Source: an uncultured Lachnospiraceae bacterium (GTDB lineage: Bacteria > Bacillota > Clostridia > Lachnospirales > Lachnospiraceae). From it: a DNA stretch of 48,554 nucleotides. Below, in pieces: positions 1 through 48,554 of the stretch. The number at the start of each line of letters is the position of its first letter. Position 1 is the first letter of the stretch. A program made the translations under genes and the position numbers. Below the pieces are notes generated by a model. The model made no database searches. It saw only the letters and a list, made by a program, of their open reading frames with translations, and was not told the origin of the DNA. The stretch covers positions 1 through 48,554 of the forward strand of contig CAMVTN010000004.1 of the NCBI GenBank assembly GCA_947170415.1, read 5' to 3'.

Positions 1-1082
1 GAAGACCGGCTAACGATATCAAGCCTGTCTTCTGGCTTATGGGAGAAGTGATCCATGGAGATTATTCCAGATGGTGCAATAATGATACGCTTCATGCCGT
101 AACCAATTACACTCTTCATAAGGCGCTTTATTCCGGTCATAATGATCATAATTATTTTGAGATCGCGCATACTGTTAAGCGTCTTTATGATATGGCAGGA
201 CAGAACCCGTTAGGTTTGAGACTGTATAATTTTGTGGATAATCATGATGTCGAGAGGATCGTTAATAAACTGAACAACAGGGCTCAGCTTACACCTGTGC
301 ATATTCTCACATATACTCTTCCGGGAGTACCGTCTGTTTATTATGGTTCAGAGTTCGGTATCGAAGGAAAGAAAGAAAAGTGGTCGGATGCATCACTTCG
401 TCCTGCCTTAAATATCAGTGATTATAAGAATGCTAAAAAGGATAATCCGCTGACTGCGCTTATCGCAGCACTTGGAAAGATCAGGCAGGAAGTAAAAGCA
501 TTATCCTATGGCGGATACAAGGAATTATTGCTTACAAACCGTCAGTACGCGTTTTCAAGGAGGCTGGATGATGAAAATGTGATCATCACTGTAAATAATG
601 ATGATAATCCGGCATGGATAAATGTTCCTGCGGAGGGAATCACCTCATATATAGGAGCATTGTCCGGAAAGACGGTTCAGACTGAAAATGATCGGCTTAA
701 TGTAGAAATCTCTGCGTGCAGCGGAGATATCTGGCTGCCTCTTAAAGATGGAGAGAAGAAGTATAAACCCGTCAAGGTGCTAAAGAAGATCGTTGAGAAA
801 AAAGCAGAAGTCGTTGATAATAAAACGAAGAAGGTAACTGGTAAGACTGATACAAAGGCAGCAGCCAGTAAAAAAACTGATAAGAAGGATACGGTGAAGC
901 AGGAAGAAACGGTCAAGATCAGAGAGGGTATCTCTTATGATGAAATGACCGTGGAGGAATTGCAGGCAGCTATCCTTCAGAAGATGGCAAATAATGGCCC
1001 GGTAACAGAAGAAATGAAGCGGACAGTGTATGAAAATACACATCATGGATCGCTATTAAACTGGGTCAGAAGTTTTAGATAA
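1..1082 (+). CDS. GH13 alpha-amylase family glycosidase, 3' part (start lies upstream of the window)
   Basis: The reading frame is open from base 3, so the 347-residue ORF in the track is only the visible part of a longer gene. The visible protein begins in the second half of the (beta/alpha)8 barrel. It has the acid/base glutamate segment (WLMGEVIHGDYSRW) and the conserved FVDNHDVERI segment with the transition-state aspartate, then PGVPSVYYGSE and a beta-sandwich C-domain. This fits the neopullulanase / maltodextrin-glucosidase side of GH13, acting on alpha-glucans or maltodextrins; the exact specificity cannot be read from the part seen. After the C-domain come about 50 residues rich in Lys, Thr and Ala, then a short helical tail ending in NWVRSFR that is not part of standard GH13 enzymes. 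It lies 27 bp upstream of the zinc-ribbon genes, so it may be co-transcribed with them. No signal peptide can be judged because the N-terminus is missing. Confidence 0.9.
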   Translation, partial: RPANDIKPVFWLMGEVIHGDYSRWCNNDTLHAVTNYTLHKALYSGHNDHNYFEIAHTVKRLYDMAGQNPLGLRLYNFVDNHDVERIVNKLNNRAQLTPVHILTYTLPGVPSVYYGSEFGIEGKKEKWSDASLRPALNISDYKNAKKDNPLTALIAALGKIRQEVKALSYGGYKELLLTNRQYAFSRRLDDENVIITVNNDDNPAWINVPAEGITSYIGALSGKTVQTENDRLNVEISACSGDIWLPLKDGEKKYKPVKVLKKIVEKKAEVVDNKTKKVTGKTDTKAAASKKTDKKDTVKQEETVKIREGISYDEMTVEELQAAILQKMANNGPVTEEMKRTVYENTHHGSLLNWVRSFR

Positions 1083-1109
1083 GAAATTTAGTAAGGGAGC
1101 AGTAAAGTT

Positions 1110-1463
1110 ATGGGTTTTTTGGATAGTCTTAGCGGACAGATCAGCAATGCCGGAAAGGATATAAAGAAGAAGGCAGCGGATACAGCAGAAACTATGCGTC
1201 TTCAGAATGAGATCCGGGCAAATCAGTCAAAGATCGACAAGTTTTGTGAGGAACTTGGAAAGCGTGTATATGAAGAGATCAAGGATGATCCGGATGAAAA
1301 GTACGCGTATTATGTAGATAATATCAAAAAGCTTCAGGAGCGTATCACAGATGATCAGAACAGCCTTAGAGGACTCAAGGCAACGAAAGTCTGCCCTGAG
1401 TGCGGAGCAACTGTTGACGGAGATACTTCATTCTGCACATTTTGCGGGACCAAGCTTAATTAA
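1110..1463 (+). CDS. Small coiled-coil protein with C-terminal zinc ribbon
   Basis: This is a 117-residue protein. Residues 1-90 are charged and predicted helical or coiled-coil, starting with an amphipathic MGFLDSL segment. Residues 95-112 form a treble-clef-like zinc ribbon with two CxxC knuckles (CPEC and CTFC). Such zinc-ribbon (zinc_ribbon_2 / DZR type) proteins are common in Firmicutes near SPFH proteins but have no settled function. The start is supported by an AAGGGAG site upstream of ATG. It sits 11 bp before the SPFH gene, so the two are very likely one operon and may work in the same membrane-associated assembly; that last point is inference. Confidence 0.8.
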   Translation: MGFLDSLSGQISNAGKDIKKKAADTAETMRLQNEIRANQSKIDKFCEELGKRVYEEIKDDPDEKYAYYVDNIKKLQERITDDQNSLRGLKATKVCPECGATVDGDTSFCTFCGTKLN

Positions 1464-1474
1464 CGGGGGAACTT

Positions 1475-2626
1475 ATGGCAATTATTGATGTTGTAAAATT
1501 TGATGGCTTAAAATCACGTGACTGGATAGTATATAAGCACCCGTCAGATCAGCTTGTTCTCGGAACACAGCTTACAGTTAAAGAGGGTCAGGTTGCGATC
1601 TTTATGAAGGACGGTAAGATCGCGGATATTTTTGAACCCGGAAGATATACACTTACTACGGATAATCTTCCGATACTTCGTGGCCTTGTAAATATACCGT
1701 TCGGTGGAACTACACCATTTCCTGCTGAGGTTTATTTCTTAAATACCCTTACAAAGCTCGATATCCCGTGGGGTACAGCAGATCCTATGCAGATAATCGA
1801 CCCCAAGTTTAAGGTAAAGCTTCGTGTACGTGCTTTTGGTCAGATGGGAATGAAGCTTTCGAACTATAAGACATTCTATTCTGAACTTATCGGAGCAATG
1901 CCGCAGTCAGAGGCGGTTAATTACGAAAAGATCTATGACTTTTACAGAAGTCTTATAATCCAGAAGGTTAAGGTCATCATTTCCGGAATGATCATAAATG
2001 ATCAGATCTCTGCGCTTGAGATCCAGCCCAGACTCGAGGAGATTTCTGATAAGGTCAGGGAGAAGATCACAGAAGAGATCGCAAAGTATGGTCTTGATGT
2101 AACTACTTTCTATGTACAGTCTATCAGCTTCCCGGATGAAGATTTTGCAAAGGTCAATAAGATCCTTGAGGATCAGGCAGCATTTGATATCATGGGTGAC
2201 AAGAACTATGTCATGAAGAGAAGCTTTGACGTATATCAGGACGCTGCCCGTAATGAAAGCGGTGTTTCAGGTGCTATGGCAGCCGGTGGTATGGGAATCG
2301 GTCTGGGAGCAGGTATGATGCATTCCATGCAGTCTCAGATGCCTAATCCTATGATGGGTATGCAGGGACAGGCGCAGGTTTCTCAGACGGCAAAGTGTCC
2401 GAGCTGCGGAGCAGAAAATCCTATGAGCAGCAAGTTCTGCAGTACCTGCGGAAAGCCTATGGTAGTAAAGAAGATCACATGCCCGGGCTGCGGAGCGCAG
2501 GTTGATGAAGGCAGCAAATTCTGCAATGAGTGCGGAATGTCACTTGTACCAAAGGTATGTGAGTGCGGAGCGGAGCTTCCTCTCGGCAGTAAGTTCTGCA
2601 ATAATTGCGGTAAAAAAGTGGATTAA
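1475..2626 (+). CDS. SPFH-domain protein (YdjI / virion-core-like) with three C-terminal zinc ribbons
   Basis: The 383-residue product has an N-terminal SPFH/Band-7-like domain (about residues 20-260; VFKDGK-like and EPGRYTL segments typical of the YdjI / 'virion core protein' family). A Gly/Met-rich linker (about 265-300) follows, then three tandem zinc ribbons from about residue 307 to the end. The first two ribbons have CxxC...CxxC pairs. The third begins with CEC instead of CxxC, so its first knuckle is irregular. In Bacillus subtilis YdjI is a soluble SPFH protein recruited to membrane foci by the PspA-like YdjF/liaH-type machinery; the role here is inferred to be membrane-stress scaffolding. 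A GGGGGAA ribosome site precedes ATG. Both neighbours also carry zinc ribbons, which suggests a dedicated module. Confidence 0.85.
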   Translation: MAIIDVVKFDGLKSRDWIVYKHPSDQLVLGTQLTVKEGQVAIFMKDGKIADIFEPGRYTLTTDNLPILRGLVNIPFGGTTPFPAEVYFLNTLTKLDIPWGTADPMQIIDPKFKVKLRVRAFGQMGMKLSNYKTFYSELIGAMPQSEAVNYEKIYDFYRSLIIQKVKVIISGMIINDQISALEIQPRLEEISDKVREKITEEIAKYGLDVTTFYVQSISFPDEDFAKVNKILEDQAAFDIMGDKNYVMKRSFDVYQDAARNESGVSGAMAAGGMGIGLGAGMMHSMQSQMPNPMMGMQGQAQVSQTAKCPSCGAENPMSSKFCSTCGKPMVVKKITCPGCGAQVDEGSKFCNECGMSLVPKVCECGAELPLGSKFCNNCGKKVD

Positions 2627-2654
2627 AGAGTTTTAGTAAGGAGAGTTATCAGAG

Positions 2655-3113
2655 ATGGCAGAAAGAATGTGTAAAAATTGCGGAGCACCGATCGAAGACG
2701 GAGCAACAGAGTGCAGATATTGCAGGACCCCTGTAGGTGCAACCCCGAATATGGTAAATAATTCCTATTCTCAGGGTAATGCTTTTAATAACAGACAGAC
2801 CAGAAGTGACGAAGAAGAGCATAAGATACATGCGGTAGTTGCATATCTCGGAATTCTTGTATTGATCCCGATCTTTGCAGCTCCGGGTTCGGAGTTTGCA
2901 AAATTCCATGCAAATCAGGGACTTGTGCTTTTCCTTACTTCGATCATAAGCACAGTTGTTTTCGGATTTCTTCCGAATTGGTTTATCTTTAAGGGGCTTC
3001 ACTCACTTATCGGTATAGGAGTATTCGCACTTATGATAGTGGGTATCATCAATGCCGTTAATGGTGAAAAGAAGGAATTGCCCGTTATCGGAAGCATAAA
3101 GATTCTGAAGTAA
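2655..3113 (+). CDS. Zinc-ribbon membrane protein with Tic20/DUF4870-like domain
   Basis: This 152-residue protein has an N-terminal zinc ribbon with cysteines at residues 6, 9, 20 and 23 (CKNC, CRYC), then a polar Asn/Gln-rich linker. From about residue 55 to 145 there are three hydrophobic segments. The text around the first two (AYLGILVLIPIF, then KFHANQGLVLF) matches the DUF4870 / Tic20-like family of small membrane proteins of unknown function. It is preceded by an AAGGAG site, sits 28 bp after the SPFH gene and 13 bp before rsmJ, and is read in the same direction. It could be the membrane anchor for the zinc-ribbon/SPFH set; this is inference from context only. Confidence 0.8.
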   Translation: MAERMCKNCGAPIEDGATECRYCRTPVGATPNMVNNSYSQGNAFNNRQTRSDEEEHKIHAVVAYLGILVLIPIFAAPGSEFAKFHANQGLVLFLTSIISTVVFGFLPNWFIFKGLHSLIGIGVFALMIVGIINAVNGEKKELPVIGSIKILK

Positions 3114-3126
3114 AGGTAAGGTTTTA

Positions 3127-3876
3127 ATGATATCAGCTATTTGTGTGCAGGGCAGAGGCGTGGATATGGATAGAGCAAGACGCCTCGCTGAGAAATTCGG
3201 AACAGAGGTCACAGACAAGATTCCGGATGATAAGCATGCCATGTATTTTCTGTTTGATAAAAATGGGCTCTCGTTTATAGCGGGAAAACAGGAACTTAAG
3301 GGTGATTTTTCAAGACTCTTAAAGAGAGTTACCGGAGGGCATCTGGCTCATGAGATCATATTGAAGGCAGCTAAGCCGGGATCAGATGATGCAGGTGTTA
3401 AAAAAGCTGTTGACTGTACGGCAGGTCTTGGAGAAGACTCTTTTTTGCTCGCTGCGGGCGGTTATCAGGTGGAACTTTTTGAACATAACCCGGTGACGGC
3501 AGCGCTTCTCCATGATGCACTGATACGGGCCCGTAAAAATCCGGACTTAAAGGAGATCGCATCTCGTATGACGCTTCGTGAGGGAGACAGTAAGGAACTG
3601 CTTTCATCTCTGTCATATGAACCGGATCTTATTTATCTGGATCCTATGTTTCCTGAGAAAAAGAAAAGTGCGGAAACAAAGAAGAAATTACAGGTATTGC
3701 ATCAGATAGAAACACCCTGTGCAGATGAGAATGCGCTGGTACAGGCTGCTATAGCGGCAAAACCAAAAAAGATCGTTATAAAGCGTCCGCCCGAAGGTCC
3801 GTTTCTGGCAGGTATAACTCCTACTTATTCGGTCACAAGAAAAGCGGTTCGTTTTGACTGTATCGCTTTTAACTGA
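3127..3876 (+). CDS. rsmJ: RsmJ-type class I SAM-dependent rRNA methyltransferase
   Basis: The 249-residue protein carries the SAM-binding motif DCTAGLGEDSF (about residues 95-105), the acidic ribose-binding LFEHNP, and the catalytic-region YLDPMFPEKKKSA followed by VIKRP near the C-terminus. This order of motifs is characteristic of RsmJ (YhiQ), which makes m2G1516 in the decoding region of 16S rRNA. Its length is that of the family. The N-terminal 30 residues could be shorter if an internal start is used, but the ATG is preceded by AAGGTAAGG. It is the last gene of the first plus-strand group and ends just before a strong terminator. Its cellular role (ribosome maturation) is unrelated to the zinc-ribbon genes upstream, so co-transcription may be incidental. 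Confidence 0.88.
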   Translation: MISAICVQGRGVDMDRARRLAEKFGTEVTDKIPDDKHAMYFLFDKNGLSFIAGKQELKGDFSRLLKRVTGGHLAHEIILKAAKPGSDDAGVKKAVDCTAGLGEDSFLLAAGGYQVELFEHNPVTAALLHDALIRARKNPDLKEIASRMTLREGDSKELLSSLSYEPDLIYLDPMFPEKKKSAETKKKLQVLHQIETPCADENALVQAAIAAKPKKIVIKRPPEGPFLAGITPTYSVTRKAVRFDCIAFN

Positions 3877-3895
3877 GATTATATAAAGAGAGATG

Positions 3896-3940
3896 AAAAA
3901 TCCCGAAACTCCGGTGTATATTGGAGTTTCGGGATTTTTA
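3896..3940. terminator. Bidirectional Rho-independent terminator between rsmJ and the amylosucrase gene
   Basis: A 17-bp stem including its A/T flanks (AAAAATCCCGAAACTCC and its complement) with a 10-nt loop is bounded by A-run and T-run. It works for the convergent genes on both sides. Confidence 0.92.
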
Positions 3941-3944
3941 TATT

Positions 3945-5936
3945 TTACTTTGTATTTGATTTTTTGGCTGTTTTTTTCTTTGCTGTTTTGGTTTTGGCAG
4001 CGGTCTTTTTAGGTGCTTTGACGTCGCTGCCTGTTGTTTTTACTTTGTAGATCTGAGTGAGCTTTTTAGGCTTGCTCTCGGTATCCTTAAAGGAAGATAT
4101 AAGCCATGCAAAACCGTAACTTGAAAGTGCTACTGCGGAAGCATTTCTCTCTTCTCCGGTCATCATGTCATAGTAACGCTCGGATTCATTGATCCATGCG
4201 GTTTCATCAGAGTCAGAGAAATTGAAAAGAGCGATCATTTTCTGACCCTTATAGAAACGTCCGATGCCGAGGATGTGGTCATTATAAGCTTCCACGAGCC
4301 AGGTATCAGCTTCGCTGTTAAATACATCAAAGGCTTTACGCAGCTTTACGAGCTTCTGTATGCCGGCATAGATACGGCCTTCGCGGGTCTCAGGCTTTTT
4401 ACGATTTACAGCAGCTTTCCAGTCAAAGGCACCTCTGTGCAGGAACCTGGAATCATCCCATTTAAGAGGATCTGTATGGTAACTGTAATCATTTAACTGA
4501 CCGATCTCATCACCGGAATAGATGATGGGGATACCGCTCTGGGTAAGAAGGAATGCGTGGAGCATGAGATCCAGACGGATACCACGGTCTACTTTCCAGT
4601 CTGTAAGCTCATATTCTCCGGCTTCGATTCCGCAGAGAGAAGCGGTAGTTCCGCAAAGACGGGCATCCTTTAAGCGAGGATCATCGTTGTAGAGCTCACC
4701 GCGGCCGTCAGTGCCGTAGATCTTTCCGCTAAGCGTATCGTTAAGGAACTTTTTATGTTCAGCTTCGACGATTCCGTACTGCTTTAAGAAGTCATAGTCC
4801 AGTCCCCATCCGATGTCATCGTGGCAGCGGAGATAGTTCAGGAAAGTGTACTGCTTTGGAAGTGCGAAAACTCCTGCAAGCTGGTGCTTCATGAGGCGTA
4901 CATCGCCGGTTGCAACTGTATGCCAGGTACTTGCCATTGTTGTAACGTTATAGAGCATCTGGCACTCTGGTCTGTCAACTGTACCGAAGTATGGAACGAC
5001 TTTTGACGGTTCCATTACGACTTCTCCAAGGAGGAGAGTTCCGGGGCAGACTACATCGCATGCCATGTGCATGATACGTACAAGAGTATGTACCTGAGGC
5101 AGATTACGGCAGTTGGTTCCGAGAGTTTTCCAGATGTAAGGTGTCGCATCCAGACGTATGATATCCACACCGTGATTGCAGAGATTCAGCATATTCGCGG
5201 TCATATCATTAAATACTGTCGGATTATGGTAGTTCAGATCCCACTGATACGGACAGCAAGTAGTCATGACTACCTTGTGGGCTTCTTCGCACCAGGAGAA
5301 GTTGCCGGGAGCTGTCTGAGGAAATACCTGAGGAACAGTCTTTTCAAGATCGTTCGGTATGTTCCAGTTATCAAAGAAGAGGTATCTGTCCTGATATTCC
5401 TTTTCTCCGGCTTTTGCCCTTCTCGCCCACTCGTGATCCTCACTGGTATGATTCATTACAAAATCAAGGCAGATGCTGATACCCATGGAATGACATCTGT
5501 CAGAAAGTGCGGACAGGTCCTCCATTGTTCCAAGTTTTGGATCGATCCTTCTGAAATCAGAGACAGCATATCCACCATCGCTTTTTCCTTCGGTAGTCTG
5601 TAAAAGAGGCATGAGGTGAAGATAGTTGGCGCCGCACTGCTTAATGTAATTTAAGTGCTTATTTACTCCGTTTAATGTCTCGCCAAAGCAGTTTACGTAC
5701 ATCTGCATGCCGAGCATATCGTTTCCGGAGTACCATCTTGGATCGGCCTCCCTCTTCCGGTCAAGTTCCTTCAGCGACTCTTTACGAGCAGCATAGTATT
5801 CGTGAAGCATGAAAACAAAGTACTCAAATGCCTGCTGATCGTTTCCGTACAGTTCGGCATAGAGCCATTTGATCTCGTCGTAGCACTGTTCAAGTCGTTT
5901 CCTGAATTCCGGTTCAAAGCTGTCAAAATTTACCAT
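3945..5936 (-). CDS. GH13 subfamily 4 amylosucrase-type enzyme with lysine-rich C-terminal tail
   Basis: With the start at 5936 (AAAGGG site, 8 bases before ATG) the protein is 663 residues; the track ORF from 6125 runs into the regulator gene upstream and has no ribosome site. An N-terminal helical domain is followed by a GH13 barrel with GGYAVSDFR, DFVMNHT, DIIRLDA (nucleophile Asp), LLLGEV (acid/base Glu) and RCHDDIGW (third catalytic Asp). Together with PYQWDLN these match GH13_4: amylosucrase or sucrose hydrolase, which transfers glucose from sucrose to alpha-glucan or to water. Which of these it does cannot be decided here. The last about 35 residues are Lys/Ala/Thr-rich and are not a family feature. 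No signal peptide is seen, so it is cytoplasmic. Its upstream region carries a cre-like box and an inverted repeat, indicating sugar control. Confidence 0.88.
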   Translation of the reverse strand: MVNFDSFEPEFRKRLEQCYDEIKWLYAELYGNDQQAFEYFVFMLHEYYAARKESLKELDRKREADPRWYSGNDMLGMQMYVNCFGETLNGVNKHLNYIKQCGANYLHLMPLLQTTEGKSDGGYAVSDFRRIDPKLGTMEDLSALSDRCHSMGISICLDFVMNHTSEDHEWARRAKAGEKEYQDRYLFFDNWNIPNDLEKTVPQVFPQTAPGNFSWCEEAHKVVMTTCCPYQWDLNYHNPTVFNDMTANMLNLCNHGVDIIRLDATPYIWKTLGTNCRNLPQVHTLVRIMHMACDVVCPGTLLLGEVVMEPSKVVPYFGTVDRPECQMLYNVTTMASTWHTVATGDVRLMKHQLAGVFALPKQYTFLNYLRCHDDIGWGLDYDFLKQYGIVEAEHKKFLNDTLSGKIYGTDGRGELYNDDPRLKDARLCGTTASLCGIEAGEYELTDWKVDRGIRLDLMLHAFLLTQSGIPIIYSGDEIGQLNDYSYHTDPLKWDDSRFLHRGAFDWKAAVNRKKPETREGRIYAGIQKLVKLRKAFDVFNSEADTWLVEAYNDHILGIGRFYKGQKMIALFNFSDSDETAWINESERYYDMMTGEERNASAVALSSYGFAWLISSFKDTESKPKKLTQIYKVKTTGSDVKAPKKTAAKTKTAKKKTAKKSNTK

Positions 5937-5968
5937 TTGTTCAATCCCTTTATATAAACTTTTTACGT

Positions 5969-6010
5969 GCGTCAAAAGAAATACTACCCTCGAAAGCGTA
6001 CTTTTGACGC
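5969..6010. promoter_or_regulatory. 10-bp perfect inverted repeat enclosing a GGGTAGT motif, amylosucrase leader
   Basis: GCGTCAAAAG at 5969-5978 is repeated inverted at 6001-6010. The 22-bp interior contains ACTACCC (GGGTAGT on the gene's strand, 5983-5989) and GAAAGCGT (5992-5999). The GGGTAGT matches the element at the ACP promoter, and GAAAGCGT recurs in the cre-like box upstream. It may be a regulator-binding site or an RNA hairpin in the leader. Confidence 0.5.
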
Positions 6011-6020
6011 TCATATGTAT

Positions 6021-6058
6021 ACTATACAACCTATTAAAACCAGTTGAAAGCGTTTTAA
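6021..6058 (-). promoter_or_regulatory. Putative amylosucrase promoter overlapped by cre/LacI-type operator
   Basis: On the minus strand TTTCAA, 17 bp and TATAGT form a plausible sigma-A promoter. The 14-bp sequence TGAAAGCGTTTTAA (plus strand, 6045-6058) overlaps its -35 and differs from the catabolite-responsive (CcpA) consensus at one position; its complement also fits with one mismatch. This would suit repression by CcpA or another LacI-family sugar regulator. Confidence 0.45.
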
Positions 6059-6087
6059 GACAAAATATTCCTATGTAAATATGAGTG

Positions 6088-8466
6088 TTATATAAGCCCA
6101 AGGTTCCGCGCGGCGAGCACAGCATCTGTTTTTCCGGCGACGTTCAGTTTTTTGTAGTTCATTTTGGCGTGATATCTTACGGTCTCGAGCTTCATATGTT
6201 CGTGATCTGCGATCTGCTGCATGGTGAGTCCTTCTGCCTGGAGACGGAGGACTGCGATGGCATGCTCTGAGAAATTAAGTAGACCGGTATTTTGCGGTTT
6301 CAGATAGAGCGGGTAGTGTATCGCCATTTCTTCTGTCTCGAGATAAACCTGTCGAAACCAGTCAGGGTCGATTCCTTCTGTACGGACAGCTTCCTCTCTG
6401 ATGGCTTTCAGCAAAGGGTAGATCGCTATTCCTTCACGGGATATCATCCGTGTGAAACGGTAGGAGCATATTTCTTTCAGACCGGAAAGGAGCTGTTCGG
6501 CATAGTTTTTGCTTCCGCTTCTGTACTGGACAATGGAGCGAAGGAGGCTTAGTTCCATAAGAATATAGTGACGTTCATATTTTTCGGCGTAGTAATAGAG
6601 TTTATCGATCAGGGAGCGCGCTGCCGTAAGCTCGTCTGACGCAAGATAGGCACGTATTTTTGTAAGGTATCGGTAGCGTTCCATTATGAAAAACTCTTTG
6701 TTTTCGTTCGGCGCTTTTTTGAGCCATCGGTTTATAGCAGTCTGATTACCGTCGTACATGGCGATACGTATCTTTAAGGATCGCACATTTGGTAAAAGAG
6801 ACGGTTCATTCTGATCTACGCAGCGAGTCTCAAAACCGTCGATAAGGTCTGATGCAGCTTTCAGATCTCCGTTTGACAGATGGATACGGCACATGATCCC
6901 AATGGCGGAGAAAACTGATTCCATTACCCCGCCGTGCTCTGCGTCCAGGAGTCCCTGATTTAAGAGAGGGAGTGTAAGCCTGCTTTCTTCACCTTTTTCA
7001 TAATAACTTTCGCCGAGAGATATAGAAGCTATCCCTTTACCGTACCGACCGAGAACCTCCTGCAGCAGATTACCGGATTTCTTAAATATCTCTGTGTCGG
7101 AACGGCTCCACTCGCAAAAGTCCTTTCCGGAGTTCATTACGGATGGCATGTTACTCGTAATGGAAAACTCAGGGAGATGGATACCGTAGTCCAGCATGTA
7201 GGATGGGATTTTTGCGAGGATCTTTGCTGTACTTGATGAACCGCGGTGCGGAAGCGATATATCGAGGTACAGGATCCGACCGTAGGCTTCTCTTTTCCTT
7301 ATACCGAGTGCTTTATCTGCATAGCTTTGCAGCTGACCGTACCAGTACTCACTGTTTTCAGGCTCCATGATCATGGAATACATCATACTCATGCCGGACA
7401 TCATTATGGGATCGCCCATGATCTCACTTTTCGGGAGCTTCAGATAATATTTCCTGAGATCGTAGTAATAGCTGTTACTTGGATTACGGCGGGAATTTCG
7501 CACCAATAGTTCATGTATACGTCCTATCTTTCCGCTTTTTTCATATAGCTTCAGTGCATGTGGGATATCGTCATGCAGTTCGTAATAGAGCCCGGCGTTA
7601 TAGGCGTAGTCGCTCATATTTATGGATCCAAAGGATTCTTCGGCCTTTTTTCTGAGAAATTTAAGTACCAGAGGACGTATCTTATAGCGGTCGCCCTTTT
7701 GAATGATAAAGTTTCCTGTTTCAAAGGCTTCGTTAAGGATCTGGGATACATAGGGGTTTCCTGTGACAAATTCCGCTGTTTCACGGTCAAATTCGTCAAC
7801 TACGCTTATCTGGAGCATGAAATCAAGGAGAGAACGCGGCCAGTCCGGCATGATGACAAATTCGAGATAGCGGTCATAGATTTTTCTGACAGACTGATAG
7901 ATCTTTTCTGTAAGGCGGCCTCCATCCGGAAGCTGGTGAGCTATCCCGTTTAGGAAATAGACATTGCCCTGTGTTACGACGGAGAGTTTATTCAGCATGT
8001 CATCTGATGCTGTGATGTCATACGTTGAAAGAAATTCACGGGTTTTGGCAGTATCAAATTGAAGAAGTTCTTCCTCTACTGTTTCAAATGAACGTTCCAT
8101 GTAAATATGGCTGAACCAGCTTAGTTCCCGGCTTCTGGAGATCAGTATGAGCCAGATATCGTCACGCATTGCAAGTTTTATGACTCGCTCTTTATTATCG
8201 GGAGTGTACATCATCTGCAAGTCATCTATCACAACGTTTATCCGGCGTTTTCCTGTTTGTTTTTCGGGGATCACTGACAGATCCGGATCGGAATTTTTGC
8301 AGGAAAAATAGAGATATTTCCTGCTTCCGAAAAACTGGCGTACCAGTTCTGTTTTTCCAAATCCAGCAAAGCCGTAAATGTATACCGGAGTTCCCATGGT
8401 CCCGGCGCGCTTCAATATCTGAAAGGCTTCGGTAGGACAGATGTAGTTTGATGCGGTTTTATTCAT
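6088..8466 (-). CDS. LAL-type (MalT-like) LuxR family transcriptional regulator with N-terminal ATPase
   Basis: The chosen start at 8466 has a perfect AAGGGG site six bases upstream; the track start at 8517 does not. The 792-residue protein has a P-loop (GFAGFGKTE, about residues 31-39) and a Walker B (VVIDDLQ, about 75) of the STAND/MalT class. A long alpha-helical repeat region (about 300-700) follows, then a LuxR HTH at the C-terminus (LTMQQIADHEHMKLETVRYHAKMNYKKL). Such LAL regulators are signal-gated activators that oligomerise when bound to ATP and inducer, binding short directly repeated boxes near the -35. It is divergent from the ACP/ligase/condensation operon and upstream of, in line with, the amylosucrase gene. 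Both carry a shared GGGTAGT motif, so both are candidate targets. The inducer is unknown. Confidence 0.9.
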   Translation of the reverse strand: MNKTASNYICPTEAFQILKRAGTMGTPVYIYGFAGFGKTELVRQFFGSRKYLYFSCKNSDPDLSVIPEKQTGKRRINVVIDDLQMMYTPDNKERVIKLAMRDDIWLILISRSRELSWFSHIYMERSFETVEEELLQFDTAKTREFLSTYDITASDDMLNKLSVVTQGNVYFLNGIAHQLPDGGRLTEKIYQSVRKIYDRYLEFVIMPDWPRSLLDFMLQISVVDEFDRETAEFVTGNPYVSQILNEAFETGNFIIQKGDRYKIRPLVLKFLRKKAEESFGSINMSDYAYNAGLYYELHDDIPHALKLYEKSGKIGRIHELLVRNSRRNPSNSYYYDLRKYYLKLPKSEIMGDPIMMSGMSMMYSMIMEPENSEYWYGQLQSYADKALGIRKREAYGRILYLDISLPHRGSSSTAKILAKIPSYMLDYGIHLPEFSITSNMPSVMNSGKDFCEWSRSDTEIFKKSGNLLQEVLGRYGKGIASISLGESYYEKGEESRLTLPLLNQGLLDAEHGGVMESVFSAIGIMCRIHLSNGDLKAASDLIDGFETRCVDQNEPSLLPNVRSLKIRIAMYDGNQTAINRWLKKAPNENKEFFIMERYRYLTKIRAYLASDELTAARSLIDKLYYYAEKYERHYILMELSLLRSIVQYRSGSKNYAEQLLSGLKEICSYRFTRMISREGIAIYPLLKAIREEAVRTEGIDPDWFRQVYLETEEMAIHYPLYLKPQNTGLLNFSEHAIAVLRLQAEGLTMQQIADHEHMKLETVRYHAKMNYKKLNVAGKTDAVLAARNLGLI

Positions 8467-8536
8467 ATTTATCCCCTTGATGATCGGATTTGTATCTTTT
8501 TCCCTTGGGATCATCATACCATCCTGTTATCTGACA

Positions 8537-8628
8537 GGGTAGGATTTGTTAAAAAACTTTTGCATACAATCGAAAAAAGACTGAAAAACTACCCGAGAGG
8601 GTAGTGTGATGAAAAATAAAAATATGAT
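8537..8628 (+). promoter_or_regulatory. Activator-type promoter region of the ACP operon with GGGTAGT boxes
   Basis: GGGTAGG lies at 8537-8543. An 18-bp palindrome, ACTACCC-GAGA-GGGTAGT, lies at 8588-8605. The -10-like TATGAT (8623-8628) is 17 bp after the last box, so the box occupies the -35 position, where no consensus -35 is present. The first and last boxes are 62 bp apart, about six helical turns. This is the layout expected for an activator-dependent promoter, probably used by the adjacent LAL regulator (inference). Confidence 0.55.
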
Positions 8629-8699
8629 AAAACCTTAGGCAAACAAAAAACGTCGGTTTAAAGCGACACAGCATACGGGCAACCGGGGAGGAGTATAAA

Positions 8700-8951
8700 A
8701 TGGCTGACATTAAAATTTTTAACGAGATCCGTGACATTCTTCTTAACTACGCAGAGGTAGAGCCGGAAGAGATCAATCGTGAAACAGACCTTATCGAAGA
8801 CCTGGGGATGGATTCCTTTAGCTTTATATCCATGCTCGGAGATGTGGAGGAGACTTTTTCCATTTCAATCTCTGAAGAGGATATGGAAGAAGCTACACAC
8901 ATGATCACACCGGGTGACATCATCAGATTTGTAGAAAAGAAAGTTGCCTGA
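8700..8951 (+). CDS. Acyl carrier protein (phosphopantetheine-binding)
   Basis: This is an 83-residue acidic four-helix protein with the DLGMDSF motif. Ser39 is the expected 4'-phosphopantetheine attachment site, followed by FISMLGDVEETF as in ACP helix II. Length and charge are those of free-standing ACPs. GGGGAGGAG precedes the ATG by about seven bases. It is the first gene of a three-gene operon with an acyl ligase and a condensation-domain protein, and no fatty-acid synthesis genes are nearby. It is therefore more likely a dedicated carrier for this pathway than the housekeeping AcpP (inference). No phosphopantetheinyl transferase is in the window. Confidence 0.92.
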   Translation: MADIKIFNEIRDILLNYAEVEPEEINRETDLIEDLGMDSFSFISMLGDVEETFSISISEEDMEEATHMITPGDIIRFVEKKVA

Positions 8952-8989
8952 TCGCACGGGATGTGAATATTTTTGGAGGAGTTACTATT

Positions 8990-10579
8990 ATGAAGATTCA
9001 GGAAAAGATCGACAGGGGAATCAAGGATTTCCGGACATTTCTAAATGCGCTCGCAGATAAATATGCTGATACGCCTGCTGTAAGAGAAATGCACGGAAAA
9101 GATATCGTGGATCGGACTTATAACCAGTTAAAGCGGGACGCAGATGCTGTAAGCAGATTCTTTTTGGCACAGGGAAATACGGAGCCTATGCATGTGGCTG
9201 CTATAGGCGCAACAAGTTACCAGTACATCGCTGCTTATTACGGTACCGTAAATACAGCAAATGTGATCGTTCCTACGGAGGCTCAGCTTTCAACGGAGAG
9301 CCAGTGCGATCTTTTCCATATGGCAGATGTTAACGGGCTTTTCTTTGATAGGCACTTAGAGGACAGAATACCGGAAATACATGAGAAATGCCCGGATATA
9401 CGACTTTTTATCTGCCTGACGGAAGATGTCGAGGCGCATGACCTTGGAGACATCCATATCTACAGTCTGTCGGAGATAGAAAAGGAATATGCAGTGGGTG
9501 ATGATATCACTGTTCCGCTTGAGCATGACACTATGAGCACCATCCTTTTTACATCAGGAACGACCAGTGCTCAGCCAAAGGCAGTTATGCTGTCTCACGG
9601 CGGCATAATCGACAATATTTTTTCCGGTGAGCTTGCAGAACGTGACTCGACGAACTATGTAAAGCTTATTGCACTGCCGATCCACCATGCGCTGAGCTTT
9701 AACACAGATATCGGAATGGGCTTCAGAAATGGCGATACGGTATTTGTAAATGATTCTATGCTGCATATCGCCAGGAACTTTAAGATCGCAAAGCCATATA
9801 CGGCAATCCTTGTTCCGATGGTATTTGAAAACTTCTACCATAAGATCATGAAGGCTCATGAAATGCATCCGGAGATGGACTTAAAGACCATGGCCCGGGA
9901 GGCATTTGGCGGAGAAATAGAAGTATTTTACTGCGGCGGTGCTCACCTTAGAGCAGAGATCGCGGATGCTTTTGAGTCATGGGGTATGCCGGTATTTGAA
10001 GGATATGGCATGACTGAGTGCTCTCCGAGAGTGGCAGCAAATATGCCGGGACGTTTCCGCAGAGATTCTATCGGTAAAGTCGTGGATAATGCGGAAGTGC
10101 GTATAAAGGATTCTGAACTTCAGGTAAAGAGTCCTTCGGTAATGCTTGGATATTATAAAAATCCGGAGGCTACAAAGGCCGCTTTTACAGAAGACGGATG
10201 GCTTAGGAGCGGAGATATAGGCTACATTGATGAAGACGGATATATCTTTCTTCAGGGAAGGATAAAGAACCTCATCATCTTAAGTAACGGTGAAAATGTC
10301 AGTCCGGAGGAGATCGAAACAAAACTGTATGACTGCACATTCATAAAGGAGTGTCTTGTATATGAGGAAGATGGAAAGATCACAGCAGAAATATTCCCGG
10401 ACACTGAATACGCTGAAATGCATGAGGTTTCGGACGTTGAGAAAGAAATTTCTGCAGCAGTTAAAGCAGCAAACAAGACTATGCCCACAACAAAGTCAGT
10501 TAGAAATGTGAAGTTTAGATACGAACCTTTTGAGAGAACAGCTACAAACAAGATCAAGAGAGCACGTAAAGCAGCGTGA
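8990..10579 (+). CDS. AMP-forming acyl/aminoacyl ligase (ANL superfamily)
   Basis: The ATG at 8990 follows GGAGGAG; the track's GTG at 8963 lies before that site and is rejected. The 529-residue protein has the complete ANL motif series: the P-loop TSGTTSAQPK (about residues 188-197), GYGMTECSPR (A5), RSGDIGYIDEDGY (A7), GRIKNLIILSNGENVSPEE (A8) and the C-terminal lysine in ATNKIKRA (Lys521). It should adenylate a carboxylic acid and load it on a thiol, and the adjacent ACP is the natural partner. The sequence looks nearer to long-chain fatty acyl-ACP/CoA ligases than to amino-acid adenylation domains, but the substrate cannot be assigned by eye. Confidence 0.9.
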   Translation: MKIQEKIDRGIKDFRTFLNALADKYADTPAVREMHGKDIVDRTYNQLKRDADAVSRFFLAQGNTEPMHVAAIGATSYQYIAAYYGTVNTANVIVPTEAQLSTESQCDLFHMADVNGLFFDRHLEDRIPEIHEKCPDIRLFICLTEDVEAHDLGDIHIYSLSEIEKEYAVGDDITVPLEHDTMSTILFTSGTTSAQPKAVMLSHGGIIDNIFSGELAERDSTNYVKLIALPIHHALSFNTDIGMGFRNGDTVFVNDSMLHIARNFKIAKPYTAILVPMVFENFYHKIMKAHEMHPEMDLKTMAREAFGGEIEVFYCGGAHLRAEIADAFESWGMPVFEGYGMTECSPRVAANMPGRFRRDSIGKVVDNAEVRIKDSELQVKSPSVMLGYYKNPEATKAAFTEDGWLRSGDIGYIDEDGYIFLQGRIKNLIILSNGENVSPEEIETKLYDCTFIKECLVYEEDGKITAEIFPDTEYAEMHEVSDVEKEISAAVKAANKTMPTTKSVRNVKFRYEPFERTATNKIKRARKAA

Positions 10580-10606
10580 GTGTCAGATAAAATATAGAGG
10601 AGTATT

Positions 10607-12058
10607 ATGAAAGAACGTGAAATAAACGGAGTTAAGGTAAAGACCTGGCCTTTGACAGATGTGCAGGGCGGCTTATATAAGGTATTTGCCCATTATGCAA
10701 GTATTCAGGAAATGAATCTGGGTGTGGGATTCTATTTCAAGATGGACATGGATGAGGAACTCATGCGCCAGTCTATGCGCGAAGCCATAGAGTATATGGA
10801 GGCTCTGAATGTTCGTTTTGGTCAGGATGAAAATGGAGAAATGTACCAGTATATAAATCCTGAGCCGTGGAATGAAGAGATGCCTCTTTTGGATCTTTCG
10901 GATATGTCGGAAGAAAGCGCGAAGAAGTATCTCACTGATGTAACATCCGAACCGATTGATTATCTGCACAAAAATATGACCATTGTAAGGCTTGTGCGCC
11001 TGTGTGATGGGTATAGCGGTGTTTATATCAATTTCAACCATATGCTGGCAGACGGCTATTCCATAAATATGTTTATGACATATCTCGCTGCTATCTATTT
11101 TTCACATGTTTCAGGGAAAACGCTTCTTCTTCCTAAAAAGAGCGATTATGTAAAAATGATCGAAAAGGAGCTTTTATATAATGGTTCTGACAGAGAGAAG
11201 GCAGATCAGGAGTTTTGGAACAGTACACTTAGAGAGGGTGAACCGCTCTATACACATCCGACTGTAAGACCCGGAAATGCGTGGGAAAAACAGCAGGAAG
11301 AGCAGGGTGAGAATAAGACAAGATATCTTATCAATAATATCAGTCCTAAGGCTTCTATTGATTCTGAAATCATCGGTGGAGAGAGAGCTGAGAGACTGGT
11401 GGACAGCATCGCAGAAAACAAGGTGTCTGAAAATGCGCTTGCAACACTGGCACTTCGGAGTACTCTTTCGCTCTTAAATCACAGACAGACTGATATCGCA
11501 GCTCGTGTAATAGTGAACCGCCGCGGTACTATCAATGAACGTTATTCCGGCGGAAACCGGATGACATTCCTTACCTGGAGAAGCGATATACAGGACAACA
11601 TGCCTGTACGTGAGGCACTACAGGAAATGCTCGACAGTCAGAAAAAGATATTCCGTCATGCGGATTATAACTCTATGAAACGTCTGGCAGAGAGAGGGCA
11701 GTTCTTTGGAAATCCGCCAAAGGCAACCTATGAATCGGTTACATTTACCTATCAGCCGAATACAGTTCAGATAGATCCGAGACTTCCGGAGATGAAGGCA
11801 GTATGGTATTCAAACAGCAGTACATCAAATATATGCTATCTGACACTCGAACACCTCCTTGGAAAGAAGGATTACGTGTTTATTTATGAGCGTCGTGTAG
11901 AGGAAATGAATGAGGAAGAAATGCATTTCTTTACTGAACTTATGATGGAATGTATGGAAAGTGCTATGGCTCATCTCGACGGAACAGTAGGAGAGGTGCT
12001 TGATGAAGTACAGGCGCGTCATCCGGAATTAAGTCCTGAACCTGCATTCAGTGTGTGA
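10607..12058 (+). CDS. Stand-alone condensation-domain acyltransferase
   Basis: This is a 483-residue protein of the CoA-dependent acyltransferase / NRPS condensation fold. The core motif is NHMLADG (residues 144-150): the catalytic second His (145) and the structural Asp-Gly are kept, while the first His of HHxxxDG is Asn. This is seen in some free condensation and alcohol-acyltransferase-like members. It contains no adenylation, carrier or thioesterase domain. It starts 28 bp after the ligase (AGAGGAG site) and ends at a terminator, so the operon is ACP, ligase, condensation enzyme. The logical reading is transfer of an ACP-bound acyl group to a soluble or lipid amine or alcohol acceptor. 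The acceptor is not identifiable. Confidence 0.85.
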   Translation: MKEREINGVKVKTWPLTDVQGGLYKVFAHYASIQEMNLGVGFYFKMDMDEELMRQSMREAIEYMEALNVRFGQDENGEMYQYINPEPWNEEMPLLDLSDMSEESAKKYLTDVTSEPIDYLHKNMTIVRLVRLCDGYSGVYINFNHMLADGYSINMFMTYLAAIYFSHVSGKTLLLPKKSDYVKMIEKELLYNGSDREKADQEFWNSTLREGEPLYTHPTVRPGNAWEKQQEEQGENKTRYLINNISPKASIDSEIIGGERAERLVDSIAENKVSENALATLALRSTLSLLNHRQTDIAARVIVNRRGTINERYSGGNRMTFLTWRSDIQDNMPVREALQEMLDSQKKIFRHADYNSMKRLAERGQFFGNPPKATYESVTFTYQPNTVQIDPRLPEMKAVWYSNSSTSNICYLTLEHLLGKKDYVFIYERRVEEMNEEEMHFFTELMMECMESAMAHLDGTVGEVLDEVQARHPELSPEPAFSV

Positions 12059-12089
12059 TATCCATTTGAGCTTCAATAAATGACGATAG

Positions 12090-12124
12090 AAGTCCCCGAG
12101 GAAAAATCCTTCGGGGACTTTTGT
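12090..12124 (+). terminator. Terminator of the ACP-ligase-condensation operon
   Basis: AAGTCCCCGA pairs with TCGGGGACTT (with GGA/TCC extending the stem after one bulge) and is followed by TTTT. It lies about 30 bp after the condensation gene's stop. Confidence 0.92.
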
Positions 12125-12173
12125 GGTAAATTATATAATGGACTTTCAATGGATGCCACGTTGAGGGAAAATG

Positions 12174-12182
12174 TGTTATGAT
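12174..12182 (+). promoter_or_regulatory. Extended -10 promoter for the DtxR-type gene's leader
   Basis: TGT-TATGAT matches the extended -10 pattern (TGnTATAAT with one change). No good -35 is visible 17 bp upstream. Transcription would begin near 12189 and give a leader of about 205 nt. Confidence 0.4.
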
Positions 12183-12188
12183 GATGTA

Positions 12189-12396
12189 AATAGTCGGTTA
12201 CAGTTCAGACGCAAACGGAGCACTTTGCTGCGGAGTTTGTGACCAACAAATATGAATAGCCATATAGGTTTTGCCCATCGCCAAAGGCGATTTAATTGGC
12301 AAAACCTGTTACTGTCGCGAGCTGAAAGCGAGTGAACAGTAACAATAGTCAGTTACAGTTCACGTCAAAAATCGCATAAAAGCGGAGGTTTTATAC
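12189..12396 (+). repeat. Structured intergenic element: 17-bp direct repeats around nested hairpins (possible cis-regulatory RNA)
   Basis: This fills the only gap of more than 300 bases (12059-12396), apart from the terminator and promoter before it. A 17-bp direct repeat with one mismatch (TAGTCGGTTACAGTTCA) lies at 12191-12207 and 12346-12362. Between the copies are three hairpins. The first is CAAAC...GTTTG near 12212-12239. The second is nested: GGTTTTGCC (12267-12275) pairs with GGCAAAACC (12298-12306) around ATCGCC-AAA-GGCGAT. The third pairs TGTTACTGT (12307-12315) with ACAGTAACA (12336-12344). GTGAACAGTAAC (12332-12343) can alternatively pair with GTTACAGTTCAC (12352-12363), which would exclude the third hairpin. 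No coding potential was seen. It could be a leader RNA switch or a mobile palindromic repeat. Confidence 0.5.
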
Positions 12397-12810
12397 ATGA
12401 GCGAGAGATCAACACAGGCAGTTCACAAGCACGAATCAGAGCAGGACTATCTGGAGACGATATTAAAAATAAAGAAAGAAAAGGGAAGCTGCTACGCCGT
12501 TGATGTATCGAGGGAACTCAATATATCAAAGCCGTCTGTTACTATCGCGGTTAATAAGCTTGTGGCAAAAGGATATCTTGTCCGTTCTGAAGGAAAGGAA
12601 CTCATCTTTACAGAAGAGGGCGCAAAGATCGCAAAGAAGATTCTTGACCGCCACCGTTTTCTTAAGACCTGGCTCATGACCATAGGTGTATCGGAGAAGA
12701 CTGCCGAGGAAGAAGCCTGTATGATAGAGCATGATATCAGTCAGGGAACTTTCCAAAAGATGAAAAAGGCATTTAAGGAAAACTATCCTGACGTGTCTAT
12801 AATGAAATGA
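12397..12810 (+). CDS. DtxR/MntR-family metal-dependent transcriptional regulator
   Basis: The 137-residue protein has an N-terminal winged HTH (about residues 12-70; YLETILKIKKEKG then VSRELNISKPSVTIAVNKLVAKGYL) and a DtxR/MntR dimerisation and metal-binding domain. The latter includes HRFLKTWL and the metal-ligand segment EEEACMIEHDIS. There is no SH3-like third domain, as in MntR and unlike full-length IdeR/DtxR. It should bind DNA when loaded with Mn(II) or Fe(II) and control metal uptake. No metal transporter is close by, so the targets lie elsewhere. The start has AGCGGAGG eight bases upstream. It is preceded by an unusually long structured leader and followed by a terminator hairpin. 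Confidence 0.88.
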   Translation: MSERSTQAVHKHESEQDYLETILKIKKEKGSCYAVDVSRELNISKPSVTIAVNKLVAKGYLVRSEGKELIFTEEGAKIAKKILDRHRFLKTWLMTIGVSEKTAEEEACMIEHDISQGTFQKMKKAFKENYPDVSIMK

Positions 12811-12829
12811 TCTTAAATATGTAAATGAT

Positions 12830-12860
12830 AAAGAATCCGGCAAAGCCGGATTCTTTATTT
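12830..12860 (+). terminator. Terminator after the DtxR-type gene
   Basis: An 11-bp perfect stem (AAAGAATCCGG / CCGGATTCTTT) has a 5-nt loop and a short T-rich tail. It lies inside the track ORF 12825-13532, which supports the downstream start at 12879 for the next gene. Confidence 0.88.
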
Positions 12861-12878
12861 GGGAGAAAGAGTAGTAAA

Positions 12879-13532
12879 ATGCAGACATCAGAGAGCTTTC
12901 GTTTAAGTGCACTTTTATCATTTTCAGGCGGATTACAGGATGCGTATACCTATAATATAAGAGATAAGGTATTCGCAAATGCACAAACCGGAAATGTAGT
13001 TCTTATGAGTCAGAATCTGATGCAGGGTAACTGGGTGCAGGGGATGCATTATATGTGTCCACTGCTTTCCTTTGCCCTGGGAGTTCTCGCCTCAGAGAGA
13101 ATAGAGAGCAGGTTTAAGGATAGTAAAGCAGTTCACTGGAGACAGATCATACTTATGATCGAGATAGCAGCTCTTTTGAGTGTGGGCTTTATGCCGGACA
13201 GTCTAAACATGATCGCAAATATGATAGTATCTTTTTCATGCGCCATGCAGGTTCAGACCTTTAGAAAAGTGCATGGATACGGATATGCGAGCACGATGTG
13301 CATCGGAAATCTCAGGAGCGGGACAGAGAGTTTTTCAAAATATCTAAGGGACAAGGATAAAGCGGCACTGCGTAAGGCGCTTCATTTCTTTGGGATAATC
13401 CTGATATTTGCTCTCGGCGCCGGAACCGGCGGTGTGATCTCCGGCAATCTTGGCATACCGACTATATGGATATCGGTTGCGATCTTGTTTGTCGTATTTT
13501 TGATGATGAGTTTTGATAGATCAGAAGATTGA
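12879..13532 (+). CDS. DUF1275 (YoaK-type) membrane protein
   Basis: Starting at ATG 12879 (GGGAGAAAG upstream, after the terminator hairpin) the protein has 217 residues with about six hydrophobic segments. The N-terminal SFSGGLQDAYTY and ANAQTGNVVLM motifs are hallmarks of the DUF1275/YoaK family of integral membrane proteins. The family's function is not established. The next gene, a thioesterase, follows after 25 bp without a terminator, so the two are probably co-transcribed. The extra 18 codons in the ORF track cross the terminator and are not part of the gene. Confidence 0.85.
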   Translation: MQTSESFRLSALLSFSGGLQDAYTYNIRDKVFANAQTGNVVLMSQNLMQGNWVQGMHYMCPLLSFALGVLASERIESRFKDSKAVHWRQIILMIEIAALLSVGFMPDSLNMIANMIVSFSCAMQVQTFRKVHGYGYASTMCIGNLRSGTESFSKYLRDKDKAALRKALHFFGIILIFALGAGTGGVISGNLGIPTIWISVAILFVVFLMMSFDRSED

Positions 13533-13557
13533 AGTAGTTTTAAGGAAGTAATTGATA

Positions 13558-14052
13558 ATGAGTGATAGTAAAGACACAAGACAATTAAGAAATGTTGAGT
13601 TTTCGCAGATCGAGAATCTGCATGTGGTAAGAGGCGAGGATATAAACGGAACCGGAAGATTGTATGGCGGAAGACTCCTGTCCTGGATTGATGAAACAGC
13701 AGCGACCTGCGCGCAGCGTCACTCGGGACTTGAGATCACTACGGCATCTATTGACAATCTGACCTTTAAGAGAGGCGCATACAGCAATGATGTAGTGGTA
13801 CTGGTCGCAAAGGTTACCTATGTCGGAAGGACTTCAATGGAGGTTAGGGTAGATACCTATGTGGAGGATAAGGAAGGCTATCGTCATCCGATAAACAGAG
13901 CATATCTCACATATGTAGCGATAACCCGTGAAGGAGTACCGGTGCCGATACCGTATGGTCTTGAACTCACTAAAGAAAATGAAAAGATGGAATGGGAGGC
14001 AGCGATCCTTCGTAAAAATAACAGAAAACTTCGCTCAGAAGAGGGATTTTGA
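13558..14052 (+). CDS. Hotdog-fold acyl-CoA thioesterase
   Basis: This is a 164-residue single hotdog domain of the acyl-CoA hydrolase (YciA / BACH-like) type: LYGGRLLSWIDETAATCA contains the catalytic-helix aspartate region, and TASIDNLTFKRGAY and AKVTYVGRTSMEVRV are the following conserved strands. It hydrolyses acyl-CoA thioesters in the cytoplasm; chain-length preference is not evident. ATG 13558 follows AAGGAAG; the TTG at 13552 in the track is less well placed. It probably shares a transcript with the DUF1275 gene. Confidence 0.9.
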   Translation: MSDSKDTRQLRNVEFSQIENLHVVRGEDINGTGRLYGGRLLSWIDETAATCAQRHSGLEITTASIDNLTFKRGAYSNDVVVLVAKVTYVGRTSMEVRVDTYVEDKEGYRHPINRAYLTYVAITREGVPVPIPYGLELTKENEKMEWEAAILRKNNRKLRSEEGF

Positions 14053-14159
14053 TAAAAAATAACGACGATCATATGGAAGCTTTAACTGATTTGTGATATT
14101 CTTAACAAGTTGTGTCCGGTGCCTGTTATGGGCAAAATGACACGAAAAGGAGAGATAAA

Positions 14160-14786
14160 ATGAATTACGTTAAAGCTTTGGTATCGGCAATACTTGCCGG
14201 TATGTGCATAGGTATGGGTGGAGTTGTCTATCTGTCAGTGGACAGTAAACTCACAGGTGCATTTTTCTTTACAGTAGGCCTTTTTGTTATTTGTGCATTT
14301 GGATTAAATCTGTACACGGGAAAAGTTTGTTATGTATTTCAGAATGATCTGGAATATCTGCTCAGGATTCCTGTAATATGGTTTGGAAATCTGATCGGAA
14401 CATCAATAACAGCAGGTCTTATTCTTCTTACCAGATACGGAGCAGCTATTTCGGAAAAAGCGGCTGCACTTTGCGAAGCAAAGACAGCGGATAATTTCTT
14501 AAGCCTTTTTGTCCTTGGTATTTTCTGTGACATCTTTATCTATATCGGTGTTGAAGGTTACGGAAAGATTCCTCATGAGACAGGAAAATATCTGGCACTG
14601 TTTTTCGGCGTTATGGTATTTATCCTTAGCGGCTATGAGCACTGCATCGCAGATATGTTTTATGTGTCTGCGGCAGGTATGTGGAGCGGAGACATGCTCG
14701 TGAGAATACTGGTTATTACCCTTGGTAATGCAGTAGGAGGTATATTCTTCCCGGTAGTCAGAGGATGGCTTTCAAAAAACAATTAA
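14160..14786 (+). CDS. Formate/nitrite transporter (FNT) family channel
   Basis: ATG 14160 has AAAGGAGAG upstream; the track's upstream codons lack a site. The 208-residue protein has six hydrophobic segments and the FNT signature GYEHCIADMFY near residue 160, with ILAGMCIGMGG in the first helix and NLIGT in the middle. FNT proteins are pentameric channels for small monovalent anions (formate, nitrite, hydrosulfide). In a fermenting anaerobe formate is the most likely cargo, but no pyruvate-formate lyase gene is adjacent. It is somewhat shorter than the usual 250-280 residues. A strong terminator follows. Confidence 0.9.
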   Translation: MNYVKALVSAILAGMCIGMGGVVYLSVDSKLTGAFFFTVGLFVICAFGLNLYTGKVCYVFQNDLEYLLRIPVIWFGNLIGTSITAGLILLTRYGAAISEKAAALCEAKTADNFLSLFVLGIFCDIFIYIGVEGYGKIPHETGKYLALFFGVMVFILSGYEHCIADMFYVSAAGMWSGDMLVRILVITLGNAVGGIFFPVVRGWLSKNN

Positions 14787-14787
14787 T

Positions 14788-14834
14788 AAAAAGGCAGGTC
14801 ATTACACCATAAAAGGTGAGCGACCTGCTTTTTT
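14788..14834. terminator. Bidirectional terminator between FNT gene and diguanylate cyclase gene
   Basis: AAAAAGGCAGGTC pairs with GACCTGCTTTTTT around a smaller CACC/GGTG stem. A-run and T-run on both sides fit convergent genes. Confidence 0.9.
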
Positions 14835-14850
14835 ACGCTTTTTATGTTGT

Positions 14851-16019
14851 TTATCTGCGTCTGGCTTTTTGTTTTCTTTTATTTTTGTTTTCGTATAACG
14901 CGTCATCTGCTGCAGAGATAAGATGCTGAATGGAATCCATATGATCCGGATCCCACAGTGCGAAACCTATGCTGACATCAAGCTTATAAGAGATTTTTCG
15001 GTTTCGCAGAGCTCGGAAAGCTTTGAACGTATGGAGTCAATGATGTTTTTGATATCATTTTCCGAATCAACTGACGCGACGATTATAAATTCATCTCCGC
15101 CGTAACGGGCAACGAAATGGCGCAAAGAGTCATTGCAGACGCTTCGGAGGACATTTGCGAGCTTGATAAGAGCGTTATCACCTGCCTGATGACCATACAT
15201 ATCATTAATGTCCTTAAAACGGTCAATATCCAGCATCAGAACATACAGTTTTTCGGATCTGGATATGTTTTTCAAGGAACGGTTCAGGTAATGGTTGAGA
15301 TTATTTCTGTTATTTATCTGTGTCAGAGGATCCATGTAGATCTTACTCTCGAGATAGGTTATATATACGTAGATCATCGCCACCATTACGCCGTAGCACA
15401 GGAAGTTTCTGCGCCAGGTAGTCAGCTGTATTCCTCCGGAAATGACGATGGGGATCGCATATGAACCGACGGAAATATAAAGAGAGCGGTCTACATAGCC
15501 TTCTTTGGAAAATGCAAGGAACATCGATCTAAGTGAAGCAATGATCAGATAGCCAAAAGGGATCATGATCATGATATAGAAAACCGGACCATTTACCACG
15601 CTTCCGGATTCTTCCAGGTAGTAGCCCTTTTTTATGAAAAAAGCAAGTGTTACGATAGCACATCCGATCAGACCGGGGATGGCGGCGAGAATCTGGCCGT
15701 TTGCTGTCTGTATGTATTTCCGCTTCAGCATATATTCCGTATAAATGAACCACAGGATTGCCATGCAGGAATAACCAAGATATATCATGAGATTGGTGAA
15801 TCTGAGCGCAAAGGCAGTTCGGGGCCACGCACCGCTGTCTACCAGCATCCATACATTGTCTATAACGCCAAAGAAGACGACCTGACTTAACAGAGCGCGG
15901 CTGTAGAGCACCTGACTTTGCTGTCTGTCGGCATCCCGGAGAACATGGATAAGTATGAGAAGCAGAATAACAGCGCAGGCAAGATTTGATTCGATGTAGA
16001 AAAATGCTGTTTCAGACAA
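14851..16019 (-). pseudogene. Membrane GGDEF diguanylate cyclase with a single-base frameshift near the C-terminus
   Basis: The ORF starts with TTG at 16019 (GGAGG six bases upstream). It has six or seven transmembrane segments (about residues 8-215), then a GGDEF domain with DPLTQINNRNNLNHYL, MLDIDRFKDIND and the intact active site RYGGDEF. The frame stops at 14967 after KSLISLMSA. The missing end of the domain, with the conserved VSIGFALW and ISAADDALYENK segments, is present in the next frame and stops at 14851. One extra base in the 5-nt homopolymer at 14994-14998 would join the two. This may be a true frameshift, slippage-based variation or a sequencing error. No RxxD inhibitory site is present. 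If intact it would make cyclic di-GMP at the membrane. Confidence 0.85.
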
Positions 16020-16053
16020 ATGAAACCTCCATTAGACAAAATGATGTAATTTA

Positions 16054-16059
16054 AGTATA
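16054..16059 (-). promoter_or_regulatory. Possible extended -10 element of the GGDEF gene
   Basis: On the minus strand TGA-TATACT lies about 35 bases before the TTG start. No convincing -35 is visible. The rest of the 159-bp gap is AT-rich and shows nothing else I can name. Confidence 0.35.
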
Positions 16060-16178
16060 TCAGATTTACAAAAATGAGGCCGATACATAGTGTAATACTA
16101 ATAAAAAAATAAGAAATACATAATCATTTATTTCCGTTTTGTATGGACGGATCAATTGGCAGGTTAAAAAAATAGAAC

Positions 16179-16766
16179 ATGGCTAATGAATTGATAAACA
16201 GCATAGCAGATATCACAAGTTATGAAAAGATAATGGGGGTACTTGGCAATAATCCGCTGGCGGCGGTATTATTTTCTGCGGTCGAGTCGTTTATCCCACC
16301 ACTTCCATTAATAGGTATCGTCACTTTTAATATAGCTCTTTATGGTCCGGTGTGGGGTTTTTTACTTAGTTGGATCGGAACATCGGTTGGATGCACATGC
16401 GTTTTTTTATTGATCCGGCATGTGATCAAAAGCCCGGTAGAGCGTATATTCAGGGATGATCCCAAAGTTAAAAAGGGAAAGCAGTGGATAAAAGATATAA
16501 ATGTATTAACGCTTTTTACTGTTACGATACTTCCTTTTACGCCATCAGCATTTCTTAATCTGATATTTGGATTGTCGGACTATGATGCCCGAAAATACCT
16601 TTTGACAATTTGCACTGCTAAATTTCTTATGATAGGATTTCTTGCGTTGTTTGGCGTGAGCTTTGTAGAAGCATTTAAGGATCCAAGAATGATAGTATTG
16701 TCATTGGTACTGGTGACGATTTTGTATGTATTATCGAAATGGATCACAAAAAAGCACCATCTTTAA
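16179..16766 (+). CDS. TVP38/TMEM64-type VTT-domain membrane protein
   Basis: This 195-residue membrane protein has about five hydrophobic segments. The VTT (SNARE-associated / DedA-like) signature is visible as ESFIPPLPLIGIVTFNIALYG followed by GTSVGC, then LPFTPSAFLNLIFGLS with the buried Pro. VTT proteins are half-transporters or scramblases for membrane lipids, including undecaprenyl phosphate for DedA members; assignment to a specific lipid would be guesswork. The ribosome site is weak (GGCAGG about 15 bases before ATG), so expression may be low. It is followed after 33 bp by dus. Confidence 0.82.
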   Translation: MANELINSIADITSYEKIMGVLGNNPLAAVLFSAVESFIPPLPLIGIVTFNIALYGPVWGFLLSWIGTSVGCTCVFLLIRHVIKSPVERIFRDDPKVKKGKQWIKDINVLTLFTVTILPFTPSAFLNLIFGLSDYDARKYLLTICTAKFLMIGFLALFGVSFVEAFKDPRMIVLSLVLVTILYVLSKWITKKHHL

Positions 16767-16799
16767 GAATCGTGCGTTATCAGAATTGGAGTTATTTTA

Positions 16800-17747
16800 A
16801 TGAATTATTATTTTGCACCGCTTGAGGGGATAACAGGATTTGTATACAGAGGACTTCATCACAAGTACTTTGGCGGACCTGACAAATACTATATGCCTTT
16901 CGTATCCGCAATGGAAAAAGGAAAGATAAAGAAGAGGGAAAAAAAGGATATCCTACCTGAAAACAATGAGGGGATTAACGCAATACCGCAGATACTCACA
17001 AATTCCAGCCGTGATTTTATTGATACGGCAGAGATGATAGCGGATCTGGGATACACTGAGATCAATATAAACCTTGGCTGTCCGGCACTTTCAGTAGTTA
17101 AGCGCGGTAAGGGTTCCGGTTTTTTGTCTGACCTTGACAGGCTTGATAAGTTTTTGGAAGAAATATTTGAAGGTATGGAAAAGTGCAGGATACCTGCGAA
17201 GCTTTCCGTAAAAACCAGGATAGGGCGCAGAGATTCCGATTCGGTGCCGGAACTGATAGAATTATACAACCGTTATCCTATTTATGAGCTTACGGTCCAT
17301 CCGAGAGTAGGAAAGGATTTCTATAGAGGCGTGCCTGATATGGAGGCTTTTCGTGCCTTCTGTGAAAAAAGCATACACCCGTTAGTTTATAACGGAGATA
17401 TCAATAATGAAGGCGATATAGAGCACTTTGCCGAGCTGTTTCCAAAGGTAGGAAGCATAATGATCGGAAGAGGACTTCTTCAGGATCCTGCGTTTATAAG
17501 GAGAGTCCGTACCGGTAAAGAAATGCAGAAAGAGGAGCTTAAAGGATTTACAGAGGAGCTCTATCAACAGTATAGAAAAGAAATGGAAACTCCGGGAGCC
17601 GGTGGTATAAATGCTGTCAATCGTATGAAGGAGCTTTGGGGATTTCTTGGTGTGAATTTTAGTGACAGGGAACGTACACTGCGTAAAATTTTACGGGCTA
17701 AGAATCCTGTCGAGTATGAAAGTGCAGTAAGGGAGATCTGGCAATGA
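16800..17747 (+). CDS. dus: tRNA-dihydrouridine synthase
   Basis: The 315-residue TIM-barrel flavoprotein starts with the Dus motif APLEGITGFVYR. It has the catalytic cysteine in NLGCP (Cys94), KLSVKTRIG and ELTVHPR for FMN and phosphate contacts, and NGDI and IGRGLLQDP near the C-terminal end. It reduces uridine to dihydrouridine in tRNA D-loops. The residues after the catalytic Cys (ALSVVKRGKGSGF) differ slightly from the usual pattern. GGAGTT lies before ATG. The last bases overlap the start of the glycosylase gene by four (ATGA), so the two are translationally coupled. Confidence 0.92.
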   Translation: MNYYFAPLEGITGFVYRGLHHKYFGGPDKYYMPFVSAMEKGKIKKREKKDILPENNEGINAIPQILTNSSRDFIDTAEMIADLGYTEININLGCPALSVVKRGKGSGFLSDLDRLDKFLEEIFEGMEKCRIPAKLSVKTRIGRRDSDSVPELIELYNRYPIYELTVHPRVGKDFYRGVPDMEAFRAFCEKSIHPLVYNGDINNEGDIEHFAELFPKVGSIMIGRGLLQDPAFIRRVRTGKEMQKEELKGFTEELYQQYRKEMETPGAGGINAVNRMKELWGFLGVNFSDRERTLRKILRAKNPVEYESAVREIWQ

Positions 17748-18601
17748 TTATTACGGTGAAAGATGATCTTGATCTGAAAAAGATAGCGGAAAGCGGTCAG
17801 TGTTTTCGTTGGACTGAAGAGACAGAGGGCACTTACAGGATAATCGCCGGTGGACATGTACTTAGGATACGGGAAATCGGACAGGCGGATAACAGGAAAC
17901 AGGATGCAGAAAGCATGTGTTATGGACAGGATTCTGAAACACATGTATTTGATCTTAATTGCAGTAAGGATGAGTTCCTTAACTTTTGGGAAGAATACCT
18001 GGATCTGAAGACAGACTACTCAAAGATCAGAAATATGGTAAAAAAGAGTGAAGATCCCTATCTTTATAATGCAGTTCAGCTTGGAAAAGGAATACGGATA
18101 CTAAGACAGGAGTTATTTGAGACCCTGATCACGTTTATAATTTCTCAGAGAAAAAATATACCGGCTATACGTGCATCGGTAGAAAAGCTGTGTAAAGCAG
18201 CGGGAACAAAAAAAGATGGGTGTTATCTGTTTCCTACTCCGGCACAGATGGCTGCTCTGTCGGAAGATGAGATAGCATCATGTGGAACTGGTTATCGTAC
18301 AAAATACTTAATGAAGGTCGCAAGAGAGATAGCAACCGGTGAAGTGTCGCTGGAGGCTATGAGTGATCTGTCCGATGAGGATCTCTTAGCTGAATTAAAG
18401 AAGCTTTACGGAGTTGGAGTAAAGGTTGCGAGCTGTACAGCGCTTTTTGCGTATCACAGGATGGATTTTTTTCCGGAAGACGTATGGATAAAAAGGGTGC
18501 TTGAAAATCATTATTCAGGAAGTTTTCCAAAAGAAAAGTATGCTCCGTGGAATGGCGTAATGCAGCAGTACCTTTTCTTTGGACAGATAAGTGAGAAATA
18601 G
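17744..18601 (+). CDS. 8-oxoguanine DNA glycosylase (OGG1/AlkA-type HhH-GPD)
   Basis: This is a 285-residue protein. The N-terminal OGG-type domain (about 1-95) includes ESGQCFRW, which matches the OGG family. The HhH-GPD domain (about 100-275) contains the helix-hairpin-helix LYGVGVKVASC, with catalytic Lys227, and the catalytic Asp246 in FFPEDVWIKR. The Lys-Asp spacing of 19 equals that of human OGG1. It should excise 8-oxoguanine from DNA with lyase activity. It is coupled to dus by a 4-bp overlap and ends before a strong terminator. Confidence 0.9.
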   Translation: MIITVKDDLDLKKIAESGQCFRWTEETEGTYRIIAGGHVLRIREIGQADNRKQDAESMCYGQDSETHVFDLNCSKDEFLNFWEEYLDLKTDYSKIRNMVKKSEDPYLYNAVQLGKGIRILRQELFETLITFIISQRKNIPAIRASVEKLCKAAGTKKDGCYLFPTPAQMAALSEDEIASCGTGYRTKYLMKVAREIATGEVSLEAMSDLSDEDLLAELKKLYGVGVKVASCTALFAYHRMDFFPEDVWIKRVLENHYSGSFPKEKYAPWNGVMQQYLFFGQISEK

Positions 18602-18619
18602 ATATAACTGTTCATACGT

Positions 18620-18655
18620 AAAAAGGACCGGACGCGATGGCGTCCGGTCCTTTTT
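18620..18655. terminator. Bidirectional terminator after the glycosylase gene
   Basis: A 16-bp stem including flanks (AAAAAGGACCGGACGC and its complement) around a 4-nt GATG loop serves the glycosylase gene and the convergent GT2 gene. Confidence 0.95.
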
Positions 18656-18658
18656 GTA

Positions 18659-19666
18659 CTACTGATATTCTCGCATTAGTGTGCCGTATTTGGCGGCTTT
18701 TTCGCGGTCTCCGAGTATAACGTATGTTACGTGAAGCCCCATGAAAGGAAAGAGTGTATTGTATTTCTGATTAAGAATAGGCATTGTCTCAAAGGCGGCA
18801 TTGTAATACCACATGACAGCTTCGTGATAGTTGTGTCGTCCTCTGTAAAACTCACCGAGTTCAAACACTACTTCGGATGGAGTATCATCAGCGGCAAGCG
18901 CGCGTCCCGCAGCGTAGAGCATGGCATCAGAATCATCTCTTAGGCGGGCACATTTTACCAGTACACAAACATCGTGCATGATAAGCTCGTCAGAGCTGTC
19001 TTTGTCGAGCCGTTTTTTGAAATAAGGTTCTGCGGTCAGGAAATCATTGTCGGAACCGGAAATGAAAAGCTCTCTCGCATACATTTTCTGCAGCTTTTCC
19101 GATAGTTTTCCGTTTGCTGCTATTTCTTTCTGGAAGATGGCAAAGTCTCTATTCTGATGTTCGGAAGTCGGACAGTGCTTGATCTTTATGTCACTGTCGA
19201 AGACCACAGGATCCAGGCGTACGGATTCGTGGAGAGGATCGACCCAGACCGGTGTGCGTATCCGCTTATAAAGTTTTGGACGCAGTTCTTCATCAAAGTT
19301 ATAAGTTGTATTAAATTCCAGCTGGTTTGTGTAATACATCTGCACGATCTCGATCTCCGGCAGAAGGGCCTCTTTCAGCATGCGGAATTTTTCATGATTT
19401 TCTTCGTCCAGAACTTCATCGGCATCCGCACTGTAAATATAGTCCATAGTTGCTTTTGAAAAAGCAAAGTTACGGGCTGCCGAAAAATCATCATCCCATT
19501 CAAAATCAAAGACTTTGTCAGTGTATTTTTTGGCGATTTCTTTTGTCTGATCGGTAGATCCCGTATCGACAATGATGATCTCATCCATCAGATCACTGAT
19601 GGAATCAAGACATCTCTCCAGGATTTCTGCTTCGTTCTTTACGATCATACATAAACTGAATGTCAT
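18659..19666 (-). CDS. Family 2 glycosyltransferase with C-terminal TPR-like region
   Basis: The 335-residue protein opens with LCMIVKNEAEILERCLDS and DEIIIVDTGSTDQT, and has the nucleotide-sugar metal motif SADADEVL. This is the SunS-like GT2 subgroup, in which a GT-A domain (about 1-210) is followed by helical repeats (about 215-335). Members glycosylate peptides or flagellin or act in wall glycan assembly; nothing here decides which. GGAGGGG precedes ATG. It is the only gene of the neighbourhood on the minus strand and is divergent from the polysaccharide locus, with 291 bp between. Confidence 0.88.
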   Translation of the reverse strand: MTFSLCMIVKNEAEILERCLDSISDLMDEIIIVDTGSTDQTKEIAKKYTDKVFDFEWDDDFSAARNFAFSKATMDYIYSADADEVLDEENHEKFRMLKEALLPEIEIVQMYYTNQLEFNTTYNFDEELRPKLYKRIRTPVWVDPLHESVRLDPVVFDSDIKIKHCPTSEHQNRDFAIFQKEIAANGKLSEKLQKMYARELFISGSDNDFLTAEPYFKKRLDKDSSDELIMHDVCVLVKCARLRDDSDAMLYAAGRALAADDTPSEVVFELGEFYRGRHNYHEAVMWYYNAAFETMPILNQKYNTLFPFMGLHVTYVILGDREKAAKYGTLMREYQ

Positions 19667-19857
19667 AACCCCTCCGATCTAAGTTTGTATACTATCCCCT
19701 ATTGAATATACGAGTTATAAACTAATAAAATGTTGCTGCTTCAAAATCCTTTTGTTCATTATACATTATGAATGATTTGTTTTTGTGATTTCTTTTGTAC
19801 ATAATTCTGTTCAAAGAATATAAAAATAGATGGCGTGATCGGAAATATGGTGTAGAA

Positions 19858-19886
19858 TTGTCACGGTGTACACTTTGTGCTATACT
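19858..19886 (+). promoter_or_regulatory. Strong sigma-A promoter of the polysaccharide locus
   Basis: TTGTCA, 17 bp, then TATACT, with TGC directly before the -10 (extended -10). Predicted start is near 19893, giving a leader of about 65 nt with an ACGGAGG ribosome site before rmlB. The remaining divergent region (19667-19857) is AT-rich without a clear repeat. Confidence 0.8.
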
Positions 19887-19957
19887 TTTAGCAATTATGG
19901 GTTCGTGTGCGTAGATCACGCGGCACGGGATTCAGCTTTTAATTTACGGAGGTCAAG

Positions 19958-21040
19958 ATGAAGACTTATCTTGTAACAGGAGGAGCAGGATTTATCGGCT
20001 CCAATTTTATTCATTATATGTTTCGTAAGCATGGAAACGATATCCGCATCATTAACGTGGATGCACTGACTTACGCCGGAAATCTGGGTAACCTCAAGGA
20101 TGTTGAGGGAATTGAAAACTATACATTCGTTAAGGCAGACATCCGCAATAAAGAGGAGATCGAAAAGGTCTTTAAGGATAATGACATAGATTACGTTGTT
20201 AACTTTGCTGCTGAGAGTCATGTAGACCGCAGTATTGTTAATCCTGAGATCTTTGTAGAGACAAATGTACTCGGTACTCTTATCATGCTCAACTGTGCAA
20301 AGGATGCATGGGAGCAGGAAGACGGTTCATTTAAGGAAGGAAAGAAATTCCTTCATGTTTCTACTGATGAGGTTTACGGATCTCTGGATAATCTCACAGA
20401 TTTCTTCTATGAGACAACACCGTATTCACCGCATAGCCCTTATTCAGCAAGTAAGGCATCTTCAGACTTCCTTGTAAAGGCTTATGTCGATACATACAAG
20501 TTCCCGGCAGTTATCACAAACTGCTCTAATAACTACGGACCTTATCAGTTCCCGGAGAAGCTGATACCGCTTATCATCAACAACGCGCTTCAGGGCAAAG
20601 AGCTTCCTGTTTACGGAGACGGAAAGAATATCCGTGACTGGTTATATGTGGATGATCACTGCAAGGGTATCGATATGGTACTTGAGGGCGGTCGTATTGG
20701 AGAGAAGTATAATATCGGCGGTCATAATGAAAAGCAGAATATCGAGATCATTCATATCATCCTTGATACTCTTAAGGAGATCCTTCCGGATTCCGATCCG
20801 AGAAAGGCAAATGTCAGTGAAGAACTGATCCGCTTTGTTGCAGACAGAAAGGGTCACGACAGAAGATATGCCATCGCGCCTGACAAGATCAAGGCTGAGC
20901 TTGGCTGGGAGCCGGAGACATTCTTTGCTGAAGGCATCAAAAAGACAGTTAAGTGGTATCTCGAGAATCAGGAATGGATGACAGAGGTAACAAGCGGAGA
21001 TTATCAGAAGTACTACGATAAGATGTATTCTGATCGCTAA
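19958..21040 (+). CDS. rmlB: dTDP-glucose 4,6-dehydratase
   Basis: The 360-residue short-chain dehydrogenase has the Rossmann motif GGAGFIGSNF at residues 7-16, the catalytic YSASK and STDEVYG segments, and CSNNYGPYQFPEKLIPL, which is diagnostic of RmlB. It converts dTDP-glucose to dTDP-4-keto-6-deoxyglucose with bound NAD+. It is slightly longer than the usual 330-350. GGAGG lies seven bases before the ATG. It is the first gene behind the strong promoter and feeds the sugar-nucleotide pool for the GT genes downstream. Confidence 0.96.
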   Translation: MKTYLVTGGAGFIGSNFIHYMFRKHGNDIRIINVDALTYAGNLGNLKDVEGIENYTFVKADIRNKEEIEKVFKDNDIDYVVNFAAESHVDRSIVNPEIFVETNVLGTLIMLNCAKDAWEQEDGSFKEGKKFLHVSTDEVYGSLDNLTDFFYETTPYSPHSPYSASKASSDFLVKAYVDTYKFPAVITNCSNNYGPYQFPEKLIPLIINNALQGKELPVYGDGKNIRDWLYVDDHCKGIDMVLEGGRIGEKYNIGGHNEKQNIEIIHIILDTLKEILPDSDPRKANVSEELIRFVADRKGHDRRYAIAPDKIKAELGWEPETFFAEGIKKTVKWYLENQEWMTEVTSGDYQKYYDKMYSDR

Positions 21041-21073
21041 TAATAAAACATCCGATATGGAGGAGATGTATTT

Positions 21074-21943
21074 ATGAAAGGTATTATTCTTGCGGGTGGT
21101 TCCGGTACAAGACTGTATCCCCTGACAAAGGCTGTTTCAAAACAGATGATGCCGGTATATGATAAGCCGATGATCTACTATCCGCTGTCAACACTTATGC
21201 TGGCTGGTATAAGGGATATCCTGATCATTTCAACACCGAGAGATCTTCCTATGTTTGAGGAACTTTTTGGAGATGGATCACAGCTCGGACTTAACATGAG
21301 CTATAAAGTTCAGGAGCATCCTAACGGACTTGCCGAGGCATTTATCATTGGTGCGGATTTCATCGGAAATGATAGTGTCGCAATGGTTCTTGGAGATAAT
21401 ATTTTCTACGGACATGATTTCTCATCTGTACTTACACGTGCGGCAGAGAGACAAAAGGGTGCGACTATCTTTGGATATTACGTAAAGGATCCCAGAGCTT
21501 ACGGTGTCGTTGAGTTTGATAAGGATGGCAAGGCTGTTTCCATCGAAGAAAAACCTGAAAATCCTAAGTCAAAGTATGCGGTTCCGGGTCTTTACTTCTA
21601 TGATAATGACGTTGTTGATATCGCAAGGAATGTAAAGCCTTCAGCCAGAGGTGAGCTTGAGATAACAACTGTTAATAATACTTATCTGGAGAGAGGAGAT
21701 CTCTATGTAGAGACTCTCGGACGCGGATTTGCATGGCTAGATACAGGAAGTCACGATTCGCTTCTCGATGCAGCGGATTTTGTATCAGCTTTCCAGAAGA
21801 GACAGGGGTTATATATTTCATGTATCGAAGAGATCGCTTACAAAAAGGGATTTATCGATAAAGAGGAGCTCCTGAAGCTTGCGGAGCCTCTCCTTAAGAC
21901 TGCATACGGCCAGTACCTGGTCGATGTAGCAAATGAAGACTAA
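21074..21943 (+). CDS. rmlA: Glucose-1-phosphate thymidylyltransferase
   Basis: The 289-residue nucleotidyltransferase has [17 protein letters not shown] at the N-terminus, [15 protein letters not shown], and [11 protein letters not shown], all RmlA hallmarks. It makes dTDP-glucose from dTTP and glucose-1-phosphate. The glucose-1-phosphate could come from the phosphoglucomutase encoded later in the same locus. TGGAGGAG precedes the ATG. Its last 11 bases overlap the GH25 gene. Confidence 0.96.
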
Positions 21944-23207
21944 GCAGTTTATTTTAATAACCTTTATAATAGGGGTTCTTACGGTATTGGGAGCATTTGC
22001 AGTTCTTCTCAACATGAACGGTTTATTATCAGGATCCGTAACTCAGAGAAGAGTCGAAGCAGATACACTTGGTACAGCAGAAGAACCCTCTTCTCTCAGT
22101 GCGCCCGGGACAGAAAGTCTTGCGGCTCTAGCGGATGCGGGAATCGAACCTGTTGAAGAACCGGTAAGGGCTACTGAGAAGGCTGCAGCAAATCAGGAGG
22201 AGCGTACACAGCTTACGCTTCTCTTATCGTCTGTTAACCGGGATATTCGTATGCTGGTAGTTGACAGAGATGGAAGACCGGTTACAGGTGTCGGATTTAT
22301 CTGTAATATTCGGAGTGATTCATTTTCTGCTTCGTATGAGGATTCAGATAAGGATGGTATCCTGTATGCAGCTGATCTGCCGAGCGGAAGATATACTGCA
22401 GAATTAACACCAACCCCCGGATATATCGCTCCGGAATCTGAAAGTACGGTGACTGTCAGACAGGAAATTTCATATACTGCGGTTGCAGATATCAGTTCCA
22501 TGATCTATATGGAATCGGATATAGATGCGTCAGTGGAAGATACTGCGGATCTCGATGAAGATGATGATGGAGAGCTGCTTGAATCAGGTGAGATAGATCT
22601 GTCAAACGGTACGCTTGGAATTGATGTATCCAAATACAATAAAGATATAGATTGGGAAACTGTCCGAGACAGTGGAGTGCAGTTTGCGATAATCCGTTTG
22701 GGATATCGTGGATCATCGAGTGGATCGCTGGTTGAAGATCCATATTTTCAGAAAAATCTTAAAGGTGCGAAAGATGCAGGCGTAAAGATTGGTGTTTATT
22801 TCTTTACGCAGGCTCTAAATACCACGGAAGCTGTGGAAGAGGCAAGTATGGTTGCGTCTTTGGTGAAACCTGAAGAACTTGCCGCTCCTGTGTTTATAGA
22901 TGTTGAAGGATCGGGAGGACGTGGAGACGCTCTTGATCCTAAGACCAGAGCAGAAAACATAAATGCGTTTTGTGAAACTCTTACAGGTATGGGATACCGG
23001 GCAGGAGTTTATGCCAGCAAGAACTGGTTTAGGAAGTATATTGATACAGATTCTCTCGGTGACTGGAAGATCTGGCTTGCTCAGTACAAGGTACGTACGC
23101 CGGATTATGAAGGGCATTATGATGCATGGCAGTACTCGTCAAAGGGTCATGTTGATGGAATAGAGGGAAATGTAGATCTGAACCTGAATCTCTCTCTTGG
23201 AGATTAG
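21933..23207 (+). CDS. Membrane-anchored GH25 lysozyme with Cna-B-like domain
   Basis: This 424-residue protein has one N-terminal membrane segment (about 5-28; signal anchor) and an acidic low-complexity stretch. A beta-sandwich resembling Cna-B/prealbumin repeats follows (about 105-195; [12 protein letters not shown] and [11 protein letters not shown]). The GH25 muramidase domain (about 225-424) has [13 protein letters not shown] and the catalytic FIDVEG, plus the WLAQY/AWQYSS end motifs. It should cut N-acetylmuramyl glycosidic bonds outside the cell. Its ATG lies inside the end of rmlA in another frame. It sits between two dTDP-rhamnose genes, so it is translated with them, and a role in opening the wall for the new polymer is possible. 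Confidence 0.9.
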
Positions 23208-23224
23208 GACATGGAAAGGAAATT

Positions 23225-23794
23225 ATGGGACAGATTAAAGTAGAAACATGTGAGATCGAGGGCCTTAAGGTCATTACACCGGAAGTATTTGGAGATGAGC
23301 GCGGTTATTTCATGGAGACATATCGTGCAGACCAGTTCAAAGAGGCCGGTATCAATGATGTATTTGTTCAGGATAATCAGTCCTCTTCAACAAGAGGCGT
23401 TCTTCGTGGTATGCATTTCCAGAAGGAATTTCCGCAGTCAAAGCTTGTACGCGTACTTAGCGGAGAAGTCTATGACGTAGCAGTTGATCTTCGTCCGGGT
23501 TCAGCGACATTTGGAAAGTGGTTTGGAGTGCTTCTTTCTGCGGAGAACAAAAAAATGTTCTATATTCCAAGAAATTTTGCCCATGGATTCCTTGTCCTTT
23601 CAGAAAAAGCAGAATTTGCCTATAAGTGTGATGATTTCTTCCATCCCGGTGATGATGGCGGACTTCGTTTCGATGATCCTGAGATCGGAATCGTATGGCC
23701 GGATTCTGTTAAGCCGGAAGAGTTAAATATCAATGATCGTGACCGCAACTGGGCTGATTTCTCTGTATTTAAGGCAGAGCGTGGAATCCAGTAA
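23225..23794 (+). CDS. rmlC: dTDP-4-dehydrorhamnose 3,5-epimerase
   Basis: The 189-residue cupin has DERGYFMETY, QDNQSSSTRGVLRGMHFQ (catalytic His region), VDLRPGSATFGKW and IPRNFAHGFLVLS, all typical of RmlC. It makes dTDP-4-keto-L-rhamnose. GGAAAGG lies before the ATG. The reductase RmlD that would complete dTDP-L-rhamnose synthesis is not in the window, so it is elsewhere or the product is a related 6-deoxy sugar. Confidence 0.96.
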   Translation: MGQIKVETCEIEGLKVITPEVFGDERGYFMETYRADQFKEAGINDVFVQDNQSSSTRGVLRGMHFQKEFPQSKLVRVLSGEVYDVAVDLRPGSATFGKWFGVLLSAENKKMFYIPRNFAHGFLVLSEKAEFAYKCDDFFHPGDDGGLRFDDPEIGIVWPDSVKPEELNINDRDRNWADFSVFKAERGIQ

Positions 23795-23818
23795 GGTTTT
23801 ATCGAGGATTTTTGTTCT

Positions 23819-24793
23819 ATGACTAAAAAGAAAAAGGTTATCATCGGAGTATTGCTTTTAGTAATACTCTGGAATGCCTATATTATTCTTCATCATAATG
23901 TGTTGGCAGATCCTGTACAGGAGGTACTTAAGAAACTTATCTCCTGCTGCATGATCGATGCTGCTTTTATAGCGTTTGTCCTGGGTTACGAGAGGATAAT
24001 ATCGCTTCCAATGGAGCTGTGGCAAAACAGGCAGCTTATCTGGAAACTTGCCAAGAATGATTTCAAATCCAAATATGCAGGTTCTTACTTGGGTATTTTT
24101 TGGGCGTTTGTACAGCCGGTCGTTACGGTACTTGTATACTGGTTCGTATTTGCTGTGGGTGCCAGATCAGACATGACCGGTGAGACCACATATCCGTTTG
24201 TACTGTGGCTTATAGCAGGCATTACGCCATGGTTCTTTTTCTCTGATGCATGGGGTCAGGGAACAAGCGCACTTCTTTCGTATCAGTTTCTTGTAAAGAA
24301 AGTCGTGTTTAAGATAAGCATCCTTCCTATCATCAAGGTTATCAGTGCTTTATTTATACATATATTTCTTACGGGAATCGCATGCATACTGATGATACTT
24401 TGTGGATATTATCCTACATTGTATTGGCTTCAGTTGCCGTATTTCACCTTGTGCGCGTTTTTCCTTGTACTCGGAATGAGCTATATCACGTGTTCTATAG
24501 TGGTATTTTTCAGGGATCTTGGACAGATCATAGGTATCATGCTTCAGGTTGGAGTATGGATCACTCCGATCATGTGGCATCTGGATTCTCTTTCAAGACC
24601 TTTCCAGATCCTGTTCAAGCTGAATCCTGTTTACTATCTGGTCGATGGTTACAGAATGGCTCTGCTTGATAAGATGTGGTTTTGGGAGCATTTTTATTCA
24701 ACAGCTTATTTTTGGATCGTTTCAGCGGCTATGTTCCTTTTTGGAGCTATAGTGTTCAGACGCCTGAAGGTTCATTTTGCAGATATATTGTAA
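23819..24793 (+). CDS. wzm: ABC-2 type polysaccharide exporter permease (Wzm-like)
   Basis: The 324-residue integral membrane protein has an ABC-2 permease core (about 75-324) with the family features LAKNDFKSKYAGSYLGIFWAFVQP and LNPVYYLVDGYR near the end. It is about 60 residues longer than common Wzm/TagG proteins because of an N-terminal part with two more hydrophobic segments. No better internal start with a ribosome site exists, so I keep the longer form. With the next gene it should move undecaprenyl-linked glycan across the membrane. It lies 24 bp after rmlC. Confidence 0.93.
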   Translation: MTKKKKVIIGVLLLVILWNAYIILHHNVLADPVQEVLKKLISCCMIDAAFIAFVLGYERIISLPMELWQNRQLIWKLAKNDFKSKYAGSYLGIFWAFVQPVVTVLVYWFVFAVGARSDMTGETTYPFVLWLIAGITPWFFFSDAWGQGTSALLSYQFLVKKVVFKISILPIIKVISALFIHIFLTGIACILMILCGYYPTLYWLQLPYFTLCAFFLVLGMSYITCSIVVFFRDLGQIIGIMLQVGVWITPIMWHLDSLSRPFQILFKLNPVYYLVDGYRMALLDKMWFWEHFYSTAYFWIVSAAMFLFGAIVFRRLKVHFADIL

Positions 24794-24815
24794 ATACCAG
24801 TTTTGAGGTTTTTTA

Positions 24816-26105
24816 ATGCAGTCAGCAATTAAGGTCGAGCATCTCGACAAAATGTATAAACTCTATGATCATCAGAGGGACCGGTTAAGGGATTCTCTCG
24901 GAATTACCAAAAAGAAGCTCTATCATGAGCATTATGCTCTTAGAGACGTTTCTATGACGGTAAATCAGGGAGAAACAGTCGGAATCATCGGAACAAACGG
25001 TTCCGGCAAGTCAACGATCCTTAAGATAATAACCGGAGTACTCAGTCCTACATCAGGTAATGTAGAGATAAACGGACGGATCTCTGCACTTCTGGAACTT
25101 GGCGCGGGCTTCAACATGGAATTTACGGGTATCGAGAATATCTATCTTAACGGTACGATGATCGGATTTTCCAAAGAAGAAATAGATGCGAAGCTTCAGG
25201 ATATACTTGATTTTGCAGACATAGGAGATTTTGTATATCAGAAGTGTAAGACCTACTCCAGCGGTATGTTTGTCCGTTTGGCATTTGCGGTTGCTATAAA
25301 TATCGATCCGGAGATCCTTATTGTTGATGAGGCACTTTCAGTAGGTGATATCTTCTTCCAGAACAAGTGTTATCATAAATTTGAGGAATTCAAAAAGGCC
25401 GGAAAGACCATCCTGTTTGTTAGTCACGATCTGTCCAGTATCAGTAAGTACTGTGATCGTGTAATTCTTCTCGACAGAGGAAAGAAGATCGGAGAGGGTG
25501 CGCCGAAAGAAATCATTGATATGTACAAGAAAGTCCTTGTGCATCAGCTGGATTCAAAACCCGGTGATCATGCAGGTTCTCTTAACCGCGGCGGAATGAA
25601 CGGAGAGAGTTCAGGCGAAGGTCTCTGGAGAGACAAGATGGTACTTAACCCGTCACAGGATACATATGGAAACGGACTCGGTGAGATCGTGGATTTCTGC
25701 TGTATAGATAACAGTGGACAGATCACAAATACGATCATAAAGGGTGATTCCTTTACGATACGTGTCAGAACAAGATTTCATGCTCATATCCACCAGCCGA
25801 TCATCGCGGTTTCATTCAAAAACAGGCTTGGAGTCGAGATCACCGGTACAAATACTATGTTTGAAAAGGTAGATACAGGTACCGTTGAAGATGGTGATGA
25901 GCTGACAGCTACTTTTACGCAGGATATGAATCTGCAGGGCGGAGAATATCTCATATCTCTCGGGCTCGTGGGATACAGAGAGGGAGAATTTACGGTATAT
26001 AACAGGATGTATGACATCTTTAATATTTCCGTGATCTCTACAAAAGACACAGTTGGTTATTACGATATGGGAATGGAAACTACAGTAGAGAAATCCCATC
26101 CATGA
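24816..26105 (+). CDS. wzt: ABC exporter ATPase with C-terminal carbohydrate-binding domain (Wzt-like)
   Basis: The 429-residue protein has an ATPase domain (about 1-245) with Walker A GTNGSGKST, signature YSSGMFVRLAFA, Walker B ILIVDEALSVGD and the switch His in FVSHD. A linker leads to a beta-sandwich (about 275-425; SFTIRVRTRFHAH, LGVEITGTNT, GGEYLISLGLVG) of the Wzt C-terminal type. In the E. coli O8/O9a systems this domain reads the capped end of the glycan before export. The adjacent methyltransferase-kinase gene makes a similar arrangement plausible here. Confidence 0.94.
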   Translation: MQSAIKVEHLDKMYKLYDHQRDRLRDSLGITKKKLYHEHYALRDVSMTVNQGETVGIIGTNGSGKSTILKIITGVLSPTSGNVEINGRISALLELGAGFNMEFTGIENIYLNGTMIGFSKEEIDAKLQDILDFADIGDFVYQKCKTYSSGMFVRLAFAVAINIDPEILIVDEALSVGDIFFQNKCYHKFEEFKKAGKTILFVSHDLSSISKYCDRVILLDRGKKIGEGAPKEIIDMYKKVLVHQLDSKPGDHAGSLNRGGMNGESSGEGLWRDKMVLNPSQDTYGNGLGEIVDFCCIDNSGQITNTIIKGDSFTIRVRTRFHAHIHQPIIAVSFKNRLGVEITGTNTMFEKVDTGTVEDGDELTATFTQDMNLQGGEYLISLGLVGYREGEFTVYNRMYDIFNISVISTKDTVGYYDMGMETTVEKSHP

Positions 26106-26121
26106 GGAAAGGAAATCGGTA

Positions 26122-28323
26122 ATGGAAATGAAATTCGAGGACATCGGCAACGTTCATCTGGACTATACCGATTATCCCGGAGAGGATCTGTATTCAGAGG
26201 GCGCCGAAGAGGACGCCCTTCTTCAGATTGTAAAGACACATACAAAGGATGAGTTCAATCACATCATCGCTGTGGAGAAGCGTTGGAGTGTTCTTTATCA
26301 TCTGTCACATCTGAGAGGAAATATCGTGGATTTCCTGCCTATCAGAAAGACACATAAGGTTCTTGAAATCGGAGCCGGATGTGGAGCCATTACAGGAACA
26401 TTGGCGGAGAAAGCAGCACATGTGACCTGTATCGAGCTCAGCCGCAAGAGAAGCCTTATTAATGCATGGAGAAATAAGGATGCCGACAATATCGATATTC
26501 TCGTTGGAAATTTTGAGGATATAGAGGAGCATCTTGATGAAAAGTACGACTATATCATGCTTATAGGTGTGCTTGAATATGCTGTTTCATATATCCATGA
26601 CAAGGCGCCTTATGAAAAGTTTCTGCAGATCTTAACGAGACATCTGGCTCCGGGCGGTCAGATCGTTATCGCTATTGAGAATAAGTACGGCATGAAATAT
26701 TTTGCCGGCTGCAGAGAGGATCATACAGGCAGATACTTTGATGGTATAGAGGGATATCATCATGGCGGAAGTGCGCATACTTTCTCAAAGGAAGGCTTGT
26801 CCAGACTTTTCAAAAAGACGGGCTACAAGGCAAAATTCTTCTATCCGTATCCTGACTACAAGCTTCCGATAACCATCTATTCAGATGATCGTCTGCCTTC
26901 AGTTGGTGATTTTACAGAAAACAGGAGAAACTTTGACGGAGAGAGGATCACTCTCTTTAATGAGAGCGAGGCTTTGGATGAAGCTCTTTCTGACGGATAT
27001 TTCCCGTTCTTCTCAAATTCTTATCTGGTAGTTTTGGAGAAGAGCATGCGCCTTGAGAGTACTTCGGCACGTCGTGCTATCTACTCTAAGCACAGTAATG
27101 AGAGAGATCCGCTGTATCAGATCAGAACTGATATAGAGGAAGATGACAATCATCGTAAGGTTGTCGTTAAATATCCGTTTACTGATGAGGCTATCCCACA
27201 TCTTGAAAAGATGGAAGCTGCTTCTGAAAAAATCCGTGAAGAATTTAAGGGAACTGCGTTTAAGCCCAATAAATGCAAGGCTGAGAGAGATAAAGATGGT
27301 AAGCTCAGATGCCTTGATTTTGAGTTCCTTACAGGCCGCAGCATGAATGACGAGCTTGACCTTATGCGTAAAAAAGGCCATGCACGTGAATGCATAACAG
27401 CTATCCTGAATTTTGCTGTAGCGCTCAGAAAGATCGCTACTGAGAAGTTTGTTATCACAGATGAGTTTAGAGAGATCTTTCAGGTGAAGTCCGTACCGGG
27501 TCAGCATATGAGCATGAAGTGTACGGATCTTGATATGATCTTTTCAAACCTGATCTTTAGTAACGGATGGAATATCATAGATTACGAATGGACCTTTGAT
27601 TTCCCGATACCTGTAGATTTCCTGATCTACAGGGCTATGCGATATTATATTGCAGAGGCAGGAAGTGAATGGATGGGAGACCTTGATATCTGGGAGAAGC
27701 TTTCTATAAGTGAAGTAGAGAAGCATATCTATGAACAGATGGAGGCAGGTTTCCAGAGACATATTGCGGGAAGAAATATTTCTCTTGTGGGAATGTATTC
27801 TATCTTTGGCGGAAACAATATTCTCTTTGAGAACTCCATGAAGCATTCAAGGCTTCTGTACAGACCTGAGCATGTAGTTATCTATTATGATACAGGAATG
27901 GGTTACAGTGAGGAAAATTCCTGCGTTATAAATGCTTTACGTGATGAAAACGATAATATTTCATTTGATACAGTACTTCCGGAGGGATGCAAAGCTGTCA
28001 GATTTGATCCGGCAACCTATCCCTGCATGGTAAAGATCGAAAATATCTCTCTTGATGGAAAAGCTGTAGATGAGTGTCTCGTTAACGGAACAGGTATTTC
28101 TGAGCATGTGATCCTTTTCGACACAGATGATTCACAGATCATTTTGGAAAAAGCCACAGAAGGATCAACTCTTCATATGGAGTATGCTATAGCAAGAGTG
28201 GATGATCGCTTCTGGAAGCCGCTTGCGTTTGAGTTTGCGGTGCCGCTTGATAATGAAGGTTCAAAGTGGTCACATCTCATTCATGGCACGAGACCGGAGT
28301 ATGTACCGGTGAGTCTGGTATGA
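26122..28323 (+). CDS. Fused SAM methyltransferase and kinase-like protein, possible chain-capping enzyme (WbdD-like layout)
   Basis: The 733-residue protein has a class I methyltransferase domain: LEIGAGCG at 81-88, the acidic CIELS strand end, and APGGQIVIAIENKYG. A second region (about 310-540) resembles the APH/protein-kinase fold. It has the N-lobe lysine in VVVKYP (about 349), the hinge FEFLTGRS, a catalytic-loop pattern DLDMIFSN (about 469-476) and the metal Asp in IIDYEW. The tail (about 580-733) looks like a beta-rich domain. A methyltransferase joined to a kinase is the layout of E. coli O9a WbdD, which caps mannan chains. The position next to a Wzt with carbohydrate-binding tail supports the analogy. 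Actual activity is inferred, and homology by descent is not shown. Confidence 0.75.
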   Translation: MEMKFEDIGNVHLDYTDYPGEDLYSEGAEEDALLQIVKTHTKDEFNHIIAVEKRWSVLYHLSHLRGNIVDFLPIRKTHKVLEIGAGCGAITGTLAEKAAHVTCIELSRKRSLINAWRNKDADNIDILVGNFEDIEEHLDEKYDYIMLIGVLEYAVSYIHDKAPYEKFLQILTRHLAPGGQIVIAIENKYGMKYFAGCREDHTGRYFDGIEGYHHGGSAHTFSKEGLSRLFKKTGYKAKFFYPYPDYKLPITIYSDDRLPSVGDFTENRRNFDGERITLFNESEALDEALSDGYFPFFSNSYLVVLEKSMRLESTSARRAIYSKHSNERDPLYQIRTDIEEDDNHRKVVVKYPFTDEAIPHLEKMEAASEKIREEFKGTAFKPNKCKAERDKDGKLRCLDFEFLTGRSMNDELDLMRKKGHARECITAILNFAVALRKIATEKFVITDEFREIFQVKSVPGQHMSMKCTDLDMIFSNLIFSNGWNIIDYEWTFDFPIPVDFLIYRAMRYYIAEAGSEWMGDLDIWEKLSISEVEKHIYEQMEAGFQRHIAGRNISLVGMYSIFGGNNILFENSMKHSRLLYRPEHVVIYYDTGMGYSEENSCVINALRDENDNISFDTVLPEGCKAVRFDPATYPCMVKIENISLDGKAVDECLVNGTGISEHVILFDTDDSQIILEKATEGSTLHMEYAIARVDDRFWKPLAFEFAVPLDNEGSKWSHLIHGTRPEYVPVSLV

Positions 28324-30203
28324 GGCGCGCGGAATATGAAACACAACTGAATAATCTTCAGAATCCTTATCTCAGATGGATAAAGAAGCAGGAAGAAAAG
28401 CGTATTGAGACTGATCCGGAGACTCGGGAGGAGGCGGAGAAATCCGTATTTTCCGGGGCTTCGGATCAAATGGCGTGTTTTCGGGGAAAATATGAAGTTT
28501 TTTTGCTGCCGGGTGCGAAGATCGCAGATGATGCAGGCAAAAAAATTGAAAGAGCTCTGAAAAATTATCATGAAGGCTGTCTGCCGGATGTGATCTACGG
28601 AGACGAGGATGTGCTTGATCAGAATGGAAGGCATGACCCGTGGTTTAAGCCTGACTGGTCTCCGGATACGCTGGAGTCCCTGTATTATTTTGGAAGTCTG
28701 ACCCTCGTTAAACATGAAATTGTTGAGAAAGTTAAGGCTGAAAAAGGCCCGTTACCCTATGGAAGCACTGATTTTTTAAGAGAATGCATATTTTCTGCGA
28801 AAACACAGCTTCATATACCTGAGATCCTTTCACATGGTGATGGAACGGATCATACAGTATATGCAGAGAAGTCTGTCGGAGCAACGCAGGGAAGTGCTGA
28901 CAATAAAAATATCAGCGTGACTGCAGTGATCCTTTCAAAGGATCATCCGGAACTGCTTGAAACCTGTGTGAGCAGTTTGAGGCGGTCGGCAGAGCTTGAT
29001 GGAACAAACTTAAGTATTGTTGTAGTTGATAATGGAAGTAATGATGAAAACATGCAGCAATACAGACAGTTTTCAGAAAAGTATCGCTTTACTTACGACC
29101 GTTATGAATCGCCGTTTATCTATTCTGCGTTATGCAACAGAGGCGCGGAAAATGCAGGGAAAACAGATTTCCTGCTGTTCCTTAATGATGATGTGGAAGT
29201 TCCGGAAAATACGGTTTTCCTAAAGAAAATGGCGGAAAAATCCGGAGAAGAGCATGTCGGTGCTGTAGGATGCAAGCTTCTTTATCCCGGAGCCGAAAGG
29301 ATACAGCATTGCGGCATTACGCTACTTAGGACGGGGGCTTCCCATAAGCTTGCAGGTTATACTGACGATCAGGATTACTATCACGGTATCAATCTAGGTA
29401 TGCATAACTGCTTTGCTGTCACAGGCGCGTGTCTTATGGTATCCAGAGAAAAGTTTGAGCTTGTGCATGGTTTTGATGAGAAACTGGCAATAGCTTATAC
29501 AGATGTGGATCTGTGCGCGTCACTTTTAAGAAAAGGCTTATATAATGTCTGCATGTGCGATTTTTATCTGATCCATCATGAGAGCCTTAGCAGGAGAAGT
29601 GATGACATCAGTGAAGAGGCATTTGCAAGACTGGCATTAGAAAGAGCATATTTTGAAGAGAAAAATGCAGCTTTGATCCAAAACGGTGATCCGTGGTACA
29701 GTCCGAATCTTACAGACACTGGGCTGGATTATCGCGTGAATGTTCCTGACACAGAGGAAGAAGCTTCAGTGATCGGCAGAGAGGCTTTTTCATCAGTGAC
29801 ACCGGCAGAATTTAAAAAATTAAAGTCCGGACATAAAAAGATGCGGTATTCGCTTGAAAATATCCGCTACTGCAGAAGTGATGCCTGCGGAAGAGAGAAA
29901 TATTATGAGATCCGAGGCTGGGCATTTGTATCCGGAAGACCGGGTTATGAGTACGATCCTTTTATAGCAGTAAAGACAGCTGACGGGGAAAAGGTATTTC
30001 CGGCGGTGAGGTATGTGAGAAAGGATGTACCTGAGGTTTTTGCGTCAGAGACAGATCTGTTATTGTCTGGATTTTTCTTGATGATAGATGAGAAATTACT
30101 GCCTGACGGAGATAAGACAGAGATACAGATAGGACTTTTAAGAAGAGGTCTTTTTAGTAAATATAGAGGCTGCCGTACCGGATGGATCACGGCGCAGGCA
30201 TGA
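28320..30203 (+). CDS. GT2 glycosyltransferase with degenerate first domain
   Basis: ATG 28320 overlaps the previous stop as ATGA; the track start at 28266 lies inside that gene. The 627-residue protein has an N-terminal region (about 50-190) that looks like the second half of a GT2 domain (IYGDEDVLD, FKPDWSPDTL, IPEIL) but lacks its nucleotide-binding start. A complete GT2 domain (about 215-450) follows, with VILSKDHPELLETC, VVVDNGSND, LNDDVEVP and TGACLMVS. About 120 further residues of unknown fold end the protein. The second domain is the rhamnosyltransferase-like type and should add a sugar to the lipid-linked chain. Confidence 0.85.
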   Translation: MRRAEYETQLNNLQNPYLRWIKKQEEKRIETDPETREEAEKSVFSGASDQMACFRGKYEVFLLPGAKIADDAGKKIERALKNYHEGCLPDVIYGDEDVLDQNGRHDPWFKPDWSPDTLESLYYFGSLTLVKHEIVEKVKAEKGPLPYGSTDFLRECIFSAKTQLHIPEILSHGDGTDHTVYAEKSVGATQGSADNKNISVTAVILSKDHPELLETCVSSLRRSAELDGTNLSIVVVDNGSNDENMQQYRQFSEKYRFTYDRYESPFIYSALCNRGAENAGKTDFLLFLNDDVEVPENTVFLKKMAEKSGEEHVGAVGCKLLYPGAERIQHCGITLLRTGASHKLAGYTDDQDYYHGINLGMHNCFAVTGACLMVSREKFELVHGFDEKLAIAYTDVDLCASLLRKGLYNVCMCDFYLIHHESLSRRSDDISEEAFARLALERAYFEEKNAALIQNGDPWYSPNLTDTGLDYRVNVPDTEEEASVIGREAFSSVTPAEFKKLKSGHKKMRYSLENIRYCRSDACGREKYYEIRGWAFVSGRPGYEYDPFIAVKTADGEKVFPAVRYVRKDVPEVFASETDLLLSGFFLMIDEKLLPDGDKTEIQIGLLRRGLFSKYRGCRTGWITAQA

Positions 30204-32278
30204 TAGACAGGATGCTGAAGGAAATGGAAAATAATAAAGACAAGACACAGAATAATGTCGGAGATCTGGCAGAATACTATAAGAAACTCTACGAAGACGA
30301 AAAAAAGAAAAATGAAAAGCTCACACGTGAGCTCGTTGAGTGCGAAGCAGATAATGCTGAGATGAAGGGGAAGATCGATACACTTAAGCGCAGTAAGCTT
30401 TTTAAGATCATAAAGCCCTTTCGTACGATCTATGCCAAGAGCCTCGCTGTGATCGTGCGTGTAAAGCGCCTTGGCAGCATAAGCGAAGTTATTAGAAAGC
30501 TTAAGAGCAAGAGGATAGAGAGAAATGCTTACCGTTACCATGGAACACTGAGCTTTCCTAATGAAGAGCAGAGAAAAAAAGAGGAGAATACTTCTTTCAA
30601 AGAAAAGCATGTTTTCAGTATTCTCGTTCCTCTTTACAATACTCCCGAGAAATTCCTTCGTGAGATGATCGAAAGTGTTACAAACCAGACCTATGGTGGA
30701 TGGGAACTTTGTCTTGCAGACGGTTCTGATGATGAGCATAAGTATGTAAAAGAGATCGTTGATGAATATATTGCAAAGGACAAGGCTGTAAGCCCTGACG
30801 GAAGACAGAGGATCCAGTATAAAAAGATAGAGGAAAATCTGGGTATTTCCGGAAACACCAATGTCTGCTTTGATATAGCTCACGGTGATTTTATCGGTTT
30901 ATTTGACCATGATGATCTGCTTCATCCTTCCGTTCTTTTCGAATATATGAAGGTCATTGAAAAAGAGCATCCGGATTTTATCTATTGCGATGAGGCGACC
31001 TTTACCGGAAACAGCATAGATAACATGGTGACACTTCACTTTAAGCCGGATTTTGCTATTGATAATCTCAGGGCAAATAACTATATCTGTCACTTCTCTG
31101 TGTTTAAGAAAGAATTATCTGACAAGGTAGGAAGATTTAGAAGTGAATTTGACGGAAGTCAGGATCATGACATGATCCTCCGCCTTACAGCTGCGGCAAA
31201 TAAGATTTATCATGTGCCGAGGATCCTTTACTATTGGAGAAGTCATGCCGGTTCTACAGCTTCTGACATCAATACAAAGACTTATGCCATAAATGCGGCA
31301 AAGGGAGCAGTTGCAGCTCACCTTACAGGCTGTGGTTTTAAGAATTTTGAGATTGAGAGCACAAAGGCATTTGCAACTATATTCCGTATCAGATATGAGC
31401 TTACTTCTCATCCAAAGATCAGTATCGTGATCCCTTCAAAGGATCATGCGGAAGACCTTAAGCGCTGCACAGAATCAATTATTTCAAGATCATCATATGA
31501 TAATTACGAGATCGTAATAGTTGAAAATGGCAGCACTGAGCCCGAAACACAGCGCTGTTATGAGGAACTCAGGAGCTGTCCTATGGTAAAGATCGTGACA
31601 GCACCTGAAATGGAAGGTTTTAATTTCTCAAAGCTTGTAAACTATGGTGTTTCAAAGGCTGATGGAGAATATATCCTGTTGCTTAACAATGATACCGAGG
31701 TCATTACCCGTGATTGGATGGAAAATCTCCTTATGTATGCGCAGAGATCAGATGTAGGTGCTGTTGGATGTAAATTGTACTATCCGGATTACCTCATACA
31801 GCATGCAGGAATCGTGATCGGTCTCGGTGCTCATAGAACTGCAGGTCATACGCACTACAGACTTTATAAGGAAAATCTGGGATACATGGGAAGACTTTGT
31901 TATGCACAGAATGTAACAGCTGTTACAGGCGCATGTATGCTTGTATCAAAGGCTGATTACGAAGCAGTAGGCGGTTTTGATGAGAGCTTTGCAGTTGCGC
32001 TTAATGACGTTGACTTCTGCTTAAAGCTTAGAGAAAAAGGGCTTCTGAACGTATTCACACCGTTCTCAGAGCTTTTCCATTATGAATCTGTTTCAAGAGG
32101 CGATGATACTGACGGAGCTGATAAAGAGAAGGCTGAACGTTACGAAGCAGAATCTAAGCATTTCCGTACCAAATGGAAGGCTGCACTTAAGAAGGGTGAT
32201 CCATACTACAATCCTAATTTCTCGCTGGATCACAGTAATTACACCTTAAAAGCCAGCCCTGCACCAATGGTTCAGTGA
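30200..32278 (+). CDS. Dual-domain GT2 glycosyltransferase with N-terminal coiled coil
   Basis: The start at 30200 again forms an ATGA overlap; nearby ATGs at 30212 or 30224 are possible alternatives because no strong ribosome site is present. The 692-residue protein has a charged coiled coil (about 8-70) and a basic amphipathic stretch. GT2 domain one covers about 125-365 (FSILVPLYNTPEKFL, FDHDDLLHP, SQDHDMILRL). GT2 domain two covers about 395-640 (ISIVIPSKDHAEDL, LNNDTEVITRDW, TGACMLVS, LNDVDFC). Both domains keep their DxD-type metal sites, so it probably makes two linkages, as bifunctional polymer-extending GTs do. Confidence 0.88.
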   Translation: MIDRMLKEMENNKDKTQNNVGDLAEYYKKLYEDEKKKNEKLTRELVECEADNAEMKGKIDTLKRSKLFKIIKPFRTIYAKSLAVIVRVKRLGSISEVIRKLKSKRIERNAYRYHGTLSFPNEEQRKKEENTSFKEKHVFSILVPLYNTPEKFLREMIESVTNQTYGGWELCLADGSDDEHKYVKEIVDEYIAKDKAVSPDGRQRIQYKKIEENLGISGNTNVCFDIAHGDFIGLFDHDDLLHPSVLFEYMKVIEKEHPDFIYCDEATFTGNSIDNMVTLHFKPDFAIDNLRANNYICHFSVFKKELSDKVGRFRSEFDGSQDHDMILRLTAAANKIYHVPRILYYWRSHAGSTASDINTKTYAINAAKGAVAAHLTGCGFKNFEIESTKAFATIFRIRYELTSHPKISIVIPSKDHAEDLKRCTESIISRSSYDNYEIVIVENGSTEPETQRCYEELRSCPMVKIVTAPEMEGFNFSKLVNYGVSKADGEYILLLNNDTEVITRDWMENLLMYAQRSDVGAVGCKLYYPDYLIQHAGIVIGLGAHRTAGHTHYRLYKENLGYMGRLCYAQNVTAVTGACMLVSKADYEAVGGFDESFAVALNDVDFCLKLREKGLLNVFTPFSELFHYESVSRGDDTDGADKEKAERYEAESKHFRTKWKAALKKGDPYYNPNFSLDHSNYTLKASPAPMVQ

Positions 32279-32282
32279 TATG

Positions 32283-32291
32283 TGTTATAAT
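32283..32291 (+). promoter_or_regulatory. Extended -10 promoter for the phosphoglucomutase gene
   Basis: TGT-TATAAT is a perfect extended -10 just after the stop of the dual GT2 gene. The -35 region is poor. The leader of about 115 nt to the next start shows no clear hairpin. It would give phosphoglucomutase a supply independent of the main operon. Confidence 0.5.
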
Positions 32292-32414
32292 GTATCTGTT
32301 TAAATTCAATATCGTTGAATGAGGATGCAGTGCAACTATTCAGAATCCATAAGAACCTGAACAGTTATGACACCGTTAAAAACGAACATACGATAAGAGG
32401 AGTATGTGTTAAAG

Positions 32415-34145
32415 ATGGACAATTATAAAGAAAAGTACGAATACTGGATTAACGATCCGTATTTTGATGAAGAAACAAAAAAAGAACTGAAGTCTATTTC
32501 AGATAACGAAGCAGAAATGCAGGACAGATTTTATAAGGATCTGGCATTTGGAACAGGAGGACTCAGAGGAGTTATCGGAGCCGGTTCCAATCGAATGAAC
32601 ATCTACACCGTTCGTAAGGCAACACAGGGACTTGCAAATTACATCCTAAAAGAAGGAACACAGGATAAGGGTGTAGCGATCGCTTACGATTGCCGCCGTA
32701 TGTCACCGGAATTTGCAGAAGTAACAGCTCTGTGTCTTGCAGCAAACGGGATCAAGGCATATGTATTTGATTCACTTCGTCCTACACCTGAACTTTCATA
32801 TGCACTTCGTGAACTTCACTGTACTGCAGGAGTAGTTATCACAGCCAGCCACAATCCGCCGGAATACAACGGCTATAAGGTTTACTGGGAGGATGGCGCA
32901 CAGATAACTGCACCGCGTGATAAAGATATCATCAGCGAAGTAGATGCAGTTAAGTCCTACAGCGATGCAAAGACAATGGAGCTTGCTGATGCAAAGGCAA
33001 AGGGACTTTATGAAGTAATAGGCAGCGAGATCGATGATAAATATATCGCAGAGCTTAAAAAAATGATAATCCATCCGGATCTCTTAGAGAAAGCTGCAAA
33101 GGATATAAAGATCGTTTATTCTCCGTTCCACGGAACAGGTAATGTGCCTGTAAGACGAGTACTTAAGGAACTTGGATTTGAAAATGTATATGTAGTTCCT
33201 GAGCAGGAACTGCCGGATCCTGATTTTACAACACTTGAGTATCCTAATCCGGAGGATCCCAAGGCATTTACACTTGCACTGAAGCTCGCAAAGGAAAAAG
33301 ATGCTGACATAGTAATGGCTACAGATCCCGATGCAGACCGCCTCGGTATCTATGCAAAGGATGCTGCTACAGGCGAATATATGCCTTTCACAGGAAATAT
33401 GTCAGGTATCCTGATCGCAGAGTATCGTATCCGCGAACTTGCTGAGATGGGTAAGCTTCCTGAAAATGGAGCTCTCGTAAAGACTATTGTTTCCAGCAAC
33501 ATGGCAGATCCTATCGCAGAAGAATATAAGCTGAAACTCATCGAAGTGCTTACAGGCTTTAAGTACATCGGCGAGCAGATCAAGTGGTTTGAGGAGAATA
33601 ACTCTTACGAGTATGTCTTTGGATATGAAGAATCCTATGGATGCCTCGTTGGAACACATGCACGTGATAAAGATGCTATCGTTGCTGTAATGTGCCTTGC
33701 TGAAGTAGCTGCATGGTGTAAGACACGAAACATCACCGTATGGGATCAGATGTTAAACATCTACAAAAAGTACGGATATTACAGAGAAGGAATCCATACA
33801 GTAACACTTAAGGGTGTTGACGGTGCAAAAGAGATCCGCGATATAATGGAGAGAATCCGCAATAATCCGCCTAAGGAAATCGCTGGTCTTGCCGTTAAGG
33901 AATTCCGTGACTATCAGAAGGATGAAGTAACAAACATGTCAAACGGAGAGAAGAGCAGCACAGGTCTGCCGATCTCGAATGTATTGTACTTTGACCTTGA
34001 TAATAATTCCTGGTGCTGTGTACGTCCTTCAGGTACAGAGCCGAAGATCAAGTTCTACATGGGTGTAAAGGGAAACAGCCTTGAAGAATCTGAAAAGAAT
34101 CTTGAAGAACTGAAGCAGGAAGTTATCAAAAAGCTTGGTGCGTGA
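32415..34145 (+). CDS. pgcA: Alpha-phosphoglucomutase / phosphomannomutase
   Basis: The 576-residue enzyme has the phosphoserine loop TASHNPPEYNGYKVYW, metal loop DPDADR, sugar-binding GYEESYG and phosphate-binding RPSGTEPKIK, and the length of the B. subtilis PgcA / PGM2 group. It interconverts glucose-6-phosphate and glucose-1-phosphate, the precursor used by RmlA and UDP-glucose synthesis. The start is not certain: ATG 32415 is 12 bases after AGGAG, and the GTG at 32406 is only three bases after it, so ATG is preferred. Its frame end overlaps the ORF of the GT-C gene. Confidence 0.94.
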   Translation: MDNYKEKYEYWINDPYFDEETKKELKSISDNEAEMQDRFYKDLAFGTGGLRGVIGAGSNRMNIYTVRKATQGLANYILKEGTQDKGVAIAYDCRRMSPEFAEVTALCLAANGIKAYVFDSLRPTPELSYALRELHCTAGVVITASHNPPEYNGYKVYWEDGAQITAPRDKDIISEVDAVKSYSDAKTMELADAKAKGLYEVIGSEIDDKYIAELKKMIIHPDLLEKAAKDIKIVYSPFHGTGNVPVRRVLKELGFENVYVVPEQELPDPDFTTLEYPNPEDPKAFTLALKLAKEKDADIVMATDPDADRLGIYAKDAATGEYMPFTGNMSGILIAEYRIRELAEMGKLPENGALVKTIVSSNMADPIAEEYKLKLIEVLTGFKYIGEQIKWFEENNSYEYVFGYEESYGCLVGTHARDKDAIVAVMCLAEVAAWCKTRNITVWDQMLNIYKKYGYYREGIHTVTLKGVDGAKEIRDIMERIRNNPPKEIAGLAVKEFRDYQKDEVTNMSNGEKSSTGLPISNVLYFDLDNNSWCCVRPSGTEPKIKFYMGVKGNSLEESEKNLEELKQEVIKKLGA

Positions 34146-34167
34146 AAATCAGAATGAGGATAAAGCT

Positions 34168-35397
34168 TTGAATAAAAAGAAAGTGTTCTGCAGGGCAGTG
34201 TATGTGCTGCTGGCTCTGCTGACGGTGCTTTCAGTGGTGCAGGGCGTGAGGAACGCCCTGCATTTCAGTCAGGACTTTCAGTGGGATGCCGCGAAAGCGC
34301 TTGCTATGCGGATAGATCCCTATACAGAGAGCCTTAGCCCGACAGGAGCATTGGAACGGGATGGTATCAGAGAGTTTTATGAAGCCTTTAGAGCGATAGA
34401 TGCTCCGCAGAAAATGGAAGCAAATCAGTTTCCAAGTCTTCTTTATGAACTCCTTCCGTTAACTTTTCTGCCATACGGTACGGCAAAAGTACTGTGGCTT
34501 ATCTTAAATCTCATATTTACTGCTCTTATTATCTTTCTTTTGAGAAAGACTTTCTTAAAAGAGATGAAAAATGAGATGTTTTTATTATTAAGTCTCATTA
34601 TGGTTGCAGGAACACCGTGGCGAAATCAGATTGGTGTAGGACAGCATACGTTATTTTCGTTTATGTTTTTCCTCTTAGCGGTCTGGATCACCGAAAAGGG
34701 AGAGCAGGAGCAGAAAAACCCTTATTTCTATGCTGTTTTATCAGGACTCTGCTTGTCGGTGTCATACTTTAAGTATACACTTACAGCCCCGCTTGCACTG
34801 TATTTCATTTATAAGAAAAAGTGGAAAGAGTTTGTGATCTCTGTTGTTCCTCACGTGGTCGGTACATTTGTGGCAGCAAGAATGCTCAACGAATCCTTTA
34901 TGGATATGATCATAAAACCGTTAAAGGTATCGGCAGCTCTTACAGGAGAAGGCTCTATCGACGTGGGTGCTCTGACAGGCGGTGCATCATGGTCTGTACT
35001 TATTACAGTGGCACTGATGGCTGTATTTTTTGCAGCAGTGTTTGTTGTTCCGGCAAACATGGATAAAGAAGTTTTTTCACTTTTGCTTTTAGTTAGCCTT
35101 GTAATGACCTATCACAGGTCATATGATTACTTTGTGCTTATGGCGGCTGCATCAGGGGGTCTTGCAATAAGAGGTCTGGATCATGCAGGACCGCTTGAAG
35201 CTATAAAAGATAAGCTGATGCTTTTATACAGTGTTTTACTTATATGGGTAAGCTTTGGTATGAGAGTCTTTTCAGAAAACGAAAAGGCACTTATGATAGC
35301 AGCAGTACTTTATTACGGTTATATGATCGTTTATCTGGCAAGCTTTGTTCGCTGCGTGGTAGACAATCTGAGAGAAAGAAAGGTGACCCGGGGCTAA
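34168..35397 (+). CDS. Membrane GT-C glycosyltransferase (GT87 / DUF2029-like)
   Basis: A TTG start at 34168 follows GAGGA by six bases and gives 409 residues; the track's GTG at 34135 has no site and lies in pgcA. The protein has about ten hydrophobic segments and the DUF2029/GT87 segment NQIGVGQHTLFSFMFFLLA, with an acidic first loop as in GT-C enzymes that use polyprenyl-phosphate sugars. Placed between phosphoglucomutase and a DPM1-like GT, it may transfer the sugar from undecaprenyl phosphate to the polymer outside the membrane. The sugar is not known. Confidence 0.78.
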   Translation: MNKKKVFCRAVYVLLALLTVLSVVQGVRNALHFSQDFQWDAAKALAMRIDPYTESLSPTGALERDGIREFYEAFRAIDAPQKMEANQFPSLLYELLPLTFLPYGTAKVLWLILNLIFTALIIFLLRKTFLKEMKNEMFLLLSLIMVAGTPWRNQIGVGQHTLFSFMFFLLAVWITEKGEQEQKNPYFYAVLSGLCLSVSYFKYTLTAPLALYFIYKKKWKEFVISVVPHVVGTFVAARMLNESFMDMIIKPLKVSAALTGEGSIDVGALTGGASWSVLITVALMAVFFAAVFVVPANMDKEVFSLLLLVSLVMTYHRSYDYFVLMAAASGGLAIRGLDHAGPLEAIKDKLMLLYSVLLIWVSFGMRVFSENEKALMIAAVLYYGYMIVYLASFVRCVVDNLRERKVTRG

Positions 35398-35415
35398 GGG
35401 TCTAAAGGGAATGTC

Positions 35416-36120
35416 ATGGATAAGCTTTATGCAGTAATCCCTGCTTACAATGAAGAAGCAACTATCAGGGAAGTAATCGAAGAATGGTATCCTATGGTGG
35501 TCATGACCGGAGAGGAAAGTCGTCTGGTAGTGATCGATGACGGAAGCCGTGACAGTACATGGAGCGTGCTTCAGGAAGAGGCAGCGAAGCGTCCGCAGCT
35601 TGTAGCTCTCCATAAGGAAAATTCCGGACATGGTCCTACGATCCTGTACGGTTATCATTATGCATTGGAGCAGGGGGCTGATTATGTATTTCAGACAGAT
35701 TCTGATGGTCAGACACGTCCTGAGGAATTTCCGGCATTTTGGAGATGCCGCCGTCATTATGACATGATAGTCGGTTACAGAAATCACAGACAGGACGGAG
35801 GATCCAGAGTATTTGTCACAAAGGTATTAAAGACCGTGATATTCCTGTGTTTCCACGTATGGGTAAAAGATGCAAATACCCCGTTCCGTCTCATGAAGGC
35901 AGACACATTAAAGCGTGAGATCAAATACGTTCCAAAGAACTATTTCTTAACGAACGTACTTCTCACTGTTGCATATACGAAGCACAATAAAAACCTGAGA
36001 TTCATCCCGATAACATTCCGTCCCCGTCAGGGTGGAGTAAATTCCATCAATATGAAGAGGATTTTCGGAATCGGAAAAAATGCACTGCGTGACTTTATTC
36101 GCCTGAATAAGGTATTGTGA
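35416..36120 (+). CDS. DPM1-like GT2, polyprenyl-phosphate sugar transferase
   Basis: The 234-residue GT2 starts with YAVIPAYNEEATIREVI and has VIDDGSRDST, the DxD-type QTDSDGQTRPEEF and KDANTPFRLMK. This is the dolichol/undecaprenyl-phosphate mannosyl- or glucosyltransferase group. It has no C-terminal membrane helices, unlike GtrB (about 300 residues). It should make undecaprenyl-phosphate-sugar on the inner face. The next gene encodes a GtrA-like protein, its usual partner. Confidence 0.87.
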   Translation: MDKLYAVIPAYNEEATIREVIEEWYPMVVMTGEESRLVVIDDGSRDSTWSVLQEEAAKRPQLVALHKENSGHGPTILYGYHYALEQGADYVFQTDSDGQTRPEEFPAFWRCRRHYDMIVGYRNHRQDGGSRVFVTKVLKTVIFLCFHVWVKDANTPFRLMKADTLKREIKYVPKNYFLTNVLLTVAYTKHNKNLRFIPITFRPRQGGVNSINMKRIFGIGKNALRDFIRLNKVL

Positions 36121-36162
36121 TGACGGTACATATCTGTTTGTTTTAGTTAGAAAGAGGAATTT

Positions 36163-36630
36163 ATGGAAATGTCATTAAAATCAACAGAAACACAGAAACC
36201 TACACTTATGCAGCAGATACTTCGTTTTGGTGTAGTAGGCGGTCTTTCTTTTTTAATAGATTTGGCGGTTTACTCTGCAATTGTCTTTGTTTTTGGTGAT
36301 GAGAAGACTACTGTTGCTGTTGCAGCATTTTTTAGTTTTATGACCTCAGTTACGTTCAATTATATCGCCAGCATGAAATATGTATTTGAGCGTGACGAAA
36401 GCAAGGACAGAAAAGCTGAGTTTACTATTTTTGTTATCCTGTCTGCTATCGGACTGGTCCTTAATGAAGTAATAATCATGGGAGTTCTTGTAATCTATGA
36501 CATCACACCGTTCTTAAGAAGCGGGCTCCTTTGGGACTTTAAGTCAATTGTCGGAAAGATTTTTGCAACTGGCATAGTAATGGTTTATAACTTCATTTCA
36601 AGAAAGATCTTTATTGAAAAGAAGAACTAA
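36163..36630 (+). CDS. GtrA-family membrane protein (putative lipid-sugar flippase)
   Basis: The 155-residue protein has four hydrophobic segments. It starts with QILRFGVVGGLSFLIDLAVY and contains SVTFNYIASMKYVF, both GtrA-family signatures. GtrA proteins are thought to flip undecaprenyl-phosphate-glucose and similar lipids. It lies 42 bp after the DPM1-like gene. The ATG has AGGAA just upstream, and a second ATG two codons later would also serve. Confidence 0.9.
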   Translation: MEMSLKSTETQKPTLMQQILRFGVVGGLSFLIDLAVYSAIVFVFGDEKTTVAVAAFFSFMTSVTFNYIASMKYVFERDESKDRKAEFTIFVILSAIGLVLNEVIIMGVLVIYDITPFLRSGLLWDFKSIVGKIFATGIVMVYNFISRKIFIEKKN

Positions 36631-36645
36631 GTAAGGTAAATATTT

Positions 36646-37758
36646 TTGGGTAAAGTCAGCAGAGTTAAAAACAGAATAAGACCTGTGATATATTTAGGTG
36701 CCGTTGTACTTTTACTTTGTGTTATTGTATTGGCGTTTTTTGCGGTCAAGAAATATCACAGGTCTGTTCAGGCACGTGCAAACGGAACAGTACCGGAGAG
36801 TATCCTGGCAACTGCGGCAGGAACTGTTGCGGTTTCAGATCCGGAGCTTGAGCCGGTATCAGCAAATAAGGCAAATATTTCTCCTGAGATCAAAAAGAAG
36901 CTCGAAGAAGCAGAGGAAACTGAGATCAGGACAGAGGACCGGAGCACAACGGTTTCCGTAGACCTGATAGTTTTTGCAGGACAGAGCAACATGGCAGGCT
37001 GGGGCGGAGATGCGTCCAAGGCACCGGCGCTCACTGAAGGCGCAGGAGGAGAATTTCGTTCGGTATCAGATCCGTCAAAGCTCTATACCATAACAGAGCC
37101 TTTTGGTTTTTATGAAAATACTCCCACAATGAACGATATGTTCATAAAAAGAGGAACTCTCGTAACGGCATTCGTAAACGCCTACTATGAAGAGACAGGA
37201 GTCCCTGTAGTAGCAGTATCCGCATCAAAGGGCGGAACACCTTCAACTTACTGGGCAACAGAAGCCGTAGGTGAAGACGTTAAGACGAGATTCTTAAATG
37301 CCAAAACCTGGCTCAAAGAAAACGGATATGACGTAAGAAACCAGTTTTTGGTATTTCTGCAGGGAGAAAATGACGTAATAGAAAACGTTTCCACAGAACA
37401 ATATCTCTCTGATATAAACGTATTCTCAAATAAAATGTTCTATTGCGGTATCGACAAATTCCTGATGATACGCATAGGGGCAACAAATACTGATCCTGAC
37501 GCATACAAAAGGATCCTCGATGTGCAGACAGAACTATGCAGGACGGATCCCAGATTTGTACTGGTATCCACTCTTTTCTCCAATTTTGGAGCAGACCATA
37601 TGACGGATACTTATCACTACGATCAGGATGCATTAAACGCAGTAGGCACAGACGCAGGCAAAAACGCAGCTTACTTCGCCATAAATCGCCAGGATCCTCA
37701 GATCATGGATTATCGTACCGGCGAAGTATTTGAACCAATAGTATACGAGGGATTGTAA
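36646..37758 (+). CDS. Membrane-anchored SGNH/SASA-type carbohydrate esterase
   Basis: A TTG start (AAGG upstream) gives 370 residues. A signal-anchor helix (about 13-34) and a low-complexity linker lead to an esterase domain (about 105-365). It has the Ser motif FAGQSNMAG, SASKGGTP, the QGENDV block and a C-terminal His in DTYHYDQDALN. These fit the sialate O-acetylesterase / CE6-like (SASA) family. It is outside the cell and may remove or transfer O-acetyl groups on the surface polymer. The position inside the GT locus suggests the local glycan as substrate (inference). Confidence 0.83.
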   Translation: MGKVSRVKNRIRPVIYLGAVVLLLCVIVLAFFAVKKYHRSVQARANGTVPESILATAAGTVAVSDPELEPVSANKANISPEIKKKLEEAEETEIRTEDRSTTVSVDLIVFAGQSNMAGWGGDASKAPALTEGAGGEFRSVSDPSKLYTITEPFGFYENTPTMNDMFIKRGTLVTAFVNAYYEETGVPVVAVSASKGGTPSTYWATEAVGEDVKTRFLNAKTWLKENGYDVRNQFLVFLQGENDVIENVSTEQYLSDINVFSNKMFYCGIDKFLMIRIGATNTDPDAYKRILDVQTELCRTDPRFVLVSTLFSNFGADHMTDTYHYDQDALNAVGTDAGKNAAYFAINRQDPQIMDYRTGEVFEPIVYEGL

Positions 37759-37774
37759 GGAAGGAGCAAAAGAG

Positions 37775-38569
37775 ATGAGCAAAGCAAAAGACAAAATACT
37801 GTTATTCATTCCTGCATATAACTGCGAAAATCAGATCAAAAGAGTTCTTTCGCAGCTTGATTCCGAAATCATGCAGTATATCACTGAGGTCATCGTAGTA
37901 AATAACCGCAGTACAGATAACACAGAACAGGCAGTTCTGGACTTTGCAGAAGCACATCCCGAAATACCGCTCCATCTCTTAAGAAACGCAGACAACTACG
38001 GTCTCGGAGGCTCCCATAAAGTTGCGTTCGGTTACGCGGTAAAAAATAAATTTGACGAAATTATCGTCCTCCACGGAGACGATCAGGGAAATATCCATGA
38101 TTTCCTGCCGGTATTGCAAAAAAAACTCTATAAAGCCTATGACTGTATACTCGGCGCAAGATTTATGCTGGGATCCAGACTGGAAGGCTACTCGCTTTTC
38201 CGTACATTCGGAAATGTAGTCTATGACTTCCTCTTTGCCGCAGCTATCCGTCAGAGAGTATTTGATCTCGGAAGCGGATTAAATATGTATCAGGTATCCA
38301 TGCTGAAAGATGGATTCTATGAGAGATTTCCAGACGATCTGACCTTCAATTACTGCATGGTGATGGCTCTCAGATTCTATAATCAGACCTGCAGATTTTT
38401 CCCCATATCCTGGAGAGAAACAGATCAGGTTTCAAACGTGAAAATGACATCACAGGCGATCAAAGTACTGAAAATGCTCTTTAGTTTTGTAGATTGTCCT
38501 ACGACTATACGCGGAGAATATAGAACAAAAGTTGTCGATTCATATCGCGCAGAGGAGATAACCAGATGA
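37775..38569 (+). CDS. GT2 glycosyltransferase (polyprenyl-phosphate type)
   Basis: The 264-residue GT-A protein starts with LFIPAYNCENQIKRVLSQ and has VVNNRSTDNTEQ, LHGDDQGNIHDF and GSGLNMYQ. It resembles the DPM1-like GT2 set but has no membrane helix. AAGGAAGGAG precedes the ATG. Its stop overlaps the next gene (ATGA), so it is coupled to the LPGS-like membrane protein, suggesting a GT/flippase-type pair. Confidence 0.85.
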   Translation: MSKAKDKILLFIPAYNCENQIKRVLSQLDSEIMQYITEVIVVNNRSTDNTEQAVLDFAEAHPEIPLHLLRNADNYGLGGSHKVAFGYAVKNKFDEIIVLHGDDQGNIHDFLPVLQKKLYKAYDCILGARFMLGSRLEGYSLFRTFGNVVYDFLFAAAIRQRVFDLGSGLNMYQVSMLKDGFYERFPDDLTFNYCMVMALRFYNQTCRFFPISWRETDQVSNVKMTSQAIKVLKMLFSFVDCPTTIRGEYRTKVVDSYRAEEITR

Positions 38570-39327
38570 TGATAACAGCAGAAGTGGTGCTGTTCCTTAT
38601 CTTTTTCGGAGCAGCCCATATTGCAAAGTTCATACGGTTTTATCTGGTGCTATTGGAAGAAAAAAAGCTCTCATTTGCAGACGTACTGTTTCTCTACTTT
38701 CGTACAACCTTTATAAATCTAATAATCCCATTTAAGCTTGGTGAGATATACAGGATAGGAGCGGTCTATCACATGACAGGATACGTCAAGACTGGCGTCC
38801 TGAGTGTGGTAATGGACCGCTTTTTTGACACAACAGCATTGCTTGTGATAATACTGCCTTTTGAGCTGTTTTTTACCGGTACTCTTAATGTGATACCGGC
38901 AGTACTGTTCCTGTGTCTGTTAATACTGCTTTTTATATACCTATCATTTGCACCGTCCTACAGTTTCCTGAACCGTTATCTCGTAACTACAAAAAAATCC
39001 GAAAGAGCAATGGCGGTACTTAAGGCACTCGATACGGCAAATGAATGGTATCTGTTTGCAAGAAGTCTGATAAGGGGCAGGAGTCCGATGATACTCCTTT
39101 CATCATTTATCGGATGGGGAGCAGAATTTCTGGCATTGAGAACCTGTGCGGCTTTCTTTGGCCGAAAGTTTGGAATACAGGAATTTAATACCTATATAAA
39201 TTCGATTTTCATGGCAGGAGAGAGCGCGCTTGGACATTTTTACCATATACTCGCTGTCGTACTGATCTTTGTAGCCATGGCGATCTCTGCAACTGTGGTT
39301 ATTGTAAGGGGTGAAAGGACAAGATGA
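38566..39327 (+). CDS. LPG-synthase-transmembrane-like (AglD/UPF0104) membrane protein
   Basis: The 253-residue protein has about six hydrophobic segments. The pattern FYLVLLEEKKLS, FINLIIPFKLGEIYRIGAV, then VVMDRFFDTTALLVI matches the flippase-like membrane domain of the lysyl-phosphatidylglycerol synthase family (conserved P-GE-R and DR-D). Stand-alone members are placed in polysaccharide loci and are proposed to move lipid-linked intermediates. Either of two adjacent ATGs (38566, 38569) can start it. It overlaps both neighbours by four bases. Confidence 0.8.
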   Translation: MMITAEVVLFLIFFGAAHIAKFIRFYLVLLEEKKLSFADVLFLYFRTTFINLIIPFKLGEIYRIGAVYHMTGYVKTGVLSVVMDRFFDTTALLVIILPFELFFTGTLNVIPAVLFLCLLILLFIYLSFAPSYSFLNRYLVTTKKSERAMAVLKALDTANEWYLFARSLIRGRSPMILLSSFIGWGAEFLALRTCAAFFGRKFGIQEFNTYINSIFMAGESALGHFYHILAVVLIFVAMAISATVVIVRGERTR

Positions 39328-40793
39328 AGAACGTCTTTGTAATATATGATGACAGAAAGAAACCGGGGTATGCGATAAGAGGCATAACCGGTGGAAACAG
39401 TTTCGGAAATACGATCTACAAAAGAAAAAGCCTTAGGGAGATAGTAGAGCATCATGTGGAAGCTCCGGAACTTGAAAAAAACGGGATCAAGACAAAATTT
39501 TGGCTTATGGATTCGGATCATATCCCTGAATTGTCAGCATTTTCTGTAAAAACTCCGGTAGTACATATCTTTTCCGATTGTGCAGTAAAAGATCCTGCGG
39601 AATTTCACCTTCTTATCAGAAAAGCAGTTCATATACGTGAGCGTTACATAGTAAAGGACCACGAAAAAACAGCAGTTGTTATGTTTCCGGATCTTGACAG
39701 CTGGGATGAAATGATGACGGATTCAGACACCCCTGATGCGATCAGACTTGCAGCAGAGGAATACCCGCAGATCGATGCAGATGCATTTGCGGATATTTCC
39801 GGAAGAGATGCTTTCTTAAGGTTTATTACCAGCGGTTTTGAAGCAAGATTTTTCAATTCTGTTCAGGGTGATGAATATAACGTAGTAAAGACCAGTACAA
39901 ATATACGTAAGATCCATGCTGAGTACAAATTCTATCATCTCTTGCCGGACCGGATGAAATACTGGTTTGTAGAACCTTATGATTACAAAGAAGAAAACGG
40001 TACTGCCTCTTATACGATGGAAAGGATGCATATGACGGATCTCGCTATCCGTTATGTTCATGGCGCGATCTCCATCGAGGAATTTGAACGTATACTTAAC
40101 GATCTGTTCCGCTTCATTTCTATGAGGACTGAAAGGGAAGTGGACTGGGATACATTCTATGCCAGGAGAAAAGCTCTGTACATTGATAAAGTTGAACAGA
40201 GAATGGCAGAATTAAAAGAAGATATTGAATACCCCATGTTGGATTCAATGATCCGTTCAGGCACGGGATACGATGGCATTGATGCTATAGTAAAAAAATA
40301 TGAAGAGCTCTATGACAGGATGATAGGAAAACACAAAGAAAAACTTGTGGAAGTCATTGGACACGGAGACCTTTGTTTTTCAAATATCCTTTATTCTGCT
40401 GAAACGGATCTGATGCGATTTATAGATCCAAAGGGGGCGGAAAAACAGGATGAACTTTTCACGGATCCATTGTATGACATAGCAAAATTATCGCATTCGA
40501 TCTGCGGTTCATATGATTTCATGAACAGCGGACTCTATGAGATAACAGTAGATGAAGGGCTGTTTCTAAATCTCCGTATTGATGGAGATAATCATGCGTA
40601 TATCGAGACATTCAAAAAGAAGATACAGGAAGTCGGTATGGACTATGAGCAGATAAGACTTTTTGAATGCTCATTGTTCCTGTCCATGCTTCCGCTGCAT
40701 ATGGACAGAGTGCATAAGGTGCTCGCGTTTGTACTGAATGCTATAGATATCATAGGAGAACTGGATAACAGCCGAAAGGGAATTTTATTTTGA
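39324..40793 (+). CDS. APH/choline-kinase-like phosphotransferase with N-terminal extra domain
   Basis: The 489-residue protein has an APH-fold C-terminal region (about 210-440). The Brenner-type motif VIGHGDLCFSNIL and the metal Asp in MRFIDPKGA are clear, and VVKTSTNIRKIHAEYKFY may hold the N-lobe lysine. Residues 1-160 resemble no domain I recognise; VFVIYDDRKKPGYAIRGI and TPVVHIFSDCAVKDP suggest an alpha/beta sugar-nucleotide-type fold. It is followed by a coupled HAD phosphatase. The pair may phosphorylate and dephosphorylate a sugar or polyol for the surface polymer. The substrate is unknown. Confidence 0.75.
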   Translation: MKNVFVIYDDRKKPGYAIRGITGGNSFGNTIYKRKSLREIVEHHVEAPELEKNGIKTKFWLMDSDHIPELSAFSVKTPVVHIFSDCAVKDPAEFHLLIRKAVHIRERYIVKDHEKTAVVMFPDLDSWDEMMTDSDTPDAIRLAAEEYPQIDADAFADISGRDAFLRFITSGFEARFFNSVQGDEYNVVKTSTNIRKIHAEYKFYHLLPDRMKYWFVEPYDYKEENGTASYTMERMHMTDLAIRYVHGAISIEEFERILNDLFRFISMRTEREVDWDTFYARRKALYIDKVEQRMAELKEDIEYPMLDSMIRSGTGYDGIDAIVKKYEELYDRMIGKHKEKLVEVIGHGDLCFSNILYSAETDLMRFIDPKGAEKQDELFTDPLYDIAKLSHSICGSYDFMNSGLYEITVDEGLFLNLRIDGDNHAYIETFKKKIQEVGMDYEQIRLFECSLFLSMLPLHMDRVHKVLAFVLNAIDIIGELDNSRKGILF

Positions 40794-41188
40794 AGTACGA
40801 AGATTATACATTTGTTTTTGACGTAGACGGAACGCTTTGTCCTGTAAAAAAGCCGGATGAAAAATACGAGGATCTGATCCCGTATTCGGAGATCGTAAAA
40901 AAGATACAGGACATGAAAAAAGAAGGTGCCAGAATAATAATCTGTTCCAGCAGAAATATGAGGACGTATGAAAATAACATTGGTCTTATAAATGCAAATA
41001 CAGCACCTGTTATGATAGACTGGCTTAAAAAATGGGAAATTCCTTTCGATGAGATCATTTTCGGAAAGCCCTGGGCAGGCAAGAAGGGCTTTTACGTAGA
41101 TGATAGAACTGTCCGTCCGAGAGAATTTGCCGAGCTCACTACGGATGAGATGGATGAGCTTTGCAAGAGAGACCGTATGGGAGAATGA
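40790..41188 (+). CDS. HAD-family phosphatase (capsule-biosynthesis type)
   Basis: TTG start inside the previous stop (TTGA) with AAGGGA upstream. The 132-residue protein keeps all HAD motifs: FDVDGTLCP (I), CSSRNMRT (II), GKPWAGKKG (III) and YVDDRT (IV), without a cap domain. Small HADs like this are found in capsule loci next to kinases or nucleotidyltransferases. It is translationally linked to the kinase-like gene before it and ends one base before the next ATG. Confidence 0.85.
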   Translation: MKYEDYTFVFDVDGTLCPVKKPDEKYEDLIPYSEIVKKIQDMKKEGARIIICSSRNMRTYENNIGLINANTAPVMIDWLKKWEIPFDEIIFGKPWAGKKGFYVDDRTVRPREFAELTTDEMDELCKRDRMGE

Positions 41189-41189
41189 G

Positions 41190-42557
41190 ATGAATCTTGA
41201 CTCTGTTAGGAAAAAAATAAAAAAGCTTAAGTCCTATGCTGAGAGAAACGGTATCGAAAAGACCGTATTTCGCGCAGTAGAAGGTGTGAAAGAGACTCTT
41301 GAAGACCGCGAATATGCGGAGGAGATGAGAAACAACCGTGAATCGTTTACGATCCGGAACAATGAGATCATTGGCGGAAGCATAATGATAAGTATAATAG
41401 TTCCTGTATGTGATCCTGATCCGGATGACTTTGCTCATCTCCTTGATTCGGTTGCACTTCAGACATACGGAAACTATGAGCTGATCCTTGTAGATGCGGG
41501 AAAAACAGACAATGCGGAGGCTGTTGTTAATACATATATGTCTGATCCGGATACAGGGCTGCCGATCGTATATCACAGATTAGAGGAAAATCTCGGAATA
41601 TCAGGAAATACAAATGAAGCGCTGAAGCTTGCTAAGGGAGACTACATAGCCCTGCTGGATCATGATGATTTCATTGAGCCTACTGCCCTTAGCAGGATCG
41701 CAGAAAAGGCTTCAGACGGTGCAGAAGTTATTTATACGGATGAAGACAAGTATGACGCACGTACAGACCGTTTCTTCAGACCAAATCGTAAACCGGACTT
41801 TAATCCGGATCTTCTTTACAGCAATAACTATATTTGTCATTTTCTGGCTGTGAAACGTGAACTTGCGCTTAAAACCGGATTTAGAAGCGAGTATGACGGG
41901 GCACAGGATTTTGACTTTATCCTGAGACTTACCGATGGACTGCCTGAGGAAAAAATTGTACATATCCCGGAAGTTCTCTATCACTGGAGGGTATCGATTA
42001 ATTCAACTGCAGACAATCCGGAGAGCAAACTTTATGCCTATGAAAACGGCAGGAAAGCTGTGCAGGATTTCTTTTTGAGTAAGGGATACGATAAGGTAGA
42101 AGTAAAGGATACGGAGCACAGAGGTTTTTATTATCCTGATTACAGAAATACTGAAATAGAAAAGGACAAATACCTGCTTCTGCTGGATGATCGTCTTTAC
42201 CCGCTGGATCCTGATTTTGAAAGGGCGCTCCGCGGTTATTTCGTACGTCCCGAGGTAGGAATTGTCGGCGGAAGGATCATCGGAAAGACCGGAAGGACTA
42301 TCTGCAACGGGTATGAAAAGGATACAAGTGGCAGAAGAGTGTCTACTTATGGTAAAATGGATTTCAGATTTTCCGGAGATATGCACCGTGCGTCCATGGT
42401 CAGGGATACTGAAGCCGTGAGCCGTCATGCCTGTGTGGTGCGTGCCGAACTTGCAGACTGCATAACGGGCGATTCGATGGAAACATGTGAAAATATCCGT
42501 AAACGCGGATACAGGGTCGTTATAGATCCAAATATAAATTTTCAGCTTGCGCAGTAA
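41190..42557 (+). CDS. GT2 glycosyltransferase with degenerate second domain
   Basis: ATG 41190 has GGGAGA upstream; the track start at 41100 lies inside the HAD gene. The 455-residue protein has a short helical N-terminal part and a complete GT2 domain (about 65-310) with ISIIVPVCDPDPDDF, LLDHDDFIEP, TDEDKYD and AQDFDFILRL. A C-terminal part (about 345-450) looks like a worn-down second GT2 domain: LLLLDDRLYPLDP and VGIVGGRI are kept, with no DVDFC-type end. Its first domain is close to domain one of the dual GT2 upstream (both have ENLGISGNTN and NNYICHF), so they are paralogues. Confidence 0.87.
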   Translation: MNLDSVRKKIKKLKSYAERNGIEKTVFRAVEGVKETLEDREYAEEMRNNRESFTIRNNEIIGGSIMISIIVPVCDPDPDDFAHLLDSVALQTYGNYELILVDAGKTDNAEAVVNTYMSDPDTGLPIVYHRLEENLGISGNTNEALKLAKGDYIALLDHDDFIEPTALSRIAEKASDGAEVIYTDEDKYDARTDRFFRPNRKPDFNPDLLYSNNYICHFLAVKRELALKTGFRSEYDGAQDFDFILRLTDGLPEEKIVHIPEVLYHWRVSINSTADNPESKLYAYENGRKAVQDFFLSKGYDKVEVKDTEHRGFYYPDYRNTEIEKDKYLLLLDDRLYPLDPDFERALRGYFVRPEVGIVGGRIIGKTGRTICNGYEKDTSGRRVSTYGKMDFRFSGDMHRASMVRDTEAVSRHACVVRAELADCITGDSMETCENIRKRGYRVVIDPNINFQLAQ

Positions 42558-42582
42558 AAGGCGAGGCATTTAAGGAATCAAT

Positions 42583-43545
42583 ATGAACCAGGTAACAGTG
42601 ATCATTCCAAATTTCAAAGGCGCAGACTGCATCCGCCCATGTCTTGATTCGTTAAAGGATCAGGACTATATGGATTATGACCTGATCGTTGTAGACAATC
42701 ATTCAGATGACGGAAGCGACGATATTGTGGAGAGGGAATATCCGGAAGCAAGGCTCATTCGTCTTTCTGATAATTTTGGATTTTCAAGGGCAGTAAATGA
42801 AGGAATAAAGGCATCGAAAACCCCGTATGTTCTGTTGTTAAATAATGATACGACAGCGGATAAAGCTTTTGTCCGAAAGATGGTGGAAGCGATTTCAGTA
42901 GATGACAGTATCTTTTCTGTTTCGGCAAAGATGCTTCAGATGGATGCGCCCGACAGGATAGATGGCGCCGGAGATCTGTACAGCGCATGGGGCTGGGCAT
43001 TTGCACGCGGCAAGGGGAAAAAGAGCAGCCGTTATACAAAAAAATGCGATGTCTTTGCATCCTGCGGAGGAGCAGCTATTTACAGGAGAAAGATCCTGGA
43101 TGAAATAGGCTGGTTTGACGAATTTCATTTTGCATATCTCGAAGACGTGGATATAGGCTACAGAGCCAGGATCATGGGCTACAGGAATGTATATGAGCCT
43201 GAAGCTGTCGTATGGCACAAGGGATCCGGAACGACAGGTTCCAGATATAATGACTTCAAGGTACGTATCTCTGCCAGAAATAATATGTATGTTGTAATGA
43301 AAAACATGCCTTCATTACAGATATTGCTGAATCTGCCTTTCCTCTTGGCAGGATTTGGTGTGAAAGCCCTTTTCTTTATCTGCAAGGGATACGGCAGGCC
43401 ATATCTCTCCGGTATAAAGAGAGGCTATCTTCTTTGCAGAAAGAGCCGTAAATATCCTTATTCCTCAAGGAATTTCAGAAATTATGTACGGATACAGCTT
43501 GAACTCTGGTACAACGCGATACGTCGTTTCACAGATATATTCTAA
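42583..43545 (+). CDS. GT2 rhamnosyltransferase-like glycosyltransferase
   Basis: This 320-residue protein has VTVIIPNFKGADCIRPCLDS, VVDNHSDDGS, LLNNDTTADKAF and YLEDVDIGYRAR, all marks of the WbbL/RfbF-like rhamnosyltransferase group of GT2. A hydrophobic stretch near residues 240-265 may lie in the membrane. With dTDP-rhamnose genes in the same locus, a rhamnosyl donor is likely but not proven. AAGGAA lies before the ATG, 25 bp after the previous gene. Confidence 0.88.
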   Translation: MNQVTVIIPNFKGADCIRPCLDSLKDQDYMDYDLIVVDNHSDDGSDDIVEREYPEARLIRLSDNFGFSRAVNEGIKASKTPYVLLLNNDTTADKAFVRKMVEAISVDDSIFSVSAKMLQMDAPDRIDGAGDLYSAWGWAFARGKGKKSSRYTKKCDVFASCGGAAIYRRKILDEIGWFDEFHFAYLEDVDIGYRARIMGYRNVYEPEAVVWHKGSGTTGSRYNDFKVRISARNNMYVVMKNMPSLQILLNLPFLLAGFGVKALFFICKGYGRPYLSGIKRGYLLCRKSRKYPYSSRNFRNYVRIQLELWYNAIRRFTDIF

Positions 43546-43565
43546 GAAAAAACAGGTGAGAAACT

Positions 43566-44969
43566 TTGATAAAAGATAATCAGAGGCTTTTCAACCGGCT
43601 GCATGTGGTTTTGGATGCGCTGGTCATTGCCGGTGCTTATAATCTTGCATACGTAGCAAAATTCCTGTCTCCGTGGGAAAAGCGTGCTGTCTGGCATTTT
43701 TCATATCAGGTGTATATGACGGCACTCCCTTTTCTGGTTGTCGGGTATTTGATCTTATACAGTATTTTTAATCTGTATAATTCAAAACGCGCATCTGGAA
43801 GAAAACGGGAATTTTACAATATCATACGGGCAAATGTAGTTGGTGCGCTGATATTCATCGTTGTATTGTATATGAACCATCAGACGCATTTCTCACGTGA
43901 GATGATAGGTTACTTTGCCGGTATAAATATATTGCTGACCACGATTTTCAGAAATGTGATCAGGCTTTTTCTGCGTTACTTCAGGAGACGTGGTTTCAAT
44001 CGTAAATTTGTTCTGCTTGTTGGTTATTCCAGTGCTGCGGAAAGCTACATAAACAAATTGAGATTAAATCCCCAGTGGGGATATGTGATCAGGGGAATCC
44101 TGGATGACAGGGTAAAGGCAGGAACCGTATATAAGGGAATCAAAGTCCTCGGAACAATTGGAAATCTGGAATACATACTTCCGGAGAATCATCTGGACGA
44201 GATAGCTATCACCCTTCCTCTTAGTGAGTACGGAAAGCTCGAAAAGATCGTAGCACTCTGCGAAAAATCCGGTGTACATACACAGTTTGTTCCTGATTAC
44301 AGCCGTGTTATCCCGTCTAAACCGTATATGGAAGATCTGGACGGACTTCCTATCATCAATATACGTCATGTTCCGCTTACAAATACGGTTTATTCCTTTG
44401 CAAAAAGAATAGTGGATATCATAGGTTCACTGTTTATGATAGTGATCTTTTCGCCGGTCATGCTGTTTTCTGTGATCGCTATAAAGCTCACGTCCAAGGG
44501 ACCTATCATATTTAAGCAGGAGAGAGTAGGACTGCATAACAGGCCTTTCATGATGTACAAATTCCGAACTATGGAAGTTCAGAAGCCGTCTCAGGAAAAG
44601 AAAGGCTGGACTACACCAAACGATCCTCGAGTGACAACAATAGGAAAAGTACTCAGGCGGACAAGTATGGACGAACTTCCGCAGCTCTTCAATATCCTTC
44701 GCGGAGATATGTCTATCGTGGGACCAAGACCCGAGAGACCTCAGTTTGTTGAGAAATTTAAGGAAGAAATTCCACGCTATATGATAAAGCATCAGGTTCG
44801 TCCGGGTCTGACCGGATGGGCACAGGTCAATGGACTTAGAGGTAATACATCGATCCGTATGAGAGTTGAGTATGATCTGTACTATATAGAAAACTGGACT
44901 ATGAGCTTTGACATAAAGATCATGTTCCTGACCGTATTTAAGGGACTTATCAATAAAAACGCATACTAA
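43566..44969 (+). CDS. Undecaprenyl-phosphate sugar phosphotransferase (WbaP/WcaJ-type initiating enzyme)
   Basis: A TTG start after GGTGAG gives 467 residues. Four or five N-terminal membrane helices (about 12-125) are followed by a Rossmann-like CoA-binding-type domain (about 140-260). The catalytic bacterial sugar transferase domain then begins at KRIVDIIGSLFM and has KQERVG, YKFRTM, DELPQLFNILRGDMSIVGPRPE and RPGLTGWAQVNG. It places the first sugar-1-phosphate (often glucose or galactose) on undecaprenyl phosphate, starting the glycan chain. It is the last gene before the gap with the LCP promoter. Confidence 0.95.
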   Translation: MIKDNQRLFNRLHVVLDALVIAGAYNLAYVAKFLSPWEKRAVWHFSYQVYMTALPFLVVGYLILYSIFNLYNSKRASGRKREFYNIIRANVVGALIFIVVLYMNHQTHFSREMIGYFAGINILLTTIFRNVIRLFLRYFRRRGFNRKFVLLVGYSSAAESYINKLRLNPQWGYVIRGILDDRVKAGTVYKGIKVLGTIGNLEYILPENHLDEIAITLPLSEYGKLEKIVALCEKSGVHTQFVPDYSRVIPSKPYMEDLDGLPIINIRHVPLTNTVYSFAKRIVDIIGSLFMIVIFSPVMLFSVIAIKLTSKGPIIFKQERVGLHNRPFMMYKFRTMEVQKPSQEKKGWTTPNDPRVTTIGKVLRRTSMDELPQLFNILRGDMSIVGPRPERPQFVEKFKEEIPRYMIKHQVRPGLTGWAQVNGLRGNTSIRMRVEYDLYYIENWTMSFDIKIMFLTVFKGLINKNAY

Positions 44970-45005
44970 GACTATTGGATTGTATACAAAGAGCAAGTCT
45001 TGTCC

Positions 45006-45034
45006 TTGACATCAAAGTCTCATTGCGGTATATT
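45006..45034 (+). promoter_or_regulatory. Consensus sigma-A promoter of the LCP gene
   Basis: TTGACA, 17 bp, TATATT. Start predicted near 45041. Just after it, AGTGCCTT-AAT-AAGGTACT (45045-45063) forms a near-palindrome that could be an operator or small hairpin. Confidence 0.85.
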
Positions 45035-45103
45035 TTTTGGGTTAAGTGCCTTAATAAGGTACTGTTTTGTGTTTAAAAAAGTACATTACGAAGAGGATTA
45101 GTC

Positions 45104-46201
45104 ATGTCAGATGCTAATAGAAGGAAGTCTGGCCGAAAAAGAGCCAGGAGAAGAAAGAGAAGGATTCTTTTTGCGGTAGAGATCGCAGTGATCTTTTTTC
45201 TCGTGATCGCGCTTTTTGTCGTTTATAAGCTTGACCTTGCAGATACAGGAAACAAAAAAGATGTCGAGATGGCAACGGTCAATGACGAGGTTCAGGCGCA
45301 TACAGATGATAAGGGAGACGATTCCTGGAATATGAACGGGTACACCAATATCGCACTTTTCGGTGTTGACTCCCGTGATACAAATCTTGGAAAGGGCGCA
45401 CGTACAGATACGATCATGATCGCTTCACTTAATAATAAGACAGGTGAAGTAAAGCTCTGTTCCGTATTCCGTGATACATATCTCAATATCGGAAATGACA
45501 CCTATAACAAGGCGAATTCAGCTTATTCTGCAGGTGGAGCCGAGCAGGCTATCCAGATGCTCAATACAAACCTTGACCTTGATATCGATGCATATGTAAC
45601 GGTTGGATTTAAGGCACTGGTGGATACGATCGATGATCTTGGCGGAGTCGAAGTCAACATCACAGATGAGGAGATCCACTTCCTTAACGATTACCAGATC
45701 GGTACAGCAGAAGCTATCGGTATCAAGCAGAGCGATATTGTTGATATCAAGTCATCAGGTCTCCAGACACTTAACGGTCTTCAGGCAACATCCTATTGTC
45801 GTATCAGATATACAAAGGGTGATGACTTTAAGCGTGCCGAGAGACAGCGTACAGTTCTGACACAGATTGCTGAGAAGGCAATGGCATCGGATCCGTCCAC
45901 ACTTAATGATATTATTGATGATGTATTCCCGCTTTGCAGTACATCACTTTCAAAGGCCGAAATGGTCGAATATGCAGCAAAGGCTACTACATTCAAAATC
46001 GGTGAGCAGAGTGGCTTCCCGTTTGAGAGATCTACCGGAACCATGGGTAAGGCAGGTAGTTCAGTTGTAGCAGATAACTTTTCACAGAATGTTATAGAGC
46101 TGCATCAGTTCCTGTTTGGTGATTCGGAATATTCACCGAGTCAGACAGTTCAGGATATTAGTTCCAAAATTCAGTCAGACCGCACCAAGAATGGTGTCTG
46201 A
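45104..46201 (+). CDS. LytR-CpsA-Psr (LCP) family cell-wall glycan ligase
   Basis: The 365-residue protein has a basic N-terminus, one membrane anchor (about 20-42) and the LCP domain (about 80-280): NIALFGVDSRD, the Arg/Asp set in RTDTIMIASLN, CSVFRDTYL, FKALVDTIDDLGGVEV and SYCRIRYTKGDDFKRAERQR. LCP enzymes move an undecaprenyl-diphosphate-linked polymer onto peptidoglycan. This places the final product of the locus on the wall of a Gram-positive cell. It is transcribed from its own promoter and closed by a terminator. GAAGAGG lies before the ATG. Confidence 0.95.
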   Translation: MSDANRRKSGRKRARRRKRRILFAVEIAVIFFLVIALFVVYKLDLADTGNKKDVEMATVNDEVQAHTDDKGDDSWNMNGYTNIALFGVDSRDTNLGKGARTDTIMIASLNNKTGEVKLCSVFRDTYLNIGNDTYNKANSAYSAGGAEQAIQMLNTNLDLDIDAYVTVGFKALVDTIDDLGGVEVNITDEEIHFLNDYQIGTAEAIGIKQSDIVDIKSSGLQTLNGLQATSYCRIRYTKGDDFKRAERQRTVLTQIAEKAMASDPSTLNDIIDDVFPLCSTSLSKAEMVEYAAKATTFKIGEQSGFPFERSTGTMGKAGSSVVADNFSQNVIELHQFLFGDSEYSPSQTVQDISSKIQSDRTKNGV

Positions 46202-46222
46202 CCGGGTAAACAAGCGAAGAGG

Positions 46223-46256
46223 CGCCGATGTCTTTTGCAGGACATCGGCGTTTTTT
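46223..46256 (+). terminator. Terminator after the LCP gene
   Basis: CGCCGATGTC pairs perfectly with GACATCGGCG (10 bp, 8-nt loop), followed by TTTTTT. It lies only 14 bp before the next start, so the GT2 downstream depends on read-through or an unseen promoter. Confidence 0.93.
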
Positions 46257-46269
46257 GGAGAGAAGCTTT

Positions 46270-47271
46270 ATGAGTGAGAAAACAGTTGACGTCGTGGTAC
46301 TTACGTACCGTCCGGATCAGAAATTTCTTGATCTTATGAATATGCTTCAGAAGCAGACGGTACGGCCGAAACGTATCATCATAATGAATACAGAGGAAAA
46401 ATATCTGGAACGCCTTCTATATGGAACGCGGTTCGTGGATAAAAATCCAAATGTGGAAGTCCATCATCTTTCAAAGAAAGAGTTCGATCATGGGGCTACC
46501 AGAAGTCATGCTGCAGACTATTCTTCGGCAGATTATCTGATATATATGACGCAGGATGCGGTTCCTGCTGATGAATATCTGGTGCAGGAGCTTCTTCGTC
46601 CGATGGAAGATCCGGAGGTTCAGATAAGTTATGCAAGACAGTTGCCGTCAAAGGATGCCGGACCGATAGAAGTATATAACAGAAACTTTAATTATCCCGA
46701 TCATGACAGGGTGCAGGATCAGGAGACATTTCCGGAACTTGGCATAAAGACATATTTCTGTTCTGATGTATGCGCATGCTATAGGAGATCATACTTTGAA
46801 GAAGTCGGAAGATTTGTGAACAGAGCGATCTTTAATGAAGATATGGTCTTTGCGGCAGGCGTAGTTAATGCCGGCAAAAAAGTGTACTACGCTTCAAAGG
46901 CAAAAGTGGTGCATTCACATAACTATAGGGCGCTTCAGCAGTTTAGAAGGAATTTTGATCTGGGTGTATCTCAGGCAGACCATCCGGAAGTCTTTGCAGG
47001 TGTGAAAAGTGAAAAAGAGGGCATACGCCTTGTAAAAGGCTCGGTTGACGCTCTTTTGGAAGCCGGAAAGTTTTGGATGATACCCGGATTTTTTGTACAC
47101 TGTGGAGCCAGGTTTATAGGGTTTAAATTTGGTATTAATTATAAGTCGCTAAGTAAAAAGCTCATTTGGAAATTCACATCCAACCGTTCCTATTGGACAC
47201 GTTACTGGGATCTCACTCAGGTTCCGGATGATGTGTATGCGGGTTATGGAAAAAATAAAGAAGGTCTTTGA
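46270..47271 (+). CDS. GT2 rhamnosyltransferase-like glycosyltransferase
   Basis: ATG 46270 has GGAGAG upstream; the track start at 46228 lies within the terminator hairpin. The 333-residue protein has VDVVVLTYRPDQKFLDLM, TQDAVPADEYL as metal site and the subfamily block SYARQLPSKDAGPIEVYNR. FNYPD, CSDVCACYRRS and NEDMVFAAGVV follow. This is the GT2 group with many rhamnosyltransferases (RfbN/RgpF-like). The tail has an amphipathic region (about 260-290). It probably adds to the same polymer, although it is separated from the locus by the LCP transcription unit. Confidence 0.87.
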   Translation: MSEKTVDVVVLTYRPDQKFLDLMNMLQKQTVRPKRIIIMNTEEKYLERLLYGTRFVDKNPNVEVHHLSKKEFDHGATRSHAADYSSADYLIYMTQDAVPADEYLVQELLRPMEDPEVQISYARQLPSKDAGPIEVYNRNFNYPDHDRVQDQETFPELGIKTYFCSDVCACYRRSYFEEVGRFVNRAIFNEDMVFAAGVVNAGKKVYYASKAKVVHSHNYRALQQFRRNFDLGVSQADHPEVFAGVKSEKEGIRLVKGSVDALLEAGKFWMIPGFFVHCGARFIGFKFGINYKSLSKKLIWKFTSNRSYWTRYWDLTQVPDDVYAGYGKNKEGL

Positions 47272-47319
47272 TTTAGCAGACGGGTATCCGATAGCATTAT
47301 TTATAGGAGGAATACCGTT

Positions 47320-48554
47320 ATGTGCGGAATAGTAGGATATATAGGTAAACAGCAGGCGGCAGAGATCATACTTGAAGGTCTTGAAAAACTGGAGTACAGA
47401 GGATATGACTCAGCGGGAATGGCTGTTTATGACGGAGAAAAGGTAAATATAGCAAAGGCTATGGGACGCCTGCAGGTGCTTAAAGAGGTAACTCACGGCG
47501 GAGCGACAGTTCCCGGGCATTCAGGAATCGGACATACGAGATGGGCTACACATGGAGAACCATCTGATGTAAATGCACATCCTCATACAAACAAAAGCGG
47601 AACTATAGCCGTTGTTCATAATGGAATCATCGAAAATTATATCAGTCTAAAGAAAAAGCTTAAGAATAAGGGATATACATTTAAGTCAGAGACAGATACA
47701 GAGGTTATTCCTCAGCTTCTTGACTATTACTACAATGGAAATCCTCTTGAGACGATCTCAAAGGTGATCCAGAGAATAGAAGGCTCATATTCACTCGGAA
47801 TTATATTTGCAGATCATCCGGATGAGATTTACGCTGCCAGAAAATCCAGCCCTCTGATCGTTGCAAAGAATGATGAGGGATGCTTCATTGCATCAGATGC
47901 AACAGCACTTCTTCGATACACCAGAAATGTTTACTACATCGGAGAAGAGGAAATAGCGGTATTAAAGGCTGATGATGTACATTTTTATGATTCTGATGCA
48001 GAAGAGATCGAGAAACCTGTAACAGAGATCAAGTGGGATGCCAATGCAGCAGAAAAGGGCGGTTATGAGTACTTCATGCTGAAGGAAATCTACGAGGAGC
48101 CGAAGACTGTACGTGATACTCTTAATCCCAGGATCCGTGATAATAAGGTCGTTATCGATGAGCTCAACATGACAGATGATGAGATCAAGGCCATTGGAAA
48201 GATCCATATTGTAGCATGCGGATCTGCGTATCATACAGGTGTTACGGCACGTTATGTTTTAGAGGGAATGGCAAGGATCCCGGTAGAAGTAGACATCGCA
48301 TCTGAGTTCAGATACCGCGATCCGCTTCTTGATCCGTCAGATCTGGTTATCGTTATCTCTCAGTCCGGAGAAACAGCTGATACAAAGGCAGCTGTCGAGG
48401 AAGCTCACAGAAAGGGATGTCAGGTACTCGCTATTGTAAATGTAGTAGGTTCCTCTATCGCTCGTGAAGCTGACAAGGTTATGTACACCTGGGCAGGACC
48501 GGAGATTTCAGTTGCGACAACAAAGGCATACAGCGCACAGCTTATAGCTCTTTA
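47320..48554 (+). CDS. glmS: Glutamine-fructose-6-phosphate aminotransferase, 5' part (runs off the window)
   Basis: This gene is missing from the ORF track because it has no stop in the window. ATG 47320 follows ATAGGAGG. The frame is open for 411 codons. It starts with CGIVGYIG, whose Cys2 (after Met) is the glutaminase nucleophile, and has LEYRGYDSAG, GIGHTRWATHG and HNGIIENY. The first SIS domain has ACGSAYHTG and SQSGETADT. It makes glucosamine-6-phosphate for peptidoglycan and other amino sugars. Only 48 bp separate it from the GT2 gene, so there is no room for the glmS ribozyme found in many Firmicutes. Confidence 0.96.
   Translation, partial: MCGIVGYIGKQQAAEIILEGLEKLEYRGYDSAGMAVYDGEKVNIAKAMGRLQVLKEVTHGGATVPGHSGIGHTRWATHGEPSDVNAHPHTNKSGTIAVVHNGIIENYISLKKKLKNKGYTFKSETDTEVIPQLLDYYYNGNPLETISKVIQRIEGSYSLGIIFADHPDEIYAARKSSPLIVAKNDEGCFIASDATALLRYTRNVYYIGEEEIAVLKADDVHFYDSDAEEIEKPVTEIKWDANAAEKGGYEYFMLKEIYEEPKTVRDTLNPRIRDNKVVIDELNMTDDEIKAIGKIHIVACGSAYHTGVTARYVLEGMARIPVEVDIASEFRYRDPLLDPSDLVIVISQSGETADTKAAVEEAHRKGCQVLAIVNVVGSSIAREADKVMYTWAGPEISVATTKAYSAQLIAL

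Follow-up and report, generated by a model that had tools for sequence, protein, structure and literature searches.

A conserved palindrome beside a LAL regulator gene in Lachnospiraceae, a probable operator for the divergent acyl carrier protein operon

The 48,554-nucleotide stretch of Lachnospiraceae DNA analysed here (the window) carries a gene for a LAL regulator that lies divergent to an operon for an acyl carrier protein (ACP), an acyl-AMP ligase and a condensation-domain protein, and the region between them holds the palindrome ACTACCC-GAGA-GGGTAGT (Table 1). Which protein reads this palindrome, and which genes would it control? The original prediction held that GGGTAGT-type boxes link the LAL regulator to two targets, the ACP promoter and the amylosucrase gene on its other side, and all of its boxes are indeed there: the palindrome, GGGTAGG at 8537-8543, and GGGTAGT in the amylosucrase leader. 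Our analysis, which works from sequence comparison, indicates with good confidence that the palindrome is the operator of the divergent LAL regulator, whose helix-turn-helix (HTH) dimer would bind it and activate the ACP operon, and that the pair belongs to a LAL/operator family found across the Lachnospiraceae.

Table 1. Coordinates of the genes and candidate regulatory features in the window
Feature	Position	Strand	Basis
Amylosucrase (GH13), neighbour of LAL	3945..5936	-	genuine amylosucrase by sequence
Single GGGTAGT in amylosucrase leader, judged outside the operator system	5983..5989	-	clade alignment
LAL regulator, TPR_MalT region and C-terminal GerE/LuxR HTH	6088..8466	-	domain matches
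CAGGGTAG half-site, between LAL gene and palindrome	8535..8542	+	kept in 4/4 clade members although KH1P17 flanks differ
Palindrome ACTACCC-GAGA-GGGTAGT, 18 bp, candidate operator	8588..8605	+	unique in genome, clade conservation, de novo motif ranking
Candidate -10 TATGAT, 17 nt past palindrome	8623..8628	+	TATGTT at same place in KH1P17
Alternative -10-like TAAAAC, 22 nt past palindrome	8628..8633	+	spacing of LAL relatives; TAGAAC in KH1P17
ACP, first gene of putative target operon	8700..8951	+	domain evidence
AMP-forming acyl ligase (fatty-acyl-CoA/AMP ligase-like)	8990..10579	+	domain evidence
Stand-alone condensation-domain protein	10607..12058	+	domain evidence

LAL regulators have been called a poorly studied family (PMC3282765). 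The longest open reading frame of the present one, 809 residues, begins at 8517, and the likely start, with a ribosome-binding site, is at 8466. The frame matches GerE (PF00196, residues 749-802, E 1.5e-7) and TPR_MalT (PF17874, residues 521-708, E 3e-15), and its N-terminal GFAGFGKTEL and VVIDDL resemble Walker A and B motifs, a putative assignment, with no Pfam ATPase match in the protein. The match to the NCBIfam MalT equivalog NF003420 is partial, and its 70.7 bits fall below the curated cut-off of 537. The nearest solved relatives of the HTH domain are ComA and VraR.

Taken singly, GGGTAGT heptamers occur four times in the window, once inside the LAL coding sequence (6311), against 2.74 +/- 1.55 in shuffled sequences, which is not significant. 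The full palindrome ACTACCC-N4-GGGTAGT is present as a single copy in a genome-wide pattern search of the window's genome, and of the 48 genus genomes searched, four contain CTACCC-N4-GGGTAG, with one copy each, every copy between LAL and ACP. The clade comprises the window genome and three other Lachnospiraceae genomes: NK4A144 (L013), a 99% relative of the window; MC2017 (L014); and KH1P17 (L015), whose LAL is 78% identical to that of the window. All three share the gene order LAL / ACP, ligase, condensation protein. In an alignment of the intergenic regions the palindrome is unbroken in each of the four members, and its spacer alone varies (GAGA, or GAGC in KH1P17); much of the KH1P17 flank has diverged around a perfect palindrome. 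LAL orthologues of at least 78% identity are found in exactly the four palindrome-bearing genomes, and the remaining genomes of the genus have either no LAL relative or only ones of 29-31% identity or weaker partial ones. When both half-sites were searched with any spacer letters, no further copy with one or two mismatches was found in the four clade genomes, and at three mismatches the pattern read backwards as a control far outnumbered the real one; additional operator copies in the clade were rejected on these two grounds.

We next gathered more distant LAL homologues (24-43% identity), both from species of the genus outside the clade and from further Lachnospiraceae genera. With the window clade excluded, these gave 42 upstream regions, mostly one per genus. 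So that no motif was chosen by eye, every seven-base half-site (16,384 in all) was scored at spacers of 2-6. ACTACCC-N4 ranked first of the 16,384 over the five spacers, with 11 of 42 loci (the mean over half-sites being 0.095); ACTATCC came second (10 loci), and none of its other 209 letter permutations exceeded two. All 33 tabulated sites, drawn from 28 of the 42 loci, have a TANNNT -10 past the palindrome, which starts at 22 nt in 29 of them and at 23 nt in 4; the next best offset gathers five sites. The 33 sites were tabulated by hand from the scan outputs, and the table omits L124, L130, L147 and a distant L131 site, of which L124 also obeys the 22-nt rule. No recognised palindrome was found upstream of the LAL homologue at 14 of the 42 loci. 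The spacers of these relatives vary (TTTT, GTTT, ATAG and others) and the right halves are often imperfect (GGAGAGT), yet the spacing to the -10 stays constant. Because the same site recurs, at a fixed promoter distance, beside most of the distant LAL relatives, the palindrome in the window is very probably the LAL regulator's own docking site; the window itself shows the arrangement that defines the family, an [ACTA or AGTA]NCC-N4 palindrome beside a LAL gene.

Across 397 family genomes, the composite ACTANCC-N4-GGNTAGT-N20-24-TANNAT occurs in 12, nine of which belong to the 57 LAL-positive genomes (Fisher p = 2e-6); the other three have no LAL at the cut-off used, and a reversed-pattern control gave three hits. 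The AGTA version is present in three genomes, all LAL-positive, with two control hits. Several composite-motif sites lie on other contigs, before LytTR-type regulators, a signalling protein or a surface protein. At L165, in a genome with no LAL detected, ACTACCC-N4-GGGTAGT and a -10 stand ahead of a gene for a NarL-type response regulator. Genes for BspA-type leucine-rich repeat surface proteins are frequent neighbours of LAL relatives, and downstream of the distant LAL homologues at L118, L119, L123, L133 and L135 lie BspA-type or other leucine-rich repeat, Ig-like surface proteins.

One LAL clade carries AGTANCC-N4-GGGTACT in place of the ACTA-type site, and the change is matched in the recognition helix. 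The position aligned with Tyr782 (window numbering) is Lys in six of six AGTA-type LALs and Tyr or Phe in 26 of 26 ACTA-type LALs. A single change suffices to place this difference on the tree, so the match fits a specificity switch and does not amount to independent replication. Members of the AGTA clade have further copies of the palindrome before neighbouring genes (L086 at 11182 and 13060; L087 at 11114), including one for a clostripain-family (C11) protease in L086, which suggests small local regulons.

The promoter of the ACP operon is less regular in the window clade. No sigma70-consensus promoter was found in 8440-8720 at the scan threshold. If GGTAGT at 8600-8605 is taken as a non-consensus -35, TATGAT lies 17 nt downstream. 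At 22 nt the clade has TAAAAC or TAGAAC, which lack the final T, and at 17 nt it has TATGAT or TATGTT, so the -10 may lie at either distance and the geometry may depart from that of the family. The half-site CAGGGTAG near the LAL start is a possible second LAL contact for autoregulation; on the LAL side it could not be read as a complete operator spaced at 22 nt.

We favour a mechanism in which a dimer of the C-terminal LuxR/GerE domain would bind both ACTACCC half-sites, which lie immediately ahead of the -35 region or overlap it. Bound there, the LAL regulator would activate a promoter with no consensus -35 and so would switch on the ACP / acyl-AMP-ligase / condensation-domain operon; elsewhere in the Lachnospiraceae the regulator of each such pair would usually adjoin its own operator. 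We prefer activation because, in most relatives, about 34 nt separate the end of the palindrome from the expected start site downstream and the -35 hexamers inspected are poor; repression is the main rival. The LAL regulator might instead block RNA polymerase at the -35 region of the ACP operon, and perhaps of its own gene, as the overlap of the palindrome with the -35 position (if TATGAT at 17 nt is the -10) and the conserved CAGGGTAG near the LAL promoter would allow. Against this, in the relatives 22-23 nt lie between the end of the site and the -10, the twelve -35 hexamers inspected there show no TTGACA consensus, the window locus yielded no sigma70-type promoter, and similarly placed MalT sites in Actinoplanes activate (PMC7567727); we regard repression as unlikely, though a reading to be taken seriously. 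Very little probability attaches to another regulator binding the palindrome with LAL as a mere neighbour. In genome G153, which has no LAL at the cut-off, the motif does precede the gene of a NarL-type response regulator whose recognition helix is similar, but the motif adjoins LALs in many genera with differing neighbours and its variants match the variants of the LAL recognition helix. The least probable of the readings weighed here makes the palindrome an RNA hairpin, such as a terminator or leader element, rather than a DNA operator. A 7-bp stem with a GAGA tetraloop folds well (-11.7 kcal/mol, z -3.8) and a T run follows on the minus strand; however, the predicted promoters place the palindrome upstream of the start site, the loop letters change both in KH1P17 and among the relatives, and the imperfect right halves of the latter leave the -10 distance unaltered.

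The idea that GGGTAGT boxes at both promoters let one regulator couple sucrose/alpha-glucan metabolism with the acyl-conjugation operon now seems highly improbable to us. The box does exist, and LAL and amylosucrase adjoin in all four clade members. In the four-member alignment, however, the box is a half-site common only to the window and NK4A144: MC2017 lacks the ~20-nt segment that holds it and has GTCAAAAGTACTTTTGAC there instead, and the KH1P17 leader has neither. In NK4A144 an insertion separates the box from the start codon, and a second site within two mismatches is absent from all four clade genomes. Of the 48 genus genomes, 27 have amylosucrase itself, and 23 of these are palindrome-free. 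On the leader alignment and this gene distribution we reject amylosucrase as a second LAL target, the link being unsupported. The original prediction thus stands for the LAL/ACP promoter, where all four clade members keep the palindrome and distant LALs repeat its motif at a fixed promoter spacing, and falls for the amylosucrase leader; the same division is seen when the sites are judged by conservation and background frequency. The amylosucrase leader (5972-6017) contains an inverted repeat, GCGTCAAAAG...CTTTTGACGC, which takes the form of the compact palindrome GTCAAAAGTACTTTTGAC in MC2017 (L014 ~6470) and is possibly the site of another regulator. An insertion in NK4A144 (L013 ~8545-8690, in the LAL-amylosucrase intergenic region) has terminal inverted repeats GTTACAGTTCA / TGAACTGTAAC and resembles a small mobile element.

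The LAL site shares features with several known systems. ComA binds TTGCGG-N4-CCGCAA, likewise an inverted repeat with an N4 spacer; ComA, VraR and NarL are short response regulators with receiver domains, whereas the LAL is a protein of ~800 residues with a different half-site. E. coli and Klebsiella MalT share the LAL architecture (TPR_MalT region and GerE HTH) and have sites near the -35, but they use repeated boxes with a GGA(T/G)GA core (PMC7567727), of the type GGGGA(T/G)GAGG, where the window has one palindrome and a LAL far under the MalT equivalog cut-off, with the maltose pathway not involved. The original prediction had likened the boxes to such asymmetric MalT boxes; the symmetry of ACTACCC-N4-GGGTAGT excludes this, and a two-fold symmetric 7-4-7 site has more in common with dimer sites of the NarL/ComA type and with the palindromes reported for MalT in Actinoplanes (PMC7567727). 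In Actinoplanes sp. SE50/110, MalT is an activator at palindromic TCATCC-N5-GGATGA sites that overlap the -35 region, the 3' end of the motif lying 34.4 +/- 1.0 nt from the start site (PMC7567727), and a 22-nt gap to the -10 implies about 34 nt for the Lachnospiraceae sites. The differences are a 7-4-7 rather than a 6-5-6 layout, another half-site, a single site in place of many within one large region, and unrelated target genes. With the search terms used, we found no earlier description of the present operator in the open-access literature.

The condensation protein is present in 53 of 397 family genomes, and many Lachnospiraceae have a distant version of the cassette. Cassettes of other genera (L053-L072) have the gene order condensation-ACP-ligase, and two proteins checked upstream of such cassettes are SCP2-like and alpha/beta-hydrolase. 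As BLAST detected no LAL near the 20 cassettes examined in these genera, LAL control would be peculiar to the window clade. It seems somewhat more probable than otherwise that the Lachnospiraceae hold a large LAL family, each member of which reads a palindrome [A][C/G]TANCC-N4-GGNTA[G/C]T placed 22-23 nt ahead of the -10; that a single helix change from Tyr/Phe to Lys accompanies the shift from ACTA to AGTA; and that the window clade has placed a three-gene acyl-conjugation operon under such a LAL, with a single operator, where many relatives adjoin BspA-type leucine-rich surface proteins. A recognisable operator with fixed promoter spacing would make LAL targets predictable from sequence throughout a major family of gut and rumen bacteria. 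The ACTA and AGTA LALs would form a natural pair of specificity variants, with which base recognition may be assigned to individual helix residues, and the regulation of an ACP/ligase/condensation cassette that is widespread and uncharacterised becomes testable at one locus.
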